From assembly GCA_946187775.1 (NCBI GenBank), contig CAMHSI010000012.1, positions 1-35,083 on the forward strand: a stretch of DNA of 35,083 bases. Reading direction: 5' to 3'. The notes under the pieces were generated by a model that saw only the letters and a program-made list of their open reading frames with translations, ran no database searches and was not told the DNA's origin. This DNA is from an uncultured Clostridia bacterium (lineage in GTDB: Bacteria > Bacillota > Clostridia > Christensenellales > Aristaeellaceae). The first letter of the stretch is position 1. The number at the start of each line of letters is the position of its first letter. A program made the position numbers and the translations under genes. Shown here piece after piece: positions 1-35,083 of the stretch.

Positions 1-1
1 C

Positions 2-274
2 AGTATACCGGACTGCCCCATCAACACGCTGTTCCGGAAGCCGGAGGAGTATACAAAGTCCGTGGGCGGCGCGGAAACCTTTGAGGAACTGTTCGCGCGG
101 ACCGGGGAATTCCTCCGGGAGGTTATCGATCCCCTGATGGAACAGGGAAAAAACGTGCTGATCGTTGGCCATGGCGCCATGAACCTGAGCATTATCGGCC
201 GGATCCGGAAGCTTCCCATCCGCGAGTTCTGGACGCCGGGCATTGAAAGCTGCAGGATGATCCGGCTGATCTGA
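2..274 (+). CDS. Histidine phosphatase family protein, C-terminal part
   Basis: Only the last 90 residues are in the window; the reading frame is open from base 2 to the TGA at 272-274. The motif VGHGAMN fits the second catalytic histidine region of the histidine phosphatase (phosphoglycerate mutase-like) superfamily, which is followed here by the usual short C-terminal stretch ending in a beta strand (CRMIRLI). Family members remove phosphate from small molecules or sugars through a phosphohistidine intermediate; the first RHG motif lies upstream and cannot be seen, so the substrate is unknown. The gene converges on the diguanylate cyclase, with only 24 bases between the two stop codons. Confidence 0.75.
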   Translation, partial: SIPDCPINTLFRKPEEYTKSVGGAETFEELFARTGEFLREVIDPLMEQGKNVLIVGHGAMNLSIIGRIRKLPIREFWTPGIESCRMIRLI

Positions 275-298
275 CAGGGAAACGGAGCGGAAGGCTTT

Positions 299-1456
299 TT
301 ATCTTCCGGCTTTCCTTGCTTTTTTGTCCATATACAGTTTTTCATCCGCCCGGACCAGGCATTCCTTCATGGTGTCGTTTTTGTCCCTCAGCTTATCGTA
401 TCCGACGCTGACCTCCAGGAGATAGGGAAGCTCATTTTTCCGGACCTTTTCCGACAAGGCGGCCCGCAGGGTTCCGATCACCTGCTCCGGATAGCCGTCG
501 TCCTCCCCGGGATCCTGGATGATGAGGGTGAATTCGTCCCCGCCGTACCTGCCGATAAAAATGGGGGTTTTGATCTGTCCGCAGGTCTGCTTGATCGCTT
601 CCGAAACAAGGATCAGGGCGCGGTCTCCCTCGGCATGCCCGAAGGTATCATTGATCTGCTTGAAATGGTCAATGTCGATCATCATCGTATATAAGGAAAC
701 ATTCTCCCTGTAGCGGACCTGCGCCATATACCGGTCAATCTGCCCGCGGTTGTTGAGGCGTGTCAGTTCATCCGCGGAGATCAGGGTCTGCATATGCTGG
801 ATATAGAACCACAGCAGCATGATGGTGCAGCCGAAGCAGAAGGTCGGCGCGTTCAGGGTGAGAAGCTGGATCAGCCCGCAGGCGACGACGCCGACAATCG
901 TGGTTGCGAACAGCCAGCAATTCCATTTTTCTTCCATGGAGGAAGCCTTCCGGGCATTGTTCAGGGAAATGACAACGGCGATCAGGAGATAAAACAAAGG
1001 CGCGGCGATCTGCAGCGGATGGTACAGCGGGTTCAGCCTGCCTTCCTCGCTGATCCAGAAGTACGGGCTGATGATAAAAGCGATGACAATGAACAGGAAA
1101 GAAACGGCCATGGGCAGGAGCAGCAGGCGTTTCCTGGCCTTGCTGGTCCGGAAAAGCATCTTTTCCGAAGCGGCCATAAACATGAACCACTCAAAGGCCA
1201 TGACGCTCAGGAGAACATAATTTGTCAGGTTCAGCAGCACCGAAAGCCAGCGGTAAGCCGGCAGCGCCCCGCCGAGCACCGCGGCCCAGAAAGCGTCGGA
1301 AATAAAATACAGGATAAAGGCAATAATGGAGCGGTTAAACCAGATTTGCTTTTCCTGTTTTGTTGTATGGCGAATATTGTGAATCAGCAGTATGGAAAGA
1401 ATGACAATACAGACCAGGCTTGCTTCCGCATAAAAGACAACGTATTCCGAACCCAT
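299..1456 (-). CDS. Membrane-bound diguanylate cyclase (GGDEF domain)
   Basis: A 385-residue protein with an N-terminal membrane region (about residues 5-220, six or so hydrophobic segments) and a C-terminal GGDEF domain (about 228-385). The active-site motif GGDEF is at residues 305-309, preceded by RY, and the metal-binding region IDIDHFKQIND is at about 260-270, so the domain should make cyclic di-GMP from two GTP. No RxxD inhibitory site is visible at the expected place before GGDEF. The membrane part has no recognised sensor family. The ATG has an AGGAGG six bases upstream. It probably has its own promoter at 1537-1565, in the gap after the HAD gene. Confidence 0.9.
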   Translation of the reverse strand: MGSEYVVFYAEASLVCIVILSILLIHNIRHTTKQEKQIWFNRSIIAFILYFISDAFWAAVLGGALPAYRWLSVLLNLTNYVLLSVMAFEWFMFMAASEKMLFRTSKARKRLLLLPMAVSFLFIVIAFIISPYFWISEEGRLNPLYHPLQIAAPLFYLLIAVVISLNNARKASSMEEKWNCWLFATTIVGVVACGLIQLLTLNAPTFCFGCTIMLLWFYIQHMQTLISADELTRLNNRGQIDRYMAQVRYRENVSLYTMMIDIDHFKQINDTFGHAEGDRALILVSEAIKQTCGQIKTPIFIGRYGGDEFTLIIQDPGEDDGYPEQVIGTLRAALSEKVRKNELPYLLEVSVGYDKLRDKNDTMKECLVRADEKLYMDKKARKAGR

Positions 1457-1536
1457 TTGCCCCTCCTGCCTTTCCGCTGTTTCCCGCCGGGAGAATACCG
1501 GCCTGTCCGAAAGCGGCAGTTTTTGCCGTTGGTTTT

Positions 1537-1565
1537 ATTATACACCCGGACAGGGCTTTCAACAA
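1537..1565 (-). promoter_or_regulatory. Sigma-A-like promoter of the diguanylate cyclase gene
   Basis: On the minus strand TTGTTG (1560-1565) is followed after 17 bases by a perfect TATAAT (1537-1542), about 80 bases upstream of the start codon. The -10 is perfect and the -35 matches 3 of 6. Confidence 0.55.
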
Positions 1566-1598
1566 CGCAGGAGCGCAGGTTCCGGGAAACGGAACGGG

Positions 1599-2072
1599 TC
1601 AGCCCTGCAGGCCTTTCCGGATTTCATTTGCCCGGGCGATGATTTTTTCCTTCCAGTCGTCGTCCTGCGCGTTCAGCTGATAGGCGCGGAAGCCGTACTG
1701 CGGGCCCAGGGAGCAGATGACGGTTTCATCATCCACATGGAGGGAAATACGGTAATGGTTCGGGAGCTTCTGGGGCAGGGATTCCCTGTGGTTTCCCTGG
1801 ACCTCCTTCAGGTGGCGCTGGCCGTTGACAACGCCGTCAAAGCGCACGCCGTACAGGCGGAAAAGGGTCCGGATGTACTTTTCTGTACGGAAGGAAGACG
1901 TATACACCCATACGTCATATCCGATGGACTGCAGTTCGCGGATCAGTTCGGGCGTCCCCAGCCGCAGCCGTTCCCTGAAGATCCTGTTCAGGGGAAAGGG
2001 AAGGGGCGGCTCCGTTTTATGCGTATCCGGAGATACGAAAAGCACCTCATCCAGGTCAAAGGAGACGCGCAT
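1599..2072 (-). CDS. Small HAD-like phosphatase-fold protein
   Basis: A 157-residue protein beginning MRVSFDLDEVLFV, with the DxD of HAD motif I at residues 6-8. Later elements match a compact HAD fold: WVYTSS (motif II position) and HVDDE (motif IV acids). The substrate is not recognisable. The C-terminal domain of the upstream gene is a clear paralogue: both share RLRLG, YD-WVY, KYIR-LFRL and a D-W near the end. The start at 2072 lies eight bases beyond the upstream stop codon, which suggests reinitiation. An in-frame ATG at 2099 would add nine residues and overlap the upstream gene; neither start has a strong ribosome site. Confidence 0.75.
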   Translation of the reverse strand: MRVSFDLDEVLFVSPDTHKTEPPLPFPLNRIFRERLRLGTPELIRELQSIGYDVWVYTSSFRTEKYIRTLFRLYGVRFDGVVNGQRHLKEVQGNHRESLPQKLPNHYRISLHVDDETVICSLGPQYGFRAYQLNAQDDDWKEKIIARANEIRKGLQG

Positions 2073-2079
2073 TCTTGTT

Positions 2080-2964
2080 TCAGGTGCCTGATGCTTCATC
2101 TTGTGCAAAACCCCCGATAGTCCCGATGGCCGCGGCGGACCAGTCACCGCCTGCTCCGGTCAGCGGGTATTCGTCAAAGGCCTTTGTCCGGTGGTTGATG
2201 CGCAGGATCATATCCCTGTCGATGGAAACCGTGGTATGGTAATGACTCCTGATTTCCTTTTCGATCTTCTTTTTCTCCTGCCCCCGGACGGATCCGGTGA
2301 CAATGCCGGTGACATGAACGTGCTTGAGCCTGAACAGCATACGGATATACTTCAGGGAGTAGTACTTTTCGGAATACACCCAGATATCATAGCCGTGGGC
2401 GTCCAGGTAGCTGAAAAGCCCGGGGATGCCCAGGCGCAGGCGCTGGGAATAGCGCAGGCTGAGGGGAAAGGGAACCGCTTTTTCCGCAGGCTCGTTTTCA
2501 TCCTTCCGCAATACCACCTCATCCAGGTCCAGGGTGGCCCTTTTGTCATTTTCGGAGTTGCTCAGCATCCGTTTGATATCCGCCATCCGGGTGGCGTTGA
2601 TGATCCGGACGCACAGGGGATTCTGCAGGTCCATCATTACAGCGGCGGCCCAGCGGTGATGCCCGTTGAGGATGATATACCCGTCGGGGTTCATCCTCTC
2701 GATGATAATGGGTTCCCCGAACACGGGAAGCCTGTGCTGGAGACGGCGGGACGCATCCCCCCTGTAGCCGGAGATGATTTCATAATTGGGTCCGATCTCC
2801 GGATTGCAGAATTCATCCTCCGGATTCGGGTGCAGTTTCCTGTACGGGAGCCGCCGGACGAGGATGCGCCGGAGGATGCCCGACAGGAGGGGAACACAGG
2901 TGCCCTGGTATTTCCTGACTTCTCCGCTGAGATACTCTGAGAACTTTGTATCATTCTGCGCCAT
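2080..2964 (-). CDS. ParB/sulfiredoxin-like domain fused to a HAD-like domain
   Basis: A 294-residue two-domain protein. The N-terminal part (about 35-135) ends in IILNGHHRWAAAV at about 97-109, the NGHHR signature of ParB/Srx-type domains, which bind or hydrolyse nucleotides. The C-terminal part (about 143-290) is HAD-like with DLDE at 146-149, and it is a paralogue of the next gene downstream. In the fused copy the motif IV acids read IDRD instead of VDDE, so activity may be altered. The start at 2964 is chosen because AAGGAG and AAGGAAA lie just upstream; a longer frame reaching 3090 has no such support. Function unknown. The arrangement suggests a regulatory or nucleotide-processing pair made by domain duplication. 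Confidence 0.7.
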   Translation of the reverse strand: MAQNDTKFSEYLSGEVRKYQGTCVPLLSGILRRILVRRLPYRKLHPNPEDEFCNPEIGPNYEIISGYRGDASRRLQHRLPVFGEPIIIERMNPDGYIILNGHHRWAAAVMMDLQNPLCVRIINATRMADIKRMLSNSENDKRATLDLDEVVLRKDENEPAEKAVPFPLSLRYSQRLRLGIPGLFSYLDAHGYDIWVYSEKYYSLKYIRMLFRLKHVHVTGIVTGSVRGQEKKKIEKEIRSHYHTTVSIDRDMILRINHRTKAFDEYPLTGAGGDWSAAAIGTIGGFAQDEASGT

Positions 2965-3175
2965 TTTCCTTCGTCTCCTTGCATTTCTTTCGATGTGCCT
3001 TATCGGGGGAAAACAACACATGCCATTCAACAGACTTCCGACAGGGCATCCGCAGCGGGGCGGCTGCCGGCAATGGATATATCTTACCACAGGCTGATTC
3101 GTTTTAACAGACCGGGGACACGGAACCGCGGAAAGAAACAGCCGGAAAAAATGCGAAAAAAATTAAAAAACATTT

Positions 3176-3201
3176 TGTAACGAATCCTGAAGCTGTCCGT
3201 C
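3176..3201 (+). promoter_or_regulatory. ECF-sigma-type promoter upstream of the pspC-like gene
   Basis: TGTAAC (3176-3181) is separated by 16 bases from CGTC (3198-3201), followed by TAA, and preceded by an A/T-rich stretch. This is the AAC/CGTC layout of extracytoplasmic-function sigma promoters. The rest of the 300-base gap between 2964 and 3276 shows no convincing sigma-A promoter for either divergent gene. Confidence 0.5.
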
Positions 3202-3275
3202 TAATCCATGAGTGCGGCGGAAAAGACACGGAAACCGCTGTCACCGGAAAGATATTTTTCAGGAGGATCATGAAT

Positions 3276-3563
3276 ATGAAAACGATGATGACTGTGGCCG
3301 CCGGGCTGGCGATCGGATACTTTATCTGGCAGTATGTTGCCGGCAACCGGAAAGGAACGACAAACGGCCGGATCCATAAGAGCAGCCGGGACAAAAAGCT
3401 GGCCGGCGTATGCGGCGGCATTGCCGAATGGCTGGGGGTTGATCCCATGATTATCCGCCTGGCCTGGGCCGCGCTGATCCTTGGCTGGGGCAGCGGGCTG
3501 CTGGCGTATATCGTGTGCGCCCTGGTGCTGCCGGAGGAAACAGGAGCTGCAGAGGAGGAATAA
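3276..3563 (+). CDS. PspC domain envelope protein
   Basis: A 95-residue membrane protein. After a short N-terminal hydrophobic segment (about 4-20) comes a PspC domain (about 35-88) with the typical KKLAGVCGGIAEWLGVDP followed by a second membrane segment. PspC proteins take part in envelope stress responses. The ATG at 3276 is preferred over the one at 3270 because AGGAGG at 3261-3266 would be only three bases from the first but nine from the second. It is followed four bases after its stop by a second small membrane protein, so the two form one unit. The ECF-type promoter about 75 bases upstream supports an envelope-stress role. Confidence 0.85.
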   Translation: MKTMMTVAAGLAIGYFIWQYVAGNRKGTTNGRIHKSSRDKKLAGVCGGIAEWLGVDPMIIRLAWAALILGWGSGLLAYIVCALVLPEETGAAEEE

Positions 3564-3566
3564 ACA

Positions 3567-3947
3567 ATGTTCTGGCTTATTATCGGAGTGCTTCTTTTCC
3601 TGCTGATCCGCAATCAGTTTGACATGCAGCGTACGGGGAAGGATGTGCGCAGGATTGTCCGGGCCGCCGGGAGGGCAGCCCGGAGCGCGGTGAGGGCCTT
3701 CCGTGATTCAGCGCAGGAGGCGCGGAAGGAAGCGGAAGCCCGGAAGGCGGAAAAGAAACCGGCTGAAGGCGAAGAAGCGGTTTCCGCGGCAGGCGCGGAA
3801 ACCGCTGAGACGAAAGAAAACAGGGAACTGCTCAAAGAAATGGAACGGAAAGCGGGGACCGCGGCCATGCTGGCCGGCGTTCCGACCCTCAGCTTTCCGG
3901 AAAACGACCCGAAGTATGATTCCTCGCGGAAATACACGTACGCCTGA
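3567..3947 (+). CDS. Small membrane-anchored charged protein, function unknown
   Basis: A 126-residue protein with one N-terminal membrane segment (MFWLIIGVLLFLLI), then a basic stretch and a long Ala/Glu/Lys/Arg-rich helix (about 20-100) likely to be coiled coil, ending in a short tyrosine-containing tail. It is not a family I recognise. The ribosome site GAGGAGG overlaps the end of the pspC-like gene, so the two are probably translationally coupled and work together at the envelope. No terminator was seen before the convergent xylanase gene. Confidence 0.7.
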   Translation: MFWLIIGVLLFLLIRNQFDMQRTGKDVRRIVRAAGRAARSAVRAFRDSAQEARKEAEARKAEKKPAEGEEAVSAAGAETAETKENRELLKEMERKAGTAAMLAGVPTLSFPENDPKYDSSRKYTYA

Positions 3948-3967
3948 CAGGCGCGCCGGGCGCGGGA

Positions 3968-5188
3968 TTATGCTTCCAGGCGGACCTGTTGGTCCAGGGG
4001 TCCGTTCAGTTCAACGGAGGCGGCCCCGCTGCTGCCTTTCAGGGAGTAATTTCCCATGAAGCCGGTGAAGGTAAGGAACCCTTCCCCGTCCGTAACGAGG
4101 GACTCATGGGTTTCCCATTCGCCGTGGATCAGGCGCTCCAGGGCGCGGTAGGAGGGCTTTTCGCTGTTGTCCTGCCGGACAAAGCCGGAGGGCGCCTTCA
4201 GCCAGCAGCCGTCATTGAAGTCCCAGGTGGTAATGGCTTCCACCAGGGGGTGGCTGAACAGGATGCTGTACATTTCGGAGATTTCCCGGGCCTGGCGCTC
4301 TTCTCCTTCGGGGGTGCTCGGCCACTCCTCCACCTGCCAGTCGTTCAGGTCCACAATGTGGGGAGGCATGATTTCGCCGGAGATCAGGGTGTTCTCCGTG
4401 AAATGAATCGGAAGGTTGAAGCGGGAGAAGCGCTCCAGCACCTGGTGCAGCTTCTCGGCTCCCCAGTAGCCCTGGTGCTGGTGGCTCTGGATTCCGATGA
4501 CATCGATGGGCACGCCGGCTTCCAGCAGGCCCTCCAGCAGGATTTCATAGGAAACGCTGGTGTTGAAGTCGTTGATCAGCAGGACGGCGTCCGGATTGCT
4601 TTCCCGGGCGGCCTCAAACACGTCCTTGACCAGCCGGATCCGGCCCTTTTCCCTGCAGATGCGGGTGATGGCGTTGTCATACTTGTCAAAGTCCGGCATG
4701 ATGACCACTTCGTTGATGACATCCCACATATCGATGACGCCCTTGTAGGCAGTAACGTCCCGGTGGATCCGGTCGATCTGTTTGCGCATAATTTCCTCGT
4801 TGCTGTAGGCGAGCAGCCAGGGAGCGCAGGCCGTATGCCAGCACAGGGGGTGTCCCTTGACGCGGACGCCCTTTCCGGTCAGCCAGCGGGCGGCAGCCAT
4901 GGTCTCCTCAAAGACGGGCTTGCCCTCCTCCGGCTCATACCGGCCCCAGTAGAAGGGAAGGGTTCCGTAGTTGAACAGCTTCAGCCATTTCTCCATCCGT
5001 TCAGCCAGGAAGGAGCGGGTCTGCTCATCCTTGGCGGCCATCATGGCGACCGAGTCAAAGGCGCCGCAGCCGAAAAGGAAACGGTGGGAGGTCTGGTCGG
5101 CCCGGACAGGGCAGTTGCGGGCGGGGGTTCCGTCCGGATTCAGGATGCGAAGCCTGGCTTCCGCCCGGCGGTGAGTGAGGTTGCTCAT
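3968..5188 (-). CDS. Glycoside hydrolase family 10 endo-1,4-beta-xylanase, intracellular
   Basis: A 406-residue GH10 enzyme that should cut beta-1,4-xylan or xylo-oligosaccharides with retention. The acid/base glutamate is E160 in WDVINE, and the nucleophile is E265 in HFTEN. GHPLCWHT at 112-119 and the late TTWDFNDGCW are also GH10 hallmarks. Residues 1-40 form the small N-terminal beta domain common in cytoplasmic GH10 proteins. There is no signal peptide or carbohydrate-binding module, so it probably acts on imported oligosaccharides. It starts 14 bases after the stop of the dehydrogenase, with AAAGGAG upstream, so the two are one operon. Confidence 0.92.
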   Translation of the reverse strand: MSNLTHRRAEARLRILNPDGTPARNCPVRADQTSHRFLFGCGAFDSVAMMAAKDEQTRSFLAERMEKWLKLFNYGTLPFYWGRYEPEEGKPVFEETMAAARWLTGKGVRVKGHPLCWHTACAPWLLAYSNEEIMRKQIDRIHRDVTAYKGVIDMWDVINEVVIMPDFDKYDNAITRICREKGRIRLVKDVFEAARESNPDAVLLINDFNTSVSYEILLEGLLEAGVPIDVIGIQSHQHQGYWGAEKLHQVLERFSRFNLPIHFTENTLISGEIMPPHIVDLNDWQVEEWPSTPEGEERQAREISEMYSILFSHPLVEAITTWDFNDGCWLKAPSGFVRQDNSEKPSYRALERLIHGEWETHESLVTDGEGFLTFTGFMGNYSLKGSSGAASVELNGPLDQQVRLEA

Positions 5189-5202
5189 GGGATGCTCCTT
5201 TC

Positions 5203-6378
5203 TCAGATCATACTCCGGTAGATTTTGGTGCAGTCTTCCTCATTCAGCGTGACAAAACCGGAAATGGTGCCCTGGCGCCCGTCGCCCCAGCACAGGGCGT
5301 GCACAAGGGCGGGGATGTCCTCTTCCCTGGCGCCGAGCTCCTCAAAGTTTTTCGGCATTCCGATGGAGACCAGGAAGGAACGGAGCCGCTCAATGCCTTC
5401 CCGGGCGGTGACTTCCGGGTGGGCAAAATCCATCTGGCAGCCCCAGATACGGACCGCGGCCTGGGCGAAACGGCTGACATCATGCTCCAGGACGTAGCTG
5501 AAGACGGCGGGCATGGTAACCGCCAGCCCCGCGCCGTGGGCGCAGTCATAGAGGGCGGACAGCTCATGCTCAATATTGTGGCTGTTCCAGTCCTGGCTGC
5601 GGCCGACCCCGCAGGAGTTGTTGTGGGCCATCATCCCGGCCCACATGATATTGGCGCGGGCGTCATAGTTGTCCGGATCGGCAATGACGCGGGGCCCCTC
5701 ATGAATCATGGTCAGCAGGAGCGCCTCAATCAGGCGGTCGGTGACTTCCACTTCCCGGGTGTTGGTCAGGTACCGCTCATACAGGTGGGCCATGATATCG
5801 GTGATGCCCGCGGCGGTCTGGAAGGGCGGAAGGGACTGGGTGAGGGCGGGGTTGAGAATGGAGAACTTCGGCCGGATCGCGTCGCCGCTGGCGCCGCGCT
5901 TGAACATGCCTTCCTCCAGGGTGATGACGCTGTCCGGGCTGCCTTCGCTGCCGGCAGCGGCGATGGTGAGCACCGTGCCGACGGGAAGCGCCTGCTCAAT
6001 CCGTTTTCCGCTGTAGAAATCCCAGAAATCCCCGTCATAGACGGTACCCGCGGCGATCGCCTTGGAGGAATCAATGACGCTTCCGCCGCCGACGGCCAGG
6101 ATGAAGTCGATCTTTTCCTTCCTGCACAGCTCGATTCCTTGGTAAACCAGCCCGCTGCGGGGATTCGGCTGTACGCCGCCCAGTTCGCAGAAGGGAATGC
6201 CTTCGCTTTCCAGGGAGGCTTTCACACGGCCGAGCAGGCCGGAACGCACGGCGCTTCCGCCGCCGTAATGAATCAATACCTTTGTGCCGCCGAACCTGCG
6301 GACCAGACTGCCGGCACTGCTTTCCGTATCCTTTCCGAAAACAAAACAGGTAGGGGAGTAGAAGGTGAAATTATCCAT
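5203..6378 (-). CDS. Iron-containing alcohol dehydrogenase, butanol dehydrogenase/YqhD type
   Basis: A 391-residue group III alcohol dehydrogenase that should reduce aldehydes to alcohols with NAD(P)H. It has the nucleotide loop GGGSVIDSSKA, and metal ligands in ITDIMAHLYE (Asp and His), HNIEHELS and CAHGAG. The ATG at 6378 is preferred to the one at 6387, because the GAAAGG element touches the latter but is nine bases from the former. It is first in an operon with the GH10 xylanase and sits behind a MerR-type promoter at 6432-6462. Such regulation would fit induction by aldehydes or other electrophiles. The exact substrate cannot be read from sequence. Confidence 0.9.
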   Translation of the reverse strand: MDNFTFYSPTCFVFGKDTESSAGSLVRRFGGTKVLIHYGGGSAVRSGLLGRVKASLESEGIPFCELGGVQPNPRSGLVYQGIELCRKEKIDFILAVGGGSVIDSSKAIAAGTVYDGDFWDFYSGKRIEQALPVGTVLTIAAAGSEGSPDSVITLEEGMFKRGASGDAIRPKFSILNPALTQSLPPFQTAAGITDIMAHLYERYLTNTREVEVTDRLIEALLLTMIHEGPRVIADPDNYDARANIMWAGMMAHNNSCGVGRSQDWNSHNIEHELSALYDCAHGAGLAVTMPAVFSYVLEHDVSRFAQAAVRIWGCQMDFAHPEVTAREGIERLRSFLVSIGMPKNFEELGAREEDIPALVHALCWGDGRQGTISGFVTLNEEDCTKIYRSMI

Positions 6379-6431
6379 ATGCCTCATCCTTTCAAGGTAA
6401 TTGTGATGTTTGTGTATTTGCTGGCGGCATC

Positions 6432-6462
6432 ATCTTAAACCATGGAGTTAACTCTAAGTCAA
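6432..6462 (-). promoter_or_regulatory. MerR-family-type promoter with 19-bp spacer and palindrome
   Basis: On the minus strand TTGACT (6457-6462) and TAAGAT (6432-6437) are separated by 19 bases, and the spacer holds the perfect palindrome GAGTTAACTC (6445-6454). A long spacer with a central dyad is the hallmark of promoters activated by MerR-family regulators; the dyad resembles those reported for the AdhR/NmlR aldehyde-responsive group. No merR gene is in the window. A TTTAAG box at 17 bases is a weaker alternative -10. Confidence 0.6.
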
Positions 6463-6518
6463 TCATCCGGGAGAAAAAAGTCTGTACAAATTCGAAAAGC
6501 GAATGAGCCGGCGGGGAA

Positions 6519-6547
6519 TGGAAAAAGGAAACATGATGCGGTATAAT
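6519..6547 (+). promoter_or_regulatory. Sigma-A-like promoter of the MATE gene
   Basis: TGGAAA (6519-6524), 17 bases, then a perfect TATAAT (6542-6547). It points at the MATE gene 84 bases downstream and is divergent from the dehydrogenase promoter. Confidence 0.6.
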
Positions 6548-6630
6548 GATCCGGAGCCGGCGCGCCGGTGCCCGGAGCCGCAAAAGGCTGCGGGAAGGCG
6601 GGAAAACCGGCCCGGACAAGGGGCAGGGAC

Positions 6631-7989
6631 ATGAGAAAAGACGGGTATGTTTCACAGTACGCGCGGATGACGGAGGAGCCGATTCCGAAGCTGATTGCAA
6701 GGCTTTCCGTTCCGACCATCCTCAGCATGCTGGTTACGAATATCTACAACCTGGTGGACACGGCCTTCGTCGGGCAGCTGGGAACCAGCCAGAGCGCGGC
6801 GGTGGGCGTGATCTTCGGTTATATGGCCGTGCTGCAGGCCGTGGGCTTCATGTTCGGCCAGGGAGCAGGAAGCATCGCGGCCAGGCTGCTGGGAAGCAGG
6901 GACGGAGAACTGGCCTCCCGGACCGCTTCCACGGGAGTGATCTGCTCCTTCGGGATCGGCGTGCTGCTGTCCCTGGCCTGTTTTCCGATGATTGACCGGA
7001 TTGTGCGCTTCCTGGGAAGCACGGAGACCAGCGCGCCCTACGCAAAGGAATATATGACCTATATCCTGATTGCGGCTCCGGCCATGACGGGCGGATATAC
7101 GCTGAACAATCTTCTCCGGTATGAGGGAAAGGCAGCCCTGGGCATGGTGGGGCTGATGACGGGAGCCATCCTGAATATCGCGCTGGATCCGATCCTGATG
7201 TTCGCCCTGGATCTCGGGATTGCCGGCGCGGCCATGGCCACCGCCTTCAGCCAGGTCGTATCCTTCCTGATCCTCCTGAGCATGTTCCTGCGGGGGAAAA
7301 CAACCCTCCGGCTGTCCCTGCGGAAAACGGCCCCGGGAATCCGCTCCGTGCTGAATATCGCGTCCACCGGGCTGCCGAGCATGCTCCGGCAGGTGCTCAA
7401 CAGCGTTGCAACCATCCTGCTGAACAGCCAGGCGTCCTTTTACGGGGACGAGGCGGTGGCGGCCATGAGCATCGTGTCCCGGATCACCTTCTTTGCTTTT
7501 GCCCTGGCCCTGGGAATCGGCCAGGGATTCCAGCCGGTGAGCGCTTTCAATTACGGCGCGAAAAAGTACGACCGGCTGGTTTCGGCCTTCCGGTTTACGG
7601 TGCTGGCGGCGGAGGGAATCCTGATTGCGGTGGCGGGGGCCGGGTTCCTTTTTTCCGACCGGCTGATCAGGCTTTTCCGGGATGATCCCAGGGTGATCGA
7701 AATCGGCACCCGGGCGCTCCGGCTGCAGTTTTCGGCGCTGGTGTTCCTGCCTTTTACGATGGCGGTGGAAATGCTGTACCAGAGTACCGGCCACCGGCTG
7801 GGAGCATCCCTGCTTTCCTCAGCCCGCAGCGGCCTGTTCTTTATCCCCTCGCTGCTGATCCTTTCAGCAGTCCGGGGACTGAGCGGCATTCAGGAAGCGC
7901 AGCCCCTGGCGTATATCCTGGCCTTTCCGCTGTCCCTCTGGTTCGTTTTCCGGTTTATGCGCTCGATCCGGGGCGGGGATGAAGCCTGA
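6631..7989 (+). CDS. MATE family efflux transporter
   Basis: A 452-residue integral membrane protein with about 12 hydrophobic segments in two related halves. The N-terminal TEEPIPKLIARLSVPTIL followed by NIYNLVDTAFVGQLG is typical of the MATE (DinF/NorM-like) family, which exports drugs or metabolites by Na+ or H+ antiport. A second-half repeat is seen at SIVSRITFFAFALALGIGQG and the following FNYGAK. The ATG at 6631 has AAGGGG about nine bases upstream. The methyltransferase-like gene begins 42 bases after the stop in the same direction and may share its transcript. The substrate is unknown. Confidence 0.92.
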   Translation: MRKDGYVSQYARMTEEPIPKLIARLSVPTILSMLVTNIYNLVDTAFVGQLGTSQSAAVGVIFGYMAVLQAVGFMFGQGAGSIAARLLGSRDGELASRTASTGVICSFGIGVLLSLACFPMIDRIVRFLGSTETSAPYAKEYMTYILIAAPAMTGGYTLNNLLRYEGKAALGMVGLMTGAILNIALDPILMFALDLGIAGAAMATAFSQVVSFLILLSMFLRGKTTLRLSLRKTAPGIRSVLNIASTGLPSMLRQVLNSVATILLNSQASFYGDEAVAAMSIVSRITFFAFALALGIGQGFQPVSAFNYGAKKYDRLVSAFRFTVLAAEGILIAVAGAGFLFSDRLIRLFRDDPRVIEIGTRALRLQFSALVFLPFTMAVEMLYQSTGHRLGASLLSSARSGLFFIPSLLILSAVRGLSGIQEAQPLAYILAFPLSLWFVFRFMRSIRGGDEA

Positions 7990-8031
7990 GGGATTTTCCG
8001 GCGGATACGCGAAGAAGGGAAGCGGGAGCGG

Positions 8032-8367
8032 ATGACGGTATTTGAAACGATTTACGAGGCGGTGAAGATGATTCCCGCCGGATCGGTCGCCACCTACGGC
8101 CAGGTGGCGGAGGCAGCCGGAAACCGGCGGCTTGCCCGGGTGGTGGGTTACGCTCTGCATGTGAATCCCGAGCCCGGGGTGATTCCCTGCCACCGGGTGG
8201 TGAAAAAGGACGGGGAGGTATCCCGGGCCTTTGCCTTCGGCGGGATCAACCGGCAGGTGGAGCTGCTGCAGGGGGAGGGCGTGGGCTTCCGGGACGGAAC
8301 CCATGTGGATATGGAACATTTTCAGGTGCCCTTCCTGCCATGGGTCCCTTCCGGACGTATCAAATAA
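8032..8367 (+). CDS. MGMT-like O6-alkylguanine-DNA methyltransferase C-terminal domain protein
   Basis: A 111-residue protein made of only the DNA-binding and active-site domain of the Ogt/MGMT family. It starts with FETIYEAVKMIPAGSVATYGQVA, has the helix-turn-helix region with NRRLARVVGYAL (the arginine finger area), and contains PCHRVV with the alkyl-acceptor cysteine C53. Because Cys is kept, it differs from the alkyltransferase-like proteins that carry Trp at this place. It lacks the N-terminal domain of full-length enzymes. The likely role is removal or recognition of O6-alkylguanine. It follows the MATE gene closely. Confidence 0.88.
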   Translation: MTVFETIYEAVKMIPAGSVATYGQVAEAAGNRRLARVVGYALHVNPEPGVIPCHRVVKKDGEVSRAFAFGGINRQVELLQGEGVGFRDGTHVDMEHFQVPFLPWVPSGRIK

Positions 8368-8457
8368 CGGGACCGGGGAGGCCGCCGGGCCGCCCCTGCC
8401 CCGGAGAGTGAAAACAGTCATGAATACCGCGCAGCGGATATGAAAGGAGTCACGAGT

Positions 8458-8751
8458 ATGGCGGACATGAGAGAGTTGAACCTGGAACAGATGGAAATGG
8501 CCACCGGCGGAGTCCTGCGGCAGGTGAACACCGGATGCAGCGACAAAGCCCAGGTCCGGTCCTCTCCCACCACGGGGGAGCGCAACCGGCAGGACTCCCT
8601 GGTGAACGGAACCATGGTGGACACGGTGGACGATACCCTGCATTTTGATGATGTTTCCGGCCGGAATTTTGTCAAAATCCGGTACACCGACAAGTACAAC
8701 AAGCAGAAGGAAGGCTGGATCGCCGCCTCCATGATCGGGATGAAACACTGA
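8458..8751 (+). CDS. Small SH3-like protein with a double-glycine leader
   Basis: A 97-residue protein. The first 18 residues, MADMRELNLEQMEMATGG, match the leader of peptides exported by peptidase-containing ABC transporters (LxxEQMExxxGG ending in Gly-Gly). The rest (about 25-97) looks like a bacterial SH3 domain: QVRSSP, then spaced hydrophobic strands and GWIAASMI at the end. The start at 8458 is set by AAAGGAG at 8442-8447; an ATG at 8440 lies before this site. Cleavage after GG would release a 79-residue SH3 protein. No exporter or maturation enzyme is adjacent. The leader assignment is from pattern; secretion is inference. Confidence 0.65.
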   Translation: MADMRELNLEQMEMATGGVLRQVNTGCSDKAQVRSSPTTGERNRQDSLVNGTMVDTVDDTLHFDDVSGRNFVKIRYTDKYNKQKEGWIAASMIGMKH

Positions 8752-8777
8752 GCCCGGAATCCGGAGACGGAAAGGGT

Positions 8778-9398
8778 TCAGGTTTCTTCCCGTTCCCCCA
8801 CCCAGTCCGGCAGCAGCTCAAAGCGCTTTTCCCCTCCCTGCCAGGGAAAGGAGAGGGCGCAGGAGAAGAGATACAGCTCCTTCTCCCGGTCCCGGGCGCC
8901 GTACCTGCGGTCTCCCCACAGGGGGCATCCCCGGGAGGCGAACTGGACGCGGATCTGGTGGGTGCGCCCGGTTTCCAGCCGGACCCGGACCAGGGTCCTG
9001 TCCGGGGCGGGGGACCCCAGCACCCGGTAGGTAAGACGGGCCTCCCGCACCCCGGCGCGGGGGCGGGATACAACGTATACCTTATTCTTATGGCTGTCCT
9101 TCCACAGCAGGTCCTCCATGGGGCCTTCGACTGCGGGAAGGGCGCCGTGGCACAGCAGCATATATTCCTTTGTCAGCTGTCCCGCCTGGATCAGGCGGGA
9201 CAGCTGCGCTGCCGCGGCTGGGGTGCGGGCATAAACCATCAGTCCCGCGGCCGCCCGGTCCAGCCGGTGAACCGGCAGGAAGCTTCCGCCGGCGGCTTCA
9301 CCAAGGGCCTCCGGAACCTCTTTTTCCGAATCCATCCCGGCGGGCTTGACGCATACCGCCCAGTCCGGGCACTCCGCCAGCAGCGTGATTTCTTTCAT
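8778..9398 (-). CDS. RluA-family pseudouridine synthase
   Basis: A 206-residue enzyme of the RluA/RluC/RluD group that turns specific uridines in rRNA or tRNA into pseudouridine. The catalytic aspartate is D47 in HRLDRAAAGLMVYAR, and RVRLETGRTHQIRVQFA with GDRRYGA further on is the second family signature. It lacks an S4 RNA-binding domain and is short for the family, so the target uridine cannot be predicted. AGGGAGG lies upstream of the ATG, and a promoter is visible at 9429-9457. It is convergent with the GG-leader gene and divergent from the uracil-DNA glycosylase. Confidence 0.9.
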   Translation of the reverse strand: MKEITLLAECPDWAVCVKPAGMDSEKEVPEALGEAAGGSFLPVHRLDRAAAGLMVYARTPAAAAQLSRLIQAGQLTKEYMLLCHGALPAVEGPMEDLLWKDSHKNKVYVVSRPRAGVREARLTYRVLGSPAPDRTLVRVRLETGRTHQIRVQFASRGCPLWGDRRYGARDREKELYLFSCALSFPWQGGEKRFELLPDWVGEREET

Positions 9399-9428
9399 CC
9401 GGTTTTCCCTCCCTTATGTTCTGTCAAG

Positions 9429-9457
9429 AGTATATGCCCTTGCGGGAAACAGGGCAA
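9429..9457 (-). promoter_or_regulatory. Sigma-A-like promoter of the pseudouridine synthase gene
   Basis: On the minus strand TTGCCC (9452-9457), 17 bases, TATACT (9429-9434), about 30 bases upstream of the start codon. Confidence 0.6.
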
Positions 9458-9508
9458 GATGCCCGGGACGGTGCGGACGCATTTGCGCTGTTTTTCGCCG
9501 GCTTCCTG

Positions 9509-9517
9509 TGCTATGAT
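9509..9517 (+). promoter_or_regulatory. Extended -10 promoter of the uracil-DNA glycosylase gene
   Basis: TGCTATGAT gives an extended -10 (TG, one base, TATGAT at 9512-9517). The -35 position (TGTTTT, 9489-9494) is poor, as is common with extended -10 promoters. Confidence 0.45.
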
Positions 9518-9566
9518 GGAAATAACGGAAAAAGGAAAGACTCAAAGCCCGGGAGGAGGGGCGAAA

Positions 9567-10160
9567 ATGGCGGAAATCACATGGGAGCTGTTTGAACGGC
9601 AGGTGGAGGAGTGCAGGCTGTGCCCGCTTTGCAGGAATATTACCCGCAAGGTTCCGGGACAGGGGGACCGGCAGGCTCCGCTGATGCTGATCGGCGAGGG
9701 CCCCGGGCAGACGGAGGACGAGGAAGGACTTGCCTTTGTCGGAGCGGCAGGCCAGCTGCTGACGAAGATGCTCGGGGCCATCGGACTTCCCCGGGAACGG
9801 GTGTATATCTGCAATATCGTGAAATGCCGGCCGCCGGACAATCGGGTTCCCACGCCGGAAGAGGCGGAAGCCTGCCGGATCCACCTGCGGATGCAGACCT
9901 GGCTGGTACGGCCGAAGGTCATCCTGCTGCTGGGGAGCACGGCGGCCAAAAACCTGCTGGATCCGGAGATCCGGATTACCCGGGAGCGGGGAAAGTGGAC
10001 GGAGCGGAAGGGCGTCTGGATGATGCCGACCTATCATCCCTCGGCGCTGCTGCGGGACGCGTCCAAAAAACCCCAGGCCTGGGAGGACATGAAAAGCCTC
10101 CGGGAAAAACTGAAGGAGCTGGGGCTGTACCGGGACCTGCCGGAATTATGGAAAGAATAA
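9567..10160 (+). CDS. Family 4 uracil-DNA glycosylase with 4Fe-4S cluster
   Basis: A 197-residue DNA repair enzyme that removes uracil from DNA. Motif A is GEGPGQTEDEEG at 43-54 and motif B contains TYHPSALLR near the C-terminus. Four cysteines placed as in family 4 enzymes (C16, C19, C87 and C103) should hold the iron-sulfur cluster. The length is typical. The ATG at 9567 follows GGGAGGAGGGG; the open frame extends further upstream but without support. It is followed 82 bases later by the secreted SH3 protein in the same direction, possibly on one transcript. Confidence 0.93.
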   Translation: MAEITWELFERQVEECRLCPLCRNITRKVPGQGDRQAPLMLIGEGPGQTEDEEGLAFVGAAGQLLTKMLGAIGLPRERVYICNIVKCRPPDNRVPTPEEAEACRIHLRMQTWLVRPKVILLLGSTAAKNLLDPEIRITRERGKWTERKGVWMMPTYHPSALLRDASKKPQAWEDMKSLREKLKELGLYRDLPELWKE

Positions 10161-10242
10161 AAAAACGGCAGCAGGAAACGGAACAGGACGCGGCGAAAAG
10201 AAAAATAGCTAAAACTCGAAAAATCTCGGGAGGGAACTGATA

Positions 10243-11169
10243 ATGAAGAGTAAGTCACTGAAAAGATGGCTGTCCGTGCTTGCGCTGTCCGTGCTCTGCC
10301 TGGCGGTCCTGGGCTCCGCCGCGCTGGCTGAGGGCGGGAAAATGACCCGGACCGAATGGAACGACAAGCTCCTGGGAGCGCAGGATTTCCTGTTCAAGCA
10401 TCACAAGGACGGGCTGGGGGTCCAGAGCACAAACTGCCCTGTTTACACGGCGCCGGATGAAAACTCCCTGCGCCTGGCGGACGGCAAGGCATACTGCAAT
10501 CCAAGCAAGGATATTTATGAGGCGGGAACCGTTGACGGGTGGCTGCTGGTGCATTACACCACCGGGAAGGGCGTGAGCCGGACGGGATATATCGCGCCGC
10601 AGTACGTCAAAAAGTTCAGGAGCGGCATGTCCACCTACGGCTTTGTGAACCTTCCGGCCGTTGCTGCCGTGAAGATGGATGTGACGGACGATGCGGGAAA
10701 GGACGGCACCCCTTTCACCACCCTGCAGGAGGGGGACAGCTTCCGGATCCTTGCCAAGCATGTATACAAGAACACGGATAAGTGGTATATCGAGTGCACC
10801 GTGGACGGGAAAACAGCCCGCGGCTTCATCAACCGGAAAACCGCTTCCTTCCGGCCCGGAGAGGGCGTGGAGGACGGCGGCAGCGAGCCGGTGACGCTGG
10901 AGACCCTTGGCGAGCCCAGCGTTTCTCCCCTGGGAACGGAAAAGGCCGGGGACGTGGTGATTATCGGGAAGAAGGGGGACCAGCGGAAGTTCGTCCATGA
11001 GAACGCCGATGCGAAATCCCGGTGGATCAGCGTCGCGTATCCCGCCTCCGCCTATCCGTACTATTCCACAATAACCGGGAAGGACGGGAAGCTCTGGTAC
11101 TACGTTTTTGTGGAGGAGGACAGCCGGTGGGGCTGGATTACCTCCCAGGTTGCTTCTCCCAAGGAATAA
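10243..11169 (+). CDS. Secreted protein with three SH3-like domains
   Basis: A 308-residue protein with a Sec signal peptide: a basic start, a hydrophobic core (about 10-26), and a likely cleavage site after ALA (about residue 29). The mature part seems to hold three SH3-like beta domains, roughly 55-125 (ending GYIAPQYV), 131-205 (ending GFINRKTA) and 220-303 (ending WGWITSQV). Bacterial SH3 domains bind peptidoglycan or other wall polymers, but there is no catalytic domain here, so a wall-binding or structural role is inferred. A strong GGGAGGG site precedes the ATG, and a hairpin terminator follows. Confidence 0.8.
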   Translation: MKSKSLKRWLSVLALSVLCLAVLGSAALAEGGKMTRTEWNDKLLGAQDFLFKHHKDGLGVQSTNCPVYTAPDENSLRLADGKAYCNPSKDIYEAGTVDGWLLVHYTTGKGVSRTGYIAPQYVKKFRSGMSTYGFVNLPAVAAVKMDVTDDAGKDGTPFTTLQEGDSFRILAKHVYKNTDKWYIECTVDGKTARGFINRKTASFRPGEGVEDGGSEPVTLETLGEPSVSPLGTEKAGDVVIIGKKGDQRKFVHENADAKSRWISVAYPASAYPYYSTITGKDGKLWYYVFVEEDSRWGWITSQVASPKE

Positions 11170-11184
11170 ATAAGGAATGAAGAA

Positions 11185-11212
11185 GGGGCATCCGGAAACG
11201 GATGCCCCTTTC
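11185..11212. terminator. Bidirectional hairpin terminator
   Basis: Perfect 10-bp arms GGGGCATCCG and CGGATGCCCC around a GAAA loop. It is followed by TTTC on the plus strand and by CTTCTTC on the minus strand. It lies between the convergent SH3 and Nudix genes. The U tracts are short. Confidence 0.65.
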
Positions 11213-11226
11213 ATCTGCCGCGGCTG

Positions 11227-11826
11227 TTATGCCTTCCCCGGCTGCTTTGTGAGCAGCCAGGCCAGCGCGTGGACGGACTGCTTAAATTCACCCCGGGAAA
11301 GCATGTCGTCCAGTTCCTCCCCGGTGTGCCTGCAGACCCGGAGGAGCTCCATCTCATCCAGCTGCTGCGTGGCGGCCGGGCGGCATTTTTCCGCTGCGAA
11401 AAGCCAGGCGTAGTTATCGGAAATGGTGGCGTTGGAAGGAATGGTCAGCAGGGGACGCCAATGGTCGGAAACATAGCCGGTTTCCTCCCGAAGCTCCCGC
11501 TTTGCCGCCTCCAGGGCCGCCTCTTCCGGGGAGGCGCCGTCTTTTTTTTCGATGGCGCCCGCGGGGAACTCGGTGGTTACCTCCCGGATTCCCTGCCGGA
11601 ACTGGCGGACGCAGATGTAACGCCCTTCCTCATCCGAGGCGACGATGACCGCGTAGTCCCTGCGGGTGAAGCTGTAATAGGGCTGGAAAATCCGGCCGTC
11701 CGGAAAACGGAAGGCGGATCTCCGGAAATCGATCCATTCATCCTGGACGAGATGCTCTGTGGATACCTCTTCCCACCGGAGGCTTTCCTCCTGGGGGTTT
11801 TCGTGAACCGGGTTCCTGTCTGCCAT
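11227..11826 (-). CDS. Nudix hydrolase, ADP-ribose pyrophosphatase type
   Basis: A 199-residue protein with a Nudix domain at about 45-185. The core of the Nudix box, EAAKRELREETGY, is present and is preceded by the EFPAGAIEKKDG segment usual in ADP-sugar pyrophosphatases. Such enzymes split ADP-ribose or related NDP-sugars into AMP and a sugar phosphate. The first glycine of the box is shifted by a small insertion, so the substrate is uncertain. The start at 11826 is chosen for its GGAGGAA site; the frame runs further upstream through the promoter. Confidence 0.87.
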   Translation of the reverse strand: MADRNPVHENPQEESLRWEEVSTEHLVQDEWIDFRRSAFRFPDGRIFQPYYSFTRRDYAVIVASDEEGRYICVRQFRQGIREVTTEFPAGAIEKKDGASPEEAALEAAKRELREETGYVSDHWRPLLTIPSNATISDNYAWLFAAEKCRPAATQQLDEMELLRVCRHTGEELDDMLSRGEFKQSVHALAWLLTKQPGKA

Positions 11827-11857
11827 GCGCGTTCCTCCGTATTTCGGGTATGGCTTT

Positions 11858-11886
11858 ATTGTACCGGTACGGGAGCAAAAGCACAA
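11858..11886 (-). promoter_or_regulatory. Sigma-A-like promoter of the Nudix gene
   Basis: On the minus strand TTGTGC (11881-11886), 17 bases, TACAAT (11858-11863). It lies inside the longer open frame and so supports the downstream start at 11826. Confidence 0.5.
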
Positions 11887-11923
11887 CCGGGAGAAGGGAA
11901 AAAAAGAGGGAGAATCAGGCCGG

Positions 11924-11952
11924 TTGCGGGAGAGAAATCTTTGTGTTAGAAT
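11924..11952 (+). promoter_or_regulatory. Promoter of the DtxR-type regulator gene
   Basis: TTGCGG (11924-11929), 17 bases, TAGAAT (11947-11952), with a TG one base before the -10 (extended -10). It is divergent from the Nudix promoter. Confidence 0.5.
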
Positions 11953-12015
11953 ACAATAACAAGAGAGAGAGATCATAAACCGGTATCATCCGGCTGTGGG
12001 AGGTCGCTCAATTTG

Positions 12016-12375
12016 ATGAATATACATGAATCCGCGGAGGATTACCTGGAGAAAATCCTGATGCTGCTGGAACAGAAAGGGTACGTGCGCTCTGTGGATA
12101 TTGCGGCGGGGCTGAACGTGTCCAAGCCGTCCGTCAGCGTGGCGATGAAGAAGCTGCGGGAGAACGGGTATATCCACATGGGGGCGGACAACCTGATTTC
12201 CCTGACGGACAAGGGGTATGCCATTGCCCGGAAGATCTATGACCGTCACCAGAAGCTGACCAGGTACCTGGTTCAGCTGGGGGTGCCGGAGGAAACCGCC
12301 CGGGAGGACGCCTGCAAGATTGAGCATGACCTTTCCCAGGAATCCTTTGACGCCATCTGCCGCCAGCTGAAATAA
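12016..12375 (+). CDS. DtxR/MntR-family metal-dependent transcriptional regulator
   Basis: A 119-residue repressor. An N-terminal winged helix-turn-helix (about 5-65, with VSKPSVSVAMKKLRENGYI as recognition region) is followed by the metal-binding dimer domain (about 70-119). Likely ligands are D9, E12, the His of DRHQKL, and the Cys, Glu and His of ACKIEH. The Cys resembles the iron-type DtxR/IdeR site, whereas the N-terminal Asp resembles MntR, so the sensed metal (Fe2+ or Mn2+) is unsure. There is no SH3-like third domain. The ATG at 12016 follows GGGAGG at a rather long spacing. No metal transporter is adjacent, so it may act at distant genes. Confidence 0.88.
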   Translation: MNIHESAEDYLEKILMLLEQKGYVRSVDIAAGLNVSKPSVSVAMKKLRENGYIHMGADNLISLTDKGYAIARKIYDRHQKLTRYLVQLGVPEETAREDACKIEHDLSQESFDAICRQLK

Positions 12376-12404
12376 TTTCCCGGAAATCCACCCGGGAAGG
12401 AAAC

Positions 12405-12440
12405 GCCCGATGCCCCCGGAGGGGAGCCGGGCTTTTTTTT
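12405..12440 (+). terminator. Rho-independent terminator after the DtxR-type gene
   Basis: GCCCG (12405-12409) pairs with CGGGC (12428-12432), with an inner CCCC/GGGG pairing and a CGGA loop, followed by eight T. Confidence 0.8.
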
Positions 12441-12469
12441 GCGCTCGGGGGAGGGAGCCGGCGCCGTCA

Positions 12470-12498
12470 TTGACAAGAGGAACCGCCGGAGGTATCAT
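12470..12498 (+). promoter_or_regulatory. Sigma-A promoter of purA
   Basis: Perfect TTGACA (12470-12475), 17 bases, TATCAT (12493-12498). An in-frame ATG at 12497 lies inside the -10 box, which rules it out as the start codon and supports the one at 12554. Confidence 0.75.
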
Positions 12499-12553
12499 GG
12501 AACAAGAGGAAAAGCCGCATCCAAGGCGGAATGAGTCGAAAGGTGGATATCAG

Positions 12554-13831
12554 ATGAACGCTTGTACCGCAATCGTTGGAATCAACTGGGGCGATGAAGG
12601 CAAAGGCCGCATGGTAGACCTGCTGACGGAAGCTTTCGACGTTGTGATCCGGTACCAGGGCGGCGCCAACGCCGGCCACACCGTGATCAATCAGTTCGGC
12701 GAGTTTGAAATTCACGCCCTTCCTTCCGGCGTGTTCCGCAAGGGCGTTGTGAATGTGATCGGAAACGGCGTGGCGCTGGATCCGGAGAGGCTGCTGAACG
12801 AAATCCGTGCCATCCAGGCAAAGGGAGTGTCCATCACCCCGGAGAACCTGATGATCAGCGACCGGGCTTCCCTGCTGCTCCCCTGGCACCGGAGGCTGGA
12901 CGAGCTGGAGGAGGAGCGCCTGGGAGACAAGCGGTACGGCTCCTCCAGGATGGGGATTGCGCCCTTCTATTCCGACAAATACCAGAAAAAGACGATCCTG
13001 GCCGGGGAAATGTTCTATCCGGAGCTTTTCAGGGAGCACCTGGAGGACCTGCGGGTCTGGAAGAACATGATCCTTTCCGGCGTATACAACGCGGAACCCG
13101 TGTCGAAGGAGGAGCTGGAGGCCTGGTACAAGGATTACTGCGAGCCGCTCCGGGAGTTCATCACGGATACCCGGACTTACCTGCAGGAGGCCTCCGAGAA
13201 CAACAAACGGATCCTGTTTGAGGCGCAGATGGGCGCGCTGCGGGACCTGGACTTCGGGGTTTATCCCTACACCACATCCTCCAACGTGCTGGCCTCCTAT
13301 GCGCCTATCGGCGCGGGAATGCCCGGGGTGGAGATTGACCGGATTATCGGCGTGGTGAAGGCCTATTCCACCTGTGTCGGCAGGGGACCCTTTGTCTGCG
13401 AGGCCTTCGGGGAGCAGGAAAAACTCCTGCGGGAGACCTGCGGTGAAACAGAAAAAACGTATCACCGGATCGGGCCCTTCGACCTGGTGGCAACCCGGTA
13501 CGGCGTGAAGATCCAGGCGGCAACGGAAATCGCCCTGACCAAGCTGGATATGCTCAGCTCCCTGGACGAGATTCCGATCTGCGTGCGCTACAAGTACAAG
13601 GACCAGGAGTTTGAGGATATGCCTTTCCCGGCGATCCTGGACCAGTGCGAACCCGTGATCGAGACCATGAAGGGCTGGAAATGCAGCATCTCAGGCATCC
13701 GCAACTGGTGGGACCTTCCCATCGAGGCCCAGAATTTTGTCAAGTGTATCGAGGAATCCGTAGGCGTGGTGGTCAAGTGGATTTCCGTGGGCCCCGAGCG
13801 CCACAGCATCATCCGCCGGGGACAGACCTGA
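12554..13831 (+). CDS. purA: Adenylosuccinate synthetase
   Basis: A 425-residue enzyme that joins IMP and aspartate using GTP, the first step from IMP to AMP. The N-terminal GINWGDEGKG is the GTP-binding and catalytic loop, with the active-site Asp. YQGGANAGHTV follows, with the catalytic His, and the expected later regions (IGVVKAYSTCVGRGPF; TRYGVKIQAATEIALTKLDML) are present. Length is normal. The ATG at 12554 follows AAAGGTGG and gives the usual short N-terminus. It stands alone between a terminator on each side, with its own consensus promoter and no purB neighbour. Confidence 0.96.
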   Translation: MNACTAIVGINWGDEGKGRMVDLLTEAFDVVIRYQGGANAGHTVINQFGEFEIHALPSGVFRKGVVNVIGNGVALDPERLLNEIRAIQAKGVSITPENLMISDRASLLLPWHRRLDELEEERLGDKRYGSSRMGIAPFYSDKYQKKTILAGEMFYPELFREHLEDLRVWKNMILSGVYNAEPVSKEELEAWYKDYCEPLREFITDTRTYLQEASENNKRILFEAQMGALRDLDFGVYPYTTSSNVLASYAPIGAGMPGVEIDRIIGVVKAYSTCVGRGPFVCEAFGEQEKLLRETCGETEKTYHRIGPFDLVATRYGVKIQAATEIALTKLDMLSSLDEIPICVRYKYKDQEFEDMPFPAILDQCEPVIETMKGWKCSISGIRNWWDLPIEAQNFVKCIEESVGVVVKWISVGPERHSIIRRGQT

Positions 13832-13875
13832 TCCCCGGCCGGAGGGCTGCCTTTCCCGGCGGCGGGCCCTTGATG

Positions 13876-13911
13876 AAAAAACCCGGTTTCCGTTTTCGGA
13901 AACCGGGTTTT
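13876..13911. terminator. Bidirectional terminator between purA and PPi-PFK
   Basis: CCCGGTTTCCG (13882-13892) pairs with CGGAAACCGGG (13897-13907) around TTTT, flanked by A-runs and T-runs on both sides, so it can end both convergent transcripts. Confidence 0.85.
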
Positions 13912-13924
13912 GATGATCGGGGGA

Positions 13925-15598
13925 TTATTTTTCCACGAAGGTGCCTTTTTCCAGGGCCAGGGTGACGGTGGTCCGGTCGCAGACCTCCGCGGGTCCGAAG
14001 TACTGGATGGCGCCGGGGTACTGGAAGCAGGTCTTCACGGCCCACTCTTCCCGATGGGAGGCGAAGTAGGTGAAGGGGGCGCCGTCGAGCTCCACAAGCG
14101 CCTTGCGGATCACGGGCTTATCCTTTCCGTTTCTTCTTTCCATGTTCATCATCTTGGTGATGGGCATTCCGCCGGCCACCCACTCTTCCGCGGGGCGGGA
14201 GATGTTGGAAACCTTGGACAGGTATCCGTTGCAGCCGTACTGGATGAGCATGAAGGCGTTGTAGCCCAGGGAATAGCAGTAGTCGGCGTCAAAGTTGGAC
14301 GGGAAGGCGCATCTTCCTTCGTAGCCGAAGAAGTGATGCTGGGATCCGAAGTGTCCCTTGTAGGTGCCGGCGGCTTTCCGCTTCGCCAGCTCGCTGGCCA
14401 CCATCTCGGCGAACAGCTTGTCGGACTCGATGAGGGAAACCTGGACGTTGCCGTGGGGATCCCGGTCGAGGAAGAGCTGCTGCTGCACGAAGAGGGGAAG
14501 GATGTCAAACACGGCGTAGGATTCCGCGGTGAGTCCCTTCCGGATAAATTCGTTCTTTGCGTTCCAGTCCGGCAGGGCGTTGAACGCTTCGGCCTTCGCG
14601 CCGGCGAGGAGCTCGTTGATCTCAGCGATGAGCTTTGAGAACTCGGGAACGAATTCCACGATGCCTTCGGGGATGATGGCAACGCCGAAGTTTTCGCCGT
14701 TGTTGCCCCGCTTTTCCACGGAATCCGCGATATATTTCGTGATCTGGGCCAGGGACATCTTCTTCTCGGCCACTTCCTCGCCGATCAGGCAGATGTTGGG
14801 CTGGGTCTCCAGCGCGCACTCCAGGGCGACGTGGGAGGCGGAGCGGCCCATGACCTTGATGAAATGCCAGTATTTCTTGGCGGAGTTGGCGTCCCGGGCG
14901 ATGTTGCCGATCAGCTCGGAATAGGTTTTGGTGGCGGTGTCAAAGCCGAAGGAGGCCTCGATGTCCTCGTTCTTCAGGTCGCCGTCGATGGTCTTCGGGC
15001 AGCCGATGACCTGCACGCCGGTGCCGTGGGCGGCCATGTACTCCGCCAGCACGGCGGCGTTGGTGTTGGAATCGTCCCCGCCGATGATGACGATGGCGGT
15101 GAGGCCGTGCTTCTTCGCGACTTCCGTCACGATCCGGAACTGCTCTTCCGTTTCCAGCTTGGTGCGGCCGGAGCCGATGATGTCAAATCCGCCGGTGTTC
15201 CGGTAGGCGTTGATATATTCGTCGTCAAACTCGATGTAATCGTCCTCGATCAGTCCGGAAGGGCCGCCCTTGAAGCCCAGCAGCACGTTGTTCCTGTCCG
15301 TTGCCTTGAGGGCATCGTACAGGCCGCAGATCACGTTGTGCCCGCCGGGGGCCTGGCCGCCGGAAAGGATGACGCCCACAACCTGCTTCTTTGCCGCGGA
15401 GGTGTTCTTTCCCTTGGTGAAGGTGATTTCGTTCTTCCCGTAGGTGTTGGGGAACAGGGCTTTGATCTGCTCCTGGTCCGCGACGCTTTCCGTGGGCTCG
15501 CCGACCTTGATGCTGATCTCGGAGATGCCGCCGCGAAGCATTGCGGGAAGCTTGGGCTGATACTCATATCTGGCCTTCTGAAGTGGTGAGAGATTCAT
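13925..15598 (-). CDS. pfp: Pyrophosphate-dependent 6-phosphofructokinase, long form
   Basis: A 557-residue enzyme that phosphorylates fructose 6-phosphate with pyrophosphate, a reversible glycolytic step. [14 protein letters not shown] is the phosphate-donor loop, and [11 protein letters not shown] carries the GGDD motif that marks PPi-dependent enzymes (ATP-dependent ones have GGDGT). The length and the N-terminal extension match the long plant-type and clostridial group. The start at 15598 follows AAAGGAGAA. It is divergent from the GH43 gene. Use of PPi saves ATP and is common in fermentative anaerobes. Confidence 0.94.
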
Positions 15599-15629
15599 CT
15601 TGGTTCTCCTTTTAAAATAATATAGGAAC

Positions 15630-15648
15630 GAATGCTTGCAGCGCATTC
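15630..15648. promoter_or_regulatory. Short inverted repeat in the pfp leader
   Basis: GAATGC, seven bases, GCATTC. It lies between the pfp promoter and its ribosome site, so it could be an operator or a small leader hairpin. No known family is assigned. Confidence 0.3.
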
Positions 15649-15660
15649 CCTCAATTGTCG

Positions 15661-15669
15661 ATTATATCA
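15661..15669 (-). promoter_or_regulatory. Extended -10 promoter of pfp
   Basis: On the minus strand TGATATAAT gives a perfect -10 with the extended TG. The -35 position is GC-rich and poor. The predicted leader is about 55 bases. Confidence 0.5.
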
Positions 15670-15718
15670 CGCCTGTCAATATGCCCCGGGCGTTGAAGAG
15701 CCCTTTGTGAAAAACTCT

Positions 15719-15747
15719 TTGACAGGGGACCCGTTTCCGCATATCAT
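15719..15747 (+). promoter_or_regulatory. Sigma-A promoter of the GH43 gene
   Basis: Perfect TTGACA (15719-15724), 17 bases, TATCAT (15742-15747), the same two boxes and spacing as the purA promoter. The start codon is 53 bases downstream. Confidence 0.7.
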
Positions 15748-15800
15748 CAGCACAGAAGCAGAAAAAACCGGGAGACCGGATATACGGAGGAGAGCAAGGC

Positions 15801-17219
15801 ATGAACGGCAAGCAGGTCATCAATCCCTATCTGCCCAACTGGGAGTATGTTCCCGACGGGGAACCCTATGTTTTCGGCGACAGGGTCTATATTTACGGAT
15901 CCCACGACTTTTTCGGCGGCGACGTCTACTGCATGGGGGACTATGTGTGCTGGTCCGCCCCGGCGGACAGCCTGGGAGACTGGCGGTATGAAGGCGTGAT
16001 CTACCGGAAGGACCAGGACCCGCACAACGGGGACCTGCAGGGCAACCTCTATGCCCCGGACGTGGCCGTCGGCCCCGACGGAAGGTATTACCTGTACTAT
16101 GTGCTGAGCACCTGGGGCGTGGTGTCCGTCGCCGTGGCGGACCGGCCTGCCGGACCCTATGATTTTTATGGTTATGTCCATTATCCCGACGGAACGAAGC
16201 TCGGGGAGAAGGAGGGGGACGAACCCCAGTTTGATCCCGGCGTGCTGACGGAGGGAGGAAAGACCTATCTCTATACCGGCTTCTGCGGCTACGGGGACAA
16301 AAGCCGCCACGGCGCCATGGTCACCGTGCTGGAGGGGGACATGCTGACGGTGGCGGAAGCGCCGCGGTTTGTGGCCCCCGGGGTGATGTACGGCAAGGAA
16401 ACGGGCTTTGAGGGTCACGAGTTCTTCGAGGCGCCCTCCATCCGGAAACGCGGGGACCTGTATTACTTTATCTATTCCTCCATCAAATTCCATGAGCTGT
16501 GCTACGCCGTGAGCCGGGAGCCCACCGGGGGCTTTGAGTACAAGGGTGTGCTCATCAGCAGCTGCGACGACGGCATCGGTACCTACAAGCCGGCGGACAA
16601 GCCCATGTATTACACCGCCAACAACCACGGCAGCATGGAAAAGATCGGGGATGACTGGTATATCTTCTATCACCGGCACACCAACGGCACCAACTATTCC
16701 CGCCAGGGCTGCTTTGAAAAGCTGACATTCCGGGAGGACGGCACCGCCGTGCAGGCGGAGATGACCTCCTGCGGCAGCGTCCGGCCCCTCCGGGGGGAGG
16801 GATACTATCCCGCCTATATTGCCTGCCACCTGTTCACGAAGGAGGATGTGACCTACGTGCCCTGGTCCGGCTGGATGGATGACCGCTTCCCCAAGATCAC
16901 CCAGGAGATCGAAGAGGGAGGAAAGGGCATCGGCTATATCGCCAACATGCGGGACGGCGCCACTGCCGGCTTCCGGTATTTTGACTGCCGGGGCGTGAAG
17001 AAAATCGCCGTCCGGACCAAGGGCTACGCCACCGGGAAGGTGGAGGTCCGCACCGCCTGGGACGGGGAGCCCGTCGGCAGCCTGCCCGTGGGCTACGCCA
17101 ATGTATGGCATGACACAGAGGCGGAGATCACTGTGCCCGACGGAGTGCAGTCCCTGTACTTCACCTTTGCCGGCCAGGGGCACCTGCAGTTTGCCGGGTT
17201 CGAGCTCATGACAGAATAA
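15801..17219 (+). CDS. Glycoside hydrolase family 43 protein with C-terminal beta-sandwich domain
   Basis: A 472-residue protein. The N-terminal five-bladed propeller (about 5-320) has the three GH43 acids: probable base D19 in VPDGEP, D87 in YAPD, and the acid E210 in FFEAPS. The C-terminal part (about 345-470) looks like a CBM6-type beta sandwich (FRYFDCRGVKKIAVR, ending LQFAGFELM). GH43 enzymes act mostly as beta-xylosidases or alpha-L-arabinofuranosidases; which one is not clear here. No signal peptide, so it is probably cytoplasmic and works on imported oligosaccharides, like the GH10 enzyme at 3968-5188. GGAGGAG precedes the ATG. Confidence 0.9.
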   Translation: MNGKQVINPYLPNWEYVPDGEPYVFGDRVYIYGSHDFFGGDVYCMGDYVCWSAPADSLGDWRYEGVIYRKDQDPHNGDLQGNLYAPDVAVGPDGRYYLYYVLSTWGVVSVAVADRPAGPYDFYGYVHYPDGTKLGEKEGDEPQFDPGVLTEGGKTYLYTGFCGYGDKSRHGAMVTVLEGDMLTVAEAPRFVAPGVMYGKETGFEGHEFFEAPSIRKRGDLYYFIYSSIKFHELCYAVSREPTGGFEYKGVLISSCDDGIGTYKPADKPMYYTANNHGSMEKIGDDWYIFYHRHTNGTNYSRQGCFEKLTFREDGTAVQAEMTSCGSVRPLRGEGYYPAYIACHLFTKEDVTYVPWSGWMDDRFPKITQEIEEGGKGIGYIANMRDGATAGFRYFDCRGVKKIAVRTKGYATGKVEVRTAWDGEPVGSLPVGYANVWHDTEAEITVPDGVQSLYFTFAGQGHLQFAGFELMTE

Positions 17220-17224
17220 AAGAA

Positions 17225-18040
17225 TTACTTGTCCGCGTCAAAGAGGAGCTCCCATCCCTTTTCCGGAACGGTAACCCGGTGGGTGTTGATGGGAGCGCCC
17301 ATGTCCACGGTGGGAGCCTCCCGCAGGCGCTCGTCCGTCATCCACGCCAGGAAGGCCTTCAGCTCCCGGCCCTCCCGGGGCCCTGCCCGGTGGGAGCAGA
17401 GGACGGAAGGGATTTCCCCGCCGGATTCCTTTTCCAGCAGCGGGACCAGCTCCTGCATCGTGTTCCGCCACCTGCGCACCGGCAGGGAGCAGGGGAACCA
17501 CATCCAGGTGCAGGGGTTCCAGTCGTCCCCGGTCAGCAGCAGCCGGGTTTCCGGCACAAAGAGCACCACACTGCCGGCGGTATGGCCCGGGACGCCCAGG
17601 GCCAGGACCTCCAGTCCTCCGAGATCGAAGGCGCGGCACGGGAAGCTTCCGATCCGGCCGGTATACCGGAGGGGCTCCGGCAGGGGAATTTCCGCCGTAA
17701 GGAAGGCCTCCGGGACGGAAAGGCCCCGATCCGCAGCCTGGGCCGCGACCCTCCGGCGCTGCTCCTGCCCGGAGCGGAGGAGAAATTCCTCCCGGTCCGC
17801 CGGGTCCATGAGGCTGCGGCCGAACCACCGAGCGCCCAGGATGTGATCATGGTGGCCGTGGGAAAGGAGCAGCTCCACGGGCTTGCCGGTCAGGGTTTTC
17901 ACATAGGCGGAAACATCCTCCAGCCCGTATCCGGCGTCAAAGAGGAGGGCGGAGTCCTCTCCCTCCAGCAAGGTGAAGGAAACGCCCATGGCGTCGGTGA
18001 TATGCGTGATGCCGGGAAAGGGGCGGCAGGAGGTGAACAT
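17225..18040 (-). CDS. MBL-fold metallo-hydrolase
   Basis: A 271-residue metallo-beta-lactamase-fold enzyme. The metal motif HGHHDH is at residues 61-66 (HxHxDH), followed by VPGHTAGS, LLTGDDW and CSHRAG, which supply the remaining ligands of a two-metal site. The pattern is closest to glyoxalase II-like and other small hydrolases rather than lactamases; the substrate is not known. GGAGGAA precedes the ATG. It is convergent with GH43 with only five bases between stops and no visible terminator. Confidence 0.88.
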   Translation of the reverse strand: MFTSCRPFPGITHITDAMGVSFTLLEGEDSALLFDAGYGLEDVSAYVKTLTGKPVELLLSHGHHDHILGARWFGRSLMDPADREEFLLRSGQEQRRRVAAQAADRGLSVPEAFLTAEIPLPEPLRYTGRIGSFPCRAFDLGGLEVLALGVPGHTAGSVVLFVPETRLLLTGDDWNPCTWMWFPCSLPVRRWRNTMQELVPLLEKESGGEIPSVLCSHRAGPREGRELKAFLAWMTDERLREAPTVDMGAPINTHRVTVPEKGWELLFDADK

Positions 18041-18074
18041 ATCCGGATTCCTCCGTTCATTTCATTTTGACCGC

Positions 18075-18083
18075 AGTATAGCA
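18075..18083 (-). promoter_or_regulatory. Extended -10 promoter of the MBL gene
   Basis: On the minus strand TGCTATACT gives an extended -10 about 35 bases before the start codon. The -35 position is weak. Confidence 0.4.
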
Positions 18084-18104
18084 CGGATGAGGGGGAAAAG
18101 GAAT

Positions 18105-18127
18105 GCCTGCCCTTACTCGGGGCAGGC
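18105..18127 (-). terminator. Hairpin at the end of the metal efflux operon
   Basis: GCCTGCCC and GGGCAGGC, 8-bp arms with a seven-base loop, overlapping the arsR stop codon and followed on the minus strand by ATTCCTTTT. It probably ends the operon before the MBL gene. Confidence 0.5.
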
Positions 18128-18466
18128 GATTTCCGCGATTTCCTCAATCATGCGGTGCAGGGCTTCGGCCTTGCGGTTTTCCGCTGCACGGTAGCGGACC
18201 TCCCTGCCTTCCCGGCGGGAGACGATGAGGCCGCTTGCCCGCAGCAGCTTCAGGTGGTGGGAGAGGGCAGGACTGGACATATCCATCATGGCGGACAGGT
18301 CCAGGAGGCAGGCTTCGCAGTGGCACAGCAGCCAGAAAAGCCGGATCCGGGTGCCGTCGCTCATCAGGCCGAACAGATCCGCGGAGGCGGTGAATTCCGC
18401 CGGCGCGGGCATGTGGTCAAAAAGCCGTTCCGCGGCTTCATCATGGGCATGGGGCAGGTGCTGCAT
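18113..18466 (-). CDS. ArsR/SmtB-family metal-responsive repressor (CadC-like)
   Basis: A 117-residue winged-helix repressor. CHCEACLLDL at 48-57 is at the alpha-3 metal-sensing site (ELCVCDL in CadC/ArsR), with C48, C50 and C53 as candidate ligands. The recognition helix is SSPALSHHLKLLRASGLI, followed by the usual wing (REGREVRYR). The N-terminus is His-rich (H3, H6, H8). It is the last gene of the metal efflux operon, 18 bases after the ATPase, with AAAGGAGG. It should sit on the palindromes at 20687-20722 and leave them when Cd, Zn, Pb or a similar metal binds. Confidence 0.9.
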   Translation of the reverse strand: MQHLPHAHDEAAERLFDHMPAPAEFTASADLFGLMSDGTRIRLFWLLCHCEACLLDLSAMMDMSSPALSHHLKLLRASGLIVSRREGREVRYRAAENRKAEALHRMIEEIAEIACPE

Positions 18467-18484
18467 CGGGGAGCCTCCTTTGGT

Positions 18485-20404
18485 TTATTTACCGGTAAAC
18501 AGGGCGCGGATGGCGTTGAGCACGGCCAGCACCATGACGCCCACATCCGCGAAAACGGCAAGCCACATATTGGCAATGCCCAGGGCGCCGAGCACCAGGC
18601 ATACGGCCTTCACCGCCAGGGCGAAGAAGATGTTTTCCCGGACGATGCGCATGCATTTGCGGGAAATCCGGATGGCTTTGGCGATCTTCAGGGGATTGTC
18701 ATCCATGAGGACGATATCCGCCGCTTCGATGGCGGCGTCGGATCCCATGGCGCCCATGGCGATTCCCAGGTCCGCCCGGGTCAGCACGGGGGCGTCGTTG
18801 ATGCCGTCCCCGGCGAAGGCCAGCACCTCCTTCGGGTGCCTGGACTTCAGCAGCTCCTCCAGCATGGAAACCTTGTCCTCCGGCAGCAGGTCGCTGTAAA
18901 CCTGGTCCAGCTCCAGCCGCTCCGCCACCTGCCGGGCAACGGCGTCCCGGTCCCCGGTGAGCATGACGGTGCGCCGGACCCCCGCGGCCTTCAGGGCGGC
19001 GACGGCCTCCTTGGCTTCCGGCTTCTCCCGGTCGGAGATGACGATGTGGCCGGCGTAGGCGCCGTCCACCGCCAGGTGGACGATGGTTCCGGTTTCATGA
19101 CATTCCACACAGGGAACTCCCAGCCGTTCCATCAGCCGGGCGTTGCCGCAGGCAACCTCCTTTCCGTCCACCAGGACCCGGACGCCGTTGCCGCTGATCT
19201 CCTCCACATGGGAAACCCGGGAGAGGTCCAGGGGCCGGGTGCAGGCCTTCCGGATGCTGACGGCGATGGGATGGGAGGAGGAGGATTCCGCCAGGGCGGC
19301 GTATTCCAGCAGATCCTCATCCGACAGGGGAGAATGGTGTACGGCGGTGACCTGGAAAACGCCCTCCGTCAGGGTGCCGGTCTTGTCGAAGACCACGATG
19401 CCCGTACGGCTCAGCTCCTCCAGCCACACGGACCCTTTCACCAGGATGCCCGCCTTGCCCGCTCCGCCGATGCCGGCGAAAAACGTCAGGGGGATGCTGA
19501 TAACCAGGGCGCAGGGGCAGGAGATGACCAGGAAGGTCAGGGCCCGGTAAATCCATTCGCCCCACTCCGGCGAAAGGCCCAGGAAGAGCCCCCGGACCAG
19601 GGGCGGCAGGAGGGCCAGCGCCAGGGCGCCGAAGACCACCGCGGGAGTATAATACCGGGCGAAACGGGAGATGAAGGTTTCAGACCTGGATTTCAGGGAG
19701 GAGGCGTTCTCCACCAGCTCCAGGATTTTTGACACGGTTGATTCCCCGAAGACCCGGGTGGTGCGGATCCGCAGCACGCCGCTCATGTTCACGCAGCCGC
19801 TGCAGATCTCGTCCCCGGGCTTCACATCCCGGGGGATGCTCTCCCCGGTGAGGGCAGCAGTGTTCAGGGAGGATTCCCCTTCCAGGACGACGCCGTCAAT
19901 GGGTACCTTCTCCCCGGGGTTCACAAGGATGACGCTGCCAACGGGCACCTCGTCCGGATCCGTTTCCTCCGCGCCTTCCGGGGTTTCCAGCCGGGCATAA
20001 TCCGGCCGGATATCCATCAGGGCGCTGATGTTCTTCCGGCTCCGGCCTACGGCGATGCCCTGGAACAGCTCCCCGACCTGGTAGAACAGCATGACGGCCA
20101 CAGCCTCCACAAAGTCCCCGGTTTTCAGGAAACCGATGGCCAGGGCGCCCAGGGTGGCCACCGCCATGAGGAAATTCTCATCAAAGACCTGCCGGTTCAG
20201 GATTCCCCGGAAGGCCTTCCGCAGGATGTCGTATCCGATGATCCCGTAGGGGACCAGGTAAAGCAGCAGCCGGGGCAGCCGCCCCAGGGGCCCTTCCGGC
20301 AGGAAGGACAGCCGGGGAAAATCCTCGGGCAGCAGGGCCAGGGCGATCAGCATGGACGCTGAGACGCAGATGCGGATGAGAACCTTTTTCTGTTTCCGGG
20401 TCAC
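18485..20404 (-). CDS. Heavy metal translocating P1B-type ATPase (Cd/Zn/Pb type) without HMA domain
   Basis: A 639-residue pump that exports soft divalent metals with ATP. Key motifs are TGES (about 186), the membrane CPC (296-298), the phosphorylated Asp in DKTGT (D340), the SSHP motif (H378) and GDGINDAP. Eight membrane segments are expected. The usual N-terminal heavy-metal-associated domain is missing; a free-standing one is encoded 39 bases upstream. The start is a GTG at 20404 with GAGGG before it; an ATG seven bases upstream is out of frame. Cd/Zn/Pb is favoured over Cu by the CPC plus ArsR context, but this is inference. Confidence 0.93.
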   Translation of the reverse strand: MTRKQKKVLIRICVSASMLIALALLPEDFPRLSFLPEGPLGRLPRLLLYLVPYGIIGYDILRKAFRGILNRQVFDENFLMAVATLGALAIGFLKTGDFVEAVAVMLFYQVGELFQGIAVGRSRKNISALMDIRPDYARLETPEGAEETDPDEVPVGSVILVNPGEKVPIDGVVLEGESSLNTAALTGESIPRDVKPGDEICSGCVNMSGVLRIRTTRVFGESTVSKILELVENASSLKSRSETFISRFARYYTPAVVFGALALALLPPLVRGLFLGLSPEWGEWIYRALTFLVISCPCALVISIPLTFFAGIGGAGKAGILVKGSVWLEELSRTGIVVFDKTGTLTEGVFQVTAVHHSPLSDEDLLEYAALAESSSSHPIAVSIRKACTRPLDLSRVSHVEEISGNGVRVLVDGKEVACGNARLMERLGVPCVECHETGTIVHLAVDGAYAGHIVISDREKPEAKEAVAALKAAGVRRTVMLTGDRDAVARQVAERLELDQVYSDLLPEDKVSMLEELLKSRHPKEVLAFAGDGINDAPVLTRADLGIAMGAMGSDAAIEAADIVLMDDNPLKIAKAIRISRKCMRIVRENIFFALAVKAVCLVLGALGIANMWLAVFADVGVMVLAVLNAIRALFTGK

Positions 20405-20443
20405 GGGGCATCCCTCTTTTCCGCCGCGGAGCGGTCCGCGGGC

Positions 20444-20662
20444 TTACAGTTCGATTTCGCAGTCGTTTTCCACCTTTTTGCAGGCTTTGAGCACTTCCTT
20501 CATCACGGCGGCGGGCTCCGCGCCTTCAGCGAAGGAAACGTTCATTTTCTGGGTCATGAAATTGACGGTCACGGATTCCACGCCGGGCACTTTGGAGGCG
20601 GCGCATTCCATTTTGTTGGCACAGTTGGCGCAGTCCACTTCGATTTTGTAGGTCTTTTTCAC
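20444..20662 (-). CDS. Free-standing heavy-metal-associated (HMA) domain protein
   Basis: A 72-residue metallochaperone-like domain with the metal site DCANCANKME (CxxC) and the beta-alpha-beta-beta-alpha-beta pattern ending in CEIEL. The start is taken as GTG at 20662 because AAGGAGG lies eight bases before it; an in-frame ATG at 20683 would put this ribosome site inside the gene. It is the first gene of the efflux operon and probably hands metal to the ATPase, which lacks its own HMA domain. Confidence 0.85.
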   Translation of the reverse strand: MKKTYKIEVDCANCANKMECAASKVPGVESVTVNFMTQKMNVSFAEGAEPAAVMKEVLKACKKVENDCEIEL

Positions 20663-20686
20663 GGCTGGGGCCTCCTTCTTCATCAG

Positions 20687-20722
20687 CGATTGTTTATTCA
20701 ACGATTAAACAATCGTTTAATC
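20687..20722. promoter_or_regulatory. Nested palindromic operator of the metal efflux operon
   Basis: Three overlapping inverted repeats: CGATTGTTT/AAACAATCG (20687-20695 and 20707-20715), AACGATT/AATCGTT (20700-20706 and 20711-20717), and GATTAAAC/GTTTAATC (20703-20710 and 20715-20722). They lie just downstream of the -10 box and before the ribosome site, where a bound ArsR protein would block transcription. Confidence 0.7.
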
Positions 20723-20733
20723 ATTACAGGTGA

Positions 20734-20762
20734 AGTATAAGCCTGTTCCCAGAGGATGTCAA
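20734..20762 (-). promoter_or_regulatory. Sigma-A promoter of the metal efflux operon
   Basis: On the minus strand a perfect TTGACA (20757-20762), 17 bases, TATACT (20734-20739), directly upstream of the operator. Confidence 0.8.
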
Positions 20763-20847
20763 GGTTTTTTCGAAAACAGGTAATAACAGAACAGCAGGAA
20801 GCAAATGCCGCAGACAGAGAAAAGACAGGGAGAGAGCAGAAAAGAAA

Positions 20848-20877
20848 TTGACAGAAAGCTGCTGTTTTTACTATAAT
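20848..20877 (+). promoter_or_regulatory. Consensus promoter of the metQ-like gene
   Basis: Perfect TTGACA (20848-20853), 18 bases, perfect TATAAT (20872-20877). The leader to the start codon is about 58 bases, too short for an S-box (SAM) riboswitch. Confidence 0.8.
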
Positions 20878-20941
20878 TCGCGTGATTACTTCTGGTAAAG
20901 AGAAATGTGCGGAAGGAACAGAGAAAGAGAGGTAAGGAAAA

Positions 20942-21814
20942 ATGAAGAATAAGAAGACACTGATTGCCGCGTGTATTGCGCTGATCGTGATCGTGCTGGC
21001 TGTGCTACTGCTTACCGGCGTAATCGGCGGAAAGAAACAGCAGAAGATCACTGTGGCACTGCCCAACGACGCCACCAACGAAGGCCGCGCTCTGCTGTTG
21101 CTGCAGGCTCAGGGCCTGATCAAGCTGAAGGACGATGCCGGAATCACCGCCACGAAAGCTGATATCGTGGAAAACAAGCTGGGGATCGAGTTCAACGAAG
21201 TGGAAGCGGCCATGGTGCCCAATGTGCTGAAGGACGCGGACTATGGCGTGATCAACGGCAACTATGCCCTGGCTGCCGGCTTGAGCAAGGCTCTGCTTTA
21301 TGAAAACTCCGAATCCCCCTACGTGAACGTGGTATGCGTGAACGAGGCCAATAAGGATACAGACATGGCCAAGGCCTTGGCTGCCGCTGTGCTGAGCCAG
21401 CAGGTAGCCGACTATTTCGCGGAGAAGTATCAGGATGGTTCCGCTATTGCCACCATCGACAATCCCACCGACGGCTATGACGCCTCTGTGGATTACGCGG
21501 CTCTGGCCGGGCAGACCATCAAGGTCGCCTGCACGTTGGATCCCCATTCCTATGTGTTGGAAGTGGCCAAGAAGATCTTGGCCGAGAAGGATATCACCTT
21601 GGAGATCGTGATCGTGGATGACTATGTGACTCCTAACACCATGGTGGATACCGGGGACGTGTTCGCCAACTACTTTGCGCATCAGCCCTACCAGGATGAC
21701 TTCAACAAGCAGAACAATACCAAGCTGGTCACCATCGCTGGCGTGCACGTGGAGCCCATGGGCCTCTACGCTGGCAAGCAGGCAGATCTGGGCGCGCTGG
21801 GTCTGAAAAAGTAA
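20942..21814 (+). CDS. Circularly permuted MetQ/NlpA-type substrate-binding protein with membrane anchor
   Basis: A 290-residue substrate-binding protein of the methionine ABC importer family, with its halves in reversed order. Residues 36-165 match the C-terminal half of ordinary MetQ (ALPNDATNEGRALLLLQ at 39-55, AGLIKLKD-like LIKLKD, VINGNYAL, ESPYVNVV). Residues 192-290 match the N-terminal half (IKVA, DDYVTPNT at 226-233, FANYFAHQPY, HVEPMGLY at 269-276). The linker 166-191 joins the old ends. The protein begins with a membrane segment (about 7-29) and no proper lipobox; C11 comes too early. AGGTAAGGA precedes the ATG. Ligand is probably methionine, from the MetN/MetI neighbours. Confidence 0.85.
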   Translation: MKNKKTLIAACIALIVIVLAVLLLTGVIGGKKQQKITVALPNDATNEGRALLLLQAQGLIKLKDDAGITATKADIVENKLGIEFNEVEAAMVPNVLKDADYGVINGNYALAAGLSKALLYENSESPYVNVVCVNEANKDTDMAKALAAAVLSQQVADYFAEKYQDGSAIATIDNPTDGYDASVDYAALAGQTIKVACTLDPHSYVLEVAKKILAEKDITLEIVIVDDYVTPNTMVDTGDVFANYFAHQPYQDDFNKQNNTKLVTIAGVHVEPMGLYAGKQADLGALGLKK

Positions 21815-21835
21815 GCAGCTTGAGGGACCTTTTTC

Positions 21836-21860
21836 ATCCGGGCGGAAGCCCGGATTTTTT
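21836..21860 (+). terminator. Rho-independent terminator between metQ-like gene and metN
   Basis: Perfect 8-bp arms ATCCGGGC and GCCCGGAT with a GGAA loop, followed by a run of T. It should largely separate the binding protein from metNI. Confidence 0.85.
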
Positions 21861-21866
21861 CATTGC

Positions 21867-21895
21867 TTGAAGTTTGGACTTGATCCGGATATAAT
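21867..21895 (+). promoter_or_regulatory. Promoter of metNI
   Basis: TTGAAG (21867-21872), 17 bases, perfect TATAAT (21890-21895), just after the terminator. Confidence 0.7.
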
Positions 21896-21925
21896 GGGAA
21901 AAGTTCAAGACCCGGAGGAACCTGT

Positions 21926-22951
21926 ATGATCGAGCTTCGCAACCTGTCCAAGCTGTTCACTACTACGGACGGCCCAGTGGATGCCCTGCGGCATATCAAT
22001 CTGACCATTAACAACGGGGATATCTATGGGATCATTGGCATGAGCGGCGCGGGGAAGAGTACCCTGGTCCGCTGTATCAACATGCTGGAGCGGCCGACGG
22101 AAGGGACCGTGTTGATGGACGGGGTGGACCTGGGAACACTTGGAAAGAAAGAAATCCAGAAGGTGCGTCGGCGGATCACCATGATCTTCCAGAGCTTCAA
22201 TCTGTTGATGCAGCGGACCTGCCTGGAAAACGTGATGCTGCCGCTGCGGCTGTCCCGCGTGCCCGTGGCCCAAGCTCGTGCGAAGGCCATGGAGTTGCTG
22301 GAAATGGTGGACCTGCCCAACAAGGCTAACGCCTATCCAGCCCAGTTGTCTGGTGGACAACAGCAGCGGGTGGCTATTGCACGGGCCCTGGCCACAGAAC
22401 CGGAGGTACTACTGTGTGACGAGGCGACATCCGCCCTGGATCCGAAAACGACCCATTCCATCCTAGAACTGATCCGGGAGATCAACCGGAAGATGGGGAT
22501 CACCGTGATCGTGATCACCCACCAGATGAGCGTGGTGCAGGAGATTTGCAATCGGGTGGCGATTCTGGAGAACGGCGAAGTGGTGGAGGAAGGGGAAGTG
22601 AGCGAGGTTTTCTCCAATCCGAGGACTAATGCCACCCGCAGCTTGATCTATCCTGAAATGACGGAGGGTATGATGCTCTTCTCCAGTGGCGGACAGCGCC
22701 TGCGGGTACTGTTCAACGGTGCGGTGACAGAGCCGCTGATCGCCCGGATGGCTATGGAATGCAATATCGCGGCAAGCATTCTGGGAGCATCTACCCGCTC
22801 CGTGGGGGACCGGGCTTACGGATACATGCTGCTGGATATCCCGGGAGGGCCGGAGGAAATGGCCAAGGCCGTGAGCTACCTGAGCCGGATCCAGGATATT
22901 ACAGTGCAGGTGGAAGCAGAATATAAAGCAGGGGAGGCGGAAGAGGAATGA
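21926..22951 (+). CDS. metN: Methionine-type ABC transporter ATPase with NIL domain
   Basis: A 341-residue ATPase that drives methionine uptake. Walker A is GMSGAGKST, the signature is LSGGQQQRVAIARAL, and Walker B is VLLCDEATSALD. The C-terminal 90 residues (about 250-335) form the NIL domain that binds methionine and causes trans-inhibition in MetNI. CCGGAGGAA precedes the ATG. It overlaps metI by four bases (ATGA). The gene is ordinary in domain order, unlike the binding protein. Codon use in this locus shows more TTG and CTA leucine codons than nearby genes. Confidence 0.94.
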   Translation: MIELRNLSKLFTTTDGPVDALRHINLTINNGDIYGIIGMSGAGKSTLVRCINMLERPTEGTVLMDGVDLGTLGKKEIQKVRRRITMIFQSFNLLMQRTCLENVMLPLRLSRVPVAQARAKAMELLEMVDLPNKANAYPAQLSGGQQQRVAIARALATEPEVLLCDEATSALDPKTTHSILELIREINRKMGITVIVITHQMSVVQEICNRVAILENGEVVEEGEVSEVFSNPRTNATRSLIYPEMTEGMMLFSSGGQRLRVLFNGAVTEPLIARMAMECNIAASILGASTRSVGDRAYGYMLLDIPGGPEEMAKAVSYLSRIQDITVQVEAEYKAGEAEEE

Positions 22952-23658
22952 ACTTCGCAAGCGCCTTTACGCCGGAAAAACTGCAGGAAGCCTGGGACTG
23001 CCTGCTGAATGAGTTTCCCTTTGCTATCTGGGAGACGCTGTACTCTACGCTTCTGGCCACCTTCTTTGCCATTGTGATCGGCCTTCCCTTGGGTGTGCTG
23101 CTTGTGACGGGAGAGCAAAAGGGAATCCGCCCGCTGCCCGCCCCTGTGATGAGCTTTCTGAACGTATTTATCAACTTGCTGCGTTCGGTGCCTTTCATCA
23201 TCCTAATGGTTATGATTATTCCCCTGACCCGGGTGATTGTGGGGACGTCTGTAGGCACAGTGGCTTCAATTGTTCCGCTAACAGTGGCAGCCTTCCCCTT
23301 CATCGCCCGGCTTGTGGAAAGCAGTCTGCGGGAGGTGAACCCGAACATCATCGAGGCGGCTCAGTCCATGGGCGCTTCCACCTGGCAGATCGTAACACGG
23401 GTGATGCTGACGGAGAGCGTGCCTAGCCTGATTACCAACTTTACCTTGGCCATTACTACCATCATGGGATATACGGCTATGTCCGGCGCCGTCGGCGGTG
23501 GCGGGCTGGGAAAACTCGCCCTGTCTTACGGCTACCAGCGGTACCGGTTCGCGGTGCTGTACTTGGCGGTGATCGTGCTGGTGATCATCACCCAGGTGAT
23601 CCAGTCCTTCGGAACCTGGCTGGCGCGCAAGAGCGACAAACGACTGAAAGAGAAATGA
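22948..23658 (+). CDS. metI: Methionine-type ABC transporter permease
   Basis: A 236-residue membrane protein with about five transmembrane segments. The EAA loop that docks on the ATPase is at IIEAAQSMGASTW, and SGAVGGGGLGKLALSYGYQRY near the end is typical of MetI. It overlaps metN by four bases, so the two are coupled. A bidirectional terminator follows at 23671-23701. Confidence 0.94.
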   Translation: MNFASAFTPEKLQEAWDCLLNEFPFAIWETLYSTLLATFFAIVIGLPLGVLLVTGEQKGIRPLPAPVMSFLNVFINLLRSVPFIILMVMIIPLTRVIVGTSVGTVASIVPLTVAAFPFIARLVESSLREVNPNIIEAAQSMGASTWQIVTRVMLTESVPSLITNFTLAITTIMGYTAMSGAVGGGGLGKLALSYGYQRYRFAVLYLAVIVLVIITQVIQSFGTWLARKSDKRLKEK

Positions 23659-23670
23659 TCCGGATACAAT

Positions 23671-23701
23671 AAAAAGAGACTGCGGCTGCAGCCTCTTTTT
23701 T
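23671..23701. terminator. Bidirectional terminator between metI and panE
   Basis: AAAAAGAG pairs with CTCTTTTT, and inside it CTGC pairs with GCAG around GGCT, with one A-C mismatch. T-runs fall at both ends, so both convergent genes can use it. Confidence 0.75.
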
Positions 23702-23708
23702 CGTGCCC

Positions 23709-24713
23709 TTACAGAATCTCCTTCAGGTTTTCCTTCCCGGGCTTCCGCTTTCCGTCCTGGATTTCCCGGATGAGGGCGGAAATCCGGTCGTTGACGGGGG
23801 TGGGGACGCCGTGCCTCCGGCCCGCGTCACAGACGACGCCGTTGATGGCGTCCACCTCGCAGGGCTTGCCCTTCTTCAGGTCCTGCAGCATGGAGGGCTC
23901 GATGGAGGCGTGCTTCTTCATGGCGACGGGAAGGATCAGCTTCGCCAGGGCTTTTTTCACCGGGCCCCTCCAGTAGAACAGGGCGGTGATGTTCTTGCCC
24001 TGCACCGGGGCAAAGGTCACCCCGGCGGCGCGGCCCACGTCGATGACTTCCTTCATGCAGCGGATGGCGGCTTCCCGGCCCAGGGGATCCCCGGTTACGT
24101 CCCCGAAGGTGCCGCCCATGACGGTGCCCAGGCCCGAGAACGTCGCGTTGATCAGGAGCTTGGACCAGCGGGCGCCGGGAAGGTTTTCCTCAATCACCAC
24201 GGGGCACATTTTTTCCAGCACCTCCTGGACCCGGCGGAGGCTGCCCTCCGGGAGGCCCGGCATGCCGCCCATATGGAAGGACAGGCTGTCCGGCGAGGAG
24301 GTCAGGGTGCTTTCACCGGGGGCGGAAAGCGTTGCGCCCCATTCCACGACCGCGCCCACCGTATGCTCCGGGCCGACGATTTCCGCAACGGAATCCTCCG
24401 GGATTCCGTTCTGGAGGGTGACCACCAGGCCGTCCTCCGCCAGGAAATCCTTCAGAAAGGTGAGGATTTCCCGGTTGCGCAGCTGCTTGGTCATGAGGAA
24501 GATGATATCGTATTTCCCGCTCATTTCCTCCGGCAGCAGGGCGTGTACGGGCACGGTGAAATCCACGGTGCCCGTGATATGGGCGCCATTTTCCCGCAGC
24601 GCTTCCACGTGGGCTTTGTTGTGGTTGACAAGGTCGGCTTCCGTTCCGTTTTTCGCCAGGTACGCCCCGAGGACCGTTCCCAGGGAACCGGCGCCGTAAA
24701 TCGCGATTCTCAT
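23709..24713 (-). CDS. panE: 2-dehydropantoate 2-reductase (ketopantoate reductase family)
   Basis: A 334-residue NADPH-dependent reductase of the ApbA/PanE family, which makes pantoate for coenzyme A. The N-terminal MRIAIYGAGSLGTVLGAYL is the GxGxxG nucleotide-binding loop, and the substrate-domain lysine is expected in GARWSKLLINATFSGL. CEVDAINGVVCDAGRRHGVPTPVND is the usual C-terminal signature. The start at 24713 follows AGGAAAGGA; the frame runs further upstream across the promoter. No panB, panC or panD is nearby, and some family members reduce other 2-keto acids, so the exact role is likely but not certain. Confidence 0.88.
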   Translation of the reverse strand: MRIAIYGAGSLGTVLGAYLAKNGTEADLVNHNKAHVEALRENGAHITGTVDFTVPVHALLPEEMSGKYDIIFLMTKQLRNREILTFLKDFLAEDGLVVTLQNGIPEDSVAEIVGPEHTVGAVVEWGATLSAPGESTLTSSPDSLSFHMGGMPGLPEGSLRRVQEVLEKMCPVVIEENLPGARWSKLLINATFSGLGTVMGGTFGDVTGDPLGREAAIRCMKEVIDVGRAAGVTFAPVQGKNITALFYWRGPVKKALAKLILPVAMKKHASIEPSMLQDLKKGKPCEVDAINGVVCDAGRRHGVPTPVNDRISALIREIQDGKRKPGKENLKEIL

Positions 24714-24745
24714 GCTTTTTTCCTTTCCTGCGGATGCGAGGATAC

Positions 24746-24768
24746 AGCTGCGGGGTACCCCCGCAGCT
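24746..24768. promoter_or_regulatory. Inverted repeat at the 5' end of the panE transcript
   Basis: Perfect 10-bp arms AGCTGCGGGG and CCCCGCAGCT around TAC. It starts at about the predicted transcription start on the minus strand, so it may be an operator or a protective 5' stem-loop. Confidence 0.5.
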
Positions 24769-24774
24769 CCGGAT

Positions 24775-24803
24775 ATTATATCCCCGCCGGGGGAAAAGGG
24801 CAA
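24775..24803 (-). promoter_or_regulatory. Promoter of panE
   Basis: On the minus strand TTGCCC (24798-24803), 17 bases, perfect TATAAT (24775-24780). Confidence 0.6.
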
Positions 24804-24828
24804 GGGCGGGAAAAACCGTTTGTTCGCC

Positions 24829-24857
24829 TTGAAAAGGCAGCGGGTTTGCTCTATTAT
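24829..24857 (+). promoter_or_regulatory. Promoter of the mrfA operon
   Basis: TTGAAA (24829-24834), 17 bases, TATTAT (24852-24857), 47 bases before the start codon and divergent from panE. Confidence 0.65.
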
Positions 24858-24904
24858 AGACTTGCATTTTTGTCGGAGAACGGGACGGAAAAGGAGACAG
24901 GACC

Positions 24905-27175
24905 ATGAATGTGACACAGCTGGCCGAGCAGCTCCGGCGGGATCATATGTTCATGAAGGATGTTACCCGGTGGGAGGTTCTTCCTGCCCGGGAAGCGCGG
25001 ACTGCGCCGTTTCCCGCCTGCATGGACGGGCGGCTGAAGCCCGCCCTGGAGGCCCGGGGGATCCATGAACTCTACATCCACCAGGTAAAAAGCCTGGAAG
25101 CCACCGCCCGGGGCGAGGATGTCACCGTGGTCACCCCCACCGCTTCCGGAAAAACCATGTGCTACAACCTGCCGGTTCTTTCCGCGATCCTTGAGAACGA
25201 GGACGCCCGGGCCCTGTACCTGTTTCCGACGAAAGCCCTTTCCGCCGACCAGGTCAGCGAGCTGTACGACATGATCGAGGAAATGGGTGTGGACATCAAA
25301 ACCTACACCTACGACGGGGATACCCCGGCCGCGGCGCGCAAGGCGGTCCGCCAGGCGGGGCACATCGTGGTCACGAACCCGGACATGCTGCATTCCGGGA
25401 TCCTGCCCCATCATACGAAATGGGTCAAGCTTTTTGAGAACCTGAAATATGTCGTCATCGACGAAATCCATACCTACCGCGGCGTTTTCGGAAGCAACCT
25501 GGCCAACGTGCTGCGGCGGCTGCTGCGGCTGTGCGAGTTTTACGGAAGCCATCCGCAGTTCATCCTCTGCAGCGCCACCATCGCCAACCCCGGGGAGCTG
25601 GCGGAAACGCTGATCGGCCGCCCCGTCACCCTGATTGATGAAAACGGCGCCCCCATGGGGGAAAAGCATTTCGTGTTCTACAACCCGCCGGTGGTGAACC
25701 GGCAGCTGGGCATCCGGCAGGGAAGCATCCCCATCACCCGGAGCATTTCCGGCATGCTGCTGAAAAACGGAATCCAGGCCATCACCTTCGCCCGCTCCCG
25801 GCTGACGGTGGAGGTGCTCACGAAGTACCTGAAGGACCTGGTGCGGGACCCGCTGGGGAACGCCGGGCGTGTCCGGGGATACCGGGGCGGATACCTGCCC
25901 GGCGAGCGGCGGGAGATTGAGCGGGGCCTCCGGGCGGGGCAGGTGGACGCGGTGGTTTCCACCAACGCACTGGAGCTGGGAATCGATATCGGCGCCCTGG
26001 ACGCCTGCGTGCTGTGCGGCTATCCCGGGACCATTGCCAGCGCCTGGCAGCAGGCCGGCCGGGCCGGCAGGCGGCAGGGAACAAGCATCGTCTTTTTCAT
26101 CGCCTCCTCCGCCGCCATTGACCAGTATATCGTCAACCATCCGGATTACCTGCTTCACAAGAGCCCGGAGAACGCGCTGCTGAACCCGGACAACCTGTAT
26201 ATCCTGCTGAGCCACTTCAAGTGCGCCGCCTTCGAGCTTCCCTTTGCCCGGGGGGACGCCTTCGGAAACGCCCCGGGAACGGAGGAGCTGCTGGCCTACC
26301 TGAGCGAGCAGGGCATCCTCCACGAGGCGGAAGGGAAATACCACTGGTCCGCGGAGGATTTTCCCGCCAGCGAGATCTCCCTCCGGTCCGCCGCGTCGGA
26401 GAACTTCATCATCATCGATATCACGGATCCGGCGCGCCACCGGGTGGTGGGGGAGATGGACCGGTTCACCGCCCCCATGCTGCTGCATGAGAACGCCATC
26501 TATATGCATGAGGGACGCCAGTTCCAGGTGGAGAAGCTGGACTTTGACGCCTGCAAGGCCTATATCCGCAGCGTGGATGTGGGCTATTACACCGACGCGG
26601 ACCTGAATATCAGCCTGAGCCTGCTGGACGTGGAAAAGGAAGAGCCCTTCGCCCGGACGGCCGTGGCGGCCCTGGGCGAAATCAAGGTGACCGCCCTGGT
26701 GACCATGTTCAAAAAGATCCGGTTCGACACCCATGAAACCCTGGGCTTCGGGCACGTGCGCCTGCCGGAAACGGATATGCACACCACCGCCATGTGGTGG
26801 ACGCTGCCGGATTCCCTGGCGGAGCGGATGGCCGGGGACCGGCTGAAGAACGGCATGATGGGAATCGCCAACCTCCTGCGGATCGTGTGTCCGCTGTACC
26901 TGATGTGCGCGCCCCAGGACGTGGCGGTGGTATACCAGGTGAGGAGCCCCATTACGGACAAGCCCACCATCCTGATTTACGACAATACCCCCGGCGGCAT
27001 CGGCCTGTCCCACAAAGCCTTCAGCATGAAGGAGCTGCTGCTGGAGAAGGCGCTGCAGGTGGCGGAGGACTGCGGGTGCGAATACGGATGCCCCTCCTGC
27101 GTGGGCCCGGTGGGTGAAATCGGGGAGGACGGGAAGAGGACGGCCATACGCCTGCTGAAGGAGCTGCTGAAATGA
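24905..27175 (+). CDS. mrfA: MrfA-type DEAD/DEAH-box DNA helicase (YprA family)
   Basis: A 756-residue superfamily 2 helicase. The Walker A region is TPTASGKT at 77-84, the DEIH box is at 186-189, SATI follows at the motif III place, and motif VI is in the QQAGRAGRRQ segment. The C-terminal part is a DUF1998-like domain with four cysteines (CGCEYGCPSC), a likely metal or Fe-S site. In Bacillus subtilis MrfA with the nuclease MrfB repairs mitomycin C and other bulky lesions; the same pair is here, with an ATGA overlap between genes. AAAAGGAGA precedes the ATG. Confidence 0.93.
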   Translation: MNVTQLAEQLRRDHMFMKDVTRWEVLPAREARTAPFPACMDGRLKPALEARGIHELYIHQVKSLEATARGEDVTVVTPTASGKTMCYNLPVLSAILENEDARALYLFPTKALSADQVSELYDMIEEMGVDIKTYTYDGDTPAAARKAVRQAGHIVVTNPDMLHSGILPHHTKWVKLFENLKYVVIDEIHTYRGVFGSNLANVLRRLLRLCEFYGSHPQFILCSATIANPGELAETLIGRPVTLIDENGAPMGEKHFVFYNPPVVNRQLGIRQGSIPITRSISGMLLKNGIQAITFARSRLTVEVLTKYLKDLVRDPLGNAGRVRGYRGGYLPGERREIERGLRAGQVDAVVSTNALELGIDIGALDACVLCGYPGTIASAWQQAGRAGRRQGTSIVFFIASSAAIDQYIVNHPDYLLHKSPENALLNPDNLYILLSHFKCAAFELPFARGDAFGNAPGTEELLAYLSEQGILHEAEGKYHWSAEDFPASEISLRSAASENFIIIDITDPARHRVVGEMDRFTAPMLLHENAIYMHEGRQFQVEKLDFDACKAYIRSVDVGYYTDADLNISLSLLDVEKEEPFARTAVAALGEIKVTALVTMFKKIRFDTHETLGFGHVRLPETDMHTTAMWWTLPDSLAERMAGDRLKNGMMGIANLLRIVCPLYLMCAPQDVAVVYQVRSPITDKPTILIYDNTPGGIGLSHKAFSMKELLLEKALQVAEDCGCEYGCPSCVGPVGEIGEDGKRTAIRLLKELLK

Positions 27176-28410
27176 ACCTGATGGACAGGATCCGGGCGGT
27201 GGGCGGAACGGGAAACAGCCGTCCTTCCGCTCCCCGGGAGGTATCCACCGACTGCCGGCACTTCGCGGTCTACCGGGAGGCAGGGGAATTTCCCGGCGCC
27301 TGGGACCTGACGGCGGAAACCCTGCGGATGATGAGCAGCAGGGAAATCCCGGAGCCCCTGGATCCCCGGAAGATCCTGTACCTGGATACGGAGACCACGG
27401 GGCTGGGCGGAAGCGGAACCGTAGCCTTCCTGGTGGGGATGGGATACCTGACGGACAACGGATTTGAAGTGCATCAGTTCCTGATGCGGGACTATCCGGA
27501 GGAGCCTTTCCTGCTGAAGCATGTGGCGGCGGGGCTGGAAAAATTCGATGTGCTGTGCACCTTCAACGGAACCACCTTTGACGTGCCGCTGCTGGAAAGC
27601 CGTTTCCTCATGAACCGGATGGACCGCGGCTGCCTGAACCTTCCGCACCTGGACCTGCTGCACATGTGCCGCCGGCTGTGGAAGCTGCGGCTGGGCCGGT
27701 GCAACCTGGGCCGGCTGGAGGAAGTGATCCTGGGGAAGCCCCGGGTGGATGACCTGCCCGGCAGCGAGGTGCCCCAGCGGTATTTTACCTATCTCAAAAC
27801 AAAGCGGATGGAGCTGCTGGAGGATATCCTGAAGCATAACGCCCAGGATATCGCCTCCCTGTGCGTGCTGCTGAACCATATGGCGGACCTGTACCTGCAC
27901 CCGGAGAAGATCCGGTTCAGCGAGGACGTGTATTCCATGGGACGGGCCCTGGAAAAGACGGACCATCCGGAGCAGGCAAGGCACTGCTACCGGCTGGCAA
28001 GGCGGGGCCGCATGGGCTCCGCTGCCGGAACCGCGCTGGCCATGAGCTACCGCCGCAGCGGGGAGAAGGACGCGGCAGCGGAAATCTGGCGGGAAATGGT
28101 CCGGGAAAGAAAGGGCGGCGCCGTGCCGTACATCGAGCTGGCCAAATATGAGGAGCATACCCGGAGGAACATTGCCGCGGCCCTGGAATGGACGGAGAAG
28201 GCGCTGATGCTGGTGAGCGAACCGGCCCTGCGGGAGGACGCGGCTGTACAAGAAACAAAAAATGGTTTACAATACCGCAGGCAGCGGTTACTGAGAAAGA
28301 AAGCTGAAGGAGCGGTGATCCATGGGGATTCTGACAGTGATGAAGGCCAACAAGGCCATGAAGATCCAGAGAAACGGCGGGAACGTGCAGGAAGCGCAGA
28401 AGCTTTATGA
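27172..28410 (+). CDS. mrfB: MrfB-type DEDD exonuclease (YprB family)
   Basis: A 412-residue protein with a ribonuclease H-like exonuclease domain (about 65-235) and TPR-like helices (about 255-350). The acids are D72 and E74 in LDTETTG, D137 in FNGTTFD, and H222 and D226 in HNAQD, so it belongs to the DEDDh group. It is the nuclease partner of MrfA. The last 30 residues are low in hydrophobic residues and are read through the first 89 bases of the next gene in another frame, so the tail may be a recent extension from loss of an earlier stop. Confidence 0.92.
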   Translation: MNLMDRIRAVGGTGNSRPSAPREVSTDCRHFAVYREAGEFPGAWDLTAETLRMMSSREIPEPLDPRKILYLDTETTGLGGSGTVAFLVGMGYLTDNGFEVHQFLMRDYPEEPFLLKHVAAGLEKFDVLCTFNGTTFDVPLLESRFLMNRMDRGCLNLPHLDLLHMCRRLWKLRLGRCNLGRLEEVILGKPRVDDLPGSEVPQRYFTYLKTKRMELLEDILKHNAQDIASLCVLLNHMADLYLHPEKIRFSEDVYSMGRALEKTDHPEQARHCYRLARRGRMGSAAGTALAMSYRRSGEKDAAAEIWREMVRERKGGAVPYIELAKYEEHTRRNIAAALEWTEKALMLVSEPALREDAAVQETKNGLQYRRQRLLRKKAEGAVIHGDSDSDEGQQGHEDPEKRRERAGSAEAL

Positions 28411-29206
28411 GGAGGCTTTCGCGGAAGGACTGAACGACGCCCGGTTCAATATGCCCTACGCCCTGATGCTGATCCGGGACGGGCAGTACCAGAAGGCGAA
28501 GGAGTTCCTGGTGGCTCACCAGAAGACCCCCATGCAGCCCCAGCAGCGGATTGAAATGCTGGTGTATTACGCCACCTGCTGCCTGCGCCTGGGCAATGTG
28601 GAGAAGGGCGTCAGCATCCTTGAGCAGCAGTTCCGGAAAACGGAAACGGGCCTGCTTTACCAGACCCTGGGCTATCTGTATGTAGAGAAATACGACGCAG
28701 CCCGCACGCCGGACTTCGCCGCCCTGAAGGCAGAGGCGGAACAGAAGGCGGCGGAGGAAGCGGAAAAGGCCGCGGAGGAAGCCATGGACGCCGCCGGCGG
28801 CGAAGATCAGGCGGAAGCGTCTGCCGAGGAAGAGGCGGAGGCCGCCCCGGCCGCCTCGCCGGAGGAGGAGTGGAACGCCGGAAAGGACAAGGCGGAGGAG
28901 TTTATCCGCAAGTCCATCGAATATGACGATGAGGACGCCATCTGCCTGGACAATATGGGCCAGTTCCTGTACCGGGTGCGGGAAGACAAGGCTGCCGCGA
29001 AGGAATACTTTGAGAAGGCCATTGAGCTGAAGCCGGGGCAGATTGACACCCTGTATTTCCTGAGCCGGTACGACCTGGAAGCCGGGGACCGGAAGGCTGC
29101 CCTGGAGAAGCTGGAAAAGGCGGCGGAGGGCCACTTCTCACCCCTGAACTACTGCAGCAGGGAGACGGTACAGAAGGAAATTGAAAACCTGAAGGGAGCC
29201 GAGTAA
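28322..29206 (+). CDS. Tetratricopeptide repeat protein
   Basis: A 294-residue, mostly helical protein with TPR-like repeats in two blocks (about 20-130 and 185-290) split by an Ala/Glu-rich linker (about 135-180). The repeat LDNMGQFLYRVREDKAAAKEYFEKAIELKPGQ is a clear TPR unit. No signal peptide is seen, so it is cytoplasmic and probably a protein-binding adaptor. Its ATG lies 89 bases inside mrfB, with GGAG ten bases upstream, and it ends one base before the signal peptidase gene. The partner is unknown; its place suggests a link with MrfAB or with the signal peptidase. Confidence 0.82.
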   Translation: MGILTVMKANKAMKIQRNGGNVQEAQKLYEEAFAEGLNDARFNMPYALMLIRDGQYQKAKEFLVAHQKTPMQPQQRIEMLVYYATCCLRLGNVEKGVSILEQQFRKTETGLLYQTLGYLYVEKYDAARTPDFAALKAEAEQKAAEEAEKAAEEAMDAAGGEDQAEASAEEEAEAAPAASPEEEWNAGKDKAEEFIRKSIEYDDEDAICLDNMGQFLYRVREDKAAAKEYFEKAIELKPGQIDTLYFLSRYDLEAGDRKAALEKLEKAAEGHFSPLNYCSRETVQKEIENLKGAE

Positions 29207-29207
29207 C

Positions 29208-30182
29208 ATGGACGGAACGGAAAAGAAGGTTACGGAACTTTCCCCCGAAGAGGCCGGAACGGCCCCGGAGGCGGAAGGCGGAAAGAAAAAGAAAAAGGAA
29301 AAGGTCAAGAAGTCGGTGGGTGCGGAAATCATCAGCTGGGTCCTGACGATCCTGGCGGCCCTGGCGGCGGCCCTGGTCATCCGGTCCGTCATCTTTGAAC
29401 CGGTTCGGGTGGACGGGGAGTCCATGCTGAACACCCTGAAGGACGGGGAGGTCATGCTGGTCAGCAAATATGACTACTCCTCCACCTGGCTGTGCATGCC
29501 CTGGCAGAGCGACAACGCCGCCCAGCAGATGCCGCGGATTGCCTTCGGGAACCCGAAGCTGCTGGACGTGGTGATCTGCCGGTATCCGGCCCGGGGCGCC
29601 GTGAACTTCGTCAAGCGCGTCGTCGGCATGCCCGGGGACACGGTGGAGCTGCGGGAAGGATACCTGTACCTGAACGGAGAGCAGGTGCAGGAGGAGAAGG
29701 AGCTGATCGACAGCGCCTACCGGGTTTCCGGAGGCTCCGACGGCTATTCCTTCGGTCCTTACCGGGTGCCGAAGAAGGGGGACACCCTGACGGTTTCCGG
29801 AAGCAGCAGCGCCCTGCAGGTGCAGGTCAACGGGGAGCTCTGGGACCGGAAGAGCACCACCCTCACCGGAAAGGACGAGGACGGGAAATCCCTGAAGATT
29901 TACAACAAAAAGGTGCAGGAATCCCGGGGCGGCCGGAGGGAACAGGAAACCGTGGTGATTACCTACGACGGCAAAAGCTATGAGATGGGGAACTGGAGTG
30001 AGATCATTCCCGTCCTTTCAGGCAAAACCTTCACCCTGGACCAGGATTATTATTTCATGATGGGAGACCATCGGAACAATTCCAACGACAGCCGCAGCGT
30101 CGGCGCGGTGGAGCGCAGCATGGTCATCGGCCACGTGCGGCGCATTGTATACCCCTTCGGGGACTGGCGGGGCGTCCGCTGA
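29208..30182 (+). CDS. lepB: Signal peptidase I
   Basis: A 324-residue membrane-anchored Ser/Lys peptidase that cuts Sec signal peptides. After a Lys-rich cytoplasmic start comes one membrane segment (about 40-62). The nucleophile is S72 in GESMLNTL, the general base K136 is in NFVKRVVGMPGD, and box E is MMGDHRNNSNDSRSVG near the end. An insert of some 100 residues between the lysine box and box E makes it longer than typical Gram-positive enzymes. It is the last gene of the mrfA operon and is followed by a hairpin terminator. Confidence 0.93.
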   Translation: MDGTEKKVTELSPEEAGTAPEAEGGKKKKKEKVKKSVGAEIISWVLTILAALAAALVIRSVIFEPVRVDGESMLNTLKDGEVMLVSKYDYSSTWLCMPWQSDNAAQQMPRIAFGNPKLLDVVICRYPARGAVNFVKRVVGMPGDTVELREGYLYLNGEQVQEEKELIDSAYRVSGGSDGYSFGPYRVPKKGDTLTVSGSSSALQVQVNGELWDRKSTTLTGKDEDGKSLKIYNKKVQESRGGRREQETVVITYDGKSYEMGNWSEIIPVLSGKTFTLDQDYYFMMGDHRNNSNDSRSVGAVERSMVIGHVRRIVYPFGDWRGVR

Positions 30183-30211
30183 TCCCGGGAGGGAACCGGT
30201 GGAAAAAGTAG

Positions 30212-30240
30212 CGGCAGGTCATCTGACCTGCCGTATTTTT
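30212..30240 (+). terminator. Terminator of the mrfA to signal peptidase operon
   Basis: CGGCAGGTCA and TGACCTGCCG form a near-perfect hairpin with a small loop, followed by TATTTTT. It overlaps the stop codon of the convergent zinc-ribbon gene. Confidence 0.75.
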
Positions 30241-31355
30241 GTGATTTCCTTGCCATCCTTGTCGGATATGTAGGGATCCGATCCGCTGCGCTTCGCGGTG
30301 ATGTACATCTGGTCCCCGACGTTCAGGGTGTTCCAGAATTCCTCGCCGACCGCGTAGGTGGCGGGGGACTGGTTTTTCTTCTCTGTGTGCTCCACGGTGA
30401 AGAGGTATTCCTCCCGGCGCTCCCCCTCCCGCTCGTTTTCCGCCAGGGTGAATTCCGGCCAGGCGGTATTGTGGTCCTCCCCGGAGGAGGTGACTTCCCG
30501 GGACGGGGTCCACCGGCGGATGTTGTAGTAATACTTGGTGGCGTAGCGGGGCACCTGGACGTACACGGGCTCCTGCACGGTTTCGGTGTAGTATTCCGTG
30601 GTATAGACCGGGCGCTGGTGGGAAACCTCGGTGAAGGTACCGTTACCGTTGTCCTCATAGGTGTAGTAGGTTTCGTAATGATCGATGACGCTGCGGGAGC
30701 GCTGCACCTCCCGGCTCTCGTAGTGGTCGAGGACGCTGTCGAAGTGATGGAGCTCCCGCCGGCTGTCCGTTTCCTCCGCTCCGGCCGGAAGCTCCCAGTC
30801 GGATTCGCTGAACAGGCGGTTTTCCTCGATGGTGATGGCGCGGCTCCAGTTCAGGGCGGTGACCCGGAGGTCTCCCACGGTCTTCCTGCCGTTCATCCAC
30901 ATGAAGAGGCCCACGATGACCAGAAGGATCACGGCGGCGACGGCCAGGGGACTGCGGGAGCGCTTCGGCGCGGCGGAGGAAACCTGGGGCTGGGCGGCCT
31001 GCTCGGCCGCTTCCTTTTCCTGCCGCTTTTTCAGCTGGTCGAAATAGTTGCTTTCGGAATCCGCCCGGCTGGCGCCGCAGGTGTTGCAGGTCTGGGCGTT
31101 GTCACTGTTCAGGGAGTTGCAGAAGGAACAGTACCAGTCGGGATTTTTGCTGACATATTTCGCCTGCTCTTCCGTCAGGTATTCAATGTCGCTCCGCTGG
31201 TTTTCCTCGCGGATTTCCCCTTCCCGGACGGTTTTCAGGTAGAACTTCACATCGCCCCGGGCCCGGCCGCAGGAGGGGCAGTTGACCACATCTCCCCGGA
31301 TTTCCTTGCTGCCGCAGACCGGACAGTCCCAATAACCCATTACGAGATTTCCCAT
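30219..31355 (-). CDS. Membrane protein with two RanBP2-like zinc fingers
   Basis: A 378-residue protein of unknown function. Finger one has C11, C14, C26 and C29; finger two has W75, C76... spaced as WxCx2Cx3Nx6Cx2C (C76, C79, N83, C90, C93), the pattern of RanBP2-type zinc fingers. A charged stretch is followed by one membrane helix (about 137-154). The C-terminal part (155-378) is rich in Tyr, Glu and Arg and holds two DHYE motifs; it has no signal peptide before it, so the fingers should face the cytoplasm and the large domain the outside. AAAGGAG precedes the ATG. Confidence 0.75.
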   Translation of the reverse strand: MGNLVMGYWDCPVCGSKEIRGDVVNCPSCGRARGDVKFYLKTVREGEIREENQRSDIEYLTEEQAKYVSKNPDWYCSFCNSLNSDNAQTCNTCGASRADSESNYFDQLKKRQEKEAAEQAAQPQVSSAAPKRSRSPLAVAAVILLVIVGLFMWMNGRKTVGDLRVTALNWSRAITIEENRLFSESDWELPAGAEETDSRRELHHFDSVLDHYESREVQRSRSVIDHYETYYTYEDNGNGTFTEVSHQRPVYTTEYYTETVQEPVYVQVPRYATKYYYNIRRWTPSREVTSSGEDHNTAWPEFTLAENEREGERREEYLFTVEHTEKKNQSPATYAVGEEFWNTLNVGDQMYITAKRSGSDPYISDKDGKEITKIRQVR

Positions 31356-31492
31356 CAGCTTGCTCCTTTATATCGGTTTGCGGATCATGAATCTTTTCAA
31401 CTCTGTATTTTACCGCAGATCGCTTTCGTTTGCCACTGTTTTTTGCCCGGGCCCGGGAACTTTGTTTTTGGCTTTTTTTCGCCCCGGAATCA

Positions 31493-31521
31493 TTGCAAAA
31501 GAACGGGGAATTTGATATATT
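31493..31521 (+). promoter_or_regulatory. Promoter of the ATP synthase operon
   Basis: TTGCAA (31493-31498), 17 bases, TATATT (31516-31521), with TG one base before the -10. The gap 31356-31560 also has the palindrome CCCGGGCCCGGG at 31446-31457, of unknown role. Confidence 0.6.
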
Positions 31522-31560
31522 ATTCCTTAGTTGTGTATCAGGGAGGAGGCCGGCGCGGGA

Positions 31561-31986
31561 ATGGATCCGGCAGTGAGGAAGGAAACCGGCTATATCGCCC
31601 TGTGGACGGTGCTTTTAAGCGTGATCATGGAAGGGGTCTTCCTGGTCCTGAACCAATGGAATCTGAAGGTGCTGCTGGGGAACCTGGGGGGAGCGGCAGC
31701 CGCGGTGGGAAGCTTTTTCCTGCTGGCGGTCACCGTAAGCCGGGCCGTGTCTTCCGGGAAACCGGAGGAGGCGGCGCGGCGGGTGAAGGCTTCTGCCGGG
31801 CTCCGGCTGATTGCCATGGGCGGGGTGTGCGCCCTGTTCATCGGCGTTCTGGGTACCAATGTATACGCGACGGTGATCCCGCTGCTGTTTCCCCGGGTCG
31901 GGCTGTTTTTCCGCCCCCTGGCGGACCGGAAGCGCAAGGGATCCGCGCCCGCGGCGGATACGGAAGGAAGTGATCTGATTGACTGA
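31561..31986 (+). CDS. atpI: ATP synthase subunit I-like membrane protein
   Basis: A 141-residue protein with four hydrophobic segments (about 12-33, 36-60, 78-100 and 101-112), first in the ATP synthase operon. Place and shape fit AtpI, which helps assemble the c-ring, but the sequence is weakly conserved, so the call rests mainly on context. The ATG at 31561 follows GGGAGGAGG at a long spacing. It overlaps the start of subunit a by eight bases. Confidence 0.65.
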   Translation: MDPAVRKETGYIALWTVLLSVIMEGVFLVLNQWNLKVLLGNLGGAAAAVGSFFLLAVTVSRAVSSGKPEEAARRVKASAGLRLIAMGGVCALFIGVLGTNVYATVIPLLFPRVGLFFRPLADRKRKGSAPAADTEGSDLID

Positions 31987-32908
31987 GACGGCTGCGCCGG
32001 ATGTGAAGAGCAGGCGGTTCCGCATGGTGGATTACGGGCTGATCGCCATGATGCTCCTGCCCATCCTGGCGTGCATTGTGCTGAAGGTTCTGTTTACCCC
32101 GGCTTCGGAAGGGGTGAACATCTCCGGCGCCCTGGTATACTTTGCAACCGATGAGAACCTGACCGCCACCACCTTCTATATCTCCGAGAGCCAGGTAAAC
32201 AGCATCGCCGTCACCATTTCCATCTTCGGCCTGTGCCTCTACCTGACCCACGGGCTTACGGCCAAGGCGGTGTGCAAACGGCAGCTGGCGGCGGAATGGA
32301 TTGTGGAGAAGTGCGAGAAGCTGGTGCGGGACAACATGGGCGGCTTCTTCGCCGGATGGGCCCCCTTCGTGGCGGCCATCATGGCCCTGAGCGCCTTCAG
32401 CTCCCTGATCTGCCTGGTTGGGCTGTTCTCCCCGACGGGAGACGTGAACATCACCTTCGGCTGGGCGATCCTGGTGTTCTTCCTGATCATGCACTACAAG
32501 TTCCGCGGGGGACTGTGGAACTACTTCATCGGCCTGTTCAAGCCCATTCCCTTCTTTGCGCCGATGAACCTGATCGGTGAGGTTGCCACCCCGGTGAGCA
32601 TGGCCTTCCGTCATTACGGCAACATCCTTTCCGGCGCGGTGATCTCCGCCCTGGTCGGATCGGCGCTGACGGGGCTGAGCCACTCCCTGCTGGGCTGGCT
32701 GCCCGGGATCCTGGGGGATATGCCCCTGCTGCGGGTCGGTCTTCCCGCGGTGCTGAGCATTTACTTTGACGTCTTCAGCGGAGTCATGCAGGCCTTCATC
32801 TTCGCCATGCTGACGATGCTGAACGTGGCGGGCGCCGTCCCCTGGGACGACTGGAATGCCCGCCGGAGGAAACAGAACAAACCGGAAATTCAAAATACGG
32901 CCGCCTGA
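31979..32908 (+). CDS. atpB: F-type ATP synthase subunit a
   Basis: A 309-residue membrane subunit that forms the ion channel beside the c-ring. The essential arginine is R211 in SMAFRHYGNILSG. Hydrophobic segments fit the usual five to six helices. The proposed start is TTG at 31979, overlapping atpI, with AAGGAAG well placed; an ATG at 32024 would remove 15 residues and has a poorer ribosome site. The loop around 100-125 is somewhat longer and more charged than in E. coli. Confidence 0.9.
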   Translation: MTETAAPDVKSRRFRMVDYGLIAMMLLPILACIVLKVLFTPASEGVNISGALVYFATDENLTATTFYISESQVNSIAVTISIFGLCLYLTHGLTAKAVCKRQLAAEWIVEKCEKLVRDNMGGFFAGWAPFVAAIMALSAFSSLICLVGLFSPTGDVNITFGWAILVFFLIMHYKFRGGLWNYFIGLFKPIPFFAPMNLIGEVATPVSMAFRHYGNILSGAVISALVGSALTGLSHSLLGWLPGILGDMPLLRVGLPAVLSIYFDVFSGVMQAFIFAMLTMLNVAGAVPWDDWNARRRKQNKPEIQNTAA

Positions 32909-32914
32909 GGCTGA

Positions 32915-33229
<315 letters not shown>

Positions 33230-33254
33230 TCCGAGGCCGGAACAGAAAAAATGA

Positions 33255-33289
33255 CATCCCCTCAGCCGCCTGAAGCGGGGCGAGGGATG
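33255..33289 (+). other. Intercistronic stem-loop between atpE and atpF
   Basis: CATCCC(C)TC pairs with GAGGGATG with one bulged C, and inside CCGC pairs with GCGG around CTGAA. There is no T-run, so it is not a terminator. It may stabilise the atpE message or limit atpF translation. Confidence 0.4.
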
Positions 33290-33303
33290 AAACGGGGAAA
33301 AAC

Positions 33304-33819
33304 ATGCAGAGCTTAAAAGTGATTTCCGTCAACGTGTGGGCAATCCTGGCCGCCCTGGCCAACCTGCTCCTCCTGACGTGGATCGTGAAAAAGTTTCTCT
33401 TCAAGCGGGTGAAGGCCGTTATGGAGGCGCGCCGCGCCGCCATCGACGAGGACTACGCGAAGGCTGCTGAAGCCCGGGCCGAGGCAGAGGAAAGCCGCCT
33501 CAACTACGAGGCTGCCATGGCCGCGGCGGAGCAGACCTCCAGCCAGATCATCACCGAAGCTACCCGCACCGCGGAGCACCGCAGCAGCGAAATCGTTGCG
33601 GATGCCCGGGAGAAGGCCGCGGCCCTGCGCCGCCAGGCCGAGGCGGACGCGGCCCTGGAAAAGAAGAAGGCGGAAGAGGACATCAAGCGCGAGATCGCGG
33701 ACGTTTCCGCGCAGCTGACCGGAAAGCTGCTGCAGCGTGAAATCAACGAAGAGGATCACCGCGCGCTGATCGATTCCTTCCTGCAGGAGATAGGGACAGA
33801 TGACAACAGCGATCAGTAA
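33304..33819 (+). CDS. atpF: F-type ATP synthase subunit b
   Basis: A 171-residue peripheral stalk subunit. One N-terminal membrane helix (about 10-30) is followed by a long Ala/Glu/Arg-rich coiled coil (about 35-150) that dimerises and holds F1. Length is typical. It overlaps atpH by 20 bases. The ribosome site (CGGGG) is weak for this operon. Confidence 0.93.
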   Translation: MQSLKVISVNVWAILAALANLLLLTWIVKKFLFKRVKAVMEARRAAIDEDYAKAAEARAEAEESRLNYEAAMAAAEQTSSQIITEATRTAEHRSSEIVADAREKAAALRRQAEADAALEKKKAEEDIKREIADVSAQLTGKLLQREINEEDHRALIDSFLQEIGTDDNSDQ

Positions 33820-34333
33820 GGAATACGCGGAAGCGTTGTTCGAGCTTGCGGCGGGTGAAAACCTGCTGCGGGAAACCTCGGACGGACTGGTGACGGTGCT
33901 CAGCGCCCTGCGGCAGACGCCCGAATACCGGCAGCTGCTTTCCAGCGCCGCCATCGGTAAGAAGGAACGCATGCAGGCCCTGGACGACGCTTTCCAGGGA
34001 AAGGTTCCGAATGTGCTGATGGGCGTGCTCCGGATGATGATTGCCCGGGGGCATATCAGCTCCCTGGAGGAAATGGCCCGGGAATACGAGGAGCTCAGCC
34101 GGGAGTACCGGGGAGAGTCCGTGGCGCTGGTGACTTCGGCGGTGGAGCTGAAGGAAGCGGAGGCCGTGGCCATCCGGAAGGAACTGGAAAGGCGCTTCGG
34201 GCGGACGATTGTCCTCCGGTGCCAGGTGGATCCGGCCCTGATCGGCGGTGTCCGCGTAGAGGTTGAAGGCCGTGTGATTGACGGCAGTATCAGGAATAAG
34301 CTTGCGCAGATCAAGGATGTGATGAACGAATGA
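33800..34333 (+). CDS. atpH: F-type ATP synthase subunit delta
   Basis: A 177-residue soluble subunit joining the b stalk to the top of F1. The start ([14 protein letters not shown]) and the C-terminal [23 protein letters not shown] are the OSCP/delta signatures. AGGAGAT precedes the ATG inside atpF. It overlaps atpA by four bases. Confidence 0.95.
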
Positions 34334-35083
34334 GCTCCAAGGCAGTAGAAATCAGCAGCATCATCAAGGAGCAGATCAAGCAGTACGAAAGCAAAATCGA
34401 GATGAAGGAGAACGGCACCGTTATCACCGTCGGCGACGGAATCGCCACGGTTTACGGGCTGCGGGCGTGCATGGCCAACGAACTCCTTCGCTTTGAGGAC
34501 GGCAGCTTCGGCGTGGCGCAGAACCTGGAGGAGGAAACGGTATCCGTCGCTATCCTGAGCGACCGGGACTCCATCCGGGAAGGCAGCGTGGTTTACCGCA
34601 CCGGGGAGCCCCTGAGCGTTCCGGTGGGCGAGGCCCTGCTGGGCCGGGTGGTGAACGCCCTGGGCGCGCCGATTGACGGCAAGGGCCCGGTGGAAACCAC
34701 CGAAACCCGCCCCATCGAATCCCCCGCGCCTGGCATCATCCAGCGCAAGAGCGTCAGCGTTCCGCTGCAGACGGGGATCAAGGCCATCGACAGCATGATT
34801 CCCATCGGCCGGGGACAGCGCGAGCTGATCATCGGCGACCGGCAGACCGGCAAGACCACCATCGCCGTGGATACCATCATCAACCAGAAGGGGACGGATG
34901 TGATCTGCATCTACGTCGCCATCGGCCAGAAGCGGACCAGCGTCGTGCAGATTGCCCAGGAGCTGGAAAAGGCCGGCGCCCTGGGATACAGCATCATCGT
35001 GAACGCCTCCGCGGCGGAGAGCGCACCCCTGCAGTATATCGCCCCCTATTCCGGATGCGCCATGGCGGAGTATTTCCGGGCCC
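34330..35083 (+). CDS. atpA: F-type ATP synthase subunit alpha, N-terminal part
   Basis: The first 251 residues are in the window and the gene runs off the end. They include the beta-barrel domain (GIATVYGLR, with [19 protein letters not shown]) and the nucleotide-binding P-loop GDRQTGKT. Alpha subunits carry the non-catalytic nucleotide sites. The ATG overlaps the atpH stop (ATGA), with AAGGATG upstream. Confidence 0.96.

What the first reader, a model, noticed from the sequence alone, without database searches (positions are those of the whole stretch)
20942..21814. Naturally circularly permuted MetQ substrate-binding protein
The protein carries both conserved halves of MetQ, but in swapped order. 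The block that begins PNDATNEGRALLLLQ and ends after ESPYVN, normally C-terminal, is at residues 36-165. The block with DDYVTPNT, FANYFAHQPY and HVEPMGLY, normally N-terminal, is at 192-290. In ordinary MetQ the HVEPMGLY block runs directly into the PNDPTNEGR block; here that junction has become the protein's two ends, and a new linker (about 166-191) joins the old ends. I know of no described natural permutant in this family. One route would be tandem duplication of metQ followed by loss of the outer halves. It would change which lobe is tethered to the membrane.
Basis: partly seen in the sequence, partly recalled or inferred. Interest (0 to 1): 0.88.

Follow-up and report, generated by a model that had tools for sequence, protein, structure and literature searches.

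The report
Naturally reordered methionine-binding transport protein
A group of gut and rumen bacteria and some relatives make their methionine-catching protein with its two halves in swapped order, and because the swap recurs across many species it is a real product of evolution rather than a sequencing error.

Summary
ORF 20942-21814 (290 aa) carries both MetQ (PF03180) blocks in swapped order: profile positions 98-231, then 1-94. All seven methionine contacts of known MetQ are kept; a NIL-domain MetN and a MetI follow. It is not a misassembly: the order recurs in 46 of 100 genomes searched (own included), four of them of one or two contigs, and in 18 of 390 other genomes of the class, from ten other families. 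No canonical copy was found in 38 of the 46 or in the 18. Of 137 distinct homologues compared, 77 are permuted. They form two clades with different linkers. Two independent permutations at the same loop are favoured, but MetQ alone does not reject one (p-AU 0.06-0.39). Permuted genes stand Q-N-I; canonical ones mostly follow metN-metI. Most likely function: methionine-binding protein of the adjacent importer, anchored through the opposite lobe. Natural permutation is known in other binding proteins (TpMglB-2; betaine-binding proteins); my searches listed none for MetQ.

The parts
20848..20877 (+). sigma-70-type promoter-like site, 12 of 12 matches, spacer 18, upstream of the permuted gene
   Evidence: consensus match only; 5 promoter-like sites found in the stretch against a shuffle mean of 0.8
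20942..21814 (+). permuted metQ gene, 290 aa (P0001)
20942..21040 (+). residues 1-33: N-terminal hydrophobic helix (4-25 in the model), no lipobox cysteine after the hydrophobic stretch; probably an uncleaved membrane anchor (inference)
   Evidence: sequence; helix 4-25; lipobox pattern scan
21041..21454 (+). residues 34-171: block normally C-terminal in MetQ, with ligand residues R49, N105, N129
21455..21511 (+). residues 172-190: new linker (DNPTDGYDASVDYAALAG); its signature is present in 64 of 64 clade I proteins and 0 of 60 canonical ones
   Evidence: pattern made after seeing the sequences
21512..21811 (+). residues 191-290: block normally N-terminal in MetQ, with ligand residues Y228, F245, H247, Y250
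21836..21855 (+). terminator-like hairpin followed by a T run between metQ and metN
   Evidence: 1 found, shuffle mean 1.3: not above chance by count
21867..21895 (+). second promoter-like site (10 of 12) before metN
21926..22951 (+). metN: ABC ATPase with C-terminal NIL domain
   Evidence: PF00005, PF09383
22948..23658 (+). metI: ABC permease
   Evidence: PF00528

Best explanation
The gene encodes a natural circular permutant of the methionine-binding protein MetQ that serves the adjacent MetN-MetI importer. Shown: the two MetQ blocks are present in swapped order; the order is conserved in many species; the gene stands directly before metN-metI; all seven methionine contacts are kept; in 38 of 46 carriers among the relatives and 18 of 18 elsewhere in the class no canonical copy was found. 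Inferred: the chain folds into the usual two-lobed MetQ, closes on methionine and hands it to MetNI; the N-terminal anchor now leads into the lobe that holds the amino and carboxyl groups of methionine (R, N, N) instead of the lobe around the thioether (Y, F, H, Y); the permuted gene arose by fusion of tandem metQ copies with loss of the outer halves, probably twice at the same interlobe loop.
For: Swapped PF03180 stretches; 22 of 22 PDB matches in two stretches, crossed over in the 5 printed. Recurrence: 46 of 100 genomes, namely 41 of 45 of the same genus (own genome counted), 5 of 15 in other genera of the family, 0 of 40 in other families of the order (my count from the table, order confirmed on the fetched loci); 18 of 390 other genomes of the class, each with no second hit at E 1e-20 (a lower bound, as weaker rows are not listed); one genome outside the class (G523). 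G002, G023, G035 and G044, of one or two contigs, have only a permuted copy. 77 of 137 distinct homologues are permuted. Contacts R156, N213, N238, Y81, F98, H100, Y103 of N. meningitidis MetQ (PMC6739813, passages) map to R49, N105, N129, Y228, F245, H247, Y250, identical in the 22 permuted rows aligned (of 77; both clades). The chance that seven random positions all fall among the 30 invariant columns is 1.4e-7. MetN with NIL domain, MetI. A MetN lies downstream within 4 kb in 74 of 77 permuted loci. Model pLDDT 83.3.
Against: No binding or transport data. pTM is only 0.73, and the normally N-terminal block alone gave a poor model (pLDDT 60.7). One MetQ-family structure (1p99) aligned across both blocks, 34-255. 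No SAM riboswitch or other regulatory Rfam element ties the operons to methionine (window and 39 loci: one tRNA only). The own genome is 64% complete, so absence of a canonical copy there is weak. A topology-independent superposition could not be run.
Confidence: 0.88

Rival explanations
1. Assembly artefact: a tandem or chimeric metQ in one metagenome bin.
For: The window's genome is a fragmented bin (111 contigs), and tandem canonical metQ pairs exist.
Confidence: 0.01
2. The permuted protein binds something other than methionine (another amino acid, a Met-containing peptide or a sulphur compound); the MetQ label overstates specificity.
For: A family member, GmpC of S. aureus, is reported to bind the dipeptide GlyMet (title in the reference list of PMC6739813); clade II is divergent (28-31% identity to the window protein); no riboswitch evidence.
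Against: All seven methionine contacts are identical in the 22 aligned rows; the window's MetN carries a NIL domain.
Confidence: 0.12
3. One permutation event only; clades I and II descend from one permuted ancestor and look unrelated because clade II evolved fast.
For: Same interlobe breakpoint and same Q-N-I order. On MetQ alone one clade is not rejected: p-AU 0.063, 0.143, 0.059 and 0.387 for the two blocks apart. In a thinned set of 49 rows without 13 long-branched canonical rows, the 31 permuted rows are one side of a branch, support 80/76.
Against: Both fuller MetQ trees (89 and 94 rows) need two changes, forced by starred branches, with 0% of 200 bootstrap trees showing one (the bootstrap had not settled). 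In one search clade II joins canonical G188/G214/G445 proteins at 100/99. The linkers differ. A GVxGx..xxW start is shared by 8 of 9 clade II rows and 5 rows of those three genomes, by no clade I row. MetQ+MetN+MetI rejects one clade, which assumes that the three genes travelled together.
Confidence: 0.35
4. The permutation is an adaptation to anchoring: moving the N-terminus away from the binding residues, as proposed for TpMglB-2 (PMC4990184, passages).
For: Permuted proteins outside the window's family carry a lipobox (19 of 19 counted); the window protein has a hydrophobic N-terminal helix.
Against: In the window's own family 53 of 58 permuted and 19 of 22 canonical proteins lack a lipobox by my pattern, though Lgt-family genes are present (61 of 61 genomes); 35 of 38 canonical proteins outside the family have a lipobox, so anchoring alone does not call for permutation.
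Confidence: 0.2

Closest known systems
MetQ / NlpA family methionine-binding lipoproteins (PF03180; E. coli and N. meningitidis MetQ)
   Same: Both sequence blocks, all seven methionine contacts, adjacent MetN (NIL domain) and MetI.
   Different: Blocks in swapped order; a new linker joins the old ends; the window protein lacks a lipobox; gene order Q-N-I, where canonical genes compared here mostly follow metI; NCBIfam MetQ cut-offs not reached.
TpMglB-2 (Tp0684) and its proposed 'Type Ic / Cluster Bc' relatives, naturally circularly permuted glucose-binding proteins (PMC4990184, passages)
   Same: Natural circular permutation of an ABC binding protein; relatives in many Gram-positive gut bacteria; ligand binding and closing kept in the published case.
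   Different: Type I sugar-binding protein, another family; there the permutation adds a fourth hinge crossing and concerns the last part of the chain; here the two halves of a MetQ change places.
Glycine-betaine binding proteins (OpuAC, ProX), circular permutants found by structure (PMC2395249, section 11)
   Different: Those share under 24% identity and were found by structure; here the relation is plain in sequence (48% identity over 139 residues of one block).

Membership tests
MetQ/NlpA homology family (PF03180) | Sequence match over the family profile above the curated cut-off | tested here: met
   211.9 bits against a cut-off of 27, in two stretches
MetQ/NlpA homology family (PF03180) | Seven methionine-contacting residues | tested here: met
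   R49, N105, N129, Y228, F245, H247, Y250, identical in the 22 rows aligned; placed by the printed E. coli alignment and residue spacings
MetQ/NlpA homology family (PF03180) | Partner MetN with NIL domain and MetI in the same operon | tested here: met
   for the window; MetN downstream in 74 of 77 permuted loci (NIL domain tested in the window's MetN only)
canonical MetQ architecture | One collinear match, N-terminal block before C-terminal block | tested here: not met
   swapped; NCBIfam TIGR00363 139.9 bits against 228.85 and NF008285 143 against 374
canonical MetQ architecture | Lipobox cysteine (lipoprotein) | tested here: not met
   no lipobox in the window protein by pattern; present in 19 of 19 permuted relatives outside the family
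canonical MetQ architecture | Binds methionine and works with MetNI | not testable with these tools
   needs protein
naturally circularly permuted binding proteins | Old termini joined, new termini elsewhere, both halves homologous to the unpermuted relative | tested here: met
naturally circularly permuted binding proteins | Same three-dimensional fold as the unpermuted relative | tested here: inconclusive
TpMglB-2-type Cluster Bc | Homology to MglB-type sugar-binding proteins | tested here: not met
   only PF03180 reached its Pfam cut-off

The most novel reading that the evidence does not exclude
MetQ was circularly permuted at least twice, independently and at the same interlobe loop, in Bacillota. 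Each time this came with a move of the gene from behind to in front of metN-metI, and the permuted form displaced the canonical one in whole lineages. MetQ would then be a natural system in which swapping the order of the two lobes, and so the tethered lobe, is repeatedly favoured or neutral, with tandem metQ pairs as the likely precursor.
Probability: 0.55. Interest if true: 0.72.

Novelty: new variant of a known kind. Interest (0 to 1): 0.62.

Why it matters
MetNI-MetQ is one of the few ABC importers structurally known in several states (PMC6739813, abstract and passages). A natural permutant that keeps every ligand contact but is anchored through the other lobe allows a direct test of how much the position of the tether and the path of the chain through the hinge matter for delivery to the permease. 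It also gives a family with clear sequence homology in which to study how permutations arise, since canonical single, canonical tandem and permuted genes are all found in one bacterial class. Collinear models such as NCBIfam's MetQ models score the window protein below their cut-offs.

Tried and rejected
Assembly artefact: rejected by recurrence in one- and two-contig genomes and in public records from different studies.

Loss of the lipoprotein pathway as the reason for the missing lipobox in the window's family: Lgt-family (PF01790) genes were found in 61 of 61 genomes, so rejected as stated. The copies differ in score and not all need be true Lgt.

Riboswitch control: the window, 19 loci and 20 loci searched against Rfam at gathering score; one tRNA only.

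A fused or partly trimmed intermediate (A-B-A-B or B-A-B in one frame): not seen among the loci read. The longest candidate (580 aa, L158) is an SBP_bac_3 domain fused to a canonical MetQ. Tandem canonical pairs were seen, but several were fetched because the search had read through the stop between them, so their abundance and frame are not evidence.

'The nearest canonical relatives of clade II are tandem': G188, G214 and G445 are all tandem, but they were fetched partly for that reason. Eight other family-f63 loci (L160, L162, L165-L170) have the ordinary start motif, and of these only L162 is tandem. A class-wide search with a model of the tandem proteins again set G188, G214 and G445 apart, but the model was built from them. 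In some searches the row nearest to clade II is the long-branched canonical L020.

One versus two origins: MetQ alone does not decide, and a thinned tree puts all permuted rows on one side of a branch at 80/76 (L020, L017, L008 and ten fast canonical rows left out, clade I thinned to 19). In one search, 11 of 94 rows were dropped because the block border was not found by pattern; there the tree of the C-terminal block alone does not even hold clade I together (2 changes). The MetN+MetI tree and the MetQ+MetN+MetI tree are quick trees, with long-branch warnings. In one search two tandem loci entered twice with the same MetN and MetI.

Lipobox counts rest on a pattern of mine, and 16 named loci (L033-L048) were counted with the window's family without a family code. 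Most of the five pattern hits among the 58 permuted proteins of that family look doubtful; L039 looks real. A first, looser pattern was replaced. A first linker pattern matched only 13 of 64 clade I proteins and was replaced by the one.

Paper searches for a described permuted MetQ. None of the rows listed is one; one search returned no paper at all. Only the top rows of each search were seen, and the library holds openly licensed papers only.

Papers seen: PMC2395249 (passages and section 11), PMC4990184, PMC6739813, PMC8416018 and PMC12357092 (passages), PMC2861598 and PMC12667903 (term finds with nothing useful). All others: search listings only.

Full report
The observation. Window 20942-21814 is an open frame of 290 codons. 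Pfam's Lipoprotein_9 (MetQ/NlpA) profile matches it in two stretches, 211.9 bits in all. In DNA order the stretches are profile 98-231 (21047-21442) and then profile 1-94 (21518-21799), so the halves are swapped. All 22 of 22 PDB sequences matched by phmmer show two stretches, and the five printed alignments all cross over. The break lies in the loop that joins the halves in canonical MetQ, between GIYSxKIKDL and xIAIPND in the canonical rows: the permuted window chain reaches the strand ITVALPND just after its leader and ends a few residues past GLYAGKQADLGAL. Residues up to about 171 still follow the old C-terminal tail, so the new linker is about 172-190.

It is real and widespread. Of 100 genomes (the own genome and 99 relatives), 65 have a PF03180 match. 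By my count of the table, 46 carry the permuted order: 41 of 45 in the window's genus (own genome included), 5 of 15 in other genera of the same family, and 0 of 40 in other families of the order; 19 have canonical copies only (order confirmed on the fetched loci). In 38 of the 46 no canonical copy was found; 8 have both. G002, G023, G035 and G044, of one or two contigs, have one permuted copy and nothing else. In 391 genomes drawn from the class, 170 match at E 1e-20. A full-length permuted match without a stop between the blocks is listed in 19: the own genome and 18 others in ten other families, each with no second match; two of the 18 have one or two contigs (G483, G327). Weaker rows were not listed, so this is a lower bound. 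In 398 genomes drawn from the phylum at a strict threshold (1e-54), one genome outside the class (G523) has it; two further hits (G693, G825) are tandem canonical pairs read through a stop. After removal of identical ones I compared 137 homologues with both blocks: 77 permuted, 60 canonical. The canonical ones were picked by me and are not a census.

Two clades. Clade I (64 proteins, the window's among them) has the linker signature G[YFTH][DAKH]xx[VI][DN]Y in 64 of 64, and clade II (13 proteins) has FPAF-type ends in 13 of 13; 0 of 60 canonical proteins have either. The patterns were made after seeing the sequences. Clade II starts its normally N-terminal block with a GVxGx..xxW motif (8 of 9 rows). 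Of the 48 canonical rows 5 have it, all from G188, G214 and G445; none of 37 clade I rows has it. In a tree of 94 rows with the blocks brought into one order, clade I is 100/100, clade II is 100/100, and clade II joins the canonical G188/G214/G445 proteins at 100/99; two changes of order are needed and 0% of 200 bootstrap trees have one, though the bootstrap had not settled. A first tree of 89 rows also needs two. A thinned tree of 49 rows without the fast canonical rows puts all permuted rows on one side of a branch, 80/76. A quick tree of MetN+MetI, with long-branch warnings, places clade II's transporters with those of G445 and G214, apart from clade I. The test for one permuted clade gives p 0.063 and 0.143 on MetQ, 0.059 and 0.387 on its blocks apart, and practically zero on MetQ+MetN+MetI. 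The last assumes that the three genes travelled together. So two origins are favoured but not proven.

Operon. A MetN lies downstream within 4 kb of the permuted gene in 74 of 77 loci (3 have no neighbour in reach). Of 60 canonical genes, 55 have I, or N and I, upstream; L015 and L016 are canonical with Q-N-I; L057 and L078 have a canonical gene, then a permuted gene, then N and I; one has no neighbour in reach. The window's MetN has a NIL domain. Upstream of the window's metQ stands a perfect promoter-like site (20848-20877), and a terminator-like hairpin with a second promoter-like site lies between metQ and metN (consensus matches only).

Function. N. meningitidis MetQ holds methionine by R156, N213 and N238 from one domain and Y81, F98, H100 and Y103 from the other (PMC6739813, passages). 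Printed alignments to E. coli MetQ, the aligned range of 7mbz_E (query 36-164 on 143-273) and the residue spacings place these at R49, N105, N129, Y228, F245, H247 and Y250. All seven are identical in the 22 permuted proteins aligned, of both clades; seven random positions would all fall among the 30 invariant columns with probability 1.4e-7. The swapped blocks thus correspond to the two contact sets. In canonical MetQ the anchor leads into the Y/F/H/Y lobe; here it leads into the R/N/N lobe. That is inference from published lobe assignments.

Anchor. Permuted proteins outside the window's family carry a lipobox (19 of 19 counted); inside the family 53 of 58 permuted and 19 of 22 canonical ones do not by my pattern, and the window's protein has a bare hydrophobic helix. 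Lgt-family genes are present in 61 of 61 genomes. For E. coli and N. meningitidis the lipid of MetQ is reported as needed for association with, or maximal stimulation of, MetNI (PMC8416018, passages), so how unlipidated permuted forms stay near their permease is open.

What is known. Natural circular permutation is published for TpMglB-2, a type I glucose-binding protein with relatives in many Gram-positive gut bacteria, and it keeps binding and closing (PMC4990184, passages). It is also published, by structure, among glycine-betaine binding proteins (PMC2395249, section 11). Eight paper searches listed no permuted MetQ. I therefore file this as a new variant of a known kind.

Noticed in passing
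window 18113-20701, - strand: Metal-handling cluster beside the operon: ArsR-type regulator, P-type ATPase and a small heavy-metal-associated (HMA) protein.
   Followed up: partly
genomes of the window's genus: Lgt-family (PF01790) matches number 2-8 per genome in the 37 genomes of the window's genus searched, against 1-3 in 24 genomes of other families of the order: an unexplained expansion.
   Followed up: no
L158 2449-4188, - strand: A 580-aa protein fuses a family-3 solute-binding domain to a canonical MetQ domain, in front of metN and two permease genes.
   Followed up: partly
L057, L078, L080, L081: A canonical MetQ-like gene lies directly before a permuted one; in L080 and L081 each seems to have its own metN-metI pair on its outer side.
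   Followed up: partly
L039 and L132: Long Ala/Glu-rich spacers stand between the lipobox and the permuted domain.
   Followed up: no
L015, L016: Canonical MetQ genes with Q-N-I order and a MetN that scores higher against the window's MetN (322-326 bits) than in the other canonical loci printed: possibly a trace of recombination between operons.
   Followed up: no
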